From assembly GCF_025602895.1 (NCBI RefSeq), contig NW_026516226.1:124001-188000 (forward strand): 64,000 bases of DNA. The letters are read 5' to 3'. The stretch comes from Polychytrium aggregatum (Eukaryota > Chytridiomycota > Chytridiomycetes > Polychytriales). Shown in pieces: positions 1-64,000 of this stretch. The notes beneath the pieces were generated by a model that searched no databases, was not told where the DNA came from, and saw only the letters and a program-made list of their open reading frames with translations. The position numbers and the translations under genes are program-made. Position 1 is the first letter of the stretch. Each line of letters starts with the position of its first letter.

Positions 1-253
1 GTCGTTTGGTCGGTTGGCTGGCTGATAAGTTTGCTGTTTGGTTGGTTACTTGATTAGTCGGCTGTGGTGTAATCAGAAACAGAGAACAATCGAGGCCCGC
101 ACGCCGATGCCATTGGGCAGAGAGATAGACAAACAGCGCCGGCGCAGATGCAGTGTCGATAGTGCGATAGACGCTGTGCGACCAGGCAAAGATCGGCCAC
201 ACTCTGTATGGGCAGCGTCGCTGCTGGCAATGCCCAAGCATCCGGCGCTGCTC

Positions 254-321
254 GAGCATTGAGCATTGAGCATTGAGCATTGAGCATTGAGCATTGAGCA
301 TTGAGCATTGAGCACTGAGCA
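254..321. repeat. 7-bp tandem repeat (GAGCATT), about 9-10 copies
   Basis: The unit GAGCATT is repeated head to tail without interruption, and the last copies carry single changes (GAGCACT). The unit length is not a multiple of three, so the three minus-strand frames through it give the same rotating low-complexity peptide. This is a minisatellite, not a coding repeat. Confidence 0.9.
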
Positions 322-643
322 TGTTGAAGATGCAGCGCTCCCTGTTTTGAGCCAGGCATGGTGCTAGTTTCTGAGTCCTGGATACACCTGTCCATCGTTG
401 CTGCTGCTGCTGGTGCAAAGATCCACCAGGGCTGCTCGCTCCCACGGCGCCTTGGGCCGGGCTTGGCGTCCGTCCTCAAAACCAGGCCGCCCTCGGCCAG
501 GGCCTGCTTCTCCTTGCCCGCGATCTTCATCGCCACGATGTGAGCACCTCGCCGTCTGCCGCCACGGACAAACCTGCATCCGGTTGACTGACTTGCTTCC
601 CTTTGCTCTGGCCTGCAGGTTCGCCGCCACGACCAATGACCAG

Positions 644-657
644 GGTATATATATATA
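644..657 (+). promoter_or_regulatory. Possible TATA-like element
   Basis: A run of alternating T and A (GTATATATATATAG) lies about 50 bases upstream of an ATG at 698 and about 115 bases upstream of the coiled-coil exon at 772. Position and composition are the only support. Confidence 0.3.
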
Positions 658-771
658 GATATCGAGTGCTGGCAGCTCCCTCTCCCTCCCGCTTTACATG
701 GGTCGCAGCGACCGCCTGTTTTGCACGAGTGTCTGGCTCGCTCACTCACACCATCCCCGATGCATTCTCAG

Positions 772-1026
772 CGAGCCTGCTTTCCCTGGCAACGATCGAG
801 TCTCGCTTTGCCAATTCGGTCATTCCCGAGCTGGACTTGGTCAACACTGGTCAGAACACCATCCGATCCGCCATCGACAACCTCGAATGGCTCAAGAGCC
901 AACTCCTGCGGCATCTCGACGCCGACGAAAGCGAACTTGGCTCATTCCGGAGGCAAAAGACCCGCCTCTTGCTCGACAAGATCGATCAGGAATGCGCGCT
1001 CTATGAGCAATTCGTCGGTGCCAACG
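772..1026 (+). CDS. Coiled-coil exon of an unrecognised protein
   Basis: An open exon of 85 codons lies between a good acceptor (TTCTCAG before 772) and a good donor (GTAATG at 1027). The peptide is acidic and helical, with heptad-like leucines (for example NLEWLKSQLLRHL and RLLLDKIDQECALYEQF). Amphipathic, low-proline composition supports real coding. The next exon probably begins after the acceptor near 1078 or a nearby one, where a frame reading SERRGSELLSRLQRLER continues the coiled coil and stops soon after. The gene lies directly upstream of VPS8. It could be a separate small coiled-coil protein or a non-canonical 5' part of the VPS8 transcript. I do not recognise the family. The start codon is unresolved, and the ATG at 698 is in another frame. 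Confidence 0.4.
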
Positions 1027-1264
1027 GTAATGCCTCAGAGCTGAAACCATGCCGCCAGATGTGTCTTGTTGTTTCAGCTATCGACTCGAGTCTCTGAACG
1101 GAGAGGAAGCGAGCTGCTCTCCAGGTTGCAAAGGCTGGAACGGTGCTCTGTTGGGCAGAGCCGACATCGCTCTGGAGTCTCAATACCAGGGGCCTATGCG
1201 GACTCGTTGCGGCACTGACATAACCCTCCCACCCTTAGCTGCGAACCTAACCCTGGAGCACATC

Positions 1265-4200
1265 ATGATGTCCGTGAACGACGAAGACGATAGCGACGAT
1301 CTTGCTGAGGCATCTTTCGACATTCCAATGGAGCTCTCCGACTCGGGAACCTCTGGCTTGATTGTGACGGTAAATGTTGCTGCCTCTTGGACTCCCATGT
1401 TGCAGCATATAGCTGCAATGCATGGCACTACCCAATAGCCACAGTCCAATAGCCACAGCCCTGCGATAGCCCTGGGGCTTCATTCGAAACCCTCTAATCT
1501 GACCGCGAGCGCCATGTCCTCGAACAGGAGAGCGAAGGAGGCACGACCAGTGGGATGCTCACTCCTTTGGCTGCCCACTCAAAGGCCGCGAACCGCTTGT
1601 CGATATCGTCGTTTGCGTCCCTCCCATCCGTCACCTCGCTGCCGTCCTTCATATCCCAAGAGAGCCAGCCAACGCTGGGCCAGAGGTCGATTCAAATATC
1701 GCCGGGTCCGCACGACTCTTGCCGGTGGACGTTCTTATCCAAGATATCGAGTCAGCTGCTGGACTCATTATCGAATCATGGGGCAATGACCTCATTTGCA
1801 GTAAGCATCATCGCACACCTCCGCAAGCCATGGCAAGCTCGCTGGCTTGGATGGATTTATGAATGCGCGACATACGGAGGAGAACATCAGCCACTTCTTG
1901 CTCTAACCGTGCCCGACCGCCGATAGGTTGCTGGAGGATTCGCTGTAGGAACCTCACGTGCCAAAGTTCTCCTCTTCGACTTCAACCAAGTGCTCCAGGG
2001 AATTCTGGAAGATCCTACTCACGGTATGCCAGTCACGGCAGGATATGCACCTCATGGAAAGTATGGTCCCGGTCGGCCCGTGCCCCCTTATCTGATGTGT
2101 ATGTTGAAATCAACCCGATCTCTGTTGATCCCCAGCTGGCGACTACGGGGCTGTGACAGCTCTTGGCTTCAGCACCGACCATCTCCATCTTGCCGTCGGC
2201 TATCAACACGGGTACATCATCGTATGGGCGCTGCCTAAAATGACGGTCTTGAGGACGATTACACCCATCACTAGACAAGATGCCGCTGCCCTCGTGGCCT
2301 CTGGAAGCGTCCCGGCTAGCGGCCGGCGAGACGGCCATGTCGAGGGCTCCGCCGTGACCAGCGTCACGTTTGTGAATGGAAAATGGGATTTGATCAGCGC
2401 CGACTATCAGGTAAGGGCCCTGTGACGAGCGGGTAGATCCTCTGCTCGAGATTGTGATCAGCTATAGATGCTGCGACGAGTGATGGATGGATGAATCTAT
2501 GGGACAACTGTGAATGCTCTGCACATCGACCGGATCCAGTCAATCGATACGTGACTAGTAGGCCACAGGGCTTGTGCTGATTCACCCAACTCCGTTGCTG
2601 CAATGTCGGAACAGGGCTCAGTGTTTCTGCATTCTATCACGCGAGTGCTGCTCATCAACACAGTTACATCCACGCGGCTGCACGGAAGGCCGGATGGTGT
2701 CCCTGGCTCGACCACCATCTATTCCTTGGCGGGTCTGCCTATGACCAGGACCAAGTATATCACAGACAAGTTTGGACTGATTGCCTTCACCACACCGTTC
2801 AAGGTAATGGGGCAGCTCGTCAGCTACAACCAAATGCATGTCGGCCCGAGACGACGACGGCCGATTTGAAAGCAAAGGCAAAGCACAAGACTCTGGACAG
2901 CCGAAACGGCCGTGTCTCTAACGATGCCCTTGGCGGTGTATTTGTTTCTGCGTCCCAGATGGCCATCATCAGCACCAAGCCCAAGCCCAAGTCCGAGTTC
3001 CGGATCCTCTGGTCACACTCGCCCAGCAAGGATGAGTCGGACTCGCACCCCAAGCACTCATGCGTTGCTTGGTATCCTGCCCTGAAGGAGAAGGACGACG
3101 GTGAGCATATGTCCATTCGCCATAGAGACTCACTTTGAGCCATCGAGGGATGCACATCCCCATAATTGAGTTTAGTAAGCCGAGGTAGAAAGAAGTGCGC
3201 AGGTGTCTCCGAGCCGCCTCTTGCTACTTCTGACCATCGATACACACTCTCCATGATGAATAGCCAAGCCGCACGAGCCCACCTTGGCTTGCACTTTTGG
3301 AGGACACTTGTACATCATACGGGCTCGCGCGGCCCTGATTCCCAAATCGGGCTCATCGCTGTCCGCCCCCAAGCCCAGCGCAGCCGAGATCGAGTACGAC
3401 GTGCTGAAGGAGTGGCAGAATCCTAGCGGCGATGAGTTTGTGGCCATCCAATGGATCAATTCGCAGCTGCTCGGCCTATTGACGGCCACGGGGCTGCTCA
3501 TCGTCGATGTTTACAACACCAAAACCATCCAGCGCTCCAACATAGAGCATCTGCAGCCCTATGCGCACCACCACAGCGCAGACCCGCAGAGCGGCAGGAC
3601 GGGTTCGTCATACACAGGCAGCTTCCGCAGCTACAAAGGCCGCGTGTTCATTCTGGTGGGTGGTCTCATCTTGCGACGTGCTGACGCTCCTGGGATGCGT
3701 GGTCCGATCGGTGTCTTGTGTCAGGTGGTCGAGCCAGAGCACTAACAAACAGAATCACGGTTACGGCTGCACCGATTGGACAGGGAAGCAATGGTCTGAA
3801 CGCAGGTAGCCTCATCCCATGGAAGGACAGGCTCGAAACTCTGGCTCGTTGTGACAAGTTCCTGGACGCTATCCAGCTGGCCATCAATTTCCAGACCATC
3901 AAAAGCTCGGGCGAAGCATCTGCATTTGGCCTCCCGCTTGATTCGTCCAGCCGCAAAGCTACCGTGTGGACATATGTCCAGGACGTCCTTTGGGACTGGG
4001 TCCGCCAAGGGCTCGCGGTGGATCTCGGGGACGCAGCCGCCAATGCCAAGTACCATCGCGGACTGTGCGAAAATTCCTTCAAGCTCTGTCAGACAAATGG
4101 GGCCGAGGAGCTCATCTACGGCCAACTGTACGAAGTATTTCACGAAGCCGATCGAGATACCGTCTTCTTTGAGTGTCTCGAGCCCAAGATCCTCAACGAC

Positions 4201-6756
4201 GATGTCCCTGCGTCCCTCGATCCAGTGGTCAGCAAGCAGCTGGTCGAGATCTTTGCGCGCCAAGGCTGGCTCGACCGCCTTGAGACCTTGATTGTTCACC
4301 TGGATCCACTTACGCTGGATATGGACCAGATCATCATGACTGCAAAGGATCACCGCCGCTATCTACTGCTGGGCTATGTCTACACCGCCGGTATGAACGA
4401 CTACGAATCGCCGCTGCGCATCATGATCGAGGCTCTCTCGAGCGAAAACCACGACGCATGGACAACGCAAGAACGGGAGCGCACCCTGGCCAATCTGTTT
4501 GTATTCATATCGTACAGCCTTGGAGGGCGGTCGTTCCCCACGGGCGTGCCGCTGTCGGCAGACAATGCCCGGACCGCCCACGAGACCATCCTTGGATTCC
4601 TCTTTCCCAATCCTGAGGCCGAAGCACAGCAGCGACCCGCACAAGCAAATGCAAATGCAAATGCAAATGCAAATGCAAATGCAAATGCAAATGCAAATGC
4701 AAATTCAAATGCAAATGCAAATGCAAACACCCACGCCGAGCTCATATCACTGCTCCGCTGGGATGCCGAGGGATTCCTGGGCGCGCTTGGCGAGGCCTTC
4801 AGAGGCACGACCCAGGACCCCGATCCCGTTGTCGAGATGCAAACCAAGCGGACGCTACAGTCTGTTTTTGCGGCTCTGACCGACATCCAGCTTCAGAAGC
4901 CAGTCAACGTCAATACCATCGTCGTCAGCTGCTTCCTGGCTCGGTTTTATCGGGAGCATCACGAAGCCATCGCAGCCAGTGATCGCGATCTCCTCGGCAT
5001 CTTCTCGTCCCTGTTGACACAGGCCAGGACACCGACACAGGCATACAAGCCAGAAAGCTACAAGCGTCAGCAAGAAGTAGCGTTGGCGGCGCTGCTTGAA
5101 GTCTGGCAACCCACCGAGCATCCGCTCGAGCACTACTTGCGGCAATACCGAGAATGCGAGTTCTGGCAGATTTGCGAGCAGATCTACCAGCAATCGGAGC
5201 GCTACGACGAAGTCGTTCTCTGCTACCTCCTCGATGAGTCCCGCAAGCAGGACACCTTCCGGATCATTGACGACATGATGACCGAGAACCAACGCAGGCC
5301 GACGCTGACGATGCAACAGAAGTGGACCATCAAGCAAACGGTCTTGACTCACTTTGACGCCCTGGTCGAGATCTCGCCCGAGCGATCTGCCCGCCTCGTG
5401 CATCAATACTGGCCCGAGGAGGTCGAGGAGCTGGTTGTGAAGCTCGCGTCCAAGCCGCAGGAGCAGTACAAGTTGATGAAGGCCCTGGTGGAGTTTGCCG
5501 AGGCGCAGGAGTCGAGACTGGAGCAGCTCGGTGTGCCTCTTGTCCGGACGCCGTCCCGAATCAGCGTGGTTGTCTACGATTTGTATATCCGACGGCTCTG
5601 TGAATTCGCGCCGTCGAGGCTGCTGGCCTTACTTCAGAGTCTTGAAGCGAAGGACTACACGTACGACACGGCGCTGTCGACGGCGCTCGCGGGTGGCATT
5701 TTGGATGCTGCACTCTGGCTTTACGAGCACCATGGACAGCTTGACGAAGCAACCAAGCTTGTCGAGTCCGAGCTCGAAAAGAGTCTGGCTACTCTTGTGG
5801 CCTTTGTGAAAAGGGGACCGTCGGGATCGCGTCTGCAGGACCAAGAGACACAAGCCCGACTGCTCGACCGCATCGCCGTCACGCTCCAGATGGGATTCCG
5901 GCTGTGCGCCGCTAACCGCCAGTTCATGACGGAGCACCAGAAGGAGAACGCCTGGTTCAGCTACCTGTCCCGGATCGCCGACTGTCAGCAAGCGCTGGGC
6001 CGGCACTTGGACGGCGCCCATCCGATAACAGATGCCCTCTCCAAATCTCTGGAGCTGGTTGTTGCGACGCTCTCGAGCGACGTGTCGCCGCCAGCGATCC
6101 TTAGGCGAATCATGGCCGAGTACTCGCAGCGGAACTTTGTGTACTTCCATCCGATCATCAAGGCCATGATCCAGTATGTTTCATACGACATCGAGACCTT
6201 TCGAGCGGCCAGTAGCATTCTTGATCGCGATGTCCACTACCTCAAGCAAAGTAGCCTGAAAGCCCGAAGTGCGGGAGTGGCGCCAAGAGGAAGCCAGTGC
6301 GACCTGTGTCGGCGGTCGACGGCCCCTCCAACCTCAAGTTCCTCCATCGAGCAGATCAAATCCGAAGCGACGGACGTGGCTCTGTTTGCCTGCCAGCATC
6401 TAGTACACCTCCGATGTCTCCCAGAGAACGAGGATGTCTGTCCGGTGTGTTCCGAGAAGGACAGACTGGGCATCGGCCAGTCCGAGCCACGGGCCATAGC
6501 TCGCAATGAGCTTACCGAACAACAGGTTGCCCAAAAAGTAAGCCGTGTTCACGTTACTCGTCTGACTTGGGGTTAGCACAACTGTCAACCGACGGTGTCT
6601 GGATTAGGATGGTGGAGAGCCATCGAGTTCTGAGTTTAGACTGACCCTCCGTTTCGCGCCTCCGTCGATTTGCAGTACAACCTACTTGTTACCCGGGGAC
6701 TGGAGCAGTATCTAGAGTTCATGAATGCGTCGCCCAATATCTTTGGTCAGCAGTGA
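1265..6756 (+). CDS. VPS8: VPS8 homologue, CORVET tethering complex subunit
   Basis: Vps8 is a subunit of the CORVET complex, which tethers Rab5-positive endosomes before fusion. About nine exons are visible. An acidic N-terminus starts with ATG at 1265 or 1268. WD40-type segments follow at about 1927-2023 (FAVGTSRAKVLLFDF), 2135-2409 (LHLAVGYQHGYIIVWAL), 2610-2800, 2850-3100 and 3270-3656. The long exon at about 3754-6537 gives the alpha-solenoid, with family motifs such as FFECLEPKIL, LIVHLDPLTLD and YVYTAGMNDYESPL. A C-terminal RING-type zinc finger follows at 6298-6460 (CDLC, CQHLVHLRC, CPVC). The last exon, 6676-6756, encodes YNLLVTRGLEQYLEF, and its intron (GTAAGC...TTGCAG) joins in frame. 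Residue order and length match the family throughout. Oddities are an (Ala-Asn)n repeat in the solenoid and uncertain 5' exons. Identification is firm; exon borders in the WD40 part are approximate. Confidence 0.93.
4645..4728 (+). repeat. In-frame GCAAAT hexamer repeat inside VPS8
   Basis: About 14 copies of GCAAAT encode an alternating Ala-Asn tract with one Ser-Asn unit (TCAAAT). The tract sits in the VPS8 solenoid between the segment ending EAEAQQRPAQ and the one beginning THAELISLLRWD, a place where homologues have a variable loop. Because the unit is two codons long, expansion keeps the frame. Confidence 0.95.
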
Positions 6757-7304
6757 TAAAGGTATTGTTGCCCTATTGGTCCGTGACCAAGGTCATCCCT
6801 GGACAAGCTGAAAGTGACCGCCCTGGCCTTCAAGCGCATGGCAGCCGACGGCTTCGATGCACGTATGTGGAGCCATCGAACGATCCACTGTGCTCCTCCC
6901 CTTCTGCGCAACGAAATGGAATAGGACACCCTGTTTCGCAGCAGACCACCCGCCTATTGTTCTTGGAATGGAAATACACACTTGCCCATATCCGCAATGA
7001 CCATCCGCCCCGTGGAGACAAGACAGAGGACTTGCATCTCCAGCCCATCATCAGAAGAAAGAGGATCCGCGTGGGCTCATCAAGGTGTGCCCGGTCAGCA
7101 AAGGTGTATCTGGCCGGCGAGTTTGACATCGCGACAGTTACGGATCTGGGGAGGCGGCCACTGTGTGCAAGTCGATGATCGCTCGTAAAGATCAACTTGG
7201 CACCACTTGACCAGGCTCAAGAGGCATTTGTATTCACAATCCAGAAATGCGTGGCCGTCGGCCCCAAAAACAGAGCATCGCGCTTCGTCGTTGTGGGTGC
7301 TGCA
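6757..7304. other. Convergent intergenic region
   Basis: This lies between the 3' end of VPS8 (+) and the 3' end of the next gene (-). Several short frames overlap on both strands, but none has a good start context, splice partner or recognisable product. Nothing else is seen. Confidence 0.6.
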
Positions 7305-8583
7305 TCACAGAGCCGGACCATCCAGCCCCGAGTCTTTCTGCTGCAGATCAAAGTGGAAGGCGTGCTTGTAATCGTCCTTGTGTCGAAAGATGGCAATCTT
7401 GACAACGTTGTCATGGAGGCTCTTCTGTAGCCTCCGGTCTTTCTTCCGACGAAGAGACCGGCCCCGCTCCTCCTTGAACTCCTCCTTGTCGATCAGGTCC
7501 TTGAAGCCGGTCAAGAAAGTCCTCTCCTCCTGACGGAGCTCGCATATCGCCAGCTTCAGATCCAGATCATCGGGCACATCGTCAGACCACGGGCCCGGAC
7601 GATAGGAAACGGGCTTGGTGAGCTCGTCAACGATACTATCGGGGACATGGGTGACGGTCAATCGATCAGGGATGATCTTTCGCTCGGGATAGAGGGCCGG
7701 GAGCTGAACCATGGGCTGGGACATCTTGCGAGCCTCGAGATGCCACAGCGAAAGGGGGGCGCTCTTGTCTTTGTGGATATGCCGATGGGCATCGTGGGTA
7801 TACAGCAAGCCCATGGGAGGATCTGGCGGGCAGACCTCGGCCCTGGAACTCTCGGGTTGGATCCCGGCTCGATGTGTGCTGTCCTTCTTGTGAGGATCAA
7901 AGAGCGGCACCCGGGCTGGGTGGGAATGAAGCACGATTCCCACGCTGCGAGCCTCGGCCGTGGTCAGCGATCGCGATGTGGTTTGGGTAGGGGTCGAAGC
8001 TTCGACACCGGCCTCGTTGCGACGGTGGGATTTGTCGGAAATCTCAGGAAGCCGCTCGTACGTAGAGGACGCTGGTTGGGGCGCTGATGCAGGCGGTATG
8101 GTCGCCAGGAGTGAATGAGACGACAGGCTCTTCAACGAAGTTGCATCCGGCCCTGCCGATCCCGCACGGGATGACAGCGAAATGTCTCGCCATACGGACG
8201 AGTGGACTTTGATCTTGCTGGCGATGTGCTGATGGAGCTGGTGTTGTTGTTGTTGTTGGTGGTGGTGCTGGGGTATCAGTCGGCCTCCGATCCGAGGTGC
8301 AGCAGCTGAGGTCTGGACGGAAGGCCTCAGAAGCAAAGGTTGGTGTCGTCCGTTGACAGCATTCCGGGTCCGTCTGGGCCTGAGACAATCCAGCTTCAGC
8401 CTCGGATCGGTGTAGTACCATTGGAACTCTGACCGCTCTGGAGTGGCCTGGTCGTCCGGGTAGTACGTGAAGACCCCAAAGTTGGCCGGATCGCTGGGGG
8501 CTTGCATACGGGCGGCGAATGGAAACGCTTTGTAGGGGTGATGGTTCAACGGGGGTGCCGATGTCGGTGGGTACGATTTTGGC
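7305..8583 (-). CDS. Unrecognised protein with proline/tyrosine-rich N-terminus and basic C-terminus
   Basis: One long exon encodes about 425 residues. The N-terminal part (SYPPTSAPPLNHHPYKAF, then FGVFTYYPDD and FQWYYTDPRLKLD) is rich in Pro, Tyr and Trp and looks conserved. A middle section is low complexity, with a His/Gln tract (about 8225-8275) and Ser-rich stretches. The C-terminus has a charged helical segment (LAICELRQEERTFLTGF, then KEEFKEERGRSLRRKKDRR). The frame has no ATG at its 5' end. An acceptor (GACAG) precedes TGCCAAAATCG at about 8583, so the exon is probably joined to an upstream first exon, perhaps with the start codon split by the intron. The short aromatic Pro-rich motifs recall some axonemal and microtubule inner proteins, but I cannot name a family. 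Confidence refers to it being a real gene. Confidence 0.6.
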
Positions 8584-8585
8584 AC

Positions 8586-9274
8586 TGTCGGCTATCTCCA
8601 AGGCAACGTTCAGTATCAGAGGTGTTTCCTGTGGCTTCTGGCAATGCTGGTGGGACGCAGGCGCATCAAGTCCCCAAGCGAAGAGTGCTGCTGAAGACCA
8701 AATAGGTAGACCAAAGGCCACCCTCCTCGTCAGCTAGTACTGCCAGCGGGCCATATGTCACCGGGCTGCGAGGGGAATGGTCGTCGGGGTGGCAGGGTGC
8801 ATTGGAATACCGCTTGGAGCAGAAACAATCGGCGGAATCACGCAACAGCGGTGACGTTTGTTCTGGCAATGAGCCCTGATTCGGCGAGATGCTCGGCCCG
8901 GACAAGACATCTACAGTGCATCCATATTGAAATGGGACGTCCTGTTTCGAGTTAAGGCCGATACTGGGACCTGAATACACCCACTGCCTACCGCTGCCAT
9001 GACCAAACAGTATGCTCAGTGTCTGGAAGCCAAACGACTCGAATCACCCAAGTATCGAGACATTGATGCTTCACGGAACATGATGTCGACATGCCAGTCA
9101 ATCGTCGCCGCAGGAAATCGACCCGACGGACTCAAGGGCTCACTCCCCAAGGACGAGAGACAATCGCACGGCTTGCTCACTGGGGCCTACAGTAGGTCAG
9201 CGGGCTTCAGATATCTGAACCCAGAAAGGGGAACTGCCCCCGTTTCTTTATGGATCTACTGATACAAGAGCATA
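8586..9274. other. Intergenic / 5' region of the gene at 7305-8583
   Basis: It lies between two minus-strand genes. It probably holds the promoter and a short first exon of the 7305-8583 gene, but no exon could be chosen with confidence. No repeats or RNA genes are seen. Confidence 0.5.
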
Positions 9275-11146
9275 TTATGGTGCGCCAACAGGCGGCGGCA
9301 ACAGGAGCGGCTTGTCACAGGATGCTTCCGATGGATTGGCATTCACAAAGGCTCGCATAATATCATCAAAGTCCTGCCTCTGTGGCAGCGGCATGTGCCA
9401 GTGCAAGATGAACTTGATGCGCTTGCTTCGGCGCAGAGGCGCTGATGTCTTGTCTGCTGTGGATGATGGCCCACCCGATGAGCCAGATGCACAAGACCTT
9501 CTGCCGGCTTGGCCGTCGCTCGACTTTGCTCGCTTCGAGGCCAGGGTCTCGGGCCTCGATCCGCCTCGAGATCTATCCCGCAGGCCCTTTTTGTTACTTC
9601 GCGGCACTGCAAGCGCACCCGATGGATTTGCTTGTCCCGATGTGGTCGCTGGTGACGAGGCCTGCCCCGGAGTCGATGTTGATATCGACGCTGCTCGAGA
9701 TGACCGTCGCGGGAGATGACCCCCGTTGCCGATGTAGTAGCCAACGAGATGCTTGGACTCGATGATTGTCTGGACCCTCTGGCGAATCTCGCTACAGTAC
9801 GTTTCCCAGTGCCGATGCGAAGGGTGTTTGGAGTCGGTCCCACCCGACGGCTGCTCGGGCTCGACAAGGGCATCCGAGAGAGTCGTCGGCACTTCGTGAA
9901 CGAGAGACGGTGCATGGCTGTGAGCAGCTCCGGACTGGGTGCCGCTGTTGTGGAATTGCGAATTGATGAGGCTGCTCCTCTGTCGCTCGAGTTCCAGCTT
10001 CTGCCGATAGAGATGGTGCTGCAGAAGCTCTTTTTCTCGGTTCTTTGTCCTTCGCTCTATCCACTCAGGCTTGCGATGCCGGTGCTCATAAGCGGCATCC
10101 GAGCTATCCTCGATCTGATCGACAGGGGCATCCGGGCGGCATTGGTCAGCGGTTTGCTCGATGGTAACCTCACCCGAGGACAAGCAGACGACAGGAGAAC
10201 GAGGTTCCCTGCTCGAAACATCGCTCCGGACCTCGGCCAGAGGACATCGGCTCGTCCTGACAATAACCAGACCGCAGCTCTTACCTCCGATCCAATGGGC
10301 AGACTCGCTGCCCGCCGGCCACTCCGGGTCCGGGGCTCACAAACCTCAAAGCCAGGGATGGCAATGTCCGCGGATTCAGAATCGGAATCCTTCGGCCGCC
10401 CAAGCGACGATGGAAGAGCCGGCTCGGGCGCCGGACGACTGCCGTTCAGACTCGCATAACTTTGACAGTGCTCGGAGAAACGAATGTTGCTGCTGCTCAT
10501 GCTACTGCCGTTGCAAGCATCGTGGCCATATCGGTAAGAAAGACTGGAGGTGTCATTGTTGAGGTCGCTGGCACCGACATCGGCGGTCCGAGCTTGGGAT
10601 CGCTCCGGAAAATCATCCGGTTGGTGAGGCGGATGCGCCGATAGAACTCGCAAGAGTGTACTGGCGGTGAGACGAGAGGAGTCTTCGATAGGGCAGCCAG
10701 GCGGCCGAGCAGATGAGGCAGCGAATGCTCAAGTTAGACGGCGAGCGGCAAACTATCCAGATGCATGGGGGTGTTCACAAGAGCTCGCTTCTGTGCAAGA
10801 GCCATGCACTAAAGCTCGGCGATCTCGGAGATGCAAAGTGGCTCGATGGGCCAAAGTGTTTTCCGGCTGTGCCAGCAGTTGGATGAACCAGAAAAATGTC
10901 GGGTGAGTGGGCAGAGGTTGGCGCACCTTCGACTGCGTCAGGCTCTGGCTGTGTGATCGTTGGGAGCGGTGCTGAAGCAGGAGGCGGCCCGAGGACTTTC
11001 AGGTCTTGCCGAGCAGTCGGGTGCTGCAGCCGTGTTGGCCGCTTGGAGAAGTCTGGTTCTGGCATGGTCTGGGGTGCTCCGGGATCGAGGTCAAGATGGG
11101 AAGGGCCATCGGAGAATGATCCTCTGATCCTTGCACGAAGGAGCAT
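9275..11146 (-). CDS. Unrecognised, probably nuclear protein (three exons)
   Basis: Three frames link by consistent splice sites. Exon 1 starts at ATG 11146 (MLLRARIRGSFSDGPSHLDL) and ends at GTGAAC near 10784. Exon 2 begins after CCGCCAG near 10662 and runs to GTAAGA near 10285; it is Ser-rich and holds a basic RTRSGRR motif. Exon 3, from near 10236 to the stop at 9275, carries a charged helix (PEWIERRTKNREKELLQ, then LYRQKLELERQRSSL), a second short segment (HWETYCSEIRQRVQTIIESKH) and basic tracts (RSNKKGLRDRSRGG, RRSKRIKF). Basic clusters suggest nuclear localisation and a coiled coil suggests a complex member; both are inference. The gene ends about 540 bases downstream of the AlaRS stop on the same strand. 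The family is not recognised. Confidence 0.5.
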
Positions 11147-11695
11147 TCTGGACAACAGGCGACAAGGGCGAGCGAGCCCAGCTCCAGACCCTCAGGCGAT
11201 GCGACTTGCAATGGGCAAAGAGGGCCGGCCGTCGGGATGCAGTGCCGGACGGCGAGATGCATTGCCGGACGCCCAGGCGGTCGCTGGACCAGCAGCGCAG
11301 AAAACAACCCGAGCTGCGGGCGAGGAAACCCACTGGGCCAATGGCTTTCTCTCGCCGTGTGGAGCGGCATACTCGATCTTGGACAGAGGGCCGTACGCAG
11401 ATTGCCGTATGCAGAGTTCAGCGAGGCGTCTCGATGGTTTGAACGAAGCGGGCAAAGCGCCAGCATGATGCAGCGCGCAACATGATCACAGTGTGCAGGT
11501 CGATTGTGGAGACCTGAGAGCGACCGGTGGTGTTCACTCGGAGGCTGCCAAAGTGATCTGTTCTATTTCTTATGGCTTTGCTTGACGCAAGCATACCACA
11601 TACTACATGTTCATGGAAACGGCTGTATTGTCCCGTTGCTTTCTGAATAAAGTGTACGAGCACCGCATGAAAAACACCATGCACAAAGGCCTTAC

Positions 11696-16503
<4,808 letters not shown>

Positions 16504-17092
16504 AGGAGGGATGGGGATCTAAAAGCGAAAACCGCAACGAGGGCAGCCAAAAGGCCGGCGGGAGCGAGAGACGAGAGCGCCGCGAGACGGCAGCGAGACG
16601 GAGGCGGGAGAGAGCTGCGCGTCGTGGCGCAGCGGTGGCTCACCGGACTCAATGGACGCCTTCCATTCTCGGCAGGCTCACGGCGATCGGGGACCAATGG
16701 CGTGCGTGGGGTGCGTGACACGGGCAGGCTCGTGAGCCGCCAGCAAAGCCTCGTTGCTGGCTGGCTGGCGAGCAACACTGCGACAGGCGGACACATCACT
16801 CGACCGCTGCGAGCCGCCGGAGAAGGGCCCGAACGAGGCAAGCCCGGCCTGGCGCGTGCGATGACGACGAAGTGAAGCTCTGTGTGTATTGGCGCAATTG
16901 GCTGGGGCCAAGCGCATGGGATATGACGAGAGTGGGAGGGAAGCAAACAGCCCAGACCTCGCAGGATCGATCCAGACTTTGGAGTGAAAGAAAAATAACG
17001 GAAGCGGCGCATCAACCCAGGCATCGACCGCGGCCCTTCGTTGGGAGATGGGGATGGGACTGTGTCTGCGTCGCCGGCGGGGATCAGTCATA
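16504..17092. other. Intergenic / AlaRS promoter region
   Basis: This GC-rich stretch lies between the AlaRS start and the stop of the next minus-strand gene. It should hold the AlaRS promoter and 5' leader. Open frames on both strands are low complexity and match nothing I know. No TATA element stands out. Confidence 0.5.
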
Positions 17093-20000
17093 TCAGTCAT
17101 ATATCGGAGTTGGCGGATAGACAATCTCCTTGGATTGTGGGGTATTGGTCGGCGCAGGCAGCTGTTTGGCCTGCACGAGGTATTGCAGGCAAGCCTGCAA
17201 AATAGAGGAGGGCGCGGGAGCGGGCTGGTTGAACATCGCAAGGGCATTTTTGTTGTCGACGTTGAAGGCCGTCAGCCGGACCAGATCCATCAGCGGGTCA
17301 AGCGCATCGAACTGGCGGGTGCTGAGATTGTAGAGAGACTCGCGAAACTGATGGCGGGTTTCGAACAGGAGATTCCATCCAAACCCAGCAATGGTCTCGA
17401 ACAGTCGCTGTTCGCTGATTCTGTGGGCGGCGGCGATGTGAGCGAGTGCGGTATGCCCAAAGTGCATGCGCTATCACACAACCCCGACACCGTGCCGCTG
17501 CTCTTGGCGCTGAGAACGCCATTTCCGGCACAACTTACTGGCTCTCGGCACTGACAGCGTGGAAGACAAACTTTTCGACGGATTCAGGGGATGTGCAGAT
17601 GGTGGCGACCATCTGGGCAACGTGGTCGACACAGTCCATGTTCAAGTCGACCATACTGAGGTGCGACGGTGTGGCCTCGACGGAGATGCATCCTTCGATG
17701 TAGTGCCATATGAAGCAGTCAGGGTCACACGCTGGATTCGCAAGTGTCGCAGAGCAGTCCAGTTGAGCCGCGGCGGTGGGGCAGTGGTGTGTTACAATAG
17801 GGAACACGGGACAGCGTGAGCGATTAGAGGAGGTCTCCATTCCGGTCAACCGATTGTCAAATGAGCAACGTCCATAGGAAAACATGTGTCGCTGGCATGG
17901 GCAACGAGCCCGAGCCGGTCGATCGCCGAGAGCACAAGCCCACACGCGCTTACACCTCGACAGACAAGAGCACGCCATCTATCCATGCACTATGAGCACT
18001 GCTTGTGGTGCGATGGCAGACACCTACCTCCCCATCGGCTGTCTCCAAGTACTATTCCCAGGCGGATGATCGAGGACGGGATGCCGCGCTGGCGAGCCTG
18101 ATCCAGCAGCTGCTCTGATACCCACTTGGTCTGGTTGTAGCCTCCGGATATTCTCCATTCGTGATAAATCCGTTCTTCGTAAAAGACACCGTTCCGGCCC
18201 TGTGCGAGGAGCGGCAGCACACCCGTGGTCGATATGTAGTGGATCACTTTCAGGTGATGCGTCGACGCCAGTTGCAGGGCAGCCATGGTGCTGCCGACGT
18301 TGACGGCCATAAGGATCTCGTACGAGTGGACCCAGTGGACAGTCTCAGCGTTGTGGATGATCATGTCCACATCCTCGGCGAGGTCTGCCCAGACGGATTG
18401 AGGGAGTCCCCAGGCGATGGCTGCAAGGTCGGCATAGTGTGCCTCCACCCGATCCCAGATCTGGAACCGGGGACGGAGTTGGTCTCGCGAGTCAATCATA
18501 CGCTCGAATGCAATCCGACGGAGGGTCGAAAGCGCTGTTCCATTCCGCTCGGGTTTGGTAGCGACGAGGCAGACAAAGCGCGATTGTGGAAGCTTCCATG
18601 CCAGCTCAAAAAGCAAGAAAATACCAAGGAGCGAATCGGCTCCTGTGAGCAACACGGAGCGTGGCTCGTGCGGAAACTCGAACGGGGGCAGTCCGACGCT
18701 CGAAAACACGGGATTGTTCAAACGGTCGACTTCCTTGGTAAGGTTGAATTTGCAGCCATTGAAAGGCTTGCTGTCGATAGTATCCAGAATCAAACGGGCG
18801 ATGCTGAGCGGGGTCGCACCGTTTGACACAAGAATGTGCGGCGGAATCTTGACGCCAAATTCGTCGCGGAGCTTCAGCGCCATCTGAACGATGGTAAGGG
18901 AATCAAATCCGATCCCAGAAAAGAAATAGTTGCTGGTCGCATAGTAGGAATTGCCCAAGATTTCCGCGCCCATCTCCGCGATCTTCAAAGCTGCGCGATT
19001 CACGGGCTTGTCCAGGGCCGGGATAGGTGGGTAGTACACCATCATGCCAAATTCCTCGGCCGAATCGGCTATTTCCTTGAGGCGGCAAAGATTGCGCTTG
19101 CCGCACTCGATGTACGGGAGCTCTTCCATGGAGATGCAGTTGTGCAAAGGCACGGTGCCTACATTTTCGAGCACAAACAGGTTCTCGACCATATCGAGGG
19201 CTTCCCGGGGCTTTAACTTGGCCTTGGAGCCAGAGGATTGGCTGGCGACGTAGATGAAGACAATCTTCATGCTGGTGCTCAGAACAAAGGCACAGTCGGT
19301 GATGACCGATCCCAGCTTCTCAAGCACCGTGCTCTGGAGGGTGTCGAGATGAACATAAACGCCGTTGATTTTGACTCGGTGGCCAAATCTGGGAGGATTC
19401 AGAGGAACGAGTTGGAAAGAATGCTGCATCACGGTGCTTTGCGATGACGGCGTATCGGTGATGGTCTCTTTGCTGGGACTGAGCTGCGCCTGTTGACGAC
19501 GACTGCAGGCCCAGCGCCCAATCCCCAAAGCCTCCTCAGATAAACGGCCGACTCAACCTCGCGCCAGCGACCGAGAAAGTACTCGAGCGAGAGTGAGCCA
19601 GTGTTGCTTACCTCCCGACGACTGTGAACTCGTTGTCGGCTACCAGTTCGACCTCGTCCATGGTGCAGAGCCGCGGTGAGCGATCTTCAAAGAAACCAAA
19701 GGCGGCAAACGGAGCGCCAGCGTCGACCTTGTCGAATGGATACTTTTGCGCAATCGGATCGGTTGGATCCATTACGAGACAAAGCACACCCCTTCGACCG
19801 ACAGCAGGATCGATCCTGTCCCCTTGATCATCCAGGAGCGCACAGTGCACGGTTGGAGAGTTGAGAACATAGGTGATCTTTTCGGGAAGCGGGTCGAAGG
19901 GGTGGATAATACAGCTGCCGGCAGCGCCGATGATCGTACTCTACATAGAAACCGATCATCGTTTGGCAAGATTGGGCATCGTTAGAGATTGTTGGGCTTT

Positions 20001-22263
20001 GTTCGGCATTGAGCGAAGGTGTTCAAGATCGTTCAAGTTTGTGCTGATGTTTCATCCTGCGGGCCAGCGGCAGGACAAACACGCTCGAGCATAGAGCAGT
20101 TATTTCAAAGGCAGCGGCTGGCTCACCTCGCTTGATGCATATATAAGCGAGAGCGTGGCATTCGGGAACATGGCCCGTACGCGAGCGACAAGAGATGGCT
20201 GTATCATTTCCGAGGAGATCATAACCGATAGAACCGATGTCCAGAGCCGCTTCTTGTCGGCCTTCTCAGCGTAAGCAAGAAGAAGCTTGATATAGGAAGT
20301 TGGCTGATTTTGATGGGGGCAGCGGTGATTGTCAGCACGATCAACACGAGGTCCACCAGTGGCAGAGGCAGGGATCTGTGGCAAGATCCAAGGCAGGGAG
20401 GGAAGGCACCATGGCAAGTCGACTCGATCAAAGCACGGCTTACTGCAAAAAACTTTTGCACGCCAGAATCCAGAAGCTGGACAGTCTCCTGGACTTGATC
20501 GAGAATATGGCGCGTGGGCTTGGGGAACCAGAGACAGTTCCTGCAGTTGGACGCAATGGTCATGAGGACCGTCGTGGCCGAAAACGAGGGTGACTTGAGA
20601 CCCCACGAGTGAGTAAGTGAGTAAGTAAGTAAGTGAGTAAGTGAGTGAGTAAGCTGGCAAACGCATGCCCACGATATAGGGGCAGCAGGCATCACCCAGT
20701 ACCAAACTCGGAGGGGAGCTTGTCACGAAATATACCTGCACCACCGTTTGGGATCGGTACATATCAGCAAAGTAGCAAAAGCAGTCGCTGGGCTTGGAGT
20801 AGAGGAATCTGAGGAGCAGAGATGTTTCCCAAAACAGCGCCATTAGCCACGCAGGTGGGAGTTGGGAGCAGCAGACGCTCATGCGCTGCTGGACGGAAGG
20901 ATATGAGTATGGGCACTGTCTGCATGGGCTTACGTCTTGGGAATGCCTAGGCGTCCATTCGATGCGGCGCAATGCGATGCGAAGGATCAAGAGGAAGGTA
21001 TAAGTGCCAGATGGACTGCTACTGAAACACCATAGCGGCTGCGGTTGCATGGGGCATCAAAGGATTTGCCACCCTATCTCGGTGAGATCAGCCAACCACC
21101 CCCGCATACACTAATCGCCAGACGTCCTCGAGCCTCAGACTGAGAGGTCCTTACCAGTGCTGCCAGAGGTGCTGAGGTATCCCAGAGAATCTTGCAGCGG
21201 GGAACAGACGCCAAGCGACGGTGCTGGAACGACGCATGAAGGGAAGGAGTCTGCGGCTACGAGCTCGACACCGGCGATGGGCTCGGGACGAGCATGGCGG
21301 TACAGAAGGAACTTGATTCCGTGCCTGTCGTGCGCCAAGCGGTTATAACACCGAGCGATGAAGGCCAAACTTTGTGAGCCCAGGACAGGACAGAACGGGA
21401 TAGGACATGACGACACAGAGCATCGGGCAAAGAACCCACCGCTTAACAATGGCACTCCGAACAGCCGGTGGCCAGTTGAGTCCAAAATTGATCGTTTTCC
21501 TGCACGGGGTTCGCCAGTCCCCAGGAGAAGGGAGTGGGAAGCGATGAAATCAGCCAACACAAAGGGTTACAGATCCAACAACCGGGGCGGCGGCCTCGAC
21601 CCACACACACATGGCGGTAACTCTGCCCGTTGTCCGCATGACCCCCAGGGAGAAATGCCAGCGATATCGCCCAGAAACGCGAGGGAACAGGGGATAACAC
21701 TGCAACGGCTCGGTCTGGTTGCCGCAAAGATCCTCGGGGCTCCAGAGCTTTGGCTGCTGAGCATGACGATCTCGAGCAACCATCCCGTCCTCTCTGTCTC
21801 TGTTGCTTTCCGGTTGTCGGAACAACACCTACTTGCCAAGAATCCAGACGGCATAGGTCGAGTACACCCAGTATTCCTCGGGCTCGACATGCAGGGCAAC
21901 AACGCCCGAGTCCTGGGCCCACCCCCGAAGCGACTTGAGGCCGTTGGCGATCGAGTACGCACGGCGCCAGACTTCGCCGTAGTTGATGTACTGTGGGGGC
22001 ACGCTTTCGTGGGTGCGGATGGCTGGGCAGCCGGGCTCGTTCGAGGCCAGCTCAACCAGGGCTTCGAGAGGATGGACCCAGGCAGTTGGGAAGTCGGCCC
22101 CAGGGAGCGGGCTTGGCAGCTCGCGGATGGGGAATGAGTCCATGGCCTTGCTCAGGTTGTGGCGATCGAGCCTGAAGCTCTCTTTGGTGTCGGGCTCGGG
22201 CAGGCGCGGCGCTGGTAGTCGGGGATAGCCCAGCGAGCAATGGAAGCAGCTCAGAAAGTTCAT
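17093..22263 (-). CDS. Adenylation-carrier-thioester reductase enzyme (NRPS-like / Lys2-type)
   Basis: The order is adenylation (A), carrier (T), reductase (R), as in carboxylic acid reductases and the C-terminal part of alpha-aminoadipate reductase. It should activate a carboxylic acid with ATP, load it on phosphopantetheine and release it as an aldehyde with NADPH. The start is at 22263 (or ATG 22143). The A domain shows YLSTSGSTGKDL (A3, near 21150), FPNATLSLIYASSEV near 20110 (A5) and HRVKINGVYVHLDTLQ near 19380 (A8-A10 region). The carrier motif is FSGIGFDSLT near 18900, with the attachment serine. The R domain has a Rossmann loop LLTGADSLLG near 18650, HNAETVHWVHSYE near 18330 and the catalytic YNQTK near 18130. 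The C-terminus (17093-17570) is helical. It lacks the N-terminal condensation-like part of yeast Lys2. The A7 region reads TMDEVEL instead of the usual TGD. The substrate is unknown. Introns, including a GAGT-rich one, split the A domain. Confidence 0.85.
20600..20655. repeat. Degenerate tetranucleotide repeat (GAGT/AAGT)
   Basis: About 50 bases alternate GAGT and AAGT units. They lie next to an A-domain exon of the adenylation-reductase gene, in sequence that reads best as an intron. Read on the gene's strand the array is ACTC/ACTT. Confidence 0.85.
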
Positions 22264-23652
22264 GGCGAAGCAGCGAAGGATTCAGGAGGGTCAGGGAGGG
22301 AGAATGGTTGCCCTGGCCAAAGGCTGGTGAGCGGGCGATGGGCGATGGGCGATGGATAGAGACGCCAGGACGGGTGGACCCAAGGCTCCTGTCGCCGGAG
22401 GGGGCAGATGCTCGGGAGAGACAGGAGGATCGAAGCCAAGAAGAGCGAACGCCAAGAGCCTTCGAAGACAGACCGATGCTGGCTGGGTGGCAGCCCCCCC
22501 GAGTACCACCAGATTGTCGCAGGATGGGGCCGTATTCGTGACCCGGCGTCTCCTGCACTTTTTGCTTGGGGGCGACTGCAGCAAGGGCCCGGGGAAGACT
22601 GGGCAGGGCTGTACATCCGTCAGTGCGCCAATGCACAACCGCCCGTGCGCATCACATGCACAGCAAGCGCTTGTGTCCATCAGCCCCCCGCTCAGTACCG
22701 CCGCCTGCGTCGCTTGGCAAGATCGTCACAGTGTGTTTGGCAGCTGGCCTTGCCACCCACAGCCGAGAGGGCGACGGCGACCTGGCTGGTTGGCCGAAAA
22801 GGGTGTCGCGGCACGTTCTTGCCTTGGCGATGGGTGCGACAAAATGCGCAGGACAGGGCCCGTCGACCCAGCGGAAGCGCAAGAGCAAGGGCAAGCGAGG
22901 AAAAAATAAGGGGGGGGAGGCGTTTGTTCGCGGTGCTGGCAAGGCGCCCCAGAACCGCGCTCGGTTGGGATGGTCATCCCGCCACAGTCCAGGACGAGGA
23001 CGAGAGGAATCGCAACGAGCAATGTATTTGAACAATGACCACGCCGGTTTCAATTGCGAGCGGGAGAAACATGGTCCACAGACGCAATCGCGACTGTTTC
23101 TACACACTTGGCCGAGGGATGAATGGAGGGAGAGGGGAAAGCAATCAAGAGAGACACAGACTGGGGAACAAAGGAGGGCGGCGGCAGACGGGAGAGCCAT
23201 CCAAAGACAAATCGCAGGTTGAAAAGGGGGGTCATGACAGCAGTTCAAAGCGGGGTACACAACATGTCGGGCCAAGGCGCGCCAGGGGGAGAAAGGAGGG
23301 AGGAGGGAGGGAGCAGGGCTACCGAGATCGCAGGAAGGCAACACAAAACTTTGCAAAGGGGCGTGGCGGGGAGAAGGGAGGAAGGCGATAGGATCGTTGA
23401 CAGAGTTTCGGCGGTGTTTTTTTTTTCGTTCGTTCGTTCTTTCTTTCTTTTTGTTCATCATTCGCCATTCATCCCGGTCGGTCATCGGTCAACCAGCTTG
23501 ATTCTTGAATCCATTCGGCGATGCACCAAGCAGCATTGGAGGCAGTTGATGGAGGTAATAGGGACGGGGTCTCATGGCACAGCCTCGTCAGGACAGCCAC
23601 GCAATGCAGGCGTTGGCTTGCAGCCGCAGTGGCGATCGAGTTGCGTTCGCGT
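22264..23652. other. Long intergenic region with open frames on both strands
   Basis: 1.4 kb separate the start of the adenylation-reductase gene from the stop of the RhoGAP gene, both minus-strand. GC-rich, purine-biased sequence leaves open frames of roughly 190-280 codons on both strands (for example - 22652-23485 and + 22566-23222). Their peptides are Arg/Pro/Ser-rich, overlap each other and match nothing. I read them as composition artefacts. A run of T with TTCG/TTTC units lies at 23416-23452. The region should contain the promoter of the downstream gene. Confidence 0.5.
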
Positions 23653-26414
23653 CTACATCAGGTTGTGCGACTCGTTCCGGACGGGGATGACGAACGTGGT
23701 GGAGCTGACGGGGCTGGTGGGAGTTGAAGCAGAGGGTACAGGCGCGGTACTCAGGCCAATGACGGCTGCGGTAGCCGACTGCTTTCGCGTCGGGATGAAG
23801 GGCGTCATGCCAAAGCTATCAAGCACTTCGTCGACGATGCTGTCGTCCTCGTTTTCCTGGCTTTCGAGGGCCAAAATGTGATCCATGACGACCTGATCAT
23901 CCGCCGAAATCTCCCGCCTACCCCGCTGTGTTACAGCAGAGCCGGTGTCGGCAGTGCCTGTGGCTGGACGCACCACAACGTTACCGATAATGGGCGCAGT
24001 GCGGCCAGACACGGAGGGGCTGTGTCGGAGCGAGACTTGGGATCGTTTCGAAAGCCCCGAGTCTAACTGCCGCTGTGCAGAGCCATTCTGTGCTGGCAGG
24101 AGAGGATTGGCAAGGTCGACAGGGATGGCCCCGTCTTCAAGAACGTTCTCAGACGAGCTTGCCGAGCCGCCTGTGGCTGTGGCACGTCCATCTGTGGGGG
24201 GAGGCAAAAAACCCATAGAAGGTGAAGTCCAGTTGCTTGCGGCAGTTCGAGTTGGGATGGCTGGGGTGGGTATCGTCGGGGTCCCCGGCGCTCGCCCCGA
24301 CCGCGAGGGAGGGGGTGCAGGCGCCGGCTTGCCGGCTGAATTGACAGTCGAGGCGGCATTAGCGGCATTAGCGGCACAAACAGCGCCAGCAGTACCAGCA
24401 GCACCAGCGGTGGGGACAGCAATATTGGAGCTGGAGGGAACGGCTCGGATCGGAGAAGCTGTGGTGGGTGTGGTCTGCAGCGGACTGTCAAAGATGATAT
24501 CGACGGACCGCAGTGTTTCGGAGCTGATGGAGGGATTCAAGGAAATGGGTGAACTCGGGGTAGCCGCGGCGTAGGATTCATATGGCATCGGGAGCAAGGT
24601 CTCCCAGTTCAGAGCAAAGATCTTGAGAAGCGCACTGTTGATGTTGAGGGCGGGCGAGAAGATGAGCTGGAGATTGGAGATGGTCATTTTGTTGATGGCG
24701 CACTTTTTCTGCACTCTATCTAGATGCCGGCCTATGTAGTGCAGGAGCGTATAGTTCTCGATGGGCAGTCTGGCTGAGAGCTTGCGGACCCGCTGAACGA
24801 CTTCCTGCATGTCCGACACATCGTCGCCCTCTCTTGCACTCGTATTCATGAAGATTTGTGAGAACTCGGGATGAAGCTGCTTTGTGAGAACAGGTTCGGG
24901 AACTGAAGCGGGAGGACAATAAGGTCAGCACAATCGTCTGCACACCCAGCAAGCAGCGGACCGGGATATCTGTATGTGCAGTCCGTACAACTGGGGCCGG
25001 GATATCAGCACGACGAAGCATCAAGAGTAAACGACTTTCCCCCTCGAACAAGTGTACAATGCGGGAGTCATGTGGTGTCTGTGACCAGATGAGGCAGACA
25101 GCCAAGCATGCGGAAAGGTGAGCCAGAACGTGTGGATACATACGGGACCGGAGGTACAGCTTCAGCAAGGACGCTACATCACTGGGGTTGCTGCTGCTTG
25201 GGAGCTGGGCATCAGGTTGCTGTTCAAACACGCTTTTGAGCTTGTTGATGTTCAAGGACGAACCAGGCACACGATAGATACCCTCCTCTTCGAGACCTGT
25301 AGATGATGCAGGAGAAAAGCCCATGACGAGAGGACAGACCAAAGGGGACAGTGCATGGTCAGAAGCCAAGCGGCGACGGAGAATGTACGGAGTGTACAGA
25401 TCGTACAGATTGTACGGATTGTACAGCTTGTCAGCGTGTCAGCGTGTCAGTATCGATTTAGGGTGTTCCGACAGATGGCAAGAGGCTTGCCAAGAGCAGG
25501 TCACGGCCGAGGGCGAGGAAAAAGGGAAGAGGATGCATCGAGCTAGGCCCAAGAGCCCGGCCTCGAGATACAGACCATACTGCTCCACAAACTCGATGCA
25601 GCGATAGACCACAGTCGGGAGGAATACCGAAGGCGACGGCCTGGAGACTTCGACAACAAGCTCGAGACGCTCTCCAAAGATGGCCTGAAGAACCGAGGCG
25701 CCGTTGTTGATGCTGTGATCGCGATGCTTGAAGTCGAACTCTGGAAACAGAGACTGAGTGAGTATGGACGGGAGGAGACTGTGGGTTCTCGAATCTCAGC
25801 GGAGGACATTGGGATTGGGATGATGAGAAGGGTTGTCGCCATCGGCAAGAGCGACAGAGCACGAAACCACCGTTATTGTTGAAGGGGGGGGGAAATCGGC
25901 CATGAGGCACCGCCAGATGCCGACATGGAGTAAAACAGGAGAGCGGACAGACTCGGCACCCACCCTTCATCTTGGCGAGTGCGCTGGCGATATGGCTCTG
26001 CTTGGCGACGGAATAGGTTTCTTTGGCGATGGCGCCGATGTTGGACGAGTACTCTTTTGCGATGGCAGAGAACTCGGCGGTGCGCTCAGCAGCCCGCTCG
26101 GCGGCTTTGGAGGACCAAACGGACGACTGCTTTACAACCTGGCCTGCCTTCTCTTTGACAAAGTTGGCAAAATGATGGCGAGGAGGCCCGCCGCCACTGC
26201 TGGCCGAAGATGTTGGGGTCACTGAGGGGAAGGTGTCGGATTCCGGGAGCGTCCGGAGGGAAGGGCGACGGCTGCCCTGAGACTGGAGATAGTTGGCCAG
26301 GGCCGACGACGATGGGGCCGATGTCGATAGTTTGGAGGCCGAAGATGCAGGCGGCACCAAGCCGGACTGAGAGTCGGGGATGGGGATGGCTTCAGAAGGA
26401 TTCGTATTGGACAT
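23653..26414 (-). CDS. RhoGAP-domain protein
   Basis: A Rho-family GTPase-activating protein. ATG 26414 opens exon 1 (Ser/Pro-rich, then a helical segment with VWSSKAAERAAERTAEF) down to about 25968. Exon 2 (about 25745-25560) carries FDFKHRDHSINNGASVLQ, then FGERLELV and the domain start PTVVYRCIEFVEQYGLYLEA. Exon 3 (25292-25143) has GLEEEGIYRVPG, whose arginine is the catalytic finger, and continues to YLRSR at donor GTATGT. Exon 4 (from about 24905) has VPEPVLTKQLHPEF, VQKKCAINKMTISNLQLIFSPAL (the conserved N-K-M and N-L/P core) and a long low-complexity Pro/Ala/Ser-rich tail to the stop at 23653. The substrate GTPase cannot be told. The gene is divergent from the glycosyltransferase at 27343. 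The exon 2-3 junction skips a small intron holding GTACAG-like repeats. Confidence 0.9.
25380..25450. repeat. Short degenerate tandem repeats in a RhoGAP intron
   Basis: Units close to GTACAGATT/GTACGGATT are repeated about four times and followed by three GTCAGCGT copies. The stretch falls between RhoGAP exons 2 and 3 and is not coding. Confidence 0.75.
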
Positions 26415-27342
26415 TGGGGCTGAGACGGGATGAGATCAGATCGGGGAGGAGCGAGAGGGATCAGGAGGCGATAGAAGAATCGATCGCTTGATCGATCGAC
26501 AGGGAGACGGGCAACGCCGACAGACAGAATATATAGAGAGGGATAGACAGACGAAGAGAGGCAACAAAAGCGGCCAAGAACGCTCGGCAGCCGGCAGACC
26601 GAGACAGACGACAGAGTGAGGCCGACAAGACAGGGCCAAAGGACGACCGAGAGCAGGCCGGGCGGCGGGCGGGGGAGCACTGGCCGGCACGGAGGCGAGA
26701 GCCCGCGACAGGGCGCAGGCCCGCGCGGCGCGCCGAGAAAGGGCCCGGTGCGAGCGCGCGTGGGACAGGGCGCGTGGCGCCGCTGTTACTGTGGCGGCTG
26801 TTACTGTCGATGTTACTGTGGCATCGCCGTTGTCGCTGTGGCATCGCTGTTGTCGCTGTGCCTTTGCTGTCGACTGACCATTCGAGCCGCGCTCGTGCGA
26901 ACGCCCAAACAGGAAGCGCCACTGTCACAACGGCCATGCGAGTCGCACACGCACACACAGCAGCACTGGCCTACAGAAACTGCGGCCCACTCTCCGCTCG
27001 CTCTCCGCCGCCCTCCCCCACTCCGCCCCAGAGCCTCCATTCCAGCAACACGGCCCATCGTCGCTCGCCATGGCATTCCATGACCTGGCATGGCCCGCCT
27101 GGGCGCTTTTTGGCCGGCAAAACTCGCCAGCAATCACGCCATGCCCATCCCGATTCGAGCAGCACGGCCAGGGCCAAGCTGCACCGTCCGCATGCCTACA
27201 GGGACCAGACCCTGCGGCGCCTGCTTCCGCCAGCGATTGCGGGCCGCCCCCCCAAACATCCAACCATATTTTGAGCCCACAGCTCGCCGGTCTGGCCAAG
27301 CGCCTCGTTTGCACATCGCCGTCTGTTGATCTCGCATTCACC
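26415..27342. other. Divergent intergenic region (shared promoter)
   Basis: 0.9 kb between the RhoGAP start (-) and the glycosyltransferase start (+). It holds short imperfect direct repeats at about 26780-26865, made of units close to CTGTTACTGTGG and GGCATCGCTGTTGTCGCTGT. The rest is GC-rich with overlapping open frames of no recognisable product. It probably carries both promoters. Confidence 0.55.
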
Positions 27343-28888
27343 ATGGTAAACAAATCCACGATTTACGTGGTCGCCATCCTGCTGACCCTCCTGGGAGCCA
27401 CGTATTATGTGGCCAATACAATGGACTCTCATATCCACGATCTCAAAGTCAAGACGGACGAACTGATCCGGCTGCCTGTGTCGGCCTCGGTCGATAGCCT
27501 CTTCAAAGACTTTCTCAAGCTGAAGGATGACGACTACGAGAGAATCTCCAAGCTGCTCGATGATCACGGCGCCTCCGAGCACGATATGATGGAGGACCAC
27601 ATCAAAACCGTTTTGGCAGAGATTCGAGAAATGAAGGGCGCGCTCTCGGAGATCACCAGCGGAAAAGTTGCCTCGAAAGAGTCTAGCGAGGTTCGGCTCA
27701 TTCTCCCCCCCCCCGCATGCTGATCACGACGAGGGCGAATGTGCTCCCTCTCTCCATCGGCGCCCACTCGTTACTCTATTCAGCGCTTTATTGATCATAA
27801 ATCGCCCCATTTCTTCAGAGGAGCACAAAACAAGCAAAGCCCCCCAAGAAAAATGCATACGGATTCTATGTCACCAACGACGAGTACGCCTGCGCTGCGC
27901 TGATCATGGTTCGCACTCTTCTGAACACCGGCCTTCGCCCGGGTGTTGAGATCTTTGTCCTGGTCACCAGCGACGTCTCCGAAAAATACATCAGGAAGAT
28001 GAGGAAGATGGGAATGGTTGTCAAGCCCACCACGCGTCTGGAGGTCACGGCCATTGGCGACACGCCAACCTGGTGGAAGCAGAGTATGACCAAGATGAAC
28101 ATCTTCAATATGACCGAGTACGACCGCATCATCTTCCTTGACGCCGACGGATTCGTCCTCAAGAATATGGACAGCCTCTTTGATCTGCCGCCCTATTTTC
28201 TCTATTCTCCACGCGCGACCTACGTCACGGACAAACAGCCGTGGATGAACGCTCAGATGTACATTATCAATCCGGCGCAGTGGATCTATGACAAGCAGAT
28301 CCACGTCTTTGAAGAATACGAGTCTCGAGGCGAAGTGATGTACGATATGGGTACGTGACTCCTCAGTCCGTCTGACAACGCCGAGCTGATCCGATCACCC
28401 TATCGAGCGACTGCATCGATCGAGCATCCTTTGACATCCATACGATCTTGGGATTTACTCTGTTGAAATTGACGCGCCTCCTCTTGCAATCCCTGGTATA
28501 TGCTCTGGACAGATATCACCAACGTAGTATTCCGCCACTCCGCAGCCATCTTGCCCGGATACTACGTTGTTCTCAACGGCGTCCTCATGGAGCCTCCGGG
28601 AACCCACATCGGGTTGATCGAGGGATTCACCGTCGAGGATGTCATCCGGGAGGCCTTTGTGGTGCACTTTGTAGAAAAGCACACTGGGGGATGTGAGTAT
28701 CACGAACGACAGGAATGGAGTGCTGAGCCACAAAGGGACTGTACTGAATTCCATTCCATTTTGTAGACGGAAAGCCATGGCACGACGATAGGACCTTCAA
28801 GGACCGACCCAAAGCTTATCCGATTGCGCACGACATCTTCCGCAAATGGTGGGCCTATCAAGATGAGTACTGTTTCTCAGATTACTAA
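27343..28888 (+). CDS. GT8/glycogenin-like glycosyltransferase, type II membrane protein
   Basis: Four exons: 27343 to about 27690, 27819-28350, 28513-28692 and 28767-28888. The ATG at 27343 has a good context (CACCATGG). Residues about 6-25 (IYVVAILLTLLGATYYVA) form a single signal-anchor helix with a short basic N-terminus, predicting a Golgi-type type II protein. A charged stem follows. The catalytic part begins KKNAYGFYVTNDEYACAAL and includes a DxD metal/nucleotide-sugar motif in RIIFLDADGFVLKNMD, as in the GT8 family. The junction of exons 2 and 3 restores YDMDITNVVF, a family-like motif, and the junction of exons 3 and 4 gives GGYGKPW, matching the conserved HxxxxKPW-type end. The C-terminus is KWWAYQDEYCFSDY. 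The sugar donor and acceptor are unknown. It resembles fungal glycogenin-like Golgi enzymes more than cytosolic glycogenin because of the anchor. Confidence 0.85.
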
Positions 28889-29133
28889 GCGGAAGAAACT
28901 CTCTCCAGGAATTGAAACGAGAGGATGTGAAGTCATGGCCAAAATGAGGAATATGAATCGATTGGACAAATGGGACGGAATGCGATTGGGGAGAAAACAA
29001 TGGGCCGAGGAGAGAACTGGGAGGAAAGGGAAATGGCCATACGACAAAGAGACAGCCCCAAATGACCAATACACAATACACACCATGGGTGACCGAGATT
29101 CGAGCGAGAGTGGAGACGACGCACCATGGACAC

Positions 29134-29237
29134 CATCACAGCCATCACAGCCATCACAGCCATCACAGCCATCACAGCCATCACAGCCATCACAGCCATC
29201 ACAGCCATCACAGCCATCACAGCCATCACACCATCAC
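29134..29237. repeat. 9-bp tandem repeat (CATCACAGC), about 11 copies
   Basis: Perfect head-to-tail copies of CATCACAGC on the left arm, giving Ser-Gln-Pro, His-His-Ser or Ile-Thr-Ala peptides depending on frame. The mirror copy on the right arm (about 33586-33690) has the same length but several units changed to CATCACAGA. Confidence 0.95.
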
Positions 29238-29617
29238 AGCCCGCATTGCCCATCCGATATATTGACATCCCGCAAAGGCGCGAGCCGGTTCTGTGAAGAG
29301 GAGTGCTTGCGGGGAACGAGAGTGTGGGACTGGCGGATGTGCTTCCGAGACCGTCGCTGACGAGGGGATGAGCCAGCCGGCAAGGGCCGGCTCAATCACA
29401 ATACACATCCGAGGAAGTGGGAGTGGGGTCGAAGCAGAAAGCGATGGGTTTTGCCACGTTTGGACCACAAAGGCGACGGCATGAGACTGAAAGAGGAGCA
29501 GGGCACGGGGAGGGAGGGTATGGAAGACATGGAAGACCTGGGCGAGTGAATGGACAAGCAGATGAAGGAGTATAAGGAGTAAAGGCAAGAATGAATGGAC
29601 GAGCGAGTGGACGGGCG

Positions 29618-29668
29618 CATGGAGGAGTGAATGGAGGAGTGAATGGAGGAGTGAATGGAGGAGTGGAT
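29618..29668. repeat. 12-bp tandem repeat (GGAGGAGTGAAT), about 4 copies
   Basis: Direct repeats of GGAGGAGTGAAT lie on the left arm between the 9-bp repeat and the tRNA genes. The right arm carries the same array in reverse (about 33155-33205). Confidence 0.85.
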
Positions 29669-29820
29669 AGAAGGGAGAGGGAAGGGGAGCGAAGGGGAAG
29701 GGGAGCAGAGGAAGAGAGAGGCGTTGAGATTGGTGGCGATTGGTGGCGATGATTGTGGCGCTACTTGTGTCACGATGATAGTTTGGTCATGAAGGCTGTC
29801 GGGTTAATGCAGACAACAAC

Positions 29821-29892
29821 TCCGCATTGGTCCAGTGGCTAGGATTTCTCGCTCTCACCGAGACGGCCGGGGTTCGATTCCCCGATGCGGAA
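29821..29892 (+). tRNA. tE(CUC): tRNA-Glu(CTC), left arm
   Basis: A full cloverleaf can be drawn. The acceptor stem TCCGCAT pairs with ATGCGGA. The anticodon stem TCTCG/CGAGA closes a loop CTCTCAC with anticodon CTC. The T arm is CGGGG-TTCGATT-CCCCG and carries the B box. No intron. No T run follows before the tRNA-Thr gene 5 bases downstream, so the two are probably transcribed together. An identical copy lies on the right arm. Confidence 0.95.
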
Positions 29893-29897
29893 GACAT

Positions 29898-29970
29898 GCC
29901 TTCTTGGCTCAGTTGGCAGAGCGTCTGCCTAGTAAGCAGAAGGTCACCAGTTCAATTCTGGTAGAAGGCA
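29898..29970 (+). tRNA. tT(AGU): tRNA-Thr(AGT), left arm
   Basis: The acceptor stem GCCTTCT pairs with AGAAGGC. The anticodon stem TCTGC/GCAGA closes the loop CTAGTAA with anticodon AGT, read as inosine-GU. The T arm is ACCAG-TTCAATT-CTGGT. No intron. It begins 5 bases after tRNA-Glu and is followed at once by TTTTT, a Pol III stop. The right arm holds the same gene in reverse. Confidence 0.95.
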
Positions 29971-29975
29971 TTTTT
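29971..29975 (+). terminator. Pol III terminator (T5)
   Basis: TTTTT directly after tRNA-Thr, with another T5 about 12 bases later. It is the first T run after the tRNA-Glu start, so it would end both tRNAs. Confidence 0.75.
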
Positions 29976-30538
29976 GCTCGCTTTTTGCTGTCCATGCTGT
30001 CCGTGCTTCGATCTGTCTGCCACTGATCGCTCGCTCGTCTCTCTGCATGCTCTGATGCTCTGATGTTCTGGTGTCCCTCAGCCCTGTGCTGCACACTCAG
30101 TTCTGTATCCTCCATCATCCATCATCCATCCTCCATCCTCTCCCCTGTACACTCTACTCTGCTTTCCCACTGTCGGTCTCGGTTTCGGCTCCAGTTCTTC
30201 CGCTGTGATGTGTCTGTTGCTCCGTTGCTCCGTTGCTCCGTTGCTGACCCGGGTGGTGGTGCTGCATTATACCGCCAGCAGTCCATCACCACCCGGTCGT
30301 GCCGTTGCCCTGATCTCGGCCGACCCTGCTTTCTTTCTGCTGCCGCACCATTCCATCCAGCGTCGCCCTGCTCCACTCTGGCACCTCAGCCACACTTTAA
30401 TCCCCAATGCTTGTCATTGCATCTTCATCGTCTGCACCCAGTAGCTCGGGTGTGACTGTGCGGCTGCACTCTCTCGATATCGAATCTGTTGTGTCTCGCC
30501 TGCCAGAGTCATATACCCTGATTTTGCTTCGTCAATAA

Positions 30539-30610
30539 GGACCGATGGTGTAGTGGTTAGCATGCCAGCCTTCCAAGCTTGCGTCCCGGGTTCGAATCCC
30601 GGTCGGTTCA
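30539..30610 (+). tRNA. tG(UCC): tRNA-Gly(TCC)
   Basis: The acceptor stem GGACCGA pairs with TCGGTTC, with one G-T pair. The D region GTGTAGTGGTTAGCAT is typical of tRNA-Gly. The anticodon loop CTTCCAA has anticodon TCC, and the T arm is CCGGG-TTCGAAT-CCCGG. The anticodon stem CCAGC/GCTTG has one C-T mismatch at its second pair. TTTTT follows at 30613-30617. It is not duplicated because it lies in the spacer. Confidence 0.9.
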
Positions 30611-30612
30611 TC

Positions 30613-30617
30613 TTTTT
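30613..30617 (+). terminator. Pol III terminator (T5) of tRNA-Gly
   Basis: TTTTT two bases after the discriminator base of tRNA-Gly(UCC). Confidence 0.7.
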
Positions 30618-32847
30618 GCCCCATTCCCATCGCACCTCACCCCAATCTCTCACTTCATGTTTCTGCACCTTGCGTCTGTCGCCCATCCCCAACTCGCCGG
30701 CCCACCGACCAACCCGCAGAATTCGCGGCTCATCGTCGCTGCAACACATTTGCTTCATCGTCGCCACTGCGACCCAACACCTGTCCCCGGCATCAATTCG
30801 TTCTGTCCCTGCGATATCGCCATCCCCCAACTCATCGTCGCACCTTGGTTGGCTGCCCGCTGCTGTTCTGCCAATATCGGATTGGCTCTGGCTATGGCGC
30901 ATCATTCGTTCTTCCCCGGACCGGTCCACTGCGAGAGTATTTTGCAAAAACAGACAGCATCGGCATTGCCTGCGACGCCCTCCATCCTCGGAATTGTCGG
31001 ATCCGCTGGAGTCGCATCCCACTTTCAGACTTCCTCGAACTTGACTGCGACTGGCCCTTGGCCACACTCAGTCACACTCGGTCTCAATTCACCATGGACC
31101 GAATCTTTGTCTGCGGCACGGGCCAGCATGAGAACCCGACTGCTCACTGTTGCAGAAACCCCTCCACCTCCACGTCCCACCGATATGGAGTACGTCCCGC
31201 CTCGATCCCAGGCTCCAAAGGACTGCCCGCTCCTCGTCCCTTCCGCGACAGTCCTGTCTGAGGCAGTTGCACTCAGGCGTGGTGGACTCGCTGCTGCAGC
31301 CCGTTACTATTCCACACATCCATTTCGGTATCATCTCCATCATCTGCGAATCACTTCATCGATGCGACCCTCGATCTGGCAATCAGTATCCGTTCCATCA
31401 GCTTTGCTGGTCCACTCAGCGATGCTCACCACTCATGGCTAACAATTGGACGAGATTGTGTGTCGACCAGGGACAGATCGGTTGATCCCAGGAACAGGGC
31501 CGCTGCCATTCAACCAGCGAATTGCTGCGACGCTGATTACTACGACAACAACTGTTGCTGTGGTTGTCGGTGCCTCGTCGGCTGAGACAAGCTGCTCGTT
31601 GGAGTCGCAATCAAGATCATGTGGTGCATGCCTGATTTCCCCATAATGAGTGGACTTGCACTTGCATTTGAAGCTGTGGCTGGGAAATCCACGGCTGTTT
31701 GGTGGGCAGCTGGAGGTGCGAGGCTATGTAAGAGTGAGAGGCTGCTGCGAGACTTCAAATGCGGCTCGACATCGATCGGGACGATGGCAGTCGGTTCCGT
31801 CGGACGATGGATCAGCCAAACTCAACCTCATGGACAATGGTGCGTTGGTGATGCAGTTGGAGGGATGCGTGGTGGCAGAAGCCGACACAGGCTCAGAGAG
31901 CTTGATGAGTGGGTTGGTCCATATCATCCGTGAGGCCATATGTATGAGCACAAATCGGGGAGCTGGCCGAGTCAACTCGAGGGATGGCGAAGCTGGTATT
32001 TCCACAAGATCGAGTCGATTGTGGTGTGGGTTGGGCGATCATCAGTCGAAACCATATTAAGGCCAATACTTGTCGACACACAAGTGAGTGCTACTGATAG
32101 TCGGCACGAGCAGTCGGACTCAAGCAGCAAATAGCAGGAGGCGAAATGTGCGAGTAAAATGGAGGCGGAGATGCAACGATGGAGTAGCACCGACAATTGG
32201 AACATGGCGACTTTGATGGGAATGTCGGAGTGGATGTTGTGGCACCGTGGGTACAGATTGGGTGGAGCGGATGTGGGTTGTATCGGGAAAGGTGATACTG
32301 CATATGAGAGTGATGAGGAATGATGACAGCACCGAGAGTTGAGAGTGATTCGGAGGATAGTCAACAGAGCCATCGAAGCAAGGAGCAGTGAGACAGTGGA
32401 ACGATGAGAAAATGAATGGAGACGACAAGCATTGGGGATGAAAGTGTGGCTGAGGTGCCAGAGTGGAGCAGGGCGACGCTGGATGGAATGGTGCGGCAGC
32501 AGAAAGAAAGCAGGGTCGGCCGAGATCAGGGCAACGGCACGACCGGGTGGTGATGGACTGCTGGCGGTATAATGCAGCACCACCACCCGGGTCAGCAACG
32601 GAGCAACAGACACATCACAGCGGAAGAACTGGAGCCGAAACCGAGACCGACAGTGGGAAAGCAGAGTAGAGTGTACAGGGGAGAGGATGGAGGATGGATG
32701 ATGGATGATGGAGGATACAGAACTGAGTGTGCAGCACAGGGCTGAGGGACACCAGAACATCAGAGCATCAGAGCATGCAGAGAGACGAGCGAGCGATCAG
32801 TGGCAGACAGATCGAAGCACGGACAGCATGGACAGCAAAAAGCGAGC

Positions 32848-32852
32848 AAAAA
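32848..32852 (-). terminator. Pol III terminator (T5), right arm
   Basis: AAAAA on the plus strand, TTTTT on the minus strand, directly after the right-arm tRNA-Thr. Confidence 0.75.
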
Positions 32853-32925
32853 TGCCTTCTACCAGAATTGAACTGGTGACCTTCTGCTTACTAGGCAGAC
32901 GCTCTGCCAACTGAGCCAAGAAGGC
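32853..32925 (-). tRNA. tT(AGU): tRNA-Thr(AGT), right arm
   Basis: Exact mirror of 29898-29970: same stems, same AGT anticodon and the same flanking bases. A second, apparently intact copy. Confidence 0.95.
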
Positions 32926-32930
32926 ATGTC

Positions 32931-33002
32931 TTCCGCATCGGGGAATCGAACCCCGGCCGTCTCGGTGAGAGCGAGAAATCCTAGCCACTGGACCAATGCG
33001 GA
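32931..33002 (-). tRNA. tE(CUC): tRNA-Glu(CTC), right arm
   Basis: Exact mirror of 29821-29892 with the same CTC anticodon, and 5 bases upstream of tRNA-Thr in transcription order. Apparently intact. Confidence 0.95.
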
Positions 33003-33786
33003 GTTGTTGTCTGCATTAACCCGACAGCCTTCATGACCAAACTATCATCGTGACACAAGTAGCGCCACAATCATCGCCACCAATCGCCACCAATCTCAAC
33101 GCCTCTCTCTTCCTCTGCTCCCCTTCCCCTTCGCTCCCCTTCCCTCTCCCTTCTATCCACTCCTCCATTCACTCCTCCATTCACTCCTCCATTCACTCCT
33201 CCATGCGCCCGTCCACTCGCTCGTCCATTCATTCTTGCCTTTACTCCTTATACTCCTTCATCTGCTTGTCCATTCACTCGCCCAGGTCTTCCATGTCTTC
33301 CATACCCTCCCTCCCCGTGCCCTGCTCCTCTTTCAGTCTCATGCCGTCGCCTTTGTGGTCCAAACGTGGCAAAACCCATCGCTTTCTGCTTCGACCCCAC
33401 TCCCACTTCCTCGGATGTGTATTGTGATTGAGCCGGCCCTTGCCGGCTGGCTCATCCCCTCGTCAGCGACGGTCTCGGAAGCACATCCGCCAGTCCCACA
33501 CTCTCGTTCCCCGCAAGCACTCCTCTTCACAGAACCGGCTCGCGCCTTTGCGGGATGTCAATATATCGGATGGGCAATGCGGGCTGTGATGGTGTGATGG
33601 CTGTGATGGCTGTGATGTCTGTGATGTCTGTGATGGCTGTGATGTCTGTGATGGCTGTGATGGCTGTGATGGCTGTGATGGCTGTGATGGTGTCCATGGT
33701 GCGTCGTCTCCACTCTCGCTCGAATCTCGGTCACCCATGGTGTGTATTGTGTATTGGTCATTTGGGGCTGTCCCTCTGTCGTATGG

Positions 33787-34171
33787 ATCTACTCAACATG
33801 GGACACTCGGTTCCCAACGGCCGAACTAGATTATCGCCATGGTTACCATTTCGATCCATTGCCCAAGCCTTTCTCTGGCAATGTCCAAGTAGAAATCAGT
33901 CGGATCTCTCTTTTCAATGTGTCCGCTCAATGCTCGCTCTGCGTTCGCTTGCCGGATCTCGATCTGGCCATCTCCCTCCCGATCATCCCTTCGCTTCCGA
34001 TCGTTCCGAGCTCCCCTTTCTTCACGCTTGAGCGCCCTTCGTGGTGCCACTGTATGTGCCTTCGACTGGCAGTCCCGGCCTTCACACCATCGTCTCAGAC
34101 ATTCGTTTTTCAGAGCCAGCCACGATTGCCCCAGACCTGTCCTGCAATCCCCTTCCCAACATCACTTCAAA
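33787..34171. other. Region between the right arm and the next ORF
   Basis: 385 bases of single-copy sequence. A plus-strand frame is open here in phase with the ORF starting at 34172, but its peptide is Arg/Ser-rich and unlike the downstream part, so I treat it as 5' leader or promoter. Confidence 0.5.
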
Positions 34172-35374
34172 ATGACCTACGATGGAGAGTCTCATCTCGT
34201 GTCTACACACGTTAGCACCACATCCACCGCCTCAGCCCAGCCGCCCGTCGATCCGCTCGGTCGTCATGGCCACGAGCTCTACCCATTCCGTCTCGACTCC
34301 GGCGAGTTGCCATCGCTCGAACAACTTCTTGCTTCGATCCGGTTGCGATTTGAGGAGCGTTCCACCTTGCATGCCGGCAACCCCCCTTTGAAACTCGGAC
34401 TGCTGGTTGGTCGGGGCACCGATACTTCGTCGTGGTGGCTCACACCAATTCCTTCACCCGTCTCCAAACACTCCTCTAACAATCATATAAACGCATACCC
34501 GGTTCTCTGGGTTTGCTGCGACCGATTCGGCGGTGCATTCGGACGTGCACCAGTCATCTCCCGGCCTGAGCTTCAAAGCGAGTCTGAGTCTGGGTCGTCG
34601 AAACCAGCACTTCACCCGGCTCAGAGCACTGTTGAATCGCTCCCGCCGCATCTCTGGATGGATTTCAATTCCACGACTGCTCTCGCTCAGATTCCGCCCA
34701 ACTTTTTCGATGTCATAGCGGTCGACTGGTCCACTTGGCGATATCTCAGGCCCGCCGATCTCGACGTCATTACGGAGTGGACTCGGATCCTCAAGCCGTG
34801 CCGGGCCCTCAGTTCACCTTCTTCCCCGACAGGCGGTTGCGCACATCCTCCCGGAACATGTGGCTTCCTCTTCGAAGGCTCTGTCAGCAGCATTTGCTAT
34901 CAGGGCATTCCACGGCCTCCCAATGCCGCTCCCAGTTGGCAGCAACTTGGTTTCGAGTACGACAACCCCAGCCATATCACTATTCCATCGTGGTGGGCGG
35001 ATGTTCTCTCGAGCCTCTCCACCATTCCGGCAAACTTGCCACAGGCGACGCATTCCGGCGCCCCGCGGACAAAACCCTTGCGATCGCCGCTGCAGCGAGT
35101 GCTTGCTGCCACCAGCTCCCGATCTGTTTTGTCCATGCCTCGGACCATTATCCCAGCCCCGCCTCGGTCCATAGAACCGTCGCTAGAGGCTGCGATCAAC
35201 CAGATTCATCCCTTCTTGGTCCCAAAATGTGCTGATCTTTTCACGAGCCATGGGTACTCCGTCACATTTCATTCACGCAGCGACAGCAACGCCTATCCGA
35301 TACCCACTCGAGGAGTCATCGACTGTTGGTTCCAAGCCATCCGTCGTCCGAGTCCTTGTCAGACCCCCCAATAG
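34172..35374 (+). CDS. Unrecognised protein, possibly SAM-methyltransferase-like
   Basis: An uninterrupted frame of 400 codons begins at ATG 34172 in good context (CAAAATGACC). The segment NFFDVIAVDWSTWRYLRP, followed by DVITEWTRILKP and later a Gly pair, resembles the central strand and the 'LKPGG' turn of class I SAM methyltransferases. An earlier stretch (YPVLWVCCDRFGGAF) could be motif I. The glycines usual in motif I (GxGxG) are not there and the LKPGG turn is interrupted by a Ser/Pro insert, so the enzyme may be divergent or inactive, or the likeness may be accidental. The C-terminal half is Pro/Ser-rich. It lacks introns, unlike most neighbours. It converges with the mtSSB gene 160 bases downstream. 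Confidence 0.55.
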   Translation: MTYDGESHLVSTHVSTTSTASAQPPVDPLGRHGHELYPFRLDSGELPSLEQLLASIRLRFEERSTLHAGNPPLKLGLLVGRGTDTSSWWLTPIPSPVSKHSSNNHINAYPVLWVCCDRFGGAFGRAPVISRPELQSESESGSSKPALHPAQSTVESLPPHLWMDFNSTTALAQIPPNFFDVIAVDWSTWRYLRPADLDVITEWTRILKPCRALSSPSSPTGGCAHPPGTCGFLFEGSVSSICYQGIPRPPNAAPSWQQLGFEYDNPSHITIPSWWADVLSSLSTIPANLPQATHSGAPRTKPLRSPLQRVLAATSSRSVLSMPRTIIPAPPRSIEPSLEAAINQIHPFLVPKCADLFTSHGYSVTFHSRSDSNAYPIPTRGVIDCWFQAIRRPSPCQTPQ

Positions 35375-35531
35375 ATTCGTGCAGTCGATGGCCGACGCTT
35401 TCTTTTGTTCCGATCGGCCGCACGGTATTTGCGCTGGCTTGAGCATCATGTCCAATTTATTCCCCACATACAAAGCCGCGGTTTCATCGATATGATATCC
35501 TCGTGCTGACTCAGGGCCGTTTGTCGCTGGT

Positions 35532-36593
35532 TAGATGTTCTTATCGGCATTGGGGGTGGGGATGTCCTCCGTCGGCGACTGGGGGAGCTCAAAGTCGCCC
35601 TCGAGCTCTTGGTTGGCTCGCTTGGGGCGGACACATCGCACTTTGTCTGCAGAGCGGACATATCGGCGATCAGCTCGCAGGCATGGAGGGGGGATTGCTG
35701 TCGAGCCATGGTTCTGCAGTGCGGCTCACGGCCCGGCGACATACCTGCAACAATGCGGGTGCTGTTGACACCAGTCTTGGTGTTCTTGTAGTACTCGAGC
35801 TTGCCTTCGACGACAAAAATGGATCTAACATTTGATCGAGACGGGAGGTAGATGCCGTTAGACTCGCCACCCTTCCGTGAAGCTCACCGAGCGCCAGCCC
35901 GCATGCCGCAGAGACGTACCCGGGCAGATACTCTTCAAAGTTTTGCGGGAGGACTCTCCACGAGGGCCCACGGATGGCCTTGATGTTGTGCCACTGAGTC
36001 TCACGCTTTCCCAGTTTGCGAGTTTCAGTCACGATGTTGAAGAGATAGACTCCCTCGGAGCTTGGGTTCGAGGCGGCGACAGGCTCTTCGGACACATCGG
36101 CGGGATTTTCGCTTGGATCTTTGCCGTACTTGCTTGAGAAATAGACGGGTGCCCGAGGCAGGTTTCCGACGAGAATCACTCGGTTGTATCCTGTGCATCA
36201 TCGCATTTGGGCGTGAGTCAGTATCCAACGGCACGAGCCGACCCAACGAAGCTGGGCAGTGGGCATGCAGCACGATCGTCGGCGGGTCGACTGTTGTTCT
36301 TACTGACCAGAAACTGCGGATGCCGAGAAGGACTGGCTTCCCGGTTTCGGGTTGTGTTAGTGGTTTGGTTCCATCAGAGCCACATCCTGGGCACGATCGC
36401 TGCGATCTGCTTGGATCGCCAGCAGGGATTCGAGCTCCAACCGCAGCGACAAGGCAGCCGAGATCTCTCGGGCACACATCGCGCGCTCCAGCGTCGATCC
36501 ATTGCGTCTCCCAGAACCTACTCGGGCACCGAGCACGGGGGCTCGCACGGCGTTGGCGGCGTTGGCGGTGTTGGCAAGGATTCGGGCGAACAT
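35532..36593 (-). CDS. RIM1: Mitochondrial single-stranded DNA-binding protein
   Basis: An SSB-type OB-fold protein that coats single-stranded mitochondrial DNA during replication and repair. Exon 1 starts at ATG 36593 with MFARILANTANAANAVRAP and further Arg, Gly and Ser but no acids: a mitochondrial presequence. It ends at GTAGGT near 36520. Exon 2, after TGCACAG near 36192, has YNRVILVGNLPRAPVYF and TRKLGKRETQWHNIKA, the two hallmark SSB strands (NxVxLxGxLxxxP and ETxWHxI). It ends at LPG near 35921. Exon 3 (about 35755-35830) gives SIFVVEGKLEYYKNTKTG. Exon 4 ends with an acidic-flanked tail (ELEGDFELPQSPTEDIP) at 35532. An insert rich in Glu/Ser between the first two strands is longer than in bacterial SSB. 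Divergent from SPB4. Confidence 0.88.
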
Positions 36594-36942
36594 GGTGTCG
36601 TGTGGCCAGCAGCAGGAGCAGCAGCGACGGCGGGCTTGATGCCTGGCAACGGACGCGACGGCCAGACGACGGCTGCCTGTGCTGCGCACGCCCATTATTA
36701 ATTAGCGTTGCTTTTTTTTGGCTGCCCGGCTCCGCTTGGGTCGTCAGCGGCCAACCACGGCAACCACACCAACCGTCGCCATCCCGAGTCTGAGCGCTGT
36801 CCATCTGCATCGGGGGTGCACCAAGCGACGTCCTGCTCTGCTGTCTCTGGACTGTATTTACTCTCCTCTCTCCGGCTCGCCCAGCAACTCCCTCCCAGCC
36901 GAACATCAGCCTCGCCTCGCCGACCCTCAAGTCACATCAGCC
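36594..36942. promoter_or_regulatory. Divergent promoter region of mtSSB and SPB4
   Basis: 349 bases between two divergently transcribed starts. It holds a run of T at 36711-36718 and a small AT-rich patch (ATTAATTAG) near 36696. No other element stands out. Confidence 0.5.
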
Positions 36943-39293
36943 ATGCTCTCAAAGGCCGGAAAATGGGATTCGCTCGATGTTGCGCTTTCGGAGCCCATGT
37001 AGGACGGCCTTGCATTCGAATGCACCAATTGGAAGAAAACGATGACGGTTTGCTCTTGAGTTGACGACTGACGTCCCATTCGCTGGCCCCATCGCCTGCC
37101 AAACACCAGCATGGACACGATCCTGAACATGGGCTTCACCCAGATGACGCCGGTGCAGGCTGCTTCCATCCCACTGTTTCTCAAATCGAAGGACGTCGTT
37201 GTTGAGGTGTGCATCTGCGCACGAGAGGGGATTTCAGCGTGGTCGCTGCATCGAGTACAAATCGCTCTGTCATGGACAGTGTCCGCATCAGGCTGCTGGC
37301 GATGCTAACAGAGCCTCTTCTGATCATGCCCTCGACCCCGATTCTGGCTATCGCTCTACACCTCAACTTGTTGCCACCAGGCCGTGACCGGTTCTGGAAA
37401 GACCCTGGCATTCGTTGTGCCAATGTTGGAGATGCTTCTTCGGCGAGAACGACCCCTCCACCGCAACGAAATCGGCGCACTGATTATTTCGCCAACGAGG
37501 TGGGTGCATCGCCGTTCATATCCGCCCACAAGCACTTGCCGGCGTCCACCTGGACTATGGCAGACACGGTTATATCCTTTGCTGCTCGGGCCGATGCTGC
37601 TGCTGCTCCTCGTTCTCATCTTTTGCGGCTGGTTTCGGACTACCGTCGATCTCGGGCCTGTGTTGATTCGGCCGCCTGGGCAACACTCTGCATTGCAATT
37701 TTAGAGAGCTCGCCAAGCAGATATATGACGTTATCTCCAAGTTTATCGATTCAATCAACGCACATGCACCCGAGAGCGATGACCGGACGATCACACACAG
37801 TCTCTTTATTGGTGGAACGGACGAGCAAGCCGATATTGCCCAGTTTCGGGAGCATGGCGCCCATATCGTTGTGGGGACCCCTGGTCGACTGGACGATCTA
37901 CTCAAGCGGAGCCATACCTTTAACACGAAGGAACTTGAAGTCCTCATTCTGGACGAGGCCGACAGGTCAGCGCCTTCTTCTTGCTGTGGTCGCTCTCTTA
38001 CATAGCCAACAGGCGACTGCGGCGCTTCGCTTATGTAGTCCGTCCACTGATTTCGGCGTCGCCGCCCTCTCCCAGACTCCTGGACATGGGCTTTGAGCAG
38101 AGCCTGAATTCGATCATTCAGAGATTGCCAAAGCAGCGGAGAACCGGTCTGTTCTCGGCCACGATGAACGAAGCACTTTCGGAGCTGGTTCGCGCTGGTC
38201 TGCGAAATCCAGTCAAGGTCGTCGTCAAGGTCGAGAGCGCAAGCGGCCGCCAATCCGAACAGCGGACCCCGTCGACCCTCGAGATCGGCTATATGATTTG
38301 CTCTTCGGAACAGAAGCTGGCCCAGCTCTTACACCTGCTGCGCAACGATGCAGACAAGAAGTTTATCGTCTATTTCTGCACCTGTGCCTGTGTCGATTAT
38401 TTCTTCAAGGTGCTGTCAACGCTGCCGCATCTCAAGTCCTTTACATGTTTTTCGCTCCATGGGAAGATGGATCCCAAGCGTCGAGAGGCCGTCTACAAAA
38501 AGTTCACCACAGCGCCTTCGTCCTCGATCCTCTTGTGCACGGACGTTGCCGCCCGCGGACTGGATATCCCTGATGTCGACTGGGTCGTCCAATTCGATCC
38601 TCCTCAGGACCCAAAGTCCTTCACGCATCGTTGTGGCCGGACAGCTCGCCAGGGACGAGAGGGAAAAGCCGTTGTGCTGCTAACGCCCAAAGAGGATACC
38701 TATGTTGGTAAGCCCTTCAAGGCAGCCCGCCAGCCCGCCAACCAGTCGGACTGCTCCCCTTTGCCTCTACGTCGGTATTCTATGAGTGCTTCATTTACGG
38801 CGCTACTGCATACCTGAAGCGTGCTACCACTCTGTTATCACAGATTTCCTGCGCATTCGAAAGGTGCCTATGCTCGAGATGTCGCTCTTCCCCGACGACG
38901 ATGCCTCCACCAGCCCACGGATTGAGCCAGAGCACCTTTGCGAAACAATTCGGCGTATCAATGCCTCCGATCGCGATATCTACGATAAGGTGTGTTAGGG
39001 GAGCTATCGGTCACGGCGGCAGATCTGCTCGTATCAAGCAGATGTCTCACAGCCTTTCACTTGGTTTAACAGAGTAACAAGGCCTTTGTCAGCTGGGTTC
39101 GGTCATACAACGAGCACCAAGCCAGCTACATCTTCCGATTCAAAGAGGTTGACATCGGAGGCGTTGCTAAAAGCTTTGGGCTTCTCAAGGTAAGCGATGC
39201 TTCTCCGGCGTATCTCGTTTCGACCCGAAGCTGTGTCGCCACAGCGGACTCACCAGATGCTTCGTTTTACTGGCCACTTGCTGTTTGCCTCGC

Positions 39294-39341
<48 letters not shown>

Positions 39342-40061
39342 GGTCCTTTGTCACGAGAGTAGATGCCTAGAATGCCAGAGCTCAAGACCATGAAGTACAG
39401 GTTCACTCCTTCAGCAGTCAACGTAAGAGCCGTCCTCGATGTGGATTTAGCCCCGCGATGGCAATCGAGATGCAAATGCAGGCCATAGCAACAACGCGCA
39501 ACCAGACCTGTTTCAGAGGGGGGGGGAGTGCGCTGCATTTCCGGCTACGTTCACACCAACGCTTGCCTTGCCATTGTCCCTTCGTAGATCGACGGCATCA
39601 AATTCAAAGACAAGGCACGCGAGAAGCAGCGCTTGGTCAGACAGGCAGCGGTCGCAGCCCAGAAGCAGCAGGAAACCGAGTCTGGAGTCGTGCGCACCAA
39701 GCGGCCGATCAAGAGTACCGATGCATGGTCGGATAAAAAGTTGCAGAAGGAGAAGAAACTCGAGCGACGCGAGAAGCGCGGGAAGCGCAAAGAGGCCATC
39801 CTGAAAGCCAAGGCTGATGGAACGTATGTTGTTTCCAAGAAGTCGTCCTCGATGCCGTCCGGGACAGCCACCCAGCCCACTCACATTGACGGAAAGCGAG
39901 GCTTCTCGGACTCTGACGATGATTCTGATTCGGATGCGCCCCAAACCCGGCGGCCGCGCCAAAAGACATCGAGGACCGACAAGGCCCAGACCTCGATTCG
40001 CGGCAAGAAGCCCCAGGTTCAGGATGACTCTGATGACGGTGGCTTCGAAGAGTTTGACTGA
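36943..40061 (+). CDS. SPB4: DEAD-box RNA helicase SPB4/DDX55, 60S ribosome assembly
   Basis: Spb4 remodels pre-60S ribosomal particles in the nucleolus. The start [17 protein letters not shown] matches the family's N-terminus. Exon 2, after ACACCAG near 37110, gives [15 protein letters not shown] (Q motif). Then follow AVTGSGKT (motif I, near 37390), SPTR near 37495 leading to ELAKQIYD (motif Ia), GTPGR near 37880, LDEAD near 37955, GLFSATM near 38155, a GLRNPVKV strand, [16 protein letters not shown] near 38545 and [15 protein letters not shown] near 38630. The C-terminal extension has the family-specific [33 protein letters not shown] and a basic coiled coil with [18 protein letters not shown]. 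It ends in an acidic tail (GGFEEFD). A long CT microsatellite lies in one intron near 39300. Identification as Spb4 rather than another DEAD-box protein rests on the C-terminal signature. Confidence 0.95.
39297..39337. repeat. (CT)n microsatellite in an SPB4 intron
   Basis: About 20 copies of CT between the exon ending AKSFGLLK and the exon beginning MPRMPEL. As a pyrimidine tract it lies upstream of an acceptor and could affect its strength. Confidence 0.95.
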
Positions 40062-40309
40062 GCAGCGGCTCTATCTTAGCCATAGCTCCGGACACCGTTT
40101 CATGCCTTCAGCGCATGCCAATATACTTTCGACCATTCCATGTCCTTTTGCACACAGTCACGTTCGCGGATTGGCATAGCATGTATTTGGTGTCTGCCCG
40201 TCAAGGTTGTTTGACTCGGATAAAGCAGCAGTGGGGTTTCGCTGCGCTGTGACATGCTTATGTCTCCATTTGCGGCACGAGCACACCGGTCACAGTTCCG
40301 ACCGTCGAT

Positions 40310-42994
40310 CTAGAGCCAGTAGAACCAGCGATCAAACCACGACAGCCGATCAAGCTTCTGAAAGTCTTCGAAGGCGTGCTTGACTCTGGGGCTCTGGAAC
40401 TTGACCCGGTTAAAGTCGGTGAATGTCAAGATGCCTTCGTCGACAAGTGCATCGACAAACTTGAGAATCTTCCATTCGCGGGCGTGCTCGCGGGTCAGGT
40501 GGCGCTTTTCATTCTGGGCTCGGTTCAGGAAGAGCATAAGCTTCTCTCGCTCCACTGAATCCTTGAACTCAAACTGGCTCATGACCTGGCGAATCTCGCG
40601 GGAACATGCCTCGATGTCGGCTCGCACAACCTCCGTGACCGTGTTTTCCGACATCTTTGTGAATTCCTCGCAGATCCGGCGGAGATCGCCAATGTGCGTG
40701 CCAATCGATTCTTTAATAAACTGGATTTCGTGCTCGGGTGGAGTCGGCTTGAGCTCGGCATGGAGGTACGCGTTTGCTTCCTGCAGAAGTGGTGCAACAC
40801 GGGCAGCAATAGCCGTCATCTTGATTAGTGGGTGTGGTGGTGAGGACGACATGTCCCGGCGCTCGGTCTGCAGAAGCTCATCCGGCTTGCCCGCTGTCCA
40901 GCAGGTTCACTGAGTACAGCACATGACAGTTACCCGGCCGTTGAGGGCCTCGATTCTGTAGATCTTGGCATTCTGTGAAGGAAGCGGTGCGTGATGTCAG
41001 CCAAGCTGCCGGACCTGTGCGACGATTATCCTCCTGATGTTGCATCGATCGCATCCGAGGCCATCACAGGAGGTCTCAAAGCGAGTAGGCATAGAGCGGC
41101 TGGTGCTCGGGTCACAGAGCTGTCGCTCTCAACTGACGGCAGGGAGAGACAGGATCGTTGTCCACCCCCTGCCAGACATCCGCTTCCACTCCCTCCGTCT
41201 TCGGGGAGCCGCGTGCCGCCCTTTTACCTCCAGGAGATCCTTCTTCACGATCTTGCGAACGTTCCTCGTGTACATCTTGTCGCTACATGTGAAGACCACC
41301 AGGGCCAAGTCCTCGCGCGCCCACTTGTTGGCAGCCTTGAAGAGAAGCTCCAGCGCCTTATCGTTGTTTGGGTCCATCTGCGAGCGCCCGCTGAAAGACG
41401 TCTCCAGACCATCCAAGTCGTCAAACACAAACAGGGGTCGATCCGAGTAGATGTTCGCGTTTTTGAGGCGCACCATGGCTTCCTCGATTTCCTGCAGACA
41501 TGGGCGAGTCCACCACCCAGTTTGTTGTAGCCATCAGAACAAGGTTTCAATTCGGACTCGTGACAGGCCGGCACACATCCAAGTTCGAACAGAGCACATC
41601 AATGCTGGGTTGACACAGGCGAAGCCACCTACATCCAGCAAGTACGCAAGCTTGTCGATGGGGCTCATTTGTTCGGTCTGTTTGGGGGAGGTGTCGACAA
41701 CCCAGACAGCCCTGTTAATCTATCGAAGTGAGGTGTTGCCCACCGATTAAGCAAGTAGACTGCGCCATTACCGTGCCCTTGAAAAAATACGACTGCAGCA
41801 AGCGCTCCGTCCTGCGACGATCAAATATGCGTCGTCAGTGCGTGCACAAAACGCAGTCTATACATGTGATGCTGGCGGCGCTGGACCACTGCTGAGGCTC
41901 ACGACAACAGTCCGGGCCTGTGTGGGTTGCTGATTGTTGGCTTCCATGCGAGTGAGCATCAAGGATGCCGTTGCTGTTTCCTACCAATCTTCGAAATCGT
42001 ATCCAACCTATTTTTCAGATGGTTGGACGAGTGGTGGTTAGCGCATCGCTCTCGCTGCGGCTGGCGATCAAACCTCAGATCTCTTCGGAGCTAGCTTACA
42101 TTCTCGGATATCTCGTCGACCATGACCTTCACTGAGTTGATCAGATCCATCGACACCTTGCAGTGATACTGTCGCGTCTCTGCGATCTTGTTGATCAGGT
42201 AGCTCTTACCCGAGCCGCGACTGCCAAGGATGATGCCATATCGACGGATGGGGGCCTGGCGAGCACACACGGCCGTTAGTCGCCCTGCACCGACTTGGTT
42301 CCAAAGCTCATCGACCGAATGGTAGCGGGATTGCTCTTGTGACCAACCTTGCACAAAACCTCCTCGATGTCTTTCGTGACGTGCTCATGGTAGAACGACT
42401 GTCCAGGGCCCTTCTTTTCTCCGTTAGGGGCCAGCTCCACATCAGTCGTGGTTTCGTCGAGGGTGGTGATGATCTTGTCAAGACGGCGATTGTTCAGACG
42501 GGCTTTGTAGGCCGAGAGCCCGCGGCCCACCAGCTCCGGAAAGAAGAGCATGACGAGGAATCCTGCGATCGTCGGCATGGCAGTCAGCGCCCTAGACTGC
42601 CACTATCACTGGCTTCTCGTTCAGTCCGCGTGCATCCCGATGCCGGCGGCCAGGTTTGGCACAGCTCCAAACTCTACCTGCTCCCGTCGCCACGATGGTG
42701 TACTGCGTCAGCCTCGTCAGGATGTCGGTTGTGGTCGATTGTGCATGCTGGGACGCAGTCTCGGTCGATCCTGATGAGCAAAGCCGAGATTAGCCATGGT
42801 GTCCAGGGAGTGGTCACACTTCATGGACTGTTAGCCAGCGAGAGCCGGAGGCGGGAGGGATGCCTACCAGGGGCCGTTGAGAGCAGACGGCGATGGAGCA
42901 CGGAAGGGTTTCTGACATGAGGGGCCAGACGAGAGGCCGCCGAGGCAAGCCTCCAGCGGCCGTGCAGGAGGGCAGGGCGGATCAGAAGCGACAT
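40310..42994 (-). CDS. Mitochondrial, membrane-anchored P-loop (AAA/STAND-type) ATPase
   Basis: Exon 1 starts at ATG 42994 with MSLLIRPALLHGRWRLASA and further Arg/Ser/Leu-rich, acid-free sequence ending LLSTAPG at donor GTAGGC near 42868: a mitochondrial presequence. The next exon (about 42765-42675) adds TDILTRLTQYTIVATGAG. It joins in frame after GATCGCAG to GFLVMLFFPELVGRGLSAY, so a hydrophobic helix spans the junction. Exon 4 (about 42256-42103) has the Walker A GSRGSGKSYLINKIAE. Later exons give AVWVVDTSPKQTEQMSPID and a Walker B with DDLDG (PLFVFDDLDGLETSFSG near 41420), then VVFTCSDKMYTRNV. The last exon (from about 40885 to 40310) is a helical region ending RLSWFDRWFYWL. The whole looks like the archaeal-type ATPase/AAA class seen in fungal orphan families; the function is unknown. 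Several junctions are approximate. Confidence 0.7.
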
Positions 42995-43153
42995 GCTGGT
43001 GGATGGCGAGACAGAGACTCGATCGAGATGCGGCCGAGCGGGGCACCCAGGAGCAGCACGACGGAGGACCGGCAAGATGGAGGACGAGGGACTTGACCGA
43101 TCGGCGCCGTCCCAGGCCGCGGCAATCCACGCGCCGTCGTCGCAGCCCCGGCT

Positions 43154-43181
43154 TCTGACTCTGACTCTGACTCTGACTCTG
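43154..43181. repeat. Hexamer repeat (GACTCT), about 4-5 copies
   Basis: Uninterrupted copies of GACTCT in the divergent promoter region. Confidence 0.85.
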
Positions 43182-43229
43182 TCGCTCCCGCCGCTGGGTC
43201 GGCACCATCGCTGCTATTGCTGATATTGT

Positions 43230-43274
43230 TACCGCTGTCGTTACCGCTGTCGTCACCGCTGTCGTCACCGCTGC
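43230..43274. repeat. 12-bp repeat (ACCGCTGTCGTT/C), nearly 4 copies
   Basis: Direct repeats of ACCGCTGTCGTT or ACCGCTGTCGTC in the same promoter region, about 120 bases before the TBC1D13 start. Confidence 0.8.
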
Positions 43275-43392
43275 CATTGCCAGCCCGGCATAGATCTTCG
43301 CCACTGCTGCTGATACCAACGCCCCTCGCTGCTGCTTCTGCCACACCGCTGCCTCGTGCTGCATTCGCTCTTCCGCAAGCCCGGTTGCTTCC

Positions 43393-46300
43393 ATGGAGGG
43401 CTTCAAAGAACGGTGAGCCCTGTGATCGAATCGCCGTCTCCAACGACGGGACCCAGAGGGTTGTGCAGCGCAACCGAGCCCGGCTAATAACCGGGCTTTT
43501 TCTTCTTCAAGTTTGGCGCTATTCGAGCGGCTCATTACGCCGTATCGACCCGAGCTGAGCGCCGAGGAGTTTCGCCAAGAATGCTTCAACGGCATCCCAG
43601 ATAAGCCTGTGTTGCGCTCAAAGAGCTGGAAGGCAAGTTGTGCATCGCTGTGCAGTGTCGTTGCGTTAGTGCGGCAATCCCGGCTTGGCATATCGCTTCG
43701 GTGTGGCCGGACATGACAGGGTGCTGCATCGACAGACGCCGTCCGCATCCACAGCGCACTCATCGCTGCCTCTCTGGCTGGGCCACATCCGGCCCCGGTT
43801 TCCAGATTCTCCTCAACTATTTGCCCTATGACGAGCGGGCCCGCTGGGGAGAGATCTTGTTTCAGAAGCGATCGCTCTACTATTCCTTCCTGCGAGAGCT
43901 CATCACCGACCCTGCCGCTGATGAATCCATTGCGGCTCTAGTGTCCAAAGCCGATGACCATGTAATGTCTTGGCCAGCACCCTCTATTGCCTAACCCGCC
44001 TGGCTCGCCAGACCCCTGCCTCGACCGCATCCCGTCGCTACTCGACTCTTATTGCCAGTCCCCATCTCTCTAGCCCCTCAACAACGCACTTGACTCTCGC
44101 TGGAAGACGTATTTCCAAGACAATGTTATGCTTGAGCAAATCGACAAGGACGTTCGACGGACTCTGCCCGACCTCGCGTTCTTCCAACAGCCCGTCCCAG
44201 CCAGTCTCTTCTCGCCCCTGTCTCCCAACTATGGTGGCAGCATCATCGACCCGAGCGATCTTTTCTGGATCAGCTGCAGCGCATCCATGTCTCTTGATGC
44301 TCTTCCTCCTGTCCCTGCGATCGATAATCGGCGGTGTCTGTTCAAGCGACTCGGTCACTGCTATGCTGACGACGAATTTGGATCCCGGTCGCATGCCCGC
44401 CAAACCACCCCCCTTCAAGACGCACCGCGCGGTAATGCCTTGTCGTTGGCTGCAGCTTCGCTTCTCGCTCATGCAGCCGCCGTGCGCCGGACATGGCGAA
44501 ACTCCGGTGCCCATAATTCATGCTTGTCCAACAACGCAATAGATCCTTCGTCCGAGATGATCGGGGACCCTCTCCAGTCTCAGACGCATCTGCAAGACCC
44601 CGATGCGGACCTGCACTGGGAAGCGAACGAGCGGATCCTGTTCATCTACGCCAAGCTCAACCCCGGGGTTGGATACATCCAGGGCATGAACGAGCTTCTG
44701 GCCCCGATATACTATGTCATGGCCCACGATTCAGAAGAATCCAGAGGTTGGTCATCCTACGCAGTTACCTCGCCGTGAGTCTGCACCGACGAACCGCTGC
44801 GCAAAGGCGTGCCGCGGCAAACAGATTGCATCGCTGGGCCATTTTTGCTCAGCTGGCATACTGGAGCCATGGTCGTGTGTTGGTTCGGGACACAGTCACG
44901 TTCGAATGCAAAGAGAGCCGCAGTGTGCCGATTCTCGGCATCAAGATCAAATCCGGCCTCTGACCAAGTCCGACGAACTGCACTACCAAGCTCATCCTTC
45001 CTGCATCTGCCTTGTTTATCACACACATCCTTGCGCGGACCTCGCTCGAATCTGTTCACCCCAGCCCATGCCGAAGCGGACTCCTTCTTCCTATTCACGG
45101 CGCTGATGTCCGAGTTTCGCGACCACTTCATTCGCTCCCTCGATAACGTTCAAGAGAGCATGTCTCCATCCAGCGCATCACCCTCCTCCAAGCGGGCATC
45201 CATCAGCGAAGTGTCGATGGAGCAGGCTTCGGGCAATGGAATCGGGAACAGCATGTCGCGATTGATGCGTCGGCTACGCAAGAGGGACCCTGTGCTGCAC
45301 AAAGATTTTGTAAGTCGGATGTCGGGTATTTTAATGCCGACTCATGGTTGCACATCTCTGACATGGCTGGCCTCCCGGCAGCTTTGTACGGATAGCCACT
45401 GGGACAAGCCTGGGTATCGTAGCGCCCAGGCTCCCTTGCCGCATGCAGCCAGGCTTCGTCACTGCCCTAAACATTCGAAGATCGCCGGTGGCTACCGAAA
45501 GTTCTGCATTTGAGGTACTCGCTTCTCGATGGCCACGTGCACTGACAGCTGTCGGTATCGCCACACCCAAATAGGAGCGCAAGAACATCCACCCAGCCTT
45601 CTTCGCTTTCCGATGGCTCACGGTCCTCCTCACACAAGAGTTCCCGCTCCCGGATACATTGAGGATCTGGGACTCTATCCTGGCAGACCTCGCCCTGGAC
45701 CTCGCCGAGAAAACCAGCACGCCTACCAAGTCGCTGGCTGATCTGAGCGACGAGTACGAGATTGTCCGTGTAGGCCCCAACTTGATTCGGGAGGGGCGGT
45801 TTGACTTTTTGATCGACTTTTGCTGTGCTATGCTCATGTAAGTTGAACATCGCACGCGAATCAAATGCACTATTGGATTGATGTGGCCGTGGTTGGTTTC
45901 GACAATGCGTGCCCGCTGCAGACTTGCCTTGACGAATGCCTGCCGCTTATGTTCGGCCTTGCCTCGATGTAGCTGTATACGCGATGATCTCCTGTCCAAC
46001 GGATTTGCAGAAAACATCAAGCTGCTGCAGGTAGTGAATGGTGCCTCTGTAATCGACTTGTCTCTGCCCACTGCTCTGCTCCATATCCGTGGTGTGGGAG
46101 AACTAGATCCAGCTTTTCGGAATTTGACATCGTGTCTACCATCGTTTGCAGCACTACCCTGTCGTCGATATCAACGTCATCCTCAACAAAGTCAACGAGT
46201 TTCGAGAGAACGAGTGGCTGGTCTACCAAAAATCGCAGGAGCTGGCTTCCGTCATCTCCACTCCAACAAAGGTGCAGGACTCGCCCACCAAGAGCAGATC

Positions 46301-47065
46301 GCCCACAAAACCTGATTCAGCCCAGCCCGACATCGCGCCTCCCCTTTCTGGCACAGCAGCGTCTCGCAGTAGGAGCGGAATCAATTGGTCTGCTGTCCTC
46401 GCTCGCCATGACAACATCAAGTTTGCGCCACCATCAGCCACAGCAGCCGCTCCGGGTGAGATTCGGTCGACAGCCAGCCTGGAATCCAAAGACACAGTGC
46501 CCGCTCCACCTGGAGTCCCGACCACCAATTTCGGCCAGACAGGCCCCGAGAGCTCGTCTACTGTCCTCCAGGGTGTGAAAAAGTCGCTTCATGGTGGCTG
46601 GAACAGCCTCTTTGCCGCTGGCAAGCCTGTCGCATCGGCGACATCCCAAGAAACACCCCAAGGCGACTCCCAGGAATCCGTGGTGAGTGGTCAGCCTAAC
46701 ATTACGGTACACTGCAGTCGTCAGAGTACTCGCCAACCAAGGCACCCGGTCGGCACTGATTGATTTCTCTTCTGCAGTCAACTCAACAACAGCTCGCCAA
46801 AGGATTCGCCGTTTTTACCAAGGGCATTGTCGCTGGATCGGCTGTTGTAAGCCAGGCCATGGGCCGACTCAGTACCGTGGTCGCAGATGCTTTAGAGCCT
46901 CCGACTTTCCCGGAAGAAGGCGGCCCGCTGGATGAAGCACTGTCGTCGAAACCACCAAACCCCGATGGTGCCGAGACCGTGTTTGATGCCGATCACGCCA
47001 TGAATGAGGCTGTCCATTCCGCTGCTGTTCCTGATGCTCAGCCCATTGCTGAGATGCAAAGCTAG
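43393..47065 (+). CDS. TBC1D13: TBC1D13-like Rab GTPase-activating protein
   Basis: A TBC-domain RabGAP; TBC1D13 in animals acts on Rab35. A tiny exon 1 (43393-43412, MEGFKER) splices with GTGAGC...TTCAAG to LALFERLITPYRPELSAEE at 43512 and then FNGIPDKPVLRSKSWK. Then come LLNYLPYDERARWGEILF and the exon with DSRWKTYFQDN and IDKDVRRTLPD, holding the catalytic arginine of the IxxDxxR motif. Near 44640-44700, RILFIYAKLNPGVGYIQGMNE carries the YxQ glutamine finger. Further on are DSFFLFTALMSEFRDHFI near 45090, FFAFRWLTVLLTQEF near 45605, RIWDSILADL near 45665 and RFDFLIDFCCAMLM near 45800. The order and spacing match TBC1D13 along its length. A Ser-rich insert interrupts the domain after the arginine, as in animal homologues. 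The extended C-terminus (46150-47065) has Pro/Ser-rich sequence and ends IAEMQS. Introns are frequent. Confidence 0.92.
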
Positions 47066-47759
47066 TTCTGTGTCTCGTTCCAGCGATTGCTGCATGGTAA
47101 CCCCACAAACACAATATATCTTATGGCCGGGCTCAGCCGGATCCTCGAATCCCTCCACGGCAGTATCGAGACCAGTTGTCACAGGAACTCGATGGCAGCT
47201 TTGAGGCACAGACGCTTTCCACGGTCTGGGAAGCTATCTGAAGACTGGGGTTTGTGGGTATCTTCTCGGTTGGCGGCAATGCTCAGTCTCGGATCATGGA
47301 CGAGGCGCATCTCGAATGCCAACCAGTGCCCAGGGATGTGCTTGAGTCCATACACAGCTACTGAGCGCACTCTGCTCCTGGTTGACTGCCAGTGACGAGG
47401 CAAATCCACACTCGGGCATCGGGCGATGCGAGATACCCGGTTGTCCGCTTGATCGTCGCGCCCGGTCCGCTCCCCAGGGGTGCTCGAGTCTGGGTTGGGC
47501 CGACGATTTTTTTTTTCCGTCCGTCTGTCCTTCGGGGCTGCTGCCTCCAGCCACTTCGCCATCATCTTGCTCCACATCCCACCACCCACCTGCTGCTGAT
47601 TCGCTCGGCTTCTTCAAGGCCTTGCTCCACGTCGTCTCAGCCACACGACCTCCATCATCGTCCACAGGCATCCCGAGCTCTCCGATTGATCTAATCCCCG
47701 GAGCGGAGGCAAAGCCCCTATTGCACCCCTCGCAAACAATCCTGGTGCATCCTTACCCC
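47066..47759. other. Tandem intergenic region upstream of UPF3
   Basis: 0.7 kb between the TBC1D13 stop and the UPF3 start, same strand. A run of T lies at 47509-47517, about 240 bases before the start codon. A plus-strand frame is open from about 47382 into UPF3, but its peptide before the ATG is Ser/Pro-rich, so the ATG at 47760 is preferred. Nothing else is seen. Confidence 0.55.
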
Positions 47760-50211
47760 ATGACCGCAGAGAAGTCTGCCGTAAGCGCTGCCGGCGGCAC
47801 CACCAAGGGCGACGAGAAGCGAATCCGCAAGAAGCGCTCGCGAGCCAAGAAAGTCAAGCCCACCTTCAAGTCCAAGATCGTTGTCCGTCGACTTCCGCCC
47901 AATCTCCCGGAGGAGGTCTTCCAGCAGACCATCTCCAAGTGGATCGATGGCGTCGACTTTTCTGTCTATTATCCTGGGAAGCTCTCGACCAGGTTCGTCC
48001 TCGACAAAACAAATACTCATATTATAGATCCGTATGGCCAGCGGGGGGGGGCGATATCCGGCGCCGTTTGCACAAACAGCTGCTCGGCGGAGGCTGGCTA
48101 TCTGCATCTCGATCGATTGCTCACGGCTATCATCGCAATCACTCCTTTCCTGTGAACCCACCTTTCCCTCTCCCCTTGCGAATTGTGGGCTGTGTCCTCC
48201 CCCATCAAGCAAAGCCAAGGAGAACCTCTTTTCGCGCAGCTATCTCAACTTTACCACCCAGGAGGCCCTGATCGAGTTTTCCCGAGAATACAGCGGCCAT
48301 CTCTTTGTCGATGGGCGGGGTGAGTTCTCAAGTCCGCGATTCAATATTTTTTTTTTCGTTGGAGTTTGGCCGTCGCTTTGCTCGCATGAGCTTTCTTCAT
48401 TCGCTTTTATCGACGAGAGTGCTTCTGGGGCTTTCGACGAATGCAGACTCGAAGGGCTTGGGGCGACGACTCGGCTCGGGCATCACTGGCATCCCCGAGC
48501 CTCCTCTTCCGCCACGTCCTCGAGTTGCGGCAGGAGGATTGCTGGAGGGAACTGGGGTCTTTGCACTTTTCGACGTCCAAGAGCCAACGAGGGCTGTCTC
48601 CTGTTTCCAGCTTGGCTCGGGCATCTGCTACTGCCGTACGCCGACGCCGCTCTCTGTTGATGGTGGGATCTTGGTTGCCCGCAACCATGCCATGCCATGC
48701 CATGCCATGCCATGCCGTCCCTGCTTGCTAATCCTCAGTCGTCCAGGCAATGAGTATCGTGCTCTTGTCGAATTTGCTCCGTTCCAAAAGGTGACTCGCA
48801 GAAAGAAGAAGCCGGATCCCCGATGCGGCACCATCGAAGAGGGTGAGTGTTCGTGGCATCAGCCTGCCTTCTAGGTCATCGACACGCATCCAAACCCCAG
48901 TCGCTGGGATTTCTAGCGACCCGCGCACGCAGGGCCAAGGCGATCGACATCAAATTGCAATCGTACTGTCCGCCGGTAGTTGGCTGTGGCTACTGCTTGC
49001 CAGGGACATATGCTTCCCAAGCCTTGCGAATATGGCAACTGGGCACGCCGCTAATGCCAAGCGCACCCGCCTCACGTTCGGTATTTGTAGACCCCGACTA
49101 TATCGCCTTCCTCGAGTCGCTCAAAGAAGATTCGAACGCCAAGCAACTGGCGAGTGACATGTCGGGCGAAACACAGCTCGAGAGGCTCGAAAAGAAGTTG
49201 CTGTCGATGCAGGTGTCGGCTTCGGGCCCGGCCGGTGGTGCTGGTGCCGGAGCCCCAGCTGCGCCGGAGCCCCCTAAAAGTACTCCCCTCCTGGATGACT
49301 TGCGAGCCAAGAAAGCTGCACTCCGCACCGTTGACCACACCCGAAAGATCACTCTGCTGAAGCGCCAAGAGTCCAAGGGCAGCAAGACCGACAAGGCCAA
49401 GGCTAAGGAGGCGCCTGCAGCTCCAAAGATCAAAAGTGTCGTCAAAACCACCAACGAGACGAGTGGCCCCGAGAAGCTCAAGATTGAGATCACAAAGAAT
49501 ATTTTTGCCAAAGCCGTTGATAGCATCGTTCCAAGCGATGAACGAAGCCCCAAGACGCCCAACGAAGAGTCTGCCAAGAAGAAGAAGAGTCGTAGCGGTA
49601 AGAACAAGAGGGATGCGCCAGATAACATCAACACCGGCGATCCCTCCGTCTCGGCCTCAACGATTCAATCGTCGCCCAACACTCCGGCTCCCTCAACGCC
49701 CTCGATTCGTACGGAGCCCAGTGTGGCCTCGCTCAAATCGCTTCGGGCTAAGGACTCGGAGGACAACCTCAGGTCGACGGCCAACGGCGATGCCTCCGAG
49801 CCCACCACGGCCTCGAAGCCATCGAGCCGCAGTTCTCGTCGGCAAAAGAAGGGCGAAAAACAGGCCGAGGCTGCAGCTATTGCTGCTGCTACCGCCGCCG
49901 CCGCCGCCGCTGCTGCTGCTGCTGCTGCTGCTGCATCCCAAGCTCGTGTCTCCGAAGTGGGCAACGGTGCCGACGCAGTGGCCCAGCCAAATGATCAGCG
50001 ACCGCCTCAGAAAGGAGCCAAGGATAAGCGCCCCAAGGGTAAAAAGGAGCGCCAACAACAGCCGCCGCCTTCACAGCAGCCCCAACCTCAGCCTCAGCCA
50101 CAGCAGCAGAACGGCGAGGCGCTCGCAGATAAGCTCAAGGGCCTTGGACCCAAGGTCGTTCTCATGAAACGGGACGGAACCACAAGCTCCTTCAGCGTTG
50201 GACAGGATTAG
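47760..50211 (+). CDS. UPF3: UPF3, nonsense-mediated mRNA decay factor
   Basis: Upf3 links the exon-junction complex to Upf2 and Upf1 in nonsense-mediated decay and shuttles between nucleus and cytoplasm. ATG 47760 is followed by a very basic stretch (EKRIRKKRSRAKKVKP) and then FKSKIVVRRLPPNLPEEVFQ, the first strand and RNP2-like part of the Smg4/UPF3 RRM-like domain. Exon 2 (about 48206-48318) continues it with SRSYLNFTTQEALIEFSRE and GHLFVDGRG. Exon 3 (about 48748-48840) gives YRALVEFAPFQKV, the RNP1-like strand. The last exon (about 49090-50211) has DPDYIAFLESLKED and a long charged low-complexity tail with Ala and Gln/Pro tracts. Near the end, KVVLMKRDGTTSSFSVGQD resembles an exon-junction-binding motif; this is inference. 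The intron before exon 3 holds an ATGCC repeat. Confidence 0.92.
48685..48717. repeat. 5-bp repeat (CCATG), about 6 copies, in a UPF3 intron
   Basis: Uninterrupted CCATG/ATGCC units. The array contains several ATGs but lies in sequence that reads as intron, about 30 bases before the exon 3 acceptor. Confidence 0.85.
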
Positions 50212-50781
50212 CATTCTCGATTCGGATTGTGGGGCACTTTTTATCGCTTACCAGGGGAGAATCGGCCAAGGGTCTCGATTCCGCACCAGGCAACCGCCGC
50301 AGACTTGCTTGATGGGCCTCAGTATCAAGCGCTACGACCATCGGCCTGGCGGGATTGATGCCCTCTCCTCCGGCCTCCTCCCGCATGTATTTGAGCCGCG
50401 CGGGCGAGGAGTTGGACATATGCAGCCATATCTGCGCACGCATTGCGCGCCAGCGATCGATCGCACGGCTCGAGGCGCCGGTTCAAGAGGCACAGAGATC
50501 TAGCAGAGGCTCGATGCACAATGGAGTCGAATGTCAGCACTGTGCATATCCGCGACAGCGCGGCCATTATCTCAATAACAGCCTCTCGATACTTTTCGAT
50601 AGTTGCATCGAGTCTGGGCACAGGACTCGGATCACGGCCGTGCATGGGCGGCCTGTACACTCCATCGCAAGACGAATCGCCGAAGGCGGGTTGGTGGTGC
50701 AGATGGCATTACTGCTGGGTTCACAAACGCAGGGGTTTGGTGATGTCGCTCACGATCCAGTATCATCCCTCGATCCGGGCT
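50212..50781. other. Convergent intergenic region
   Basis: It lies between the UPF3 stop (+) and the SEN34 stop (-). Short overlapping open frames show no domain. Nothing else is seen. Confidence 0.6.
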
Positions 50782-52011
50782 CTAGTTCCATCCAGTCCAT
50801 CGGATACTATGGCTGATGAGCTTGTCGTGCTCTTCATCCCACGAGCAGACCACATAGGTTTTCTTCACAACGGTGCCGAGCCGACCAAAGGTGATGCAGT
50901 CCATCGCCGAAAATAACTTGTCGCGAGGTACCACAAGTACGATGAAGCTTGAGTGGAACCGCAGAGGATCGCCTATGGTTCGTGAGGGCAAGAGGAGGTT
51001 GGTGCTCCGAGCGAACGAGACCATCTTGTCGGCAAGACAGGAGTGGCACTAACCTTGGTACATGAGGTAGTCTCCGCCGAACTTGGAGCCAGAGGTGATG
51101 AAGTAACCCTGATCCCATAGTGCACCATACACCTTGAGTTTCAGCGACTCTGCTGCAGTACTTGGCCACACCCACAGACCACTGGCTCTGGCCTTCTCTG
51201 GCGACTGGGCTTGTGGCTCTCCTCGGGGCAGCCCGTACCAGGGCAGCCCTGTGGAGGTGGTTCTGATGATGATAGGGAACTTTGGTGTTGGAATGTCTGC
51301 GGGGTGGATCGGCGGTGCAGTATCTGGGGCACTGGTAGGTGCTCCTGCAGCCTTGGAGGCCGACGGATGCAAGGCGATTTCTTTGCTCAGCAATCGGCGT
51401 TGTGCGTCGACCTTTTTCTTTTCGTGCTCGTAGTTCTGTATCGCCTCGGCTTCCTGGCGGTCGTGCTGCTGTTTTTCGTCCTCGGAGGGTGGTCGATGCA
51501 GCGATGCGCCATCCGTCAGCAAGGCCAGCCCTGACATTGTAAAGACAGACCGCTGTAAGAATCTCGATCATATTCAGCACAAGGCAGCTGTTGGGATATC
51601 TTGGCACGACAGTGATGCCGATGTGGGTGAGCAGACAAAGCAAACCTTTCGAAAGCAGCAGCGAGACTTCCTCAGGCATCAACAGCAATGGCAGCGAGAA
51701 AAAGTCGTTTTGCATTGGCTGGCGTGGCAGGGTGCCGAGCAGGGCACCAACAATTCGGTATCTGGATCGCATCTCCATGATGTCTTTGCAAGGAGCGTAC
51801 GTCAGGATTGACATTCAGGCGAGACAGGGGTGTCATTGGCAGAGCGAGGCTTTGCAGATCTCGACGATTTCAGGCACGATCATGCCGGCCAGAACGATGT
51901 CCGTGAGGAAGCCCATGAGGATGCTAGTGTTTGAACCAGCCATCGTTCCTTCGTACCTGTCGGGTTCCAGACGAACGCCTGCCCTCCGGAGACTTGGATG
52001 CTGAAGACCAT
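50782..52011 (-). CDS. SEN34: tRNA-splicing endonuclease subunit SEN34
   Basis: Sen34 is one of the two catalytic subunits of the endonuclease that removes tRNA introns; it cuts at the 3' splice site. Exon 1 starts at ATG 52011 (MVFSIQVSGGQAFVWNP) and ends at GTACGA near 51957. Exon 2, after GCAAAG near 51785, has MRSRYRIVGALLGTLPRQP and LPLLLMPEEVSLLL, the N-terminal hallmark. Exon 3, after TTACAG near 51555, has a charged linker and the start of the nuclease domain (YGALWDQGYFITSGSKFGG). The final exon, after CCATAG near 50978, completes it. The catalytic triad is visible: Tyr in YLMYQGDP, His in LRFHSS and Lys in GRLGTVVKKTYVV. The stop at 50782 follows ISHSIRWTGWN. The frame upstream of the ATG stays open to about 52647, but no better start is seen. 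Divergent from the doublecortin gene. Confidence 0.93.
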
Positions 52012-52952
52012 TGGAGGCGAAGCGACAGTCGTCCTGGTTGATGGCGGTTCGGTTGGATGAGGGACACTTGGTCGGACGTTCAGCCTATTTTGAATCGAAG
52101 GCTGCCGGAAAGCTGACAAAATAAAGCCCAGCCGCGACCCCAGCAACAGCAGCGAGATCAGGAGCAGCAGCAGGATCGACAGCGACAGCAAGATCGACAG
52201 CGAGATCAGGGCCAGGCCGACGACACGCGGCCACAGCCGGGGCCTGGTCTTCCATGTGGGGCGACCGGAGCATACCCGCCCATGTCTGTTCTTCTGAACA
52301 CCTTCAGCGTGATGAAAACCAATGGAGCACACTACTTCTTTCGGGCCGGCGATCCGCCAGGGAGACAATGCTGGTTCCGTGAACATTCCTACCAGACTTT
52401 CGATGGTGCCAATCAGGTCGAGGCCATTTGCAGACAACGGGCTGAGGGAATCGCGTGCCCACGCAGCATTCTTCTCGCCAGCAGTACAGGACCTGCAGCA
52501 GCTAAACTTGGCCAGATGAGCAGAGCCGGAGCAGCTCGAGACAACCTGCTGTAGAGCTGTACAGAGTGCGGCCTCGAGGGCTGCAGAGCCGCGGCCGGTC
52601 GAATCGGCCACTGTCGCAGGGCTGGGCAGAGGGAGACGGCGGCTCAAAAGAACAAACGGTGGTTGTGCCTCGCGGCTCCCACGGTCATTCCTAGACCTCT
52701 GAGCAAGTCCCTTTGAGCTCTAGTATCGGTATTATCACCCTCGAGCTGTCGGCACCCTGGCCTGTCTCTTTACCGTCCCCCGTCTCGTCAGCCGCCGGCT
52801 ATCAGACCAGCCCCGAGTCTCGCACAGCGGCATTCTAGTCACAGCTCAGCCGCCCGACCTAGCGGCAGCGACAACAACAGCAATAGCACCGGCGACAGCG
52901 GCCGAAATATCAACAGCAACAGCCGCCCCAACCCGTTTGAACCGATACTGTC
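52012..52952. promoter_or_regulatory. Divergent intergenic region
   Basis: 0.94 kb between the SEN34 start (-) and the doublecortin-gene start (+). The minus frame remains open from 52011 back to about 52647 and includes a Leu/Ile/Ser-rich stretch at about 52140-52210 that would read as a membrane helix. No ATG in good context starts it, and the DNA there is a repetitive GAT/AGC-rich tract, so I leave it uncalled. CAACAG/GCGACA-type repeats precede the doublecortin start (52862-52925). Confidence 0.5.
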
Positions 52953-55485
52953 ATGTCCTTTGAAGAGTTTCGGAGCCGGAAGATCCGCGTCTTCCGCAAC
53001 GGAGACATTTTCGCACCCGGCAAGAAAGTGGTTATTTCGACCAGGTTCTACCGCAACTTTGAGCAGGTGGGTTTCTCTGGGCTGAAGCACGTCCCATCGC
53101 TTTACATCACTCTTCCAGTCCATTACTTATCCACGGAAAGGCAGCACTCCTCGACTGATGCCCATCGCCAAAGTCGAAGCCGGGACTGGACAGCGCTTGC
53201 GATCGTTGCATCTGTGCTGACTATGCGTGCTTCACCCTTTGCCTTGGCATGGTCGCCGATGCTGACTTTTGACGACCTGGATGTTGGATGCTATATTCCA
53301 GTTTCTTCACGCCTTGTCCAACGAGCTGCTCCTCGTCAATGGCGCTGTTCGGAAGATCTTCACGATGGAGGGACAACCCGTCAGCTCTCTGGACGATGTG
53401 CATGAAAACGGCTCATACGTCGCCAGTGGCGGCGAGTCGTTCAAGAACGTCAGCTACCCTGTGCATGACGATGATGGAGCTGCCACCATTCATAGCGTCA
53501 AAAAAACAGCCCCGAGGCACCACACACAGTCACAACATCAGCCGGGAGGAGACAAAAGCATCGGAGCGCCGGTTTTATTCGGCCCTGCGGTAAGATGACT
53601 CTGGACGCCATGCAACAGATCCAACTTTATCTGGGGATGATATCGACTTGAGCGCGCGAGAGACTATGGATATGCCCACAGACAGATTTATAGACCTCTT
53701 GTTCTGCATCAAACCTGTTGGTCTGTGTTAGCGCAAATGACATCCCGGGCCTCATCTGCCCTGGCGCTGCTTCGCGGCTTGACCTTCTGTTTCGCTGCGT
53801 TTCCCTCCCGGACACCATGCATGTGCATTTTGTGCTCTGGCTCACTTGCGATTCTGCAGACCAAGGCTTTCAAGATTGTTGCTTTTCCGAACGGAGAGTT
53901 TTTGCATCCAGGTTATAATGTGCTGCTGAACTACCGAAACTGCCGAACATATGACCAGGCAAGTGACTGCAGAAAGTCCTTCGCAAGCCGGCCCGTTCTC
54001 TTTCGCGCCAAACCGATTGGTCAGATGGTGTCGCAGTCTCCTCCGACAAGCTGTCCCGTGCTAATGAGCTTCGCCATTTGTCGCTGTTTATGTTGCTGCA
54101 GCTTATGCTCACACTCAACGACATCGTGCGTCTGAAAAGCAATGTGTTTGTTCAAAAGATCTTCGATGCCGAAACAGGAGTGCGCATTCGGTCGCTGGAT
54201 AAGCTCCACGACGGACAAAACATTGTTGTGGCTTCCCACGAGAAGCTAAAGAAAGGATCGTATCGCCTGAGAAAAGCCGATAGCACCGAGCCCAAAGCCG
54301 CCGAAAAGAAGGCCGACGAGGAGGTACGAGCCGCAATTGAGGAGCCAGTTCTTGCTCATTGACGTGCCTAGCGCATTTGCTCTCAAGCACTTGAGAAGCT
54401 GACTTGCACATGGCTTTGGTTGTCCCAGCCGTATCGTAACATCTCCTGCTATCCAAACGGAGATATATACCACAACGGCTGGACTGTCATCATCCGAAAA
54501 AGCCGCTTCCAAACTCTGAAGAAGGTACCCGATTGAAGTCTGCTCCGACTCGCTCTGCAGATATGGCATCGACCGAGCGGACGTGGGGTTTCTTGATTAC
54601 TACTCTGACAGCGCGATGAATTTGCAATCGCTGCAGCTCATCGATCACCTGAACTCTCAAATCGAGCTTATTAATGGAAGCGTCAAGAGTATATACAGCC
54701 TTGAAGGCGCCAAAATCCAGTCGATCGATGAGATTGCACACGGGCACGAGTATGTGCTCGCGGGTGACGACCCCTTTATCAAGGCGGCATACAACTGCAA
54801 CAGCTACAAACCACACCAGTCTGGCGAGCCGCGGGGATTGGCTGGGGCAACGACCCACAACGACTTTATGGACAAGATTCGAAAGATCCAAAAGTCAAAG
54901 GCGAAACCGCCGCACCAGCGCCGGGTCACTGAGGGCGCGGCTGCCGAGCCCCATCCAAGCGAGAATCCAGTTGAGCCGAAGGTCCATTCGGCAAAGCCGG
55001 CAAAGAAAGTGGTCCGGGTGTCGTCGAAGATGGAGGTGGTGTCGCCCAAACAGATGCGCAAATCCCAAGGTAATGCGGTTCCCGGTTGCGAGGTTGCGTT
55101 GGTTTGGCTGCGAGGTTTGGCTGCGAGGTCGCTTGGTTGGCAGAATCCCAATTCGTCGCTCGTCACCGGGGCCTCGCTGATGCTCATGCCCGACCTTCCA
55201 GGCACAGTCTCAAATGGATCCAAGTCCCAGGTGGCTGCCGTTGTCGACGAAGACGTCACGCTGAAATCGAGCCAGGTGGCAGGCAGCGACTCCAATGCCG
55301 TCTACGAATCCGAGCATGTTTCCAAGTTTGTGGCCAAGAACAAGTCAGACGATGGCGGTCCTGGGCCAGTCAAGAAAACAAAGTCGGCCGTCAGCGTAAA
55401 AACAGAGTCGCTATCCTACGAGAGCCTGCCCCCACTGCCGGCTACGGCAGGATCGTTAAATGGACCTGCGACAGCGAGCCTGTAG
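52953..55485 (+). CDS. Triple doublecortin-domain (DCX) microtubule-binding protein
   Basis: DCX domains bind between protofilaments of microtubules. Three are visible, each split by an intron at the same place. Domain 1: exon 52953-53066 (IRVFRNGDIFAPGKKVVIS, then FYRNFEQ) joined to 53302-53589 (FLHALSNELLLVNGAVRKIF, SLDDVHENGSYVASGGE). Domain 2: about 53865-53958 (FKIVAFPNGEFLHPGYNVLL) and 54100-54325 (SLDKLHDGQNIVVASHEKL). Domain 3: about 54430-54522 (ISCYPNGDIYHNGWTVIIR) and about 54630-55485 (LINGSVKSIYSLEGAKIQS, then IDEIAHGHEYVLAGDDPF). The NGD/NGE turn and the 'sLd.l..g..yv..g.E' signature recur in all three. The C-terminal tail is charged and Ser/Pro-rich and stops at 55485. DCX proteins are typical of ciliated eukaryotes, so a flagellar or cytoskeletal role in zoospores is likely (inference). 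Confidence 0.88.
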
Positions 55486-55810
55486 TCGGCCTGTCGCCTG
55501 TCCGCTATCGCACTTTGCATCTTCACGGCGCAGGTGCAGCACGCCCGCAGCAGCTGGCCTCCGCATGGGGGACTCGGCGATGCAGTGGGCGATGGCTGTC
55601 TGGCAGCATCATGCAGCCGCTAAAGCAATATAAATTATACTGGCACTTCGCATCCGAGCCTGTCGAGCGGCTGTCGAAGTCGGTTGTGTCGGATCGCATT
55701 CGCAGAGAGGGCTTCGCGCCGCCTCTGGCCGCCGACTGGCCAAAGCCTGCTCGTTGCTTGGCCGTGGCACCTGGCTCCCATCAGCGCCAGCGGTCCCCAC
55801 CGAAACAGAC
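55486..55810. other. Short tandem intergenic region
   Basis: 325 bases between the DCX stop and the RAD51AP1-like start. An AT-rich patch (CAATATAAATTATA, 55626-55639) about 175 bases upstream of the start codon could be a TATA element. Nothing else is seen. Confidence 0.5.
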
Positions 55811-57451
55811 ATGAGCCGACCGTCGAGGAACCGCAAAGAAGTCTCCTACGTCTTCAACATCCCCCTCGACTTTGACGACGACGACGATGCCGGTAGCAAC
55901 GCAGTACCACCTGCTTTGCTCTCCGTTGACCGACGATGGATGGCGGGGGTCTGACGGCCTGCGATTTCGTCTTCTCCATGCCAGCATACTGCCAGGTCAA
56001 AGCCAAGCCAAAGAAGCAACCGGCCCCGCCAAAGCCATCTGCTGAAAAGGATGATGCGGCAGAGGGTGCGTCCTCACCGGTCAAGCGCAAGCGGGTGGTT
56101 CATGACATCGTCGGTAAGCGACCCGCCGATGCAGCTCCTCCAATCTGCTCGGTTCTTTGGCGTGGGCCGCATTCGGTTGCCCAAGCAGGCTCTCACCAGC
56201 ATGGCATACTACATCGATAAACGTCTCTATAGATTCAGATGAGGATGAAGTCCAACCTGTGAAGTCGCCCAAGCTTGAGCCGCTAACAGATGAGAAAAGG
56301 TGGGAAGGATGGCCCAACCACAATGCGCAGATTGCCATTCTTGTGAGGGCCCAAGCGTTGCAGACGAGCGCTGCGTGGGCCGTAGTGTTTGACCGCAAGC
56401 CATATTGATTGCAGCGCATCAAGCAAAGCACAACGGAAGAGTCTGCAGGTAAGAGCCAGCACCATTGCGATGTCTCATGGATCGGCCGGCCTTCGTTGCC
56501 TGCTCTCGGTTTCTGCACCGACGGCCACTCCGGGTGCAAGCCGTCGGTGCACCTTGCGACAGTCGCTGCTCGGCTCGGACACCCCTGACAGATCTACGAC
56601 CATAGGAACGGAGGGAAGAGGCCGAGTTGCAGAAGGCGCTCGATCTATCGCTACATGATGCACACGACAACGCAAAGCCGACTGGGCGCCGGAGCTCGCT
56701 ATCGCAAGATACCGACTTGAGCGATCTATCGCCTGTGGGCTCGAGCGATCCAGAAGATGAGCTGGAGCTCGATGCTGCTTCGACCAAGAAGAACAAGGCC
56801 AAGCCAAAGGACCGACGGAAGCCCAGTCTGCCCAGCGACGCCAAGCAGCACGGAAAGGCCGTTATTTCGTCCCCAGAGATCCTCATCGACATTGACGGTC
56901 CAGCTATCGAGCGGGGTATGTGGAAAGTTGGCGCTATGGGTTGCTTGGATGGATCTGTGCAGTGTGTTTGGGTTGGAGCATGCTGTGAGTCGGATCTCAC
57001 CTTGCGCGCAACTGTCCGTCCTCCAGCCCCCAAAGATTCCGTCGAGGCCTTACCCTCTTCGAAGGATAAGCCTAAGCGGGACAAGCCAGCCAAGGGATTG
57101 AAGGATAAAGCGGCAGCTGCCGCGGAGGACCCTCCATCCACATCCAAGGGCGATCCTGAACCTGAGCCCGCTCCAGCGCCGCCGGTGCCGAAAAAGCCAG
57201 CCTCCAAAAAAGCGAATCCTGCTCCAAAGCCAATCTCGGACGGCTCCGCAACTGCGAGCGCTCCGTCTGCGACGCTGGCGGTCCCAGCCGCCACGGCCTC
57301 ACCAGCAAAGCAAAGAGAAGCCCCGATGTCGCCGTCGTCCGGTCGGCTGGGGTCGATCGGACTGACGGCAAGCCCAATCAACTCGGTTTCCATCCGAGTT
57401 GGCTTGAGTCGCTTTTCCAGGACAAAGTCGCTGCACGGATATCTGAAATGA
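55811..57451 (+). CDS. RAD51AP1: RAD51AP1-like homologous-recombination protein
   Basis: RAD51AP1 binds DNA and RAD51 and stimulates strand invasion. Three family marks are present. The N-terminus MSRPSRNRKEVSYVF followed by an Asp run matches the animal start MVRPxRxKKxVxY and acidic tract. A middle helix ELQKALDLSLHDA (exon near 56620-56660) matches the 'dLevALaLSv' motif. The extreme C-terminus SIRVGLSRFSRTKSLHGYLK matches the RAD51-binding end (LRLGLSRLxRVKPLHP). Between them lie basic, Lys/Pro-rich disordered segments (KRKRVVHD, KPKRDKPAKG) and acidic Ser patches, as in animal RAD51AP1. Six or so exons; small ones at about 55998-56114 and 56233-56298 are uncertain. The gene ends at 57451, 419 bases before the RhoGEF start. 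Identity rests on short linear motifs, so it is less firm than a domain match. Confidence 0.78.
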
Positions 57452-57869
57452 GATGGCAAGATCGCCGGTAGGAATCCTGCCGATTCCTGGCTTTGATGTT
57501 TGTTCTTCAGGGCGCCGCTTGATGCGCTGCATTTTCTGCCACCATGCTCGCCCGTCTCACCCTGGCGGCTCTGGATATTGGGTTCCCATGGGTACAGACC
57601 GCGGCGGGTGAAAGCGAGCTCGATACGGGCCTGATCTGGGCGGGCATGATGGCCGCAGACAGGGGGCAAGGAAAAGGCGCACTTTCAGGAGAAGGGGCCC
57701 AAAGTGTCTCTTGGACATCAACGCCCCCTCCCCTCCTCTCCCTCTCTCCTTCTGCTGCTGTAATAAGATAAGCCAACTTGGTATTCTGTCCACCGCATTG
57801 GTGCTTGCCCTTGCCTAAATCTGCGTCCCAAGCCAGTTCTCGCCCGCAACCCGCACCCCAGCCTGCACC
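57452..57869. other. Tandem intergenic region upstream of the RhoGEF gene
   Basis: 418 bases, including a pyrimidine-rich stretch (57724-57756) followed by an AATAAGATAA patch about 105 bases before the start codon. It probably holds the promoter. Nothing else is seen. Confidence 0.5.
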
Positions 57870-60800
57870 ATGCTGTTCGGCTCCACCCCGGCACGGCATT
57901 CCCACAGCCGCGCAAGAACCCGGACGCGCACCCAAACCAGCACCATCGTCAGTCAGCATCCCGATGCCGTTCTGACGGTAGGCCCGGCGCATTTCGGGCC
58001 GCCAGAGCATGGTGCTGGTGCTAGTGTATTCGACAGTATCGGCTTGCTTCAGCGTGTCGCTGACAGCTGCTGCCCGGACACGGCAATATCCGGACTGCGT
58101 GTCTAACATTCTCCCCCGAACCCTGACTCAACCGCAGCCTCTGCAGAAGCATGTTGCTTCGTTCCTGGACGACCAGGGATACGCTCACGATATTCCAGAA
58201 TATGCTGCCGCTCTCCACGAACCTCAGCCCAACAGGGAGCTGTGGAGCCAGACCATCAAGTCGGGTGGGTGTTCCTTGGCTTGCTCCCAATGCGAACTGA
58301 GATCGCGTGTCGTCAACCCTGCCGCAGCGAATGTCGGCGATATTGACATTGATGTTCGCGAAGGAATCCCCAAGTACTACCTCGCACAACACCCGCGTGC
58401 TGGCTGCGTCATTATTGCAGTGGTTAAACGAATATGTGGCCATATGCTCTGGATCGGGCGAGTGAGGACAAAGTTTGTGAGTAAGACTACCACGATTTCG
58501 CTTGCTGGCGTATCGAGCTTATTAGAATGTGGCTGAAACGTGGAATGCGATCTAATCATCAATGCTCTTGTGTGACAGGCGGACAGAGTTTTATGTATCG
58601 ATACTCGCAACGAATCGCCGTCGCTCGACGAACTCTCGGCGACAGCCTTGGTGTCGCTGTTCTGGCAGCGCTATCTCGCCAGTATTCACGGCCGATTCGG
58701 CCTCATTGTCTCCGATGCCAAGCTCGACTCCACAGACTTTTTAGAAGTCATGGTCCCAAACTGGGTGGAGTTGGAAAAGTATCTTGAGGATTCGGAGCTC
58801 TACCCACATGTATGGCCGGCTGTTCACGACAAATGCCCCCGTTTCCGGTGAAGGATGCTAACAGCACCACCCAACGCCAACCTCACAGACTCCCTCCAGC
58901 ATCCATGTTGAATGTGTCGTTCCTGGATATGATGCAGGTATACCCTCACTGCAGTTCGCGCGGAAATCCCTCCAGGCGATTTCCTGGCTGGAATCGATCG
59001 GCACATGTGCTGAAACAATTCCACTGAATCGCCGCCGTCGAGCAGAAACACACGAGGCACTACTTCTCAAGTTCTTGGGCAGAAGAGTTGACCCTACCAA
59101 ACGCGATTGTCGGCAGCACGAATCGAACTTCATGATCAAAATAGGTTCGCTGCTCAGGGTGCCATCGGGTGGTGGAGACGCAATTGAGTTTGAAGCTAAC
59201 CGTGAATGTGCGACCGGCTGGCAGGTGTTGTTCCTCCCAAAATCGATCACACGGGAGTGGTAAGTGTACCATGTATGCTGCACTTTCGGGGCCAACAGCT
59301 GCCTGATAGCGGGTCACATACCACACAGAAACGAACCAAGACACTTGCATCCGCAGAGCACGGTGAAGCCAAGAGCGACGCACTTCAACGCACACGCATC
59401 CGCATTTTCAAAGAGTTTGTAGCTACTGAAGAAAGCTACTTGAGGAGTATCAACATTCTCCAGACCGTGGGTATCGAATTCAAACGACATTTCCTCATTA
59501 CAATCACTCGATAAAGAATGCCTGAACTGATGCAGAGCGACACCTCCAGTACTTCCAGACTCCGCTACTGAAGCTTCAGCAGATCCCCGACAGCATCAAG
59601 AGGCTCTGCTTCATTGATCTCTCAGGGCTTATCGAGCTCCACACGGACTTTGTGAAAGCATTGCAGGGACTCAAAGAAGAAGATCAGTCCAGTTTATGTG
59701 TCTTGTTTGATGACTATGTAGGTGCATGACACTGCTGAGTGAGCGTGATGACCGCTGGAGAAGCCTCCCGTGCGACTGGTTCTCATGTATAGAGACAAGC
59801 GTTCGCACACGCTGCACACTGCCAAGCTTACTGATTTAAACCATAGGCGAGCCGAATACAGAGTGTTTACTCCAAGACCCTCGATGATTATCAAACGACA
59901 TCCATACCTTGTGAGACCCTCAAGCGTTTGGAAACATCGTCGTTTCTTGATGTATGTGTTCCGTCACCGATGCGAACCGCACCCGGATGATGCGACACTC
60001 GGTTCGTCCACTGACGCCCCCGTTTCCTCTCTATCTTAGAGCTGTGCTGAAACCGTGAGGCGGGAACTGAATCAAGACGTCAACTTTTTCAACTTGCGCG
60101 CTGAAATAATGCAGCGACTCCCGCGCTACGTGATGCTGTTTGACCGCATGAGGGACAAGACTTGCATCGACGACGTCAGCTATCAGGCGCTTTGTCGCAC
60201 CTGCCAAGTCGCCGACAAGATTGCAAGCGCAGTACTGGAAGAAAAGTCAAAGAACATGATAGAATTAGACTCGTTATCCTTCCTCAACAACTTGAGCGTG
60301 TATCTCGGCTCGAAGGTGGGCACCATTGATTGTAGATTGGTTTCAGCGTCGCGCGTTAGTCGAGCTCGGCCAACTGACCCTGCCAAACCTTGCTCGACTG
60401 ACCTGCCGGGCCATGAATGGCGTCGATGCATTTCTAGTTCATTGTCAAAAACGGCAGAGACTTCATTATGGAGGTCGAAGCTGTTCGAAAGTATCCGGCA
60501 TTGGAAGCCAAACATCAGGGTGCTCATCCCGCAAGCTCGACACAGATCATTCTGCTGTTTACGGACTGTATCTACATTCTGAGCTATGACAGCACCGCAA
60601 GAAAATACACCGTCGACGGCGGTATCATAGACCTGGAGCAAACCGACATCCTCGATGACAGAGGCATCGGTGCGTTGCTCTTGTGGATTTACGACGGGCC
60701 GCATTGGTATCCACCGGCTCCTGCGCAACCTAGCTCAAACTACGATTTACATGCTTCCGTCAGATTTCCACATTATTACCTCGGATATCTCGCAAAAGAC

Positions 60801-63800
60801 CGCGGCGCGACATATCGTTCACAGCTTCGCATGTGAGCAAAAAGCCGAGCTCTTGAAGCAGATTCAGCACTGCAAGACTTTGCTGAAGATGAGAAGTGCG
60901 TCGAAAGGTATCCTGAATCAGCCGAGGCATCTAAAGAGCCTTCCTGACGCGCGATTTGCGGCAGAGACTCTCCGTCGCCGAGAGAATCATCGTCGCCATA
61001 CTGATTCATCTGTCGCTGCTTTGGACACGCAGAGCGAGTCAAACGGGTTTACATGGATCAGCGCCCAGACACGACCATCTACTACCATGTTGTATCCGAT
61101 GTCTCGCCGGACACTGAGGCAAGGGCATATCAAAGCATCTCCTCCCTGCAACGGCGCTGCTCCCGCCATCGCGAACTTGCACATCGGAAAGGGGCTGCAT
61201 TTGGCTGAACCAAGCTCCAAACATTTCTTGACTAGAGTGATCTCGGCCTACTAATATGCACCGACACCCATTCCACGAGCGTCCAGTCAGAGATCAAATG
61301 GCCGTTTTGTAAGTGTTGGCAGTGGAGTTGATATACATTGGCTCGCACTGAGAGCCATTGGGATCGACATCGCTGATAGTATTGGGTATGCATTTGAAAT
61401 GATACAGCCATCATGGGAGTTGTCGCCTGTGAAATGGAAGGGGAGATCACTTGCCTCGCCGTGAGGACAAGACGGCCTTGCGCATCGCACAGTGATCTAT
61501 CCGAGCACGAACCCGACAAGCCGAGGACTAATTTTGAAACCCGATCGATGTTGCAAGAAAAGCGTAAGTGTCCTTGGGGGTGGGTACAATAGCTGCTTTC
61601 TGATTTCTCGCTTGCCTGGCAAAGATTACCCAGACACAGTCCTTGACATTTAGCCATTTGTGTGTCTTTCCTAGTGTCAATTGGCCATGATATTATTGCT
61701 GCTCAGCCCGACTCTGCCTGGAGAGTCCGCTTAGCGGAAATTCGGCTCAAATACGTTGTTGAGACATACGGCTTCAAGGCTATGCCTCGAATCAAAGAGC
61801 GAGGTGAAGGGCTCAAATCAAGGCTGAGTATTTTTAGCGTAAGTTGCGCATATATCCTGATACCTTGCTGATCACAAATACGCGGGCGAAGCTGGCATGG
61901 GGAGTCATTCTTACAGCCGCGGTGCTCTCCAACAGAGTTCTCAGATGAGTGTGTCAAGGTCAAAATTAGGCGGAAAGGTGTCTGGAAGTATGTTGCAAGT
62001 GGCCCCGGGTGTTTCCCGCGCGCCGAGTCTTTTCAGACGCAGCAAACACGGAGGCGACTTCAGTCGGGGCAGCCAGTTGAGCATCACCGTATCGCAAACC
62101 ATCCACAAGGTTTTTGGAAGCATGTTCCGTCTGGATTCAAATGGTAATGGCTATTCAACGTCGCCCTTGAGCTCACTCGGCGTACCCTCATCAGGCTCAC
62201 TGATTTCGTATCGAACGACAGAATGGCAGTCCCCTAAGAGTCTCAAGACTCTCTGCGATGAGCTCGAAAGAAGAGGTACTTCCCCTCGACTCCTCCGCAT
62301 GGCTGGCGCGAGGCAAATGAGCCCGGTTCAGTAACAGCGACTAACCGTCTCGTGTACACGTCTCATAACCAGCCGAGGCGGATGTGATTTACAGCAATCC
62401 CGAGGTCATCTGGCCGCCATGCACATCACGATTCAAGACGTACTTTGCCTCCTTTACAAGTACGTGGTCGCCGGGAGTGCGGGCGATTCATGAAGGGTGC
62501 ACGAGAGCTGCACATCTGGCACTGCCGTACTGATACTCCTGAGCGCCATCGACATCCCACAGATGCGACTGCACAGTTCAACAAAGCAAACATGGCCGAC
62601 CTTCCACACGAAGTCATCATAGACATCATCAAGATGTACATATGCATGACAAACACTTTGGTCGCGGACCAGATGTGGCTGCTGGAGAAGGCATCTCCTT
62701 ACGGTACGTTGTACTGGCCGCATGTTACTGCTCATCGGTAGGAGATAGGAGATAGAGCAAAGGGGACGACTCTGCTCGACATCTATGATCGAATATGGAA
62801 GCCTTCAGCTCGGGCAAACACATGTGCAGCAGCGAGATAGCCTTGCTGGACACCGGTTGTGTATGTGTATGCACATTGCTAACCACACATTTTAAACACC
62901 CGACCCATCGCACGATTGCGGGACTGCATCGCACGGATATTTACAGTGGGCTCTCCTATGGAGGAAATCAATGCCATTATCTCGCGCCTGGACCGAAGTC
63001 GAGCCGTTCGACTAGAGTATTTTGTGCGGCACTTGCTGTGGTAAGTCATGTGGACCGCTGCTGCGATTTTGCCATATGATCTTGGCGCTGATGCACACTC
63101 GGCATGCTTACTGGTGCCCTTTGGCTATCCAGGGCCAAGAAACACTCGCATGGAGCGACATACAGCAACGCGATAAGGATCTATGGACATCTTCTCGATA
63201 GCCCGCCAGAGCGCCATTTATCGACCGATAGCGAAAGCCGCCAGAATCGACAGCGAGCCAACGACCTCCTTGAGCTCATAGTGGACAATCTCGATGTCGA
63301 AAGATTCTCTGATGGAATTTCACGCAGCTCGTCGAGTATGCTTTCTCAGACGCAGAGCGTTTCGATATATGATGTGTCAAAGATGTTGCATCGCTGATAT
63401 CTCCGCTGCTTGACAGGATCGTCTATTTCGACTGTTTCATCGTCGCTCTATCGCGGCAACGGTGCAAACAGGCTCACTTCGGACCACCACCAGTATTCCA
63501 TGCCAATCGATTGCGAAACAAGCTCAATATCATCCAAAATTGGCCTGCTGCATGAACGTGCGCACGTCAATGCAGGGGGCGAAAGAGCTTCGTATGAGCA
63601 TTCATCACTACCACCGCATCCGGGGAACTCGAAGCCGTCATGGCGCATTCACCAAGACACACACATGGTACAGCCGAGCGAAACCACGGTTTTGGATCGA
63701 TTATTCCTCACAAACCACCCGGCAGTATGAGAGTGAGGGAGTTTTCTAATCGCAATGTGCTCGTGCTCATCCGTGTGAACCAGGGCGTTGAGACCCCCAG

Positions 63801-64000
63801 TTCGAAACTGCAAGAAGCCTGCGCACAACTTAGCGCTGTTTTGGGTGCCATAGACACGCACTCATTGCGGTCGAAGCACGAGGTCCTGAAACTCAGAAGT
63901 GATATTCAGAGCATTGCTGTCAACATTCAGGAAGACTATCATTATTGGCTGAAAGTGGCATCATCGACTTATCTGCCGTGCTCCACCACCAACAGCAGCG
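57870..64000 (+). CDS. Large RhoGEF (DH-PH) protein, cut by the window edge
   Basis: The gene starts at ATG 57870 (CACCATGC; MLFGSTPARHSHSRARTRTR). Exon 1 ends at GTAGGC, and exon 2 after ACCGCAG (58138) gives PLQKHVASFLDDQGYAHDI. A helical exon near 58580-58810 has SLFWQRYLASIHGRFGLIV. The Dbl-homology domain starts near 59370 with RIRIFKEFVATEESYLRSI. It continues with YFQTPLLKLQQIPDSIKRL near 59550 and ELHTDFVKALQGLKEED near 59640, and ends with LRAEIMQRLPRYVMLFDRM near 60095 (the Q-R-x-P-R-Y element of conserved region 3). The PH domain follows (IILLFTDCIYILSYDS near 60550, GRIGIHRLLRNLAQTTIYML near 60690). Farther on are Ser-rich exons (61890-62275). Near 62960-63210 a segment reads EEINAIISRLDRSRAVRLEY plus AIRIYGHLL, like the last helices of a RhoGAP domain. 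The frame is still open at 64000 (KLQEACAQLSAVLGAIDTH). Exon borders are approximate. Confidence 0.8.

Follow-up and report, generated by a model that had tools for sequence, protein, structure and literature searches.

Within the window, the whole 64-kb stretch of DNA that was analysed, two inverted arms of 1379 bp (left arm, 29037..30415, plus strand) and 1363 bp (right arm, the reverse complement of the left, 32424..33786, minus strand) flank a spacer of 2008 bp (30416..32423). The initial annotation had described two near-perfect reverse-complement arms here and had proposed self-alignment of the window as a check; this self-alignment returned both arms at the same coordinates, and global alignment confirmed them, its 1363 columns showing 6 substitutions and a single gap of 16 bp. 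This gap equals two copies of the 8-bp repeat GTTGCTCC, and 5 of the 6 substitutions fall in the outer 200 bp of the arms, the site of a tandem array of the 9-bp unit CCATCACAG (29133..29241 in the outer left arm) that has a mirror copy with some variant units in the outer right arm (33582..33690). The length and identity of the arms exclude a chance resemblance, and an inverted-repeat search found no other inverted repeat of at least 100 bp in the window.

Each arm carries an intact tRNA-Glu (CTC) and tRNA-Thr (AGT), as had been claimed: 29821..29892 and 29897..29971 on the plus strand in the left arm, and 32931..33002 and 32852..32926, respectively, on the minus strand in the right arm. The spacer contains a single tRNA-Gly (TCC) (30539..30610, plus strand), and all five tRNAs were found by ARAGORN and confirmed by Rfam. 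This tRNA-Gly has 6 exact copies in the genome, and none of them is paired with an inverted copy of itself within 25 kb. The GC content of arm, spacer and flanks is similar (0.547-0.571), which gives no indication that conversion here is GC-biased. The spacer is unique within the palindrome, and a relative of it is present in inverted orientation at a paralogous palindrome ~130 kb away on the same contig (C157:285836-287842, hereafter P).

Arm-to-arm exchange and spacer orientation

The window locus (hereafter H) lies on contig C157, and a second contig, C416, covers the same region. Their 10-kb flanks are collinear (99.9% identical on the left, with 5 mismatches, and 99.6% on the right, with 16), and because of this similarity we infer that the two contigs represent two haplotypes. 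C416 has the same arms, and its copy of the 2-kb tRNA-Gly spacer (C416:143594-145599) aligns solely in the minus orientation (98.9% identity). An inverted spacer between collinear flanks is the arrangement predicted by the earlier proposal that recombination between the arms would flip the spacer together with its tRNA-Gly. The two spacers differ at 1.0% of positions (20 of about 2008) compared with 0.1% in the 3-kb flanks (6 of 5978), and this excess divergence makes a simple recent flip in place insufficient. The inversion was seen in one of the six contig pairs examined (C157/C416); orientation was the same in C367/C356, C312/C70, C39/C257, 2 kb of C112/C164 and the compared part of P/C67.

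We then compared the four arms of the two contigs (C157-L, C157-R, C416-L and C416-R), which are 99.4-99.6% identical. Five of the seven substitutions that divide the arms two against two separate the contigs; the other two separate left from right, and both lie within 14 columns of the outer end. Three indels likewise set the contigs apart, with the same state in the two arms of each contig, and another 9 substitutions each occur in a single arm. Since the left arm equals the right arm where the contigs differ, the arms exchanged sequence after the two contig sequences separated. Judged from these alignments, contig-specific sites shared by both arms are the mark of arm-to-arm gene conversion. 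The pattern is cleaner in C367/C356, where 5 substitutions and one indel are contig-specific and present in both arms, another indel is confined to a single arm, and the sole left/right substitution falls at column 1727 of 1732. Pooled over 8 loci, 55 of 99 arm differences are in end bins that cover about 29% of the length, and at C157:566097-577156 all 4 arm differences in 3269 columns fall in the last 100 bp.

Conversion is not found at every palindrome. The arms of C312/C70 have 13 sites of left/right type, one private site and none of conversion type, and duplication without later exchange may hold there. The arms of P are 96.8% alike, 21 of their differences falling within a single 100-bp bin of the arm interior; the left arms of P and C67 are 99.8% alike, so that the P arms resemble each other less than the alleles do, as judged from one C67 arm.

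The window locus combines closely similar inverted arms, haplotype differences present in both arms, and both spacer orientations, which bears out the initial annotation's reading of a palindrome whose arms gene conversion keeps alike. Its other reading, a recent inverted segmental duplication, holds in part: the inverted duplication is real, but it is not simply recent, because both contigs have the palindrome and their spacers differ by 1%.

Palindromes and sequence switches at tRNA clusters

The window palindrome is one of many tRNA-cluster palindromes in the nuclear genome. Besides it we read nine palindromic tRNA loci (alleles counted once), and lists of tRNA positions point to more; the window palindrome is not a lone event. 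Three palindromes lie on C157, and arm lengths range from 162 bp (C39) to 3.3 kb (C157:566 kb). For six tRNA isoacceptors, 53 of 106 gene copies have an opposite-strand mate of the same tRNA within 25 kb, the other half having none; the Thr list was used in full, with 4 weaker copies (79-80% identity) and a partial one among its entries. Neighbouring pairs of the same tRNA number 34, compared with 0.79 expected (summed random placement). Inverted pairs prevail over direct ones (25 of 34 versus 9, p = 0.009; 23 versus 8, p = 0.011, after removal of three His pairs that repeat Thr loci), with p-values that overstate the independence of haplotypes, arms and clusters. A mixed T-arm motif test, which used 100 of 164 motif hits and collapsed tandem hits to 92 clusters, gave 21 inverted and 10 direct among 31 neighbouring pairs within 25 kb (p = 0.07), and is weak because the motif mixes isoacceptors. 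Other Pol III controls returned at least 2 matches for 5S rRNA and at least 4 for U6, and were not informative.

One tRNA module is single at C224:475052-477323 and palindromic at C157:566097-577156. We considered the single version as an unduplicated allele of the other; the outer flanks compared do not match, and it was taken as a paralogous cluster.

A switch between purine and pyrimidine richness was present at 13 of 17 hand-picked tRNA clusters, compared with 1.1% of 4752 overlapping background positions. The switch runs from a purine-rich 5' flank to a pyrimidine-rich 3' flank. Because the switch looks identical from either strand, it is equally compatible with transcription and with replication as its cause. 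Such switches are a possible cause of the tRNA palindromes.

Alternative explanations

An assembly artefact, in which the assembly folded back or the consensus of one arm was written over the other, with spacer orientation left random, would fit with contig C67 ending within such a spacer and with C39/C257, which are 99.98% alike and then have no further collinear match, possibly at assembly breaks. The initial annotation had argued from the unique spacer and the arm differences against a simple fold-back, and the evidence has since strengthened that case: the outer flanks are distinct, two contigs with collinear flanks have the same boundaries, contig-specific differences are carried by both arms, and palindromes occur at nine other loci. 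We therefore hold an artefact to be quite improbable. The 99.4-99.6% similarity of the arms could alternatively reflect youth, if the inverted duplication arose independently and recently and no exchange followed, and the wide range of arm lengths among the palindromes agrees with this. However, a duplication common to both contigs would not, without exchange, yield arms that are equal left and right wherever the contigs differ, as seen in C157/C416 and C367/C356, and we consider this explanation improbable for the window locus. A pair of retroelements, or a mobile element bounded by terminal inverted repeats, is very improbable, even though a ~3-kb unit is present twice on one contig. No direct repeat abuts the two outer arm ends (the 15-bp stretches just beyond the ends share no word longer than 4 bp), and none of the ten ORFs in the arms, the spacer and the sequence next to them matched a Pfam family above the cut-off (best E value 0.032, to DUF805). 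The transposase gene and target-site duplication of a DNA transposon were thus not found at the window palindrome, as had been stated earlier along with the lack of an element-like gene. Moreover, the arms of C367 and C113 have only the tRNA pair in common with each other, and ordinary genes are found in other spacers; the one at C113, for example, includes part of eIF3d.

The orientation of the spacer may have a separate explanation. Inner arm and spacer are found at both H and P, and a cassette (inner arm, spacer, inner arm) could have been copied between these loci by ectopic recombination inside the tRNA genes common to them, with no flip in place. The spacers of C157, C416 and P have 10, 10 and 12 private substitutions, respectively, and are about equally distant, with patchy clustering. 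Since the C157 and C416 spacers are as distant from each other as either is from P, cassettes may move between the loci. The spacers of C416 and P also share their orientation, and H-P similarity starts 7 bp before the start of tRNA-Glu. On the other hand, neither locus has a full spacer copy near-identical to the other's, of the kind that would mark donor and recipient, and inversion followed by exchange accounts for the same data. We regard cassette copying as a serious contender, though we lean slightly against it.

Proposed mechanism and known systems

We consider it likely that the window locus is a converting tRNA-cluster palindrome, one of many, maintained by recombination between its inverted arms. 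Arm exchange would be homologous recombination between inverted repeats, mostly without crossover (gene conversion), and rare crossovers or ectopic exchange would invert or swap the spacer. More weakly, we propose that the palindromes arose by fold-back template switching at replication forks stalled at tRNA genes, helped by purine-rich 5' and pyrimidine-rich 3' flanks able to anneal together. The chief consequence is probably that the dose of tRNA genes is doubled and that the copies co-evolve. A broader and rather doubtful extension is that tRNA clusters, made near-self-complementary by the purine-rich and pyrimidine-rich flanks of almost all those examined, are hotspots repeatedly turned palindromic by fork fold-back, whose arms serve spacer inversion and swapping as genome-wide exchange ports that would homogenise the tRNA copies and shuffle the sequence enclosed by them.

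The palindromes bear on how dispersed tRNA genes keep their sequences uniform and on why such genes are found at rearrangement breakpoints. This genome offers natural replicates, namely many tRNA palindromes that form a graded series in arm length and identity, a module both single and duplicated, and two versions of several loci, so that the sequence itself records conversion tract borders, palindrome birth and spacer flips. Gene-converting palindromes are already known; a genome-wide tRNA version appears to be new, and the literature searches listed no paper on it, as judged from titles and the opening of abstracts.

Organelle genomes with flip-flop isomers have a single large inverted repeat, and recombination between its arms produces both spacer orientations; unlike these repeats, the palindromes here are nuclear and small. 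The Dictyostelium genome contains pairs of identical tRNA genes, nearby duplicates that are spread through the genome as they are here. Mammalian sex-chromosome palindromes, as outlined by Jackson et al. 2021 (PMC8981503), have arms of tens of kb, some above 1 Mb, that are more than 99% alike through arm-to-arm conversion, and spacers and arm borders that are unstable over time. The window palindrome resembles that outline in having inverted arms more than 99% alike and kept so by conversion, and in the instability of spacer and arm borders. The palindromes of this genome depart from it in that their arms measure 0.16-3.3 kb (1.4 kb in the window), contain clusters of tRNA genes and are spread over numerous loci. 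Fission yeast centromere repeats occur once per chromosome, with a CENP-A core and heterochromatin, and their inner repeats carry tRNA genes. Rad51-dependent recombination between these inverted repeats proceeds preferentially without crossover, and a crossover likely inverts the centre, according to the account in PMC10813616. Unlike the fission yeast repeats, the palindromes here number three on contig C157 alone, and some of their spacers contain ordinary genes.

A spacer inverted between two contigs

The inverted duplication of a tRNA pair proposed by the initial annotation is real: the left arm (29037-30415) and the right arm (32424-33786) are reverse-complementary and, over 1363 alignment columns, differ by 6 substitutions and a single 16-bp gap. 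Each arm keeps tRNA-Glu(CTC) and tRNA-Thr(AGT), and the 2008-bp spacer contains tRNA-Gly(TCC). This palindrome is the only inverted repeat of at least 100 bp detected in the 64-kb window. It had been described as lacking a transposase and a target duplication; in agreement, no Pfam family was matched above the cut-off by ten ORFs from the arms, spacer and adjoining sequence, and no direct repeat was found abutting the palindrome ends. Nearby genes look eukaryotic, with frames broken as if by introns, and include a glycosyltransferase family 8 gene, a Vps8-like gene and an alanyl-type tRNA synthetase.

The window belongs to contig C157 of an assembly comprising 64.7 Mb in 418 contigs, and the same locus is present on a second contig, C416. 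Both 10-kb flanks run straight between the two (left, 5 mismatches and 4 gap positions; right, 16 mismatches and 27 gap positions), while the C416 spacer aligns to that of C157 in reverse orientation only (98.9%). The spacer is therefore inverted between C157 and C416, as had been predicted from recombination between the arms. Judged by sequence, the two contigs behave like haplotypes. Their divergence in the spacer (20 mismatches/2008) and arms (7/1345 and 13/1363) lies far above that of the 3-kb flanks (6/5978, both sides together).

A third full spacer copy (C157:285836-287842) lies inside P, a paralogous palindrome about 130 kb away on C157, and is oriented as in C416. The C157, C416 and P spacers are about equidistant from one another, with 10, 10 and 12 private substitutions in a patchy arrangement, and a fourth, partial copy on contig C67 is identical to P across the 1739 columns covered. 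Similarity between the window locus and P starts 7 bp ahead of the tRNA-Glu start, the isoacceptor being CTC in the window versus TTC at P. These spacers are best fitted by a history that would combine an in-place flip with inter-locus exchange, the exchange coming either after the flip or intermingled with it. Orientation agrees in C367/C356, C312/C70, C39/C257, C112/C164 (2 kb compared) and P/C67 (part compared), so that one of the six contig pairs examined has an inverted spacer.

tRNA palindromes elsewhere in the assembly

Counting alleles once, we found nine other palindromic loci in the regions examined: P, C367/C356, C113, two at C13, C312/C70, C157:566-577 kb, C224 and C39/C257. The shortest arms measure 162 bp (C39) and the longest 3.3 kb (C157:566097-577156), and spacers span 1.7 to 22 kb; at C13, one palindrome is nested within the spacer of another. 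Some of the spacers contain ordinary genes, namely part of eIF3d (C113), a Sel1-repeat protein (C367) and an MFS-type protein (C312). Within 325,651 bp, 15 inverted repeats of at least 100 bp carried tRNA genes; 2 more were flagged as lacking one, but both are fragments of these same arms. Since nearly all of this sequence was picked for tRNA genes, tRNA-free palindromes may still occur in the genome. For the module Ser-Pro-Phe-Lys-Ala, C224:475052-477323 has a single copy and C157:566097-577156 a palindrome, and at C224 the adjacent Val-Ile part is palindromic in its place; thus different parts of one cluster are mirrored at two loci.

Two further features were observed at these loci. A 443-aa open frame within a palindrome spacer (C157:571939-573267, minus strand) showed a faint match to a Cas12f1-like TNB domain (E 0.021, below the cut-off) and none in PDB; its product may be a TnpB/Fanzor-like protein. 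Rightward of C39:93620 and C257:464921 the two contigs are 99.98% identical, and leftward they have no collinear match, with an additional Trp-Arg pair on C39; the mismatch marks either real structural variation or a join made during assembly.

The tRNA palindrome pattern extends genome-wide. For six isoacceptors (Phe 17, Gly 6, His 16, Thr 29, Asp 20 and Arg 18 copies listed; n = 106), with every candidate from the search's first look scored, 53/106 copies had an opposite-strand copy at most 25 kb away. Treating haplotypes separately, 34 neighbouring pairs were observed versus 0.79 expected in sum under random placement, 25 inverted and 9 direct (23 and 8 without His pairs repeating Thr loci). 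None of the 6 tRNA-Gly copies listed formed an inverted pair within 25 kb. At C46:194287-209706, six tRNA positions are mirrored about one centre (pair sums = 403993), which from these positions looks like a nested palindrome. Mirror layouts of about 20 kb, with two tRNA-Phe genes per side, occur at C112:1348926-1369543 and C164:7932-28543; their middles share one orientation over the 2 kb compared.

Probable arm conversion and flank composition

We aligned both arms from C157 and C416 together and sorted the variable sites. Five substitutions and three indels were of the conversion kind (both arms of one contig agreeing against the other contig), 2 substitutions, both at the outer end, distinguished left from right arms in both contigs, and 9 were private to one arm; the 9-bp array also varied in length. 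C367/C356 likewise had 5 substitutions and one indel of the conversion kind, one left/right substitution at the very end and one private indel. Across 8 palindromes, 55/99 arm differences fell in end bins making up ~29% of the length. Counting against conversion are C312/C70, with 13 left/right sites, 1 private and 0 of the conversion kind, and P, whose arms are 96.8% alike versus 99.8% between the two left arms compared. Given these mixed patterns, conversion is evident at some palindromes and not at others.

Of 17 tRNA clusters, hand-picked as one per arm or allele set from 44 rows, 13 lie at a strong switch in composition, with purines prevailing to the left and pyrimidines to the right on the same strand, and all 17 lean this way; among 4752 overlapping background positions, 1.1% show such a switch. 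In the nearest 200 bp, flanks averaged +0.29 and -0.26 (44 clusters; arms and alleles separate). Clusters in 15/16 regions examined showed a sharp switch, for example at 29200-29820 and 29972-30500 in the window. Such flanks would be able to anneal with each other, and annealing might favour fold-back copying of the tRNA cluster; the switch is a possible cause of the palindromes.

Judged from titles and abstract openings, we found no work on tRNA palindromes across a nuclear genome. The closest known cases are primate X palindromes, in which arm-to-arm conversion is described (PMC8981503), and fission yeast centromere repeats, which recombine and where crossover likely inverts the centre (PMC10813616).
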